IMG/VR virus record: IMGVR_UViG_3300025120_000716
Span: 1-20,685 of that record
Length of the DNA: 20,685 nucleotides
Direction: 5' to 3' (one strand)
Origin: a virus
This document shows, in pieces, positions 1 through 20,685 of this stretch. The position numbers were made by a program, and so were the translations under genes. A model generated the notes under the pieces. It ran no database searches. It was not told where the DNA came from and saw nothing but the letters and a program-made list of their open reading frames with translations. Positions within the stretch are counted from its first letter, which is position 1; the number at the start of each line of letters is the position of its first letter.

Positions 1-1
1 C

Positions 2-2128
2 GCAAGTTCTGCTGTACTTGTAGATACAAATAGTGCAATCAGCACTATGAAAATAGGAAATAGTACAACTGTTGGAGGTACATTAGAATTACAAGAAGGA
101 ACTAACAATGGTTCTAATTCAGTTTCATTAAAGGCACCTAACTCTGTAGCTTCTGATTTAGTTTTAACATTACCAGGTGCTGATGGTTCTGCTGGTCAAC
201 CAATCGTAACCGATGGTTCTGGTGCATTATCTTTCGGTGCAATTACAACGGCACTTAGTATTGCTGCTGACTCTGGTTCAACTGATCCAATTAGTACTGA
301 AGAAACAATTACTTTTGCTGGTGGTACAGGTATAGATACAACTGTTTCAAACAATCAGATTTCAACTGCAATCGACTCGACTGTGGTTACAAAAACAGGT
401 ACTCACACACTTACAAATAAAACACTTGCAAGTCCTGTGTTTACTACACAATTCTCAATCGGTTCTGCTATAATTACAGAAGCAGAATTAGAAATGCTTG
501 ATACTATTACTGCTGGTACTGTTTCTGCTTCTAAAGCAATGGTTGTTGATTCAGATAAAGATATTACAGGTGCTAGAAATATTACTATAACAGGCGAATT
601 AGACGCTGCTTCTTTAGATGTATCAGGTGATGTAGATGTTGATGGTACTTTAGAAACAGACGCATTAACTATTAATGGCACAGCGTTAACTTCTACAGCA
701 ACAGAATTAAATTTACTAGATGGTATTACTGCTGGAACAGTTTCAACTTCTAAAGCAGTTATCGTAGATTCTGATAAAGATATTACTGGTTTTAGAAATA
801 TAGGTAATACAGGAACAATTACTGCTGGTGGTGTAATAACTGGTACAGGATTTACAATAGGTTCTGCAACTATGGTGGAAGCAGACCTTGAGCAAGTAGA
901 AGATATTACTGCAGGTACTGCTGCTGCAAACAAGGCAGTAGTTCTTGACGCCAATAAAGATATTGCAACAATAAGAAATATAACTTCAAACGGCGCCCTT
1001 CAGGCTGCCTCTGGTACATTTACAGGTAATGTTATTATTGGTAATGGGGGAACTGTTGGTTCTACAAGTGATACAGACGCTATTACTATTGAAGCTGATG
1101 GTGATGTTGTATTAAGTCAAGACCTTGCTGTAACCGGTTCACATACTGTAACCGGTGCAACTGTATTAAATGGTGCGGTAACACTAGGGGATGCCTCTGG
1201 TGACGCAATTACTGTAACCGGTACTGCTGGTTTCACACAGGTTGCTACATTCAACGCAGGACTTACTGTCGCTTCGGGTCAAACGATTGACTTTAATGCG
1301 AACAGATTAACTGAAGTTGCTGATCCTACACAAGCACAAGACGCTGCCACTAAGGCATATGTTGACGCTGTTAAATCAGGATTAGATGTTAAAGATTCAG
1401 TTAAGGTTGCAAGTGCTGCTGCCCTTGCTGCCTCAACATATGCAAACGGTACAAATGGTGTTGGTGCTACATTAACTGCAAATGCAAATGGTGCTCTTAC
1501 TATTGATGGCGTATCAGTAGGAACAAATGATAGAGTATTAATTAAAGACCAAACAGACGCTGCACAAAATGGTGTTTATACAGTAACCAATGCCGGTGGC
1601 GTTTCTGCAACTTTTGTATTAACAAGAGCTACAGATACAGACACAGCGGCTGAAATGACTGGCGGAGTTTTCGTATTCTCTGAACAAGGTACTGCAAATG
1701 CTGATAACGGTTTTGTATTTACTCATAATGGTACACCTACTATGGGTACGACAGATTTAACTGTATCACAATTTTCTGGTGCTGGTCAAATTACTGCTGG
1801 TTCTGCATTAACAAAATCTGGTAATACTTTAAATGTTGGTGTTGATGATAGTTCGATAGAAGTTAATTCAGACGCATTAAGAGTTAAGGCAACTGGTATT
1901 ACAAATGCTATGTTGGCAGGTAGTATTGATCTAACTGCAAAAGTAACCGGTATACTTCCCGTTGCAAACGGTGGTACTGGTGCTTCTAGTTTAACTGCAA
2001 ATAGAATGTTAATGTCAAATGGTACTGGTGCAATAACTGTACTCGGTGCAGGAACTGCTGGTCAAGTAATGACTTCAAATGGTGCTTCAGCACCTGCGTT
2101 TGGTGATGTTGACGGAGGCACATATTAA
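2..2128 (+). CDS. Phage tail-fibre-type structural protein, 5' truncated by window edge
   Basis: The reading frame is open from base 2, with no stop before the first internal ATG at 47, so the true start lies upstream of the window and this is the C-terminal part (about 708 residues visible). The protein is rich in Gly, Thr, Ala, Ser and Asp and almost free of Cys, as expected for an extended beta-structured fibre. An imperfect repeat of about 40 residues occurs three times (near bases 480-600, 700-825 and 880-1015), with the shared core DITAGT...KAvvxDxxKDI...RNI. A second half carries modules common in phage fibres, including NRLTEVADPTQAQDAATKAYVD near base 1305, and a C-terminal VANGGTGASSL motif. 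It probably forms a trimeric fibre or adhesin on the virion. The receptor target cannot be read from the sequence. It heads the fibre cassette upstream of gp13. Confidence 0.85.
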   Translation, partial: ASSAVLVDTNSAISTMKIGNSTTVGGTLELQEGTNNGSNSVSLKAPNSVASDLVLTLPGADGSAGQPIVTDGSGALSFGAITTALSIAADSGSTDPISTEETITFAGGTGIDTTVSNNQISTAIDSTVVTKTGTHTLTNKTLASPVFTTQFSIGSAIITEAELEMLDTITAGTVSASKAMVVDSDKDITGARNITITGELDAASLDVSGDVDVDGTLETDALTINGTALTSTATELNLLDGITAGTVSTSKAVIVDSDKDITGFRNIGNTGTITAGGVITGTGFTIGSATMVEADLEQVEDITAGTAAANKAVVLDANKDIATIRNITSNGALQAASGTFTGNVIIGNGGTVGSTSDTDAITIEADGDVVLSQDLAVTGSHTVTGATVLNGAVTLGDASGDAITVTGTAGFTQVATFNAGLTVASGQTIDFNANRLTEVADPTQAQDAATKAYVDAVKSGLDVKDSVKVASAAALAASTYANGTNGVGATLTANANGALTIDGVSVGTNDRVLIKDQTDAAQNGVYTVTNAGGVSATFVLTRATDTDTAAEMTGGVFVFSEQGTANADNGFVFTHNGTPTMGTTDLTVSQFSGAGQITAGSALTKSGNTLNVGVDDSSIEVNSDALRVKATGITNAMLAGSIDLTAKVTGILPVANGGTGASSLTANRMLMSNGTGAITVLGAGTAGQVMTSNGASAPAFGDVDGGTY

Positions 2129-2150
2129 TAATTAAGAAAGTGAATATATA

Positions 2151-2372
2151 ATGGCAAAGTATGATGACGCACAAACAATAACAGGTGAAGTAAATATAAA
2201 TTATGTTCTGACTGCTTACTCAAAAAAACTTACAAGTATTATGGGTGAGAATATTTTATTACAGGCTAAGTTATCTGAAGTAGAAGATCAGAATATAAAT
2301 TTAACAAAAGAGATAACGAGATTAAACACTAAGGTGAATAATGGCAACAGTAATAAAACCAAAAAAAAGTGA
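2151..2372 (+). CDS. Small hypothetical protein with predicted coiled coil, fibre cassette
   Basis: This 73-residue ORF begins 22 bases after the preceding fibre gene. Residues about 30-65 show heptad-like hydrophobic spacing (ILLQAKLSEVEDQNINL and ITRLNTKV), so a short coiled coil is likely. The C-terminus is Lys/Asn-rich and ends NKTKKK. Its last 32 bases overlap the start of the next gene in a different frame, which suggests translational coupling. I do not recognise a family. A small trimerisation, chaperone or structural role in the fibre cassette is inference from the neighbourhood and coiled-coil character only. A GAAAGTG tract before ATG 2151 is a weak ribosome binding site. Confidence 0.6.
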   Translation: MAKYDDAQTITGEVNINYVLTAYSKKLTSIMGENILLQAKLSEVEDQNINLTKEITRLNTKVNNGNSNKTKKK

Positions 2373-2898
2373 AACGGCAAATAGTGTCCCAAGTACAAGT
2401 GATATAGTAGTTGGGGAAATGGCAGTAAATACTGCCGATAAGAAAATTTATATTAGAGACACTAGTGATAACATTGTTATATTGGGTAGTGATCCTGTGG
2501 GTGCAACTGCAAATGCGGTTACTCAAAAATATGTTTTAACAGGCACAACTTCAAATGCAACTGAAACAGAAATCTTTGTAGGTGGTGTTTCTAACTCTAG
2601 AGTGGGTGTAGCAGCTAATTCAACTATAATGTATAGTGTTGATATCGCCGCAAGAAGAACTGACTCAGATGGTATTGGTGCTGGGTATCACTTTAAAGGT
2701 ATCATAGATAACAATGCTGGTACAGTTGCTGATGTTGGTACCTTATATGAAATTATTATTGCTGAAGATAATGTTGCTTTGACAGCAGATGTTGGTGCTG
2801 ATGCAACAAACGATACAATTTATATAAAAGTAACCGGTATAGCAGGGCATACTTATAGGTGGGTTGCTTTCTTAACTACAACAGAGGCAAAAGAATAA
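2341..2898 (+). CDS. Fibre-associated virion protein with common phage-fibre N-terminal module
   Basis: The protein is 185 residues. The N-terminal 50 residues ([20 protein letters not shown], then [16 protein letters not shown]) match the pattern of an N-terminal module that recurs in tail fibres of marine T4-like phages: a polar start, then GE-A-N-DKKIY-RD. From residue about 60 comes a compact beta-rich domain (TETEIFVGG ... [14 protein letters not shown] ... YHFKGIIDN ... [17 protein letters not shown]), probably a globular fibre or virion surface domain. There is no Cys, no signal peptide and no enzyme motif. The gene starts inside the end of the preceding small ORF, and the next gene begins one base after its stop, so all three are probably co-translated. 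A structural role is well supported by type and context. The exact position in the virion is unknown. Confidence 0.75.
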
Positions 2899-2899
2899 A

Positions 2900-5023
2900 A
2901 TGGCTAGAGATAGAAGTATTAGTATCGATGGTGTAACCGGTAAGGCAAAGATTGATGTAATATCAGAGCATTCGGAAATTACAAGTATCGCTTCAGATGA
3001 TTTACTTCTAATACAAGATACCTCTGATTCTGGAAATATTAAAAAGGCAACGGTTGCAAATACAGCACTTGCTGGACCTACTGGTCCTACAGGTTCTACT
3101 GGCCCTACTGGGCCTACTGGACCTGATGGTCCTACTGGCCCTACGGGACCTGATGGTGCTGATTCGTCAGTTGCTGGTCCTACTGGTCCTACTGGCCCTA
3201 CTGGTCCTACAGGTGCTAATTCGACAGTCGCTGGTCCTACTGGGCCTACTGGTCCTTCTGGTACTGCTGCAGGTTTCGGTACCCCCACTATTCAAACAGG
3301 TGCACCTATCGCTGTAACCTCATCTGGACCTGACGCCGCTAAAGTTTTTGCTTTTACTATTCCATCTGGTCCTACTGGGCCCACAGGACCTACTGGTTCT
3401 ACTGGACCTACTGGCCCGACTGGTGGAGATTCAACAGTCGCTGGTCCTACTGGACCTACTGGGCCTACTGGTCCTGCAGGCGCTGATTCTTCAGTTGCTG
3501 GTCCTACTGGACCTACTGGTCCTGCAGGTAGTGATGGTAGTGATGGTTCTGATGGTAGTGCTGGTCCTACTGGTCCTACTGGACCTGGTGGTTCTACTGG
3601 TCCTACTGGCCCTACGGGTCCTAATGGACCTACTGGTCCTACTGGTTCTGCTGGTTCTGGTGTAACCTTTAAAGGTCAAGTAGCAAATACTCCGTCTTTA
3701 CCTTCAAGTCCGACACCATCAAACGGTGACGCATATATAGTCCAGGCAGATGATAGTTTTCATGTCTGGGATGGTTCACAGTTTGTTAGTGGAGGTTCTA
3801 TTCAAGGTCCTACTGGGCCTTCTGGCCCTACTGGGCCTACTGGACCTGGTGGTCCTACTGGCCCTACGGGACCTGGTGGTCCTACTGGTCCTACAGGTGC
3901 TGATTCGACAGTTGCTGGTCCTACTGGACCTACTGGTCCTACAGGTGCTGATTCGACAGTTGCTGGTCCTACTGGGCCTACTGGGCCTGGTGGTCCTACT
4001 GGTCCTACTGGCCCTACGGGTCCTGGTGGAGGCACAGGTCCTTCTGGTCCTACTGGTGGAGACGGACCTACTGGTCCTGGTGGTCCTACTGGTGCAGCTG
4101 CAGGTTTTGGTACACCTACTATTCAAACAGGTTCACCTATCGCTGTAAGTGCGTCTGGGCCTGATACGGCAAAAGTATTTGCCTTTACTATTCCAGATGG
4201 TCCTACTGGCCCTACTGGCCCTAATGGGCCTACTGGGCCTGGTGGTCCTACTGGTCCTACTGGCCCTACTGGTAATGCTGGTGCTGATTCGTCAGTTGCT
4301 GGTCCTACTGGTCCTACTGGCCCTACTGGTCCTGCAGGTAGTGATGGTAATGATGGTGGTACAGGTCCTACTGGACCTGGTGGTTCTACTGGTCCTACTG
4401 GCCCTACTGGACCGAGTGGACCTACTGGTCCTACTGGTTCTGCTGGTACTGGTATAACCTTTAAAGGTCAAGTAGCGAATGTTCCTTCTTTACCAGGTTC
4501 TGGTCAGGCAAATGGGGACGCATATATAGTACAAGCAGATGATAGTTTTCATGTATGGGATGGTAGTGCATTTGTTAGTGGGGGATCTATTCAAGGTCCT
4601 ACTGGTCCTACTGGACCTGGTGGTCCTACTGGCCCTACTGGAGGTACTGGTTCTACTGGTCCTACAGGCCCTACTGGTCCTACAGGTGCTAATTCGACAG
4701 TCGCTGGTCCTACTGGACCTGGTGGTCCTACTGGCCCTACTGGTCCTACTGGCCCTACTGGTCCTACTGGACCTGTTCAAAGTGTTAGTACAACAATTAA
4801 TGCGCCTAGTAGTCCTAGTGATGGTGACCTTTGGTGGGATGAAGAAGATGGTAGTTTATTTATTTACTACAACGATGGTAATTCAGCACAATGGGTTGAG
4901 GCTTCCCCAGGTACAATAGCAGACGATACAATAGTATCGGCATTTTTCAAATCTAAGGTAACCCTTTTAATTAAAAATTCATCAGGTAGTACCTTAAAAA
5001 CAATATTTAGCCCAGGAGTATAA
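2900..5023 (+). CDS. Large collagen-like (Gly-Pro-Thr) fibre protein with duplicated globular inserts
   Basis: The protein is 707 residues. After a non-collagenous N-terminus of about 57 residues ([19 protein letters not shown]...), it is dominated by uninterrupted Gly-X-Y triplets, overwhelmingly GPT with some GPG, GPS, GAD and GSD. These should form a collagen-type triple helix and therefore a trimer. The triplet tracts are broken by two kinds of globular module, each present twice. [11 protein letters not shown]...AKVFAFTIP module lies near residues 123-155 and 401-433. A FKGQVAN...[17 protein letters not shown] module lies near residues 253-301 and 518-564. A C-terminal domain (from about residue 630) contains [20 protein letters not shown], a motif seen in many phage fibres. 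The likely role is a long flexible tail or neck fibre. Hydroxyproline is not expected in bacteria, so stability would rely on Pro and Thr in X and Y. Confidence 0.85.
3070..4775 (+). repeat. Tandem 9-nt-period collagen-coding repeats (five tracts)
   Basis: The DNA is built from a degenerate 9-nt unit close to GGTCCTACT (Gly-Pro-Thr), with synonymous variants GGCCCTACT, GGACCTACT and GGTCCTACA. It runs in tracts at about 3070-3267, 3367-3645, 3805-4093, 4198-4440 and 4592-4775, separated by the non-collagen modules. Such repeats are prone to slippage and recombination, so tract length may vary among relatives or be misassembled from short reads. Confidence 0.85.
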
Positions 5024-5026
5024 ATA
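5019..5026 (+). promoter_or_regulatory. TATAAATA T4-late-promoter-like box overlapping a stop codon
   Basis: A perfect TATAAATA, the T4 late -10 element read by gp55-type sigma, overlaps the TAA of the collagen gene. The ATG of the next gene is only 4 bases downstream. A transcript starting at the normal distance would begin at or inside that ATG, so this box would serve a leaderless mRNA, drive the neck genes further on, or be coincidental. Confidence 0.35.
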
Positions 5027-5030
5027 CATT

Positions 5031-5693
5031 ATGGCAGCAATAGACTTTCCCAATTCACCCTCTAATGGTGATACACATACAGTAGGTGGCGTACGGTATG
5101 AATTTAATAGTGCTAAGAGCAGATGGTTCATAACAGATTATGACGCACCGACTGGTCCTACTGGTCCTACTGGACCTACTGGAGGCACTGGCCCTACTGG
5201 AGGCACTGGCCCTACTGGGCCTGGTGGTCCTACTGGGCCTGGTGGTCCTACTGGGCCTACAGGACCTACTGGTCCTGCTGGAGCTGGTGATATTTCAACC
5301 AATTCAAATGCACAACTTAACTCACTAGGTGTTGGCACTGGTGCTTCTGGTACTGCAGGTGAGATTAGGGCAACAAACAATATTACTGCTTACTATTCAG
5401 ATGAGAGATTAAAAGATGTTCTTGGTGAAATTGAAAATGCATTAGATAAAGTAAAAGAAATACGAGGCGTGTACTATAAAGAAAATGAAACTGCAAAGTC
5501 TTTGGGATATAATAATGACAAAAGACAAGTAGGAGTAATCGCACAGGAAGTACAAAAAGTATTACCTGAAGTGGTAACCGAAGCGCCGATAGATGATAAA
5601 TATATAACAGTATGGTATGACAAGTTAATTCCTCTATTGATTGAAGCAATAAAAGAATTATCAGCGAAAGTAGATAAAATAGAAGGAAAATAG
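5031..5693 (+). CDS. Short collagen-like fibre with C-terminal S74 intramolecular chaperone domain
   Basis: The protein is 220 residues. Residues 1-39 ([14 protein letters not shown]...[13 protein letters not shown]) are an N-terminal attachment-type module found in phage fibres. Residues 40-82 are GPT/GGT/GPG collagen triplets. Residues about 120-220 are a peptidase S74 / endosialidase-chaperone domain: YYSDERLKD at 121-129, then IRGVYY, then [16 protein letters not shown] at 167-182, ending in a coiled-coil-like helix ([20 protein letters not shown]). In this family the chaperone drives trimer folding and cleaves itself off just before the Asp of the Ser-Asp pair, here predicted at S123/D124, leaving a mature fibre of about 123 residues. 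The gene lies immediately upstream of gp13, the position of fibritin (wac) in T4, so a neck or whisker-type fibre is a reasonable inference. A tail fibre is the alternative. Confidence 0.85.
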
Positions 5694-6503
5694 ATGGCTG
5701 TTCCAAATTCAAAAGCAAGTTTAAAAGAGTATTGTCTAAGAGCATTAGGTAAACCTGTAATCGAAATCAATGTAGATGAAGACCAGGTTGACGATAGAAT
5801 AGACGAAGCACTACAATACTTTTCTCAATATCACTATGACGGTGTTGAAAGAATGTATATGAAGTATCAGATTACACAAGCTGATATTGATAGAGCAAGA
5901 TCGGATGAAACTGTTGGCACTGGTACTGAAGGTTCTGTTTCTACTACAATGAAAAATCAACAAAACTATATTATAATGCCATCATCTGTTTTATCAGTAA
6001 TGGGTATATTTAATTTCAATGATAAATCAAATTTAAATATGTTCGATATCAGATATCAAATGAGATTGAATGATTTATATGATTTCTCTTCAACTTCAAT
6101 ACTGCATTATGAAATGACAATGAGACATTTAGATTTCTTAGATCATATTCTTATTGGTGAGAAACCAACTAAGTTTAATATGCATAACAATAGATTATAT
6201 ATTGCTATGGACTGGCAGAATGATGTTGCAGCTGGCGAATACATAATCATAGAATGTTATAGAAAATTAGATCCAGAAAGTTATGCTGATATCTATGATG
6301 ATATGTTTTTAAAAAGATATACTACTGCTTTAATTAAGCAACAATGGGGTGCTAATCTCTCAAAATTTCAAGGTGTTCAAATGTTAGGTGGAGTTTCTAT
6401 GAACGGAGAAGCAATTTACTCACAGGCATTAGATGAAAAAAACAAACTAGAAGTAGAAATAAGAGATACTTTTGAGTCGCCCATCAGTTATATGGTAGGA
6501 TAA
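5694..6503 (+). CDS. gp13: Neck protein gp13 (head completion)
   Basis: The protein is 269 residues (T4 gp13 is about 309). It begins MAVPNSKASLKEYCLRALG, followed by PVIEINVDEDQVDDRIDEAL and the Tyr-rich QYFSQYHYDGVERMYMKYQI, a signature I associate with gp13 of marine T4-like phages. In T4, gp13 and gp14 form the neck collar that seals the DNA-filled head and joins it to the tail through gp15. The start codon directly follows the previous stop (TAGATG), with GAAGGAAAA upstream. Its place before gp14 and gp15 is the same as in T4. No enzyme motif or membrane segment is seen. Confidence 0.9.
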   Translation: MAVPNSKASLKEYCLRALGKPVIEINVDEDQVDDRIDEALQYFSQYHYDGVERMYMKYQITQADIDRARSDETVGTGTEGSVSTTMKNQQNYIIMPSSVLSVMGIFNFNDKSNLNMFDIRYQMRLNDLYDFSSTSILHYEMTMRHLDFLDHILIGEKPTKFNMHNNRLYIAMDWQNDVAAGEYIIIECYRKLDPESYADIYDDMFLKRYTTALIKQQWGANLSKFQGVQMLGGVSMNGEAIYSQALDEKNKLEVEIRDTFESPISYMVG

Positions 6504-6504
6504 A

Positions 6505-7308
6505 ATGCCAACTAATGTTTATTTCGATCACGGTAATACAAACGAACAGCGTCTTTACGAAGATTTAATCATAGAGCAATTAAGTATCTATGGTCAAGAT
6601 GTTTATTACTTACCAAGAACTTTAGTAAATGAAGATCCTGTACTAGGAGAAGATACTGCTTCTAAGTTTACTTCAGCATATGCGATTGAAATGTATGTTG
6701 AGAATACAGATGGTTTTGCTGGTGAACAAGAAATAGTTAGAAAATTTGGTTTAGAATTAAGAGATGATGTTTCTCTCGTAGTTTCTAAATCTAGATGGCA
6801 AAAAGTTTTAGAAGTAGAAAATAATTTAATTGAAACAACTAGGCCTAATGAAGGTGATCTAATATGGTTTGCTAGAGTTAATGCTTTCTTTGAAATTCAA
6901 TTTGTAGAACATGAACAACCGTTCTATCAAATACATAATGTTCCTGTTTATAAATTAAGATGTACTAAATGGGAATATTCTTCGGAAGAAGTGTCAACTG
7001 GATTTGCTGACATTGATACCGTTGAAGATTCACTATCAACAAATATATTGAACTATCAAGTTAGTGTTGAAAGTGGAACAGATACATCTGGTGCAATTAT
7101 GATGGAGTCCGATATAGGTGATATAAGTTTCATTTTATTAGAGACTGCACCTAGTGATCTTTCTACTGTACAAGCGACAGATCAATCGCACAAATTTGAA
7201 ACTGCGTCTGGTACAACTACTACTGGCGATAGTACAGATGATATACTAGACTTCAGCGAAAGAAACCCATTCGGAGAAACTGATTATCACTTCGGGAAAG
7301 ACTTCTAA
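6505..7308 (+). CDS. gp14: Neck protein gp14
   Basis: The protein is 267 residues (T4 gp14 is about 256). The N-terminus MPTNVYFDHGNTNEQRLYED, then IIEQLSIYGQDVYYLPRTLV and the DPVLGED-like stretch, is characteristic of gp14 in T4-like phages. Together with gp13 it makes the portal-proximal neck ring needed before a tail can attach. It starts one base after the gp13 stop, and its own TAA shares a base with the ATG of gp15 (TAATG), so the three neck genes appear translationally coupled. The C-terminus is Ser/Thr/Asp-rich and probably flexible. Confidence 0.9.
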   Translation: MPTNVYFDHGNTNEQRLYEDLIIEQLSIYGQDVYYLPRTLVNEDPVLGEDTASKFTSAYAIEMYVENTDGFAGEQEIVRKFGLELRDDVSLVVSKSRWQKVLEVENNLIETTRPNEGDLIWFARVNAFFEIQFVEHEQPFYQIHNVPVYKLRCTKWEYSSEEVSTGFADIDTVEDSLSTNILNYQVSVESGTDTSGAIMMESDIGDISFILLETAPSDLSTVQATDQSHKFETASGTTTTGDSTDDILDFSERNPFGETDYHFGKDF

Positions 7309-8120
7309 TGTTCGGACAATATTTTTATAATAAACATTTAAGAAATACAGTTATCGCTTTTGGTACTATATTTAATTCAATAGGTGTTAGGCGATACAAT
7401 AGTGCTGGTGAAGCAGTATCAAGTTTACGAATACCTTTAATGTATGCACCAAGAGAAAAGTTTTTAGCCAGACTACAACAACAATCTGAATTAGGATCTG
7501 GCGATCAAGAAAAAGTTTCAATCACTCTACCTCGGATGTCTTTTGAAATGACTGGGATCTCATATGATCCCAGTCGTAAGATTAATAAAAACTTAAAGTA
7601 TAAACACGCAAAAGCTAATGATGATAATAAAGTATTTTCACAATACTCTCCTGTACCTTACAATGTAGGATTTAATCTTTATTCTTTTACTGCCAATTCA
7701 GATGACGGACTACAAATTGTAGAACAGATATTACCATTCTTTCAACCAGACTATACGGTTACATTTATTGAAAGTCAAACAATGGATGTAAAACGAGATA
7801 TACCTTTTGTTTTAAATAGTGTTGACTATGAAGATACCTACGATGGCGATATGACTTCTAATAGAAGAATTATATACACTATGAATTTTACTGCTAAAAT
7901 ATATCTTTATGGTCCAATCACTAGTGGTGCTGTTATTCGTAAGGCGTCTGCTGATTTATATACTAAAATGAATACAGAAAATCCATCAAGACAAGAAAGA
8001 GTTACCATCACTCCTAATCCTTCAAGTGCTGATGCTGATGACGATTACACATTTACAGAAACATTAGATTTCTTTGAAGATGGATTAAATTATGATGAAC
8101 AATCAGGAACAGATAAATAA
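7308..8120 (+). CDS. gp15: Tail terminator / sheath stabiliser gp15
   Basis: The protein is 270 residues, close to T4 gp15 (about 272). The opening MFGQYFYNKHLRNTVIAFGT and the following FNSIGVRRYN, then IPLMYAPREKFLARL and ITLPRMSFEMTGISYDPSRK, fit the gp15 family. In T4, gp15 forms the hexameric ring that caps the tail tube and sheath and is the docking surface for the gp13/gp14 neck. The 3' end overlaps the next ORF by about 29 bases. The C-terminal 40 residues are acidic (ADADDDYTFTETLDFFEDG). Confidence 0.9.
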   Translation: MFGQYFYNKHLRNTVIAFGTIFNSIGVRRYNSAGEAVSSLRIPLMYAPREKFLARLQQQSELGSGDQEKVSITLPRMSFEMTGISYDPSRKINKNLKYKHAKANDDNKVFSQYSPVPYNVGFNLYSFTANSDDGLQIVEQILPFFQPDYTVTFIESQTMDVKRDIPFVLNSVDYEDTYDGDMTSNRRIIYTMNFTAKIYLYGPITSGAVIRKASADLYTKMNTENPSRQERVTITPNPSSADADDDYTFTETLDFFEDGLNYDEQSGTDK

Positions 8121-8757
8121 ATTTTTTTCAAGAAAAAGAATAAACTTAGATATAGGGTTTAGATGTACTCTAGAATGTCCTAAATGTGAGCGTCAACAAG
8201 ATTATAAAGACATAAGGCCAGTTCCTGGAAGAGATATGACTATATCAGAATGGCATAAAATTGTAGATTACTTTGATGAGATACAATGTTGTGGTCAAAT
8301 ATCTGATCCTATATTCAATCCTCACTTTATTGATTTCATAAAAATAGCAAAACAAAAAGATAAGTATATAATGGTTCATACCGCAGCTTCTCATAAACCA
8401 GTAGAATGGTACAATGAGGCATTTGATAATATGGGTAGAGGTGAATGGACATTCGGTATAGATGGTTTACCTGAAGAAAGTCATAAGTATAGAGTTAATC
8501 AAGATGGAAAAAAGTTATTTGAGATGGCTAAGTTGTGTGTTAGTAAAGGAATTAAAACTCGTTGGGTATATATTATATTTAAATATAATGAAAATCATAT
8601 TGAAGAAGCAAAGAAGATGGCTGAAGATAATGGTATTGAATTTCAAATAAACATATCAGCAAGGTTTGATGGACCTGAAGATCCTTTAAGACCTATTAAT
8701 TCTAAATATTATTTTGACAATGAGCGTTTTGCGGTATTAGGAAAATTAAATGTCTAG
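8092..8757 (+). CDS. Radical SAM core protein (N-terminal half of a split radical SAM/SPASM enzyme)
   Basis: The protein is 221 residues. A CxxxCxxC cluster at C25, C29 and C32 (RCTLECPKCERQ) is the radical-SAM motif that binds the SAM-ligating 4Fe-4S cluster. A GQISDPIFNPHF segment near residue 65 stands in for the usual GGE/P SAM-binding strand. FGIDGLPEESH is the typical later beta-strand, and WVYIIFKYNENHIEEA continues the partial TIM barrel. The protein ends right after the barrel. Auxiliary-cluster cysteines are missing here but present in the next ORF, with which it overlaps by 8 bases. ATG 8092 and ATG 8095 are both possible starts, and both lie inside the end of gp15. The cytosolic reaction and substrate are unknown. 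Related SPASM enzymes modify peptides or proteins by radical chemistry. No T4 counterpart is known to me at this position. Confidence 0.85.
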   Translation: MMNNQEQINKFFSRKRINLDIGFRCTLECPKCERQQDYKDIRPVPGRDMTISEWHKIVDYFDEIQCCGQISDPIFNPHFIDFIKIAKQKDKYIMVHTAASHKPVEWYNEAFDNMGRGEWTFGIDGLPEESHKYRVNQDGKKLFEMAKLCVSKGIKTRWVYIIFKYNENHIEEAKKMAEDNGIEFQINISARFDGPEDPLRPINSKYYFDNERFAVLGKLNV

Positions 8758-9199
8758 AGACATAAAAAACAAAACAACTCGTTGGTTTTTAAAAACTGAT
8801 GAGGTAGTTTTTACTGGACCTAGAGATCCAGAAGAATTAAAACCTTTATGTTTAGGCTCTGGTAAAAATAATCAGAAAGACTTAACAGACTGGTCTGCTA
8901 AAATACATAAACAATATACAGATCATTTAGGTGATTCATGTGGATATAATTCTCAAGGTTATATCATGCCTTGTTGTTGGACTGTACAAGAAAAGGGAAG
9001 TGAAGAAGATCAATTTAAACCTTTAATGAAAGATAAGTTTCATATTAGTAATGTGGATAAAATAGAAGATATTTTTCAATCTGAAGAATGGAAAGAATTT
9101 GTAGATACATTGGTTAAAAAACCACAAAATGCAGCTAAGATTTGTTGGTATTTTTGTGGTAGAAAAAATAACAATTATTCTAAGGAGCATAAATACTAG
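8750..9199 (+). CDS. SPASM-like Fe-S domain protein (C-terminal half of a split radical SAM enzyme)
   Basis: The protein is 149 residues with six cysteines. They follow a SPASM-like layout: C34, then C64 in DSCGYNSQGYIMPCCW with C75 and C76, then HISNVDKIEDIFQSEEWKEF (the usual NI-x-x-IEDIW-S-E-W spacing), and a terminal C132-WYF-C136. In fused radical-SAM/SPASM enzymes this region follows the barrel and binds auxiliary 4Fe-4S clusters that help engage the peptide substrate. Here it is a separate frame: a TAA sits directly before ATG 8750, and the first gene's stop is at 8755-8757. The two halves may be translated by termination-reinitiation and associate, or be joined by a +1 frameshift. A single-base sequencing or assembly error is also possible. 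The stop is followed by the gp16 start one base later. Confidence 0.8.
   Translation: MSRDIKNKTTRWFLKTDEVVFTGPRDPEELKPLCLGSGKNNQKDLTDWSAKIHKQYTDHLGDSCGYNSQGYIMPCCWTVQEKGSEEDQFKPLMKDKFHISNVDKIEDIFQSEEWKEFVDTLVKKPQNAAKICWYFCGRKNNNYSKEHKY
9182..9187 (+). promoter_or_regulatory. Shine-Dalgarno supporting the gp16 start at 9201
   Basis: AAGGAG lies 13 bases before ATG 9201, a rather long spacer. A longer open frame reaches back to ATG 9129, but that would run through the SPASM ORF. The Shine-Dalgarno and the protein start MSKIDDKLNEIL both favour 9201. A CATAAATA (one mismatch to the late box) lies between at 9188-9195. Confidence 0.55.
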
Positions 9200-9200
9200 T

Positions 9201-9623
9201 ATGAGTAAAATAGATGATAAACTAAATGAAATTTTAGAAGTAACCGCTGAACAGATTTTAGCACCTGCACCTATAAAGAAACAAGAAGTGGCTGTAGTAC
9301 CAGAATCAAATGATCCTCAAGATGACTTTGAACACGGCAGAGCAAACCTTTACAAGTTAATTGAAAAAGGTAATGAAGCCGTAGATGGTATCTTATCACT
9401 TGCAAAAGAAAGTGAACACCCTAGAACATATGAGGTCGCAGGTCAGTTAATTCAAACAGTAAGTCAAGTATCTCAAGATTTACTAAGACTACAACAAGGT
9501 CTTAGAAGATTAAAAGAAGTGCCTGATACTGGTCCTAAGAATGTGACCAACGCATTGTATATTGGTTCTACAAATGAATTACAAAAACTTCTAAAGAAAA
9601 ACAGTAAAGATGGAAAATCTTAA
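9201..9623 (+). CDS. gp16: Small terminase subunit gp16
   Basis: The protein is 140 residues from ATG 9201 (T4 gp16 is 164). The central region (FEHGRANLYKLIEKGNEAVD, GILSLAKESEHPRTYEVAGQ, then LIQTVSQVSQDLLRLQQGLR) is helical and predicted to form the coiled-coil oligomerisation core of T4-type small terminases. A flexible, Pro-containing N-terminus precedes it and a Lys-rich tail follows. The gp16 ring recognises concatemeric phage DNA and regulates the gp17 motor and nuclease. It overlaps gp17 by 14 bases, a layout that supports coupled synthesis of the two subunits. Confidence 0.9.
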   Translation: MSKIDDKLNEILEVTAEQILAPAPIKKQEVAVVPESNDPQDDFEHGRANLYKLIEKGNEAVDGILSLAKESEHPRTYEVAGQLIQTVSQVSQDLLRLQQGLRRLKEVPDTGPKNVTNALYIGSTNELQKLLKKNSKDGKS

Positions 9624-11244
9624 ATCAAGAGAACAGTATCTCGGCAATCCTAATTTAAAGAAAGCATTTACTACTTCAGAATTTACTGAAGAGCAAATTG
9701 TTGAATTGCAGAAATGTATTGAAAGTCCAAAGTACTTTATTCTTAACTTTATAAACATTGTAACCATTGACAAAGGTCTTGTACCATTTAAAATGTACAA
9801 GTTTCAAGAGAAGATGGTAGATACTTTTCACAATAATAGATTTACAATTTGTAAACTACCAAGACAGTCTGGTAAATCAACAATCATTATTGCATATCTA
9901 TTACATTATGTTCTATTTAATGAAAATAAAAATGTTGCTATTCTTGCCAACAAATCATCTACTGCTCGTGATCTATTAGGTCGTTTACAACTTGCATATG
10001 AACATCTACCTAAATGGATGCAACAAGGTGTAATGAATTGGAACAAAGGTTCTTTAGAATTAGAAAATGGTTCTAAGATTGTTGCGGCTGCAACATCATC
10101 ATCTGCTATTCGTGGTGGTTCTTTTAATATAATATTCTTAGATGAGTTCGCATATATTCCTAACAATATTGCTGACGAATTTTTTAGTTCAGTTTATCCT
10201 ACAATTTCTTCTGGTAAGTCATCAAAGATTATGATGGTTTCTACACCACACGGAATGAATATGTTTTACAAAATATGGACTGACGCTGTAAACAAAAACA
10301 ATACATACATTCCTATTGAAGTATCTTGGCGAGAAGTACCTGGTCGAGATGAAAAATGGAAAGAAGAGACAATTAAGAATACAAGTGAACAACAATTTCA
10401 AACCGAGTTTGAATGTGAATTCTTAGGTTCAGTTAACACTCTTATCAATGCTACAAAATTAAAAGCATTGGCCCATGTAGACCCACAACGAAGTAATGAC
10501 ATTGATGTATTTGAGATGCCGAAACAAAATCATACTTACGCTTGTACGGTTGATGTATCGAGAGGTACTAACAATGACTATTCTGCCTTTGTTATATTTG
10601 ATGTATCACAAATGCCTTATAAAGTAGTTGCGAAGTATAGAAGTAATGAAATTAAACCTGTTGTTTTTCCAAACATAATAGATTCAATATGTAGAAAATA
10701 TAATTATGCATATGTATTAATTGAGACAAATGATTTAGGTCAACAAGTGGCAGACGCTATGCAATTTGAATGTGAGTATGACAATATGTTAATGTGTACT
10801 CAAAAAGGTAGATCAGGTCAAATACTAGGAGGTGGATTTAGTGGTAGAGGTTCTTCACTAGGTCTTAGAATGACTAAGGCTGCAAAAAGAGTGGGATGTT
10901 CCAATCTAAAATCACTATTAGAGGGCGATAAACTCTTAGTACAAGATTTTGATACGATTGCTGAACTGTCAACTTTCATATCTAGAGGCAAATCTTGGGA
11001 GGCTGAAGAGGGTTGTAATGACGATTTAGTTATGTGTTTAGTTATATTCTCTTGGCTTGCAAATCAGGCGTACTTTAAAGAGTTAACTGACAATGATATG
11101 AGAAATGCTTTGTTTGCTGAACAACAAAATGCGTTAGAACAAGATATGGCCCCATTTGGTTTCATGGATGACGGGATAAATGAGAACGAAACTGAAACAG
11201 ACGAATACGGTGACATCTGGTCACCTGTGAATATCGTAAGGTAA
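9610..11244 (+). CDS. gp17: Large terminase (packaging ATPase/nuclease) gp17
   Basis: The protein is 544 residues, somewhat shorter than T4 gp17 (610). The N-terminal ATPase has a Walker A at residues 85-91 (RQSGKST), a Walker B at 173-179 (NIIFLDE, D178 and catalytic E179) and the coupling motif STPHG at 211-215. The C-terminal RNase-H-fold nuclease has the acidic residues D315 (TVDVSRGTNND), E372 (VLIETNDLG) and D471/D472 (NDDLV). It translocates DNA into the prohead through the gp20 portal and makes headful cuts. All motifs are intact, so it should be active. The start overlaps the gp16 end. After the stop there is a 69-base gap holding a late promoter for gp18. Confidence 0.97.
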   Translation: MENLKSREQYLGNPNLKKAFTTSEFTEEQIVELQKCIESPKYFILNFINIVTIDKGLVPFKMYKFQEKMVDTFHNNRFTICKLPRQSGKSTIIIAYLLHYVLFNENKNVAILANKSSTARDLLGRLQLAYEHLPKWMQQGVMNWNKGSLELENGSKIVAAATSSSAIRGGSFNIIFLDEFAYIPNNIADEFFSSVYPTISSGKSSKIMMVSTPHGMNMFYKIWTDAVNKNNTYIPIEVSWREVPGRDEKWKEETIKNTSEQQFQTEFECEFLGSVNTLINATKLKALAHVDPQRSNDIDVFEMPKQNHTYACTVDVSRGTNNDYSAFVIFDVSQMPYKVVAKYRSNEIKPVVFPNIIDSICRKYNYAYVLIETNDLGQQVADAMQFECEYDNMLMCTQKGRSGQILGGGFSGRGSSLGLRMTKAAKRVGCSNLKSLLEGDKLLVQDFDTIAELSTFISRGKSWEAEEGCNDDLVMCLVIFSWLANQAYFKELTDNDMRNALFAEQQNALEQDMAPFGFMDDGINENETETDEYGDIWSPVNIVR

Positions 11245-11252
11245 TTGATACT

Positions 11253-11260
11253 TATAAATA
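11253..11260 (+). promoter_or_regulatory. T4-type late promoter for gp18
   Basis: A perfect TATAAATA lies in the 69-base gap between gp17 and gp18, 53 bases before the gp18 ATG. It is followed by a leader and a clear AGGAG at 11301-11305. The spacing fits a real late promoter, recognised in T4 by sigma gp55 with the gp33 co-activator and the gp45 clamp. Confidence 0.8.
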
Positions 11261-11313
11261 GTTTCAAGGGTTGAATAAAAGTAAGGGTAAAATAAAACTT
11301 AGGAGAATAAACT

Positions 11314-13287
11314 ATGGCATTTCAATTATCACCAGGTGTTCTCGTACAAGAAACTGACTTAACAAATATAGTACCTGCTGTCGCTACTTCAATAGGGGCA
11401 ACGGTTATTGTATCTGAAAAAGGTCCAGTAGATGAAATCGTCACGGTATCATCTGAAAAAGAATTAGTAGAACAGTTTGGTCAACCAAACGGAAGTACTT
11501 TTGAGTATTTCTATACAGCTGCTAACTTCTTACAGTACGCAAACACTTTGAGAATAGTAAGAGCTACGACAGGCATGGTAAATGCTTGTGCGTCAGGTTC
11601 AGCTATTCTGATTAAAAATACAAACGACTATTTGCAAAATTACGCTAATGGTGCTGCCAATGTTGGATCTTGGGCTGCAAGAACTGCTGGTACTTGGGGA
11701 AATTCCATTCAAGTATCTATGTGTTCAAATTCAAACGCTTATTCATCTGCTGCTACTTCACTAGTAAATAACGGATCAGGTATCGCTGTCGGCGCTACTA
11801 CGGTTGCTGTTGATACTGGTTCAGAATTTGTAGTTGGTGATGTGCTTGAATTTGGTGACGCTGCTGTCGTTCCTGCTGCTTTAGGAGCACCATCGGGAGA
11901 ATATTACGAGATTACTGCAATAAGCTCAAATGACTTAACTATTAAAAGAAGAACACCAGGCGGCGGAACAGGATTAAAACACGCTGTTGTGGACAACGCA
12001 AAAATCAAAAGATACTGGAAACATTTCGATCTAGTTGACGGTGCACCAGGAACAAGCTCAGATATAGCTAATCACGGTGGATCAAATGACGAATTACATA
12101 TCGTTATTACAGACGAAGATGGAGGTCTTACAGGTACTGCTGGTTCAATCTTAGAAATATACGAAGGAGTTTCACAAGCTTCTGACGCTAAGACTGAGCA
12201 AGGCGGAACAAATTACTATGTTGATGTACTATACAATCAATCAGAGTATGTTTATTGGATGGATCACGAAACTACACTTGCAAATGCAGGTAGTACCAAA
12301 CAAGGACAAACTTTTGATAATGCTGGTTCTACTGCAACTGCATTGTTTAACGCTTCACTAGGAAGTGGTACGGATGATTTTGCTGTAACCAACGGTGAAC
12401 TTCAAACTGCATATGATAAATTCAAAGATGGCGAAACTGTTGACATTAACTTATTGTTAACAGGACCTTCAGACACTACTGGAAATACTAATGGTGTTAC
12501 CAAGGCTACTGCTGTTATTGATGTTGCAGAATTCAGAAAAGACTGTGTTGCATTTATCTCACCTCCAAAAGAGGCTTCGGTAGATCAACAAGACCCAATC
12601 GTACAAACTGTAAAAGTAAAAGCATTTGCTGACGCTCTTTCTTCTACTTCTTATGCTACGATTGATAGTGGTCACAAATACCAATATGACAAATACAATG
12701 ATGTTTACAGATATGTTCCATTGAACGGAGATATCGCTGGCTTATGTGCTAGAACTGACAATGTTGCAGACGCATGGTTCTCACCAGGCGGACTCAATAG
12801 AGGTCAAATTCGTGGTGCTGTTAAACTTGCATTTAGTCCTAACAAATCTCAAAGAGATGAGTTATACCGTGCAAGAGTTAATCCAGTGGTAACATTCCCT
12901 GGTCAAGGTACTGTACTGTTTGGCGATAAAACTGCATTGGCAAAACCAAGTGCATTTGATCGTATCAATGTACGAAGATTGTTTATCGTATTAGAGAAAG
13001 CAATTTCTACTGCTTCTAAATTTCAACTATTTGAGTTCAATGACGAATTCACTAGAGCACAATTTAGAAATCTCGTAGAACCTTTCCTAAGAGATGTACA
13101 AGGTCGTAGAGGTTTAACAGACTTTAAAGTAGTCTGTGATGACACAAACAATACTGGCGATGTTATTGATCGTAATGAGTTTAGGGCTGATATCTTTATC
13201 AAACCTAACAGATCAATTAACTTCATAACATTAAACTTTATTGCAACAAGATCAGGCGTGTCCTTTTCTGAAGTTGCAGGTGCTTAA
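11314..13287 (+). CDS. gp18: Contractile tail sheath protein gp18
   Basis: The protein is 657 residues, nearly the same as T4 gp18 (659). The start MAFQLSPGVLVQETDLTNIV and the C-terminal half (PGGLNRGQIRGAVKLAF, PGQGTVLFGDKT, DRINVRRLFIVLEKAI, ending FIKPNRSINFITLNFIATRS) are classical sheath signatures. It polymerises around the gp19 tube and contracts on infection. The N- and C-terminal arms that link neighbouring subunits are both present. The middle region (about residues 95-280) is the variable surface-exposed part. It is preceded by its own late promoter and a strong AGGAG ribosome binding site, consistent with high expression. Confidence 0.96.
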   Translation: MAFQLSPGVLVQETDLTNIVPAVATSIGATVIVSEKGPVDEIVTVSSEKELVEQFGQPNGSTFEYFYTAANFLQYANTLRIVRATTGMVNACASGSAILIKNTNDYLQNYANGAANVGSWAARTAGTWGNSIQVSMCSNSNAYSSAATSLVNNGSGIAVGATTVAVDTGSEFVVGDVLEFGDAAVVPAALGAPSGEYYEITAISSNDLTIKRRTPGGGTGLKHAVVDNAKIKRYWKHFDLVDGAPGTSSDIANHGGSNDELHIVITDEDGGLTGTAGSILEIYEGVSQASDAKTEQGGTNYYVDVLYNQSEYVYWMDHETTLANAGSTKQGQTFDNAGSTATALFNASLGSGTDDFAVTNGELQTAYDKFKDGETVDINLLLTGPSDTTGNTNGVTKATAVIDVAEFRKDCVAFISPPKEASVDQQDPIVQTVKVKAFADALSSTSYATIDSGHKYQYDKYNDVYRYVPLNGDIAGLCARTDNVADAWFSPGGLNRGQIRGAVKLAFSPNKSQRDELYRARVNPVVTFPGQGTVLFGDKTALAKPSAFDRINVRRLFIVLEKAISTASKFQLFEFNDEFTRAQFRNLVEPFLRDVQGRRGLTDFKVVCDDTNNTGDVIDRNEFRADIFIKPNRSINFITLNFIATRSGVSFSEVAGA

Positions 13288-13307
13288 CCTAGAGGGAGGA
13301 GAACACA

Positions 13308-13835
13308 ATGCCTAATATAAATGACTTTAAATCTCGTCTCGCTGGAGGCGGTGCAAGAGCCAATCAGTTTAAGGTGACATTACCTTTTCCTGGATATTCA
13401 GTTGTTGGTGGTGAAACACAACAAATGGCTTTCTTATGTAAGGCTGCTCAACTTCCCGGTTCTACCGTGGGAGAAGTTGCAGTACCTTTCAGAGGAAGAA
13501 ATCTGTATATTTCAGGTGAGAGAGAATTTGAACCTTGGACTATAACCATACTAAACGATACAGACTTCTTAATCAGAAATGGTTTAGAAAGATGGATGAA
13601 TGGTATGAATAACATGAGTGATAACGAAGGCTTATCTAACCCAGTTGATTATCAAGTTGACGCTTTTATAGATCAATTAGATAGAAATGGGTCTAAACTA
13701 AAGTCCTATACATTCCGAGGAATGTTTCCGACTAGTTTATCGGCAATAGATGTCGCTTATGATACGAATAATGCTGTGGAAGAATTCCAGTGTACATTCA
13801 GATATCAATACTTTGAGACTGATACTACTACTTAA
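13308..13835 (+). CDS. gp19: Tail tube protein gp19
   Basis: The protein is 175 residues (T4 gp19 is 163). The sequence NDFKSRLAGGGARANQFKVT, then AFLCKAAQLPGSTVGEVAVP and FRGRNLYISGEREFEPWTIT, is typical of T4-type tail tubes. Hexameric rings of this protein stack into the channel through which DNA passes. It lies 20 bases after gp18 with a strong AGGAG (13297-13301), so it is probably co-transcribed with the sheath. The last gene of the window appears to share this fold. Confidence 0.95.
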   Translation: MPNINDFKSRLAGGGARANQFKVTLPFPGYSVVGGETQQMAFLCKAAQLPGSTVGEVAVPFRGRNLYISGEREFEPWTITILNDTDFLIRNGLERWMNGMNNMSDNEGLSNPVDYQVDAFIDQLDRNGSKLKSYTFRGMFPTSLSAIDVAYDTNNAVEEFQCTFRYQYFETDTTT

Positions 13836-13842
13836 TTTATCG

Positions 13843-13850
13843 TATAAATA
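13843..13850 (+). promoter_or_regulatory. T4-type late promoter for gp20
   Basis: A perfect TATAAATA lies in the 47-base gap after gp19, 40 bases before the portal ATG. A GAAAAGGAA ribosome binding site lies between them. The spacing is right for a functional late promoter. Confidence 0.75.
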
Positions 13851-13882
13851 TAAGTAGAACTTAATTATGAAAAGGAATACAA

Positions 13883-15412
13883 ATGGCTGAATTATTTGGT
13901 TTTCAAATAACACGAGCTAATCAAAAAGCTAAGGACGGTGGAGTACCACAAAGTTTCACCGTCCCTACAGCTGATGATGGCACTACTACCGTATCGGCTG
14001 GTGGTTACTTTGGATCGTACCTCGATATGGAGGGCGGTGCAAAGAATGAAGAAGAACTAATTAGACGATACAGAGAAATTGCAATATACCCCGAAGTTGA
14101 TACTGCTATTGATGATATAGTAAATGAAGCAATAGTTTCAAATGAAAGAGACCAAGCGGTTTCTTTGTCTATGGATAATCTACAATTATCAAGTAAAATT
14201 AAAAATAAAATTAGAGATGAGTTTGACGAAATTCTTAAACTATTAATGTTTGATGAAAAAGGTCACGATATTTTTAAGAGATGGTACATAGACGGAAGAG
14301 TTTATTATCATAAAGTAATCAATCCAGAAAATCCTAGGTTAGGGCTTACAGAATTAAGATACATTGACCCTAGAAAAATTCGAAAAGTTAGAGAGATACA
14401 AAAGAAAAAATCTACAAAAGGTATCGAAATGACAACCGCTGTAGAAGAATGGTATGTCTATAATGAAAAAGGTATGACTTCACCTAACTCTAATATGGGT
14501 GTGAAGATTGCGCCAGACGCTATATCATACTGTACTTCTGGTGTAATTGATCAGAATAAAAATGTAGTATTAAGTAATCTACATAAGGCAATCAAACCTG
14601 TCAATCAATTAAGAATGATTGAGGATGCGGTAGTTATCTATCGTATTGTAAGGGCGCCTGAAAGAAGAATATTTTATATTGATGTTGGTAATTTGCCTAA
14701 AGTTAAGGCAGAACAATATCTAAAAGATGTCATGGCAAGATATAGAAATAAACTTGTCTATGACGCCTCGACAGGAGAAATGCGAGATGACAGAAAACAT
14801 ATGTCAATGCTCGAGGACTTCTGGCTGCCTAGGAGAGAAGGCGGTAGAGGTACAGAGATATCTACTCTACCTGGTGGACAAAATCTTGGTGAGATTAATG
14901 ATGTTCATTATTTCCAGAAGAGAGTTTATAGATCACTTCATGTTCCAGTAAGTAGAATGGAACAAGATCAAGGTTTTAGTATTGGTAAAAGTGCTGAAAT
15001 CACAAGAGATGAAGTAAAGTTTTCTAAATTTGTACAAAGATTAAGAAAACGCTTTACTGGATTATTTCAAGATTTATTGAAAACACAATTAGTCTTAAAA
15101 GGTATAATCACAATAGAAGATTGGGATGCTATTAAGTCCCATATGCAATACGATTTCTTACAAGATGGACACTTTGCAGAATTAAAAAATGCCGAAATAC
15201 TAAGAGAAAGATTAATGCTTGCAAATGAAATTACACCTTATGTTGGCAAATATTTTTCAGTAGAGTATTTAAGAAAGAATGTGTTAAGACAAACAGACGA
15301 AGAAATCGAAGATATTAACCGTCAGATTGCTGATGAAGTTCAAGGTGGTATCATTTCTGATCCAATTGACGACTTAGAAGTACCTGACATAGAAGGAGAA
15401 AATGATGAGTGA
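13883..15412 (+). CDS. gp20: Portal protein gp20
   Basis: The protein is 509 residues (T4 gp20 is 524). Characteristic stretches include EEELIRRYREIAIYPEVDTA, IDDIVNEAIV, RWYIDGRVYYHKVI, LRYIDPRKIRKVREI, VVIYRIVRAPERRIFYIDVG and the Asp/Gly-rich DQGFSIGKSAEITRDEVKFSKFVQRLRKRF. The dodecameric portal sits at the unique capsid vertex, nucleates prohead assembly and is the channel for gp17-driven packaging. The C-terminus is acidic. Its stop overlaps the start of the next gene (ATGATGAGTGA), with AGGAG just before, which indicates translational coupling to the core protein. Confidence 0.96.
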   Translation: MAELFGFQITRANQKAKDGGVPQSFTVPTADDGTTTVSAGGYFGSYLDMEGGAKNEEELIRRYREIAIYPEVDTAIDDIVNEAIVSNERDQAVSLSMDNLQLSSKIKNKIRDEFDEILKLLMFDEKGHDIFKRWYIDGRVYYHKVINPENPRLGLTELRYIDPRKIRKVREIQKKKSTKGIEMTTAVEEWYVYNEKGMTSPNSNMGVKIAPDAISYCTSGVIDQNKNVVLSNLHKAIKPVNQLRMIEDAVVIYRIVRAPERRIFYIDVGNLPKVKAEQYLKDVMARYRNKLVYDASTGEMRDDRKHMSMLEDFWLPRREGGRGTEISTLPGGQNLGEINDVHYFQKRVYRSLHVPVSRMEQDQGFSIGKSAEITRDEVKFSKFVQRLRKRFTGLFQDLLKTQLVLKGIITIEDWDAIKSHMQYDFLQDGHFAELKNAEILRERLMLANEITPYVGKYFSVEYLRKNVLRQTDEEIEDINRQIADEVQGGIISDPIDDLEVPDIEGENDE

Positions 15413-15698
15413 AGAACAAACACAGGATAATAATCCTGAAGTAAACCATGTTAAAGATATGATAGATTCTCTATCTCAAGGAGATAATATAGGCGCTGAA
15501 AAATCGTTTAAGGATGGACTTGCAGGTAAAATATCTGCAGCTCTAGATACTTCAAGACAAGATGTTGCTGCTGCTTGGTTAAATGAACCACAACCAGAAC
15601 AAGAAGTACCTGAAGATGTAACCGATGTTGTACCTAGTGATCCTAAACCCGAAATCGCAGAGCCTAGTGCTGACATACTACCAGATGAAACGGTTTAG
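15402..15698 (+). CDS. Prohead core protein, gp67-like
   Basis: The protein is 98 residues. Residues about 17-60 (VKDMIDSLSQGDNIGAEKSF, KDGLAGKISAALDTSRQDVA, AAWL) fit the short helical motif of T4 gp67: an interrupted IxxGDxxxAxxxFxxxxxxKxxxxLxxxRxxVA. An acidic, Pro-rich tail follows, also as in gp67. In T4, gp67 is an essential core component that is degraded by the gp21 protease, and it lies directly after gene 20, as here. ATG 15402 and ATG 15405 are both possible starts, and AGGAGA lies just upstream. The assignment rests on motif plus position and is not certain at the level of orthology. Confidence 0.75.
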   Translation: MMSEEQTQDNNPEVNHVKDMIDSLSQGDNIGAEKSFKDGLAGKISAALDTSRQDVAAAWLNEPQPEQEVPEDVTDVVPSDPKPEIAEPSADILPDETV

Positions 15699-15900
15699 TG
15701 AATACAAAAAAGATTTAATTGGGGAATCGTCTAAGGTTTATAAGGCGTTATCCCCAAAAATGAAGAAAGCAGTAGATGAATTATTTAAATCTGCTGATAA
15801 GTTAGATCAAATGGATACATTAATCCCTAAGGTCGCAAAGAAATACGGTATAAAAGTTTCTAGTATCATGGCTTATTTGGATAAAGAAACTCTTAGATAG
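15685..15900 (+). CDS. Small prohead core/internal-head-type protein (gp68 position)
   Basis: The protein is 71 residues from ATG 15685. A longer frame opens at ATG 15625 but lies within the preceding gene. The N-terminus MKRFSEYKKDLIGESS resembles the capsid-targeting sequence of T4 internal protein III (MKTYQEFIAE, cleaved by gp21). It has the same short basic/aromatic start and an [I/L]-x-E site (I12-G-E14, then S15). The rest is basic and helical (SPKMKKAVDELFKSADKLD, then PKVAKKYGIKVSSIMAYLDK). The gene overlaps the gp67-like gene by 14 bases and sits where T4 has gene 68. It is probably packaged in the prohead core and trimmed. Whether it is a gp68 orthologue or an internal protein cannot be decided here. 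Confidence 0.65.
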   Translation: MKRFSEYKKDLIGESSKVYKALSPKMKKAVDELFKSADKLDQMDTLIPKVAKKYGIKVSSIMAYLDKETLR

Positions 15901-15908
15901 TATAAATA
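15901..15908 (+). promoter_or_regulatory. T4-type late promoter for the small head-protein genes
   Basis: A perfect TATAAATA directly follows the TAG at 15898-15900 and is 18 bases before the next ATG. The leader holds AGGAGA at 15915-15920, so the expected mRNA would be short but would still carry a ribosome binding site. Confidence 0.65.
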
Positions 15909-15925
15909 GTTAACAGGAGAGAATT

Positions 15926-16324
15926 ATGGCATTCGCAACAAAAACATTAAGAGACGACAATATACCTACGGGTGCTGGTTCTGCTGGCGGTCTAGTTGTA
16001 GTTCGTCTAGATCACGCAGCTGATAGTGCTACTACTGCTGCGGCAGTAGACGCAAGTGGTTTATCAGGACACGCTAACGGTGCGAAGTTAAGTATTGTAA
16101 AAATACATCACGCCCTTGCTGGTTCTGTACTAGTACAATTTAAAGGTGCGTCAGCTGATACAACAGCAATCAGACTTACAGGTACAGGCGTATATGCAGG
16201 ACCTGCTATTGCTAATGACGCTACAAATGCTGGTGCAACATCAGGCGACATACAAACTAATGCCGCTAGTGCAACAGGTTACATCATATTAGAATTAAGA
16301 AAAGATAAAAACTTTACAGCATAA
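15926..16324 (+). CDS. Small virion-type protein, paralogue 1
   Basis: The protein is 132 residues with no Cys and is rich in Ala, Gly and Thr. The C-terminal half (VLVQFKGASADTTAIRLTGT, GVYAGPAIANDATN, SGDIQTNAA, YIILELRKDK) is predicted to be a beta sandwich. The same order of motifs is found in the gene at 16670-17089 (W.GSGA..STAVVLTGQGVW..., EIANNAT, GDVLFSTRN, YTIIVEVR), so the two look like diverged paralogues. It has its own late promoter and a good ribosome binding site, which suggests abundant synthesis. The position in the head module suggests a capsid decoration or other head surface protein. That role is inference. T4 has no such gene between 68 and 21. Confidence 0.65.
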   Translation: MAFATKTLRDDNIPTGAGSAGGLVVVRLDHAADSATTAAAVDASGLSGHANGAKLSIVKIHHALAGSVLVQFKGASADTTAIRLTGTGVYAGPAIANDATNAGATSGDIQTNAASATGYIILELRKDKNFTA

Positions 16325-16335
16325 GGGGATAACAA

Positions 16336-16665
16336 ATGCATAGTAATTACAAAAATATTTCAAGAGGTCTCGCTGAGTCTGCTGCTTCTGTACTTAAAGG
16401 TGAAACTTTAACTGAATTAACAGACGCTCAGAAAAAACTTCCAGCTGGCTTACAAAAGGCAATCGCTAAAAAAGACGGTGACAAAAAAGAAGAAGAACAC
16501 TTGCCAAGTCATATGAAGAAAAAGAAAGACGAAGAACTTTCAGACGCTCAAAAGAAAATGGACAAAAACGATAACGGTAAAATTGACGGAGAAGATTTAG
16601 CAAAACTAAGAGCTAAAAAAGAAGAGTTAGAACTTGTTATTGCAGAACTAGAATCTAAAGAGTAA
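16336..16665 (+). CDS. Lysine-rich protein with EF-hand-like loop and gp21-type cleavage motifs
   Basis: The protein is 109 residues and highly charged (Lys/Glu/Asp). A single EF-hand-like or dockerin-like calcium loop lies at residues 76-87 (D76-K-N78-D-N80-G-K-I83-D-G-E-D87), in the phrase KKMDKNDNGKIDGEDLAKLR. Position 12 is Asp rather than the usual Glu. The phrase DAQKK occurs at residues 30-34 and 70-74, hinting at an internal repeat. Near the N-terminus are L12-A-E14 followed by S, and L25-T-E27 followed by L. These fit the [I/L]-x-E rule for the gp21 protease, so an internal head protein processed during maturation is plausible. The C-terminus is helical (AKKEELELVIAELESKE). It lies between the two paralogous small virion genes. 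Confidence 0.6.
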   Translation: MHSNYKNISRGLAESAASVLKGETLTELTDAQKKLPAGLQKAIAKKDGDKKEEEHLPSHMKKKKDEELSDAQKKMDKNDNGKIDGEDLAKLRAKKEELELVIAELESKE

Positions 16666-16669
16666 TATA

Positions 16670-17089
16670 ATGGCTGACACGGTAACAAGTCAAACTATAG
16701 CTGATGTAAGTGGTCAAAAGACTACAATGAAGTTTACCAATTTGTCAGATGGTAGTGGAGAAGATTTAGTAAAGAAGATGGACGCTTCGGCATTAACTTA
16801 TATGTCCGAGGATGCAACGAAGAAAATATCTAAGTTGAATTGGTCTATCAATACACAGGACCCAAAAGGTGCTGTAGAAATATTATGGGCAGGTAGTGGT
16901 GCTACAAGTGCAAACTCAACAGCAGTTGTTTTAACTGGACAAGGTGTCTGGGATTTAAGAACTGATGGTAATGAGATTGCAAATAATGCTACATTAGTTG
17001 CAAGTGAATCACCGGCAGGTGATGTGCTGTTTAGTACAAGAAATTTTAATAACGGTGATAGTTATACTATCATAGTAGAGGTAAGATAA
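16670..17089 (+). CDS. Small virion-type protein, paralogue 2
   Basis: The protein is 139 residues with no Cys and is likely beta-rich. It aligns by motif order with the protein at 15926-16324: a hydrophobic strand (KKISKLNWSINTQ), a GAVEILWAGSG strand, STAVVLTGQGVWDL, EIANNATLVASE, GDVLFSTRNF and a closing strand YTIIVEVR. It starts 4 bases after the preceding stop, and its stop is directly followed by the gp21 ATG (TAAATG), so it is tightly coupled to the protease. A role as a capsid-associated structural protein is inferred from context. No enzyme motif is seen. Confidence 0.65.
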   Translation: MADTVTSQTIADVSGQKTTMKFTNLSDGSGEDLVKKMDASALTYMSEDATKKISKLNWSINTQDPKGAVEILWAGSGATSANSTAVVLTGQGVWDLRTDGNEIANNATLVASESPAGDVLFSTRNFNNGDSYTIIVEVR

Positions 17090-17737
17090 ATGAAATTAAT
17101 CACAGAAACTATTGAAAATATAGAGCTGATTACTGAAGATAAGAGTAATGGTGGTAAAGATTATAAAATTCGTGGTATCTTTCTACAAGGTGATATAAAG
17201 AATCGTAATGGTAGAGTTTACCCAGTAGATGTATTATCTAAAGAGGTAGGCAGATACAACAAAGAATTCGTAGAAAAGAAAAGAGCTTTCGGTGAGTTAG
17301 GACATCCTGACGGACCGACTGTGAACCTCGAAAGAGTTTCGCATATGATTACTAGTTTAAAATCCGAGGGAAGAAATTTTATCGGTGAGGCTAAGATCAT
17401 GGATACACCTTACGGCAAAATCGTCAAGAATTTAATTGACGAAGGTGCTCAATTAGGGGTATCATCTAGAGGTATGGGGTCAATGAAACAAGTTAATGGC
17501 AAAAATGTTATTAACTCTGACTTCTATCTCGCAACGGCAGCTGATATAGTTGCAGACCCATCGGCACCTGACGCCTTCGTTGAAGGCATAATGGAAGGTA
17601 AAGAATGGTTATGGGACAATGGAGTACTGAAGAGTATGGAAATTGAAAAATATAAACAAGTAATAGAGAATACTCAAAGACGAGAACTCGCTGAAGTAAA
17701 AGCGAGAGTTTTCAAAGACTTTTTATCTAAAATTTAA
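17090..17737 (+). CDS. gp21: Prohead protease gp21
   Basis: The protein is 215 residues (T4 gp21 is 212). It is a serine protease of the herpesvirus-assemblin-like fold (family U9/S80 type). H72 in GELGHPDGPTVNLERV and S125/S126 in LGVSSRGMGS are the expected catalytic residues, followed by DIVADPSAPDAFVEGI around 152-167. Other typical stretches are RGIFLQGDIKNRNGRVYP and KIMDTPYGKIVKNLID. It is activated inside the prohead, cleaves the core proteins and gp23 after [I/L]-x-E, and finally itself. An ITE motif occurs at residues 14-16 near its own N-terminus. The start abuts the preceding stop. Confidence 0.93.
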   Translation: MKLITETIENIELITEDKSNGGKDYKIRGIFLQGDIKNRNGRVYPVDVLSKEVGRYNKEFVEKKRAFGELGHPDGPTVNLERVSHMITSLKSEGRNFIGEAKIMDTPYGKIVKNLIDEGAQLGVSSRGMGSMKQVNGKNVINSDFYLATAADIVADPSAPDAFVEGIMEGKEWLWDNGVLKSMEIEKYKQVIENTQRRELAEVKARVFKDFLSKI

Positions 17738-17743
17738 GTTGTT

Positions 17744-17755
17744 GCGTATATACGC
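17744..17755. other. Perfect 12-bp palindrome in the gp21-gp22 gap
   Basis: GCGTATATACGC is its own reverse complement and lies just after the gp21 stop, 20 bases before the late promoter of gp22. It is GC-capped in AT-rich surroundings and has no T-run, so it is not a standard terminator. It could be a protein-binding site, an mRNA-stabilising hairpin, or chance. Confidence 0.4.
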
Positions 17756-17775
17756 GGACTGTAAATCCTAGGGTT

Positions 17776-17783
17776 TATAAATA
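17776..17783 (+). promoter_or_regulatory. T4-type late promoter for gp22-gp23
   Basis: A perfect TATAAATA lies in the 96-base gap between gp21 and gp22, 50 bases before the gp22 ATG. AAGGAGAG lies at 17821-17828. It probably drives high expression of scaffold and major capsid protein, ending at the terminator after gp23. Confidence 0.8.
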
Positions 17784-17833
17784 GTTTTATTACAATTTAA
17801 ATTTGCAAATGTAAATTAATAAGGAGAGACCCT

Positions 17834-18916
17834 ATGTCTGATACTGAAATACAAGAAGTAGAGACAGTAGAAACAGAAATTCAAGAGGATGCTAACGCAC
17901 CGAAGAAAAATGCTGTTGCTGCTGAGAAATCTCCACTTTCTAACGAAGCTGAAGACCTTGGTGCTGCTGTTGTCAAACCTGACGACTCACGCAAAGGACC
18001 ATCTGACGCTGGTAATAAATCGAAAAAGGTAGAAGATCAGGTCAATAAAGACGCTAATGACGGCACTAATCCTGCAGGTCAAGGCGATTTCAAACCCGGT
18101 AAGAGTTTGAAAGAAGAAGAAGTTGAATCAGATGACGAAGTTGTCGCTGAAGATACGGAAGCTGAAGATGTTATTGATCTATCTAAAGATGTTGAGGCTC
18201 TAGTTTCTGCTGACGCTGACTTGTCTGAAGAATTTAAAGAGAAGGCTGCGACTATATTTGAAACTGCTGTCAAAACACGCCTTGCAGAAAAAGGAAAAGA
18301 AATCCAAGCGAAAGCGGATAAAGAAGTAGACGAAAAAGTGTCTGCTGTCAAAGAAGAGTTAGTTGAAAAAGTTGATTCATACTTGAACTATGTAGTTGAA
18401 GAGTGGATTAAAGACAACAAACTTGCTATTGATAAAGGTATCCGTTCAGAAATCGCTGAAGATTTTATTTCTGGATTAAAAACTTTATTCAAAGAACATT
18501 ATATTGATGTTCCTGAAGAAAAATATGATGTCTTGGAAGCTATGGCTCAAGAAAAAGAAGAATTAGAGAAAAAATTAAACGAAGAGATTGCTAAGAATGT
18601 TGAAATTTCTAAGTCAAACTTATCGTTCTCTAAAGAAAAAATCTTTTCTGAAGCTTCTAGTGGACTCGCTGATACTGAAGCTGAAAAGCTAAAAGATTTG
18701 GCTGAGAACATAGAATTCAAAGACGAAAAAGATTTTAGTAAGAAATTAGATACTATTAAAGAATCTTATTTCCCTAAAGTAAATAGTGAAACAACAAATG
18801 CGAAAGCTGATGTTGATTCCGTGGTTGGTGACGCTACTCTAACGAGTGGTGGTAATGAAGCTATGGCTGCTTACACCGCCGCAATTTCTAATACACTTAC
18901 TAAAGTAAAAATTTAG
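17834..18916 (+). CDS. gp22: Prohead scaffold (core) protein gp22
   Basis: The protein is 360 residues (T4 gp22 is about 269, so this is longer). It is very acidic and Lys/Glu-rich with long predicted coiled coils, for example EEKYDVLEAMAQEKEELEKK, and ends in a short conserved-type tail (AYTAAISNTLTKVKI). In T4-like phages gp22 is the major internal scaffold around which gp23 assembles, and it is cleaved to peptides by gp21. IQE motifs at residues 6-8 and 16-18 and other [I/L]-x-E sites are present. The extra length is mostly an acidic, disordered N-terminal region (about residues 1-110). It has its own late promoter and is followed by gp23 after a 37-base gap. Confidence 0.92.
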   Translation: MSDTEIQEVETVETEIQEDANAPKKNAVAAEKSPLSNEAEDLGAAVVKPDDSRKGPSDAGNKSKKVEDQVNKDANDGTNPAGQGDFKPGKSLKEEEVESDDEVVAEDTEAEDVIDLSKDVEALVSADADLSEEFKEKAATIFETAVKTRLAEKGKEIQAKADKEVDEKVSAVKEELVEKVDSYLNYVVEEWIKDNKLAIDKGIRSEIAEDFISGLKTLFKEHYIDVPEEKYDVLEAMAQEKEELEKKLNEEIAKNVEISKSNLSFSKEKIFSEASSGLADTEAEKLKDLAENIEFKDEKDFSKKLDTIKESYFPKVNSETTNAKADVDSVVGDATLTSGGNEAMAAYTAAISNTLTKVKI

Positions 18917-18953
18917 TAAGATAATAAATTGTTAATTAACAAGGAGAGAAACA

Positions 18954-20291
18954 ATGTTTCAAACTGAAAACTTACAAGAAAAATGGCAGCCCGTTCTTGA
19001 GCATCCTGAATTAGGAGAAATTAAGGATACTTATAGAAGAGCTGTTACCACAGTTGTATTAGAGAACCAAGAAAAAGCGATGAGAGAAGATAACCTCATG
19101 GAAGCTGCTCCTACCAATAATATTGGTGGTAGTGCTATCGGTGGCGGCGTAAATGCCGGTTGGGATCCAATCTTAATATCACTTGTTCGAAGGGCTCTAC
19201 CTAATATGATTGCTTACGATATCTGTGGCGTTCAGCCGATGACTGGTCCAACTGGACTTATCTTCGCTATGCGTTCAAGATACACAAACCAATCTGGCGA
19301 TGAAGCTTTATTTAATGAAGCTGATACTGACCATGCAGGAAATGACGCTGCTGGAGATCTACAAACTCCAGGAACTGGTTTCGCTGCAACGAACCCCGCT
19401 GCTCTAAATGACTCACCTGCTGGTACTTACAGTACTGGAACTGGTGTGACAACTGCTCAGGCAGAAGCACTAGGTGACGCTGCTGCAAACGCATTTGCTG
19501 AAATGGCGTTCTCAATCGATAAAGTAACCGTGACTGCGAAGTCTCGTGCTTTAAAGGCTGAGTACACAATGGAACTTGCTCAAGACTTAAAAGCAATCCA
19601 TGGTCTAGACGCTGAGACAGAACTTGCTAACATTTTATCTACTGAAATTCTTGCAGAGATCAACCGTGAAGTTGTTAGAACTATTTACTTAGTTGCTAAC
19701 AAAGGTGCTGAAGTAAATACTACCACTCCAGGTGTATTTGATTTAGATACTGATTCAAACGGTCGTTGGTCTGTTGAGAAGTTCAAAGGTTTAATGTTCC
19801 AACTCGAAAGAGACGCAAACGCTATCGGTCAAAAAACAAGAAGAGGAAAAGGTAATATTATCATCACAAGTGCTGATGTTGCTTCTGCCCTTCAAATGGC
19901 TGGTATACTTGACTATACTCCTGCGCTAAACAACTCACTAAATGTTGACGATACTGCAAATACTTTTGCTGGTGTTCTTAACGGAAGATTTAAAGTTTAT
20001 GTTGATCCATATGCTGCAAATGTTTCTGCTAGTCAATACTATGTGGTTGGTTATAAAGGTTCTTCACCTTATGACGCTGGATTATTCTATTGCCCTTATG
20101 TACCATTACAAATGGTAAGAGCAGTTGGTCAAGATACATTCCAACCAAAAATTGGATTTAAGACTAGATACGGAATGGTTCAAAACCCATTTGCTAACAC
20201 TGCTGCTAATGGAGCTATTGATGTAACCGCACCTGCGGCTGCAAATCAAAACTTCTATTACAGAAGAGTTAAAGTTGCTAACTTGATGTAA
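18954..20291 (+). CDS. gp23: Major capsid protein gp23
   Basis: The protein is 445 residues, shorter than T4 gp23 (521). LVRRALPNMIAYDICGVQPM, then TGPTGLIFAMRSRYT, and later KGNIIITSADVASALQMAGI and VGYKGSSPYDAGLFYCPYVP, are unmistakable gp23 motifs of the HK97 fold. The N-terminal region LQEKWQPVLEHPELGEIKDT...VVLENQEK is the prohead delta domain. L48-M-E50 followed by A51 fits the gp21 cleavage rule, giving a mature protein of about 395 residues. The ribosome binding site AAGGAGAG before ATG 18954 is strong. A terminator follows the stop. Confidence 0.97.
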   Translation: MFQTENLQEKWQPVLEHPELGEIKDTYRRAVTTVVLENQEKAMREDNLMEAAPTNNIGGSAIGGGVNAGWDPILISLVRRALPNMIAYDICGVQPMTGPTGLIFAMRSRYTNQSGDEALFNEADTDHAGNDAAGDLQTPGTGFAATNPAALNDSPAGTYSTGTGVTTAQAEALGDAAANAFAEMAFSIDKVTVTAKSRALKAEYTMELAQDLKAIHGLDAETELANILSTEILAEINREVVRTIYLVANKGAEVNTTTPGVFDLDTDSNGRWSVEKFKGLMFQLERDANAIGQKTRRGKGNIIITSADVASALQMAGILDYTPALNNSLNVDDTANTFAGVLNGRFKVYVDPYAANVSASQYYVVGYKGSSPYDAGLFYCPYVPLQMVRAVGQDTFQPKIGFKTRYGMVQNPFANTAANGAIDVTAPAAANQNFYYRRVKVANLM

Positions 20292-20299
20292 TCTCGTTA

Positions 20300-20313
20300 G
20301 TTGCTTTTGCAAC
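20300..20313 (+). other. Small hairpin ahead of the terminator
   Basis: GTTGC-TTTT-GCAAC forms a 5-bp stem with a 4-base loop, 9 bases after the gp23 stop and 10 bases before the main terminator stem. It has no long T-run. It could protect the 3' end of the gp23 mRNA, but with so short a stem the claim is weak. Confidence 0.4.
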
Positions 20314-20323
20314 AAAAATTAAG

Positions 20324-20351
20324 GGGGGATCTTTTGATCCCCCTTTTTTTT
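20324..20351 (+). terminator. Intrinsic (rho-independent) terminator after gp23
   Basis: GGGGGATC (20324-20331), a TTTT loop (20332-20335) and GATCCCCC (20336-20343) make a perfect 8-bp GC-rich stem. Eight T residues (20344-20351) follow directly. This is a textbook intrinsic terminator that ends the gp22-gp23 transcript. Confidence 0.93.
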
Positions 20352-20356
20352 AGCCT

Positions 20357-20364
20357 TATAAATA
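20357..20364 (+). promoter_or_regulatory. T4-type late promoter downstream of the gp23 terminator
   Basis: A perfect TATAAATA lies 5 bases after the terminator T-run and only 5 bases before ATG 20370. With normal spacing, transcription would begin at or next to the ATG, so the mRNA would be leaderless or nearly so. Confidence 0.6.
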
Positions 20365-20369
20365 TAAGT

Positions 20370-20685
20370 ATGGTAGAAACAACAGCTATTAACAGACAAC
20401 CGACCAAACTAGACTACTCGGCACAGACCCAGTTTAGGTTGATGATAAACTATTTACCATTAACAGAATACTTTTGTCAGTCTGTTAACATACCAGGACT
20501 ATCATTAGGTACTGCTACTGTACCAACATCAATGTATGACTATCCAATCCCTGGAGACAAATTAACTTTTGACCCACTAAACATATCGTTTTTAGTAGAT
20601 GAGAATTTAAATAACTTCAATGAATTACATCAATGGATATCACGCTTAGGGTTTGCAGAATCCCACGATGAGTTTGCAACACTAT
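20370..20685 (+). CDS. Tail-tube-fold protein (gp19/gp48/gp54-like), 3' truncated by window edge
   Basis: The frame is open from ATG 20370 to the window end (105 residues visible). The sequence KLDYSAQTQFRLMINYLPLT, then EYFCQSVNIPGLSLGTATVP and GDKLTFDPLNISFLVDENLN, follows the same pattern as gp19 of this phage (NQFKVTLPFP..., FLCKAAQLPGSTVGEVAVP, EREFEPWTITILND). That means a strand, an N/Q-x-PG turn, and a strand with F-P-x-x-I. It is therefore likely a tube-fold protein such as a baseplate-tube junction protein rather than a second main tube. No usual ribosome binding site is seen upstream, only a terminator and late promoter. ATG 20442 is an alternative start but would cut into the conserved strand. 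Confidence 0.7.
   Translation, partial: MVETTAINRQPTKLDYSAQTQFRLMINYLPLTEYFCQSVNIPGLSLGTATVPTSMYDYPIPGDKLTFDPLNISFLVDENLNNFNELHQWISRLGFAESHDEFATL

Follow-up and report, generated by a model that had tools for sequence, protein, structure and literature searches.

The SPASM/Twitch enzymes, with BtrN, MoaA and SkfB on the Twitch side and anSME, PqqE and SuiB on the SPASM side, have in common a CX3CX2C radical-SAM core that is followed by an auxiliary Fe-S domain. To our knowledge, the radical core and the auxiliary-cluster domain of the characterised members always belong to one chain. The role of the auxiliary cluster in these enzymes is debated. The SPASM domain carries the seven-Cys motif CX9-15GX4C-gap-CX2CX5CX3C-gap-C and two clusters, and the Twitch domain is its truncated version with one auxiliary cluster (PMC6231123). 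The gene pair described below, herein called R and S, shares with these enzymes the first half of this motif, CX9-15GX4C, together with a fold match obtained from a fused homologue, and differs from them in that most members have the auxiliary domain on a protein of its own, that the order of the two parts is reversible, and that only five Cys are conserved. Abundant radical-SAM genes have already been reported for T4-like phages (PMC7029224, PMC5332604, PMC2853527): according to the accessible parts of these papers, 12 are present in one marine T4-like genome (PMC5332604), others are carried on pelagimyophage islands (PMC7029224), and those of Campylobacter phages CP220 and CPt10 (PMC2853527) are of the same superfamily as R, with one CP220 protein 27% identical to R in our search; a separate auxiliary-cluster subunit, a swapped order and a late-block cassette are not described in those parts. 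Our literature search, with thin coverage of subscription journals, turned up no description of a radical-SAM enzyme with the auxiliary cluster on a separate subunit.

The window (the whole stretch of DNA analysed, a 20.7-kb viral record) comes from a marine T4-like phage, and its terminase is 68% identical to the terminases of Pelagibacter phages HTVC008M and Mosig. Two overlapping ORFs on the + strand (8092-8757 and 8750-9199), located exactly as an earlier note on this DNA had placed them, lie between the genes for gp15 and gp16, and gp16 starts directly after the end of S. The features of the locus are as follows.

5019..5026, + strand: TATAAATA, T4-late-promoter-like by consensus match only, where the neck block begins that extends through R and S
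7308..8120, + strand: gp15, tail sheath stabiliser, left flank (PF16724, E 9.1e-79); 29-nt overlap with R
8092..8757, + strand: R (ORF1), putative radical-SAM core subunit, 221 aa
8164..8187, + strand: CxxxCxxC radical-SAM cluster motif (C25, C29, C32), each Cys in 61/61 aligned rows
8290..8310, + strand: CGQISDP motif, probably equivalent to the GGEP SAM-binding motif whose place it takes; G, S and D invariant in the alignment, C and P nearly so
8461..8508, + strand: DGLPEESHKYRVNQDG, family signature taken from the alignment, which served as genome search pattern
8750..8757, + strand: start-stop overlap ATGTCTAG of 8 nt, R stop and S start
8750..9199, + strand: S (ORF2), putative separate auxiliary Fe-S subunit of Twitch type, 149 aa, in the +1 frame relative to ORF1
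8849..8851, + strand: C34, first predicted auxiliary-cluster Cys, present in 61/63 S rows
8972..8977, + strand: C75-C76 of the GX4CC hairpin
9143..9157, + strand: C132-x3-C136, predicted last ligands of the auxiliary cluster, invariant
9188..9195, + strand: CATAAATA, one mismatch from the late-promoter octamer, immediately before gp16
9201..9623, + strand: gp16, small terminase, right flank, ATG at 9201 (phrog_445, E 1.7e-39)

R of the window matches the phage radical-SAM family phrog_21308 (E 2e-13) and NCBIfam radical-SAM models. The Radical_SAM model PF04055 matches 8 of 13 ORF1 relatives, and gave no match to the window's own ORF1 in the Pfam search; Pfam and PHROG support the family clearly and the two window proteins weakly. 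The hallmark of the radical SAM superfamily, CX3CX2C in a partial TIM barrel, was recognized from the motif in all 61 rows, from these PF04055 matches and from the predicted fold of a fused relative. The CxxxCxxC motif reported previously for this ORF is thus present, but position 8757, given as its end, is the end of the ORF. A Pfam Sulfatase match to R (E 4.5e-4, below cut-off) was taken as chance because the fold and the Cys motif indicate radical SAM, and the sequence search of PDB with the R profile returned only a weak GDGT-MAS match. Assignment to two known families was rejected: for the MoaA GTP 3',8-cyclase, TIGR02666 gave 18.8 bits for a fused relative against a cut-off of 284 and was not among the model matches of the window R, and TIGR04317, the model for the tungsten cofactor oxidoreductase maturase, requires 380 bits, whereas R scored 27.7 and the highest-scoring fused relative 44.8.

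S of the window contains six Cys (C34, C64, C75, C76, C132 and C136) in agreement with the earlier description of a six-Cys SPASM-like domain, but only five of them are conserved, C64 being found in 1 of 63 aligned S sequences, and the domain is of Twitch type rather than a seven-Cys SPASM. The conserved spacing is C..GX4CC..CX3C. The SPASM model PF13186 scored 20.3 bits against the window ORF2, slightly below the cut-off of 21.5, and matched 9 of 12 close ORF2 relatives (up to E = 0.1); the CX2CX5CX3C part of the SPASM motif is absent. In a Twitch domain, the first Cys and the GX4C hairpin are succeeded by a Cys pair located behind the second helix. The GX4C and CX3C spacing of Twitch is present in all 61 rows having the first Cys. 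The C-to-G spacing is 11-15 in 45 of these 61 rows and is longer in the window clade, in which about 20 additional residues separate the first Cys from the hairpin. Since S keeps the first Cys, the GX4C and the CX3C pair without the middle CX2CX5CX3C, it is, as judged from this Cys pattern, a Twitch-type domain with one predicted auxiliary cluster. A sequence search of PDB with the S profile returned nothing meaningful. Some S proteins (L038:5620-6549, L043:5645-6787 and L060:5644-6729) are extended at the C terminus by about 200 aa or more, and no Pfam match was found for the added part; the extension of L041, a locus with a layout near-identical to that of L038, is a separate ORF in L162 (3504-4097).

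The fold was predicted for a natural fusion, L093, of which the R part is about 45% identical to the window R, using 110 aligned sequences. The model (pLDDT 90.6, pTM 0.90) aligns over nearly its whole length with BlsE (Z 18.5), SuiB (18.5), SkfB (17.5), MoaA (17.5), PqqE (16.8), anSME (16.1) and BtrN (14.9). The top Foldseek match, BlsE, the blasticidin S radical-SAM decarboxylase (7vob), was aligned over 255 residues at 15% identity, its Z score being tied for the highest; it differs from the R-S pair in being a single chain of an antibiotic pathway without close sequence relation. The combined fold that the earlier note had proposed to look for is therefore predicted for this fused relative, with Twitch instead of SPASM as the auxiliary part, in agreement with its matches to the Twitch enzymes MoaA and BtrN. 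S alone was predicted with pLDDT of 57.8, whereas most of this region reached about 82-96 within the fused chain, and the S-only model was too poor for a fold search; such a low value might be expected of a domain that needs its partner, which is weak evidence, and could stem from the alignment instead of the missing partner. The combination of a radical core with one auxiliary cluster is well supported, as a prediction, by the sequences and the modelled fold of the relative.

Profile searches identified 299 viral stretches encoding ORF1 relatives and 259 encoding ORF2 relatives, so that the ORF pair is more than chance; the loci were read for the best 80 of 299 with the R profile and the best 80 of 259 with the S profile. 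Among 116 distinct viral R sequences, S is a separate ORF downstream in 63 and upstream in 32, and is fused to R in 15, although a few of the upstream and downstream assignments within tandem arrays are ambiguous. The fusions, together with the single fold of the fused relative, agree with the claim that R and S each make up one half of a single type of enzyme, but the idea that such halves are normally one polypeptide does not hold for the R-S family, in which the split state is the commoner; both states, and the swapped order in addition, occur in related phages. On a tree of the 116 R sequences at least 9 changes of arrangement and at least 8 changes of location were counted, which are minima only because the tree was a quick one with long branches.

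The split itself could be explained by a single gene broken by a frameshift, due to a sequencing error or to decay into a pseudogene, in line with the existence of single-ORF fusions among the relatives and with the position of the split within the inter-domain linker. Against this explanation, the 8-nt overlap was found again in independent contigs with R up to about 29% apart, and the more distant pairs employ other overlaps (1, 4, 7, 8, 11, 14, 38 nt and more among all split pairs) and either of the other frames; the gene order is reversed in 32 sequences; substitution is constrained in both ORFs against the three closest relatives (pN/pS 0.13-0.19 for ORF1 and 0.21-0.28 for ORF2); and the cultured phage Mosig shows the identical split. 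Refuted by the permuted and interrupted arrangements, a broken gene is extremely improbable. Hardly more credible is programmed +1 ribosomal frameshifting that fuses ORF1 and ORF2 into a single polypeptide: the AATGTCTAR sequence is kept among close relatives and ORF2 lies in the +1 frame, but S of other lineages lies in the -1 frame with ATGA or TTGA overlaps, overlaps by more, or stands in the swapped order, ORF2 begins with an ATG of its own precisely at the junction, and RNA structure at the junction is not above that of shuffled sequences (z -1.1). It was rejected on the basis of overlaps, frames, gene order and RNA folding. Overlaps that vary in both length and frame thus argue that the split is neither a sequencing error nor a pseudogene nor a programmed frameshift, and the occurrence of fused, split and swapped-order halves among the relatives indicates true partner subunits instead of a broken gene. 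We conclude that R and S are very probably two subunits of one radical-SAM/Twitch enzyme.

Further arrangements were observed within the family. In L151:2769-5234 and L152:2769-5234, R and S are separated by a gene for a B12-binding radical-SAM protein of 536 aa, and in L031:4860-5482 and L032:2569-3191 two different S genes stand in tandem after a single R, the Twitch subunit being duplicated there on its own. Split, swapped, interrupted and duplicated arrangements of this kind point to start-stop coupling of two separate proteins. Two diverged R-S pairs stand in tandem within a single 15/16 gap (L011:2219-4291), and four S-R pairs form two tandem sets in L143:3523-8516. The pairing is not absolute, because R without S is located immediately before gp16 in L014:4998-5700, either as a natural S deletion or as a decaying allele, and S without R adjoins a 2OG-Fe(II) oxygenase in L098:4274-5381 and L099:4274-5381. 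Distances of R and S are correlated with r of 0.77 (permutation maximum 0.11), and for a non-redundant set of 41 pairs the co-divergence falls to r of 0.26, at about the 99.9% permutation level, which may mirror little beyond shared descent.

A cultured homologue of the split pair is present in Pelagibacter phage Mosig EXVC030M as genes 00084/00085 (MT647606.1 62425-63391; L002:4986-5952), with R 45% identical to that of the window and with the 8-nt overlap as well. These two genes are annotated as molybdenum cofactor enzyme and hypothetical protein, and are located in an island together with a nitroreductase, an aminotransferase, a carbamoyltransferase and two more putative MoaA-like genes. 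The neighbours of island R-S pairs include N-terminal-Twitch radical-SAM proteins (NF033640), in which the auxiliary Fe-S domain precedes the radical-SAM domain. They were rejected as swapped-order R-S fusions; NF033640 is a separate subfamily that matches the R and S profiles weakly and is one fused chain in the members seen.

An independent search seeded with gp15 yielded 25 close relatives in which both flanks are present and gp15 shares at least 79% identity. Among these, R and S lie between 15 and 16 in 14, R stands there without S in one, and the site is empty, with 21-29 nt, in 10. The window and the empty alleles match up to the gp15 stop. For 41 more distant phages from the same search, no R-S pair was found in the 15/16 gap. 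Elsewhere, R-S pairs were identified between 16 and 17, between 17 and 18 in the S-R order, and in host-recognition islands, where the neighbours also include glycosyltransferases and carbamoyltransferase. The R-S pair is therefore an accessory cassette, variably present at several positions of the late block; its interpretation as an insertion between 15 and 16 is borne out by the empty sites, but it is not confined to that gap. Other cargo occupies these late gaps or their vicinity in HTVC008M, Mosig and Melnitz, indicating that the late block is a general landing zone. Two collagen-like ORFs with GPT repeats (window 2900-5693) are located immediately 5' of the neck genes, and the related locus L023 has a Peptidase_S74 chaperone domain with collagen repeats at the same place.

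Besides the one at 5019, exact TATAAATA sequences occur at 11253, 13843, 15901, 17776 and 20357. All six sites are on the + strand, 12-61 nt 5' of an ORF, as expected of T4-type late promoters. No exact site was found directly before R, and at the position of CATAAATA the empty-site relative L197 has TATAAATA. From these sequence matches, R and S would most simply be read through together with the neck genes, and the late co-expression suggested earlier is plausible.

Outside phages, a search of 84,980 species genomes identified relatives in 10 only, of which 8 adjoin genes common to the viral loci and have the appearance of phage contigs within MAGs; an origin from the host was rejected on this ground. 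The two exceptions, L164 and L165, are Hyphomicrobiales contigs that carry the R-S pair (3960-4903 in both) among ordinary chromosomal genes in differing contexts, that of L165 including IMP dehydrogenase, RsmB, GMP synthase and an SbmA/BacA peptide transporter, the latter gene 3' of R-S perhaps by chance. The DNA of the two contigs is 81% identical over the two genes only, beginning at the start of R and ending at the stop of S, which indicates that the two-gene unit is self-contained there, without a travelling precursor peptide. This agrees with the earlier remark that no small precursor peptide lies nearby. RiPP maturases of the SuiB/SkfB type have an RRE domain and a precursor peptide beside the enzyme; in R the barrel follows the start of the protein after no more than a few residues, and in a non-systematic look no candidate precursor was seen beside it. 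One further match was found among 397 sampled Hyphomicrobiales genomes, and only these two among 200 genomes of the L164/L165 family; plasmids gave nothing nearer than Nocardia proteins of 25% identity.

As the enzyme is pictured here, R and S would be made together by start-stop translational coupling from a late neck/terminase transcript and would associate into a heterodimer. R would bind a [4Fe-4S] cluster through C25, C29 and C32 within a partial TIM barrel and generate the 5'-deoxyadenosyl radical from SAM, and S would dock at the place of the MoaA/BtrN Twitch domain, holding one auxiliary [4Fe-4S] cluster through C34, C75 or C76, C132 and C136, which may bind the substrate or accept the second electron.

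As to the substrate, the late-block position and the peptide-acting relatives point to a virion or host protein, a proposal we regard as doubtful. In its phage form, a virion protein such as neck, sheath or collagen-like fibre would be modified late by the two-subunit enzyme; several separate R clades are found in the 15-16-17-18 block, the peptide modifiers SuiB, SkfB, anSME and PqqE are among the fold relatives, and the collagen-like fibre ORFs lie immediately upstream. Yet the cassette is missing from about 40% of close relatives, in which gp15 is still nearly identical, R-S stands alone on two bacterial chromosomes, and position alone says little on the substrate because the late block receives unrelated cargo as well and the main locus set was sampled from a late-block query; a virion protein, too, is rather unlikely. 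A sugar, nucleotide-sugar or other small molecule, processed by the two-subunit enzyme for alteration of the host surface or of glycans, is still a tentative assignment, though at least as likely as a protein. The island copies adjoin GT8 glycosyltransferases, a carbamoyltransferase, an ArnB-like aminotransferase and a methyltransferase, and because of such neighbours a sugar or glycan substrate might be tied, by weak inference, to decoration of host surface or fibre. Small molecules are the substrates of the one-cluster Twitch enzymes BtrN and MoaA and also of BlsE, a nucleoside enzyme (PMC6231123, PMC3715490), and R plus S leave little sequence for a RiPP recognition element. On the other hand, the island neighbours need not bear on the isolated late-block copies, and, among members of this subfamily, similarity does not predict function (PMC6231123).

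Taken as a family, R and S probably represent an obligate two-subunit group of radical-SAM enzymes, described here for the first time as far as the searched literature shows, with the auxiliary cluster on a separate, exchangeable protein, with swaps of order, duplication of S alone (L031/L032) and repeated fusion and fission, and kept mainly by marine T4-like phages. Some of the 'hypothetical proteins' beside phage radical-SAM genes, such as that of Mosig, would then be the missing Fe-S subunit. The natural separation of the two halves would allow each to be purified, mixed across phages and used for probing the role of the auxiliary cluster. For the ocean phages themselves, the pair forms an on/off cassette in the virion block, the effect of which is testable.
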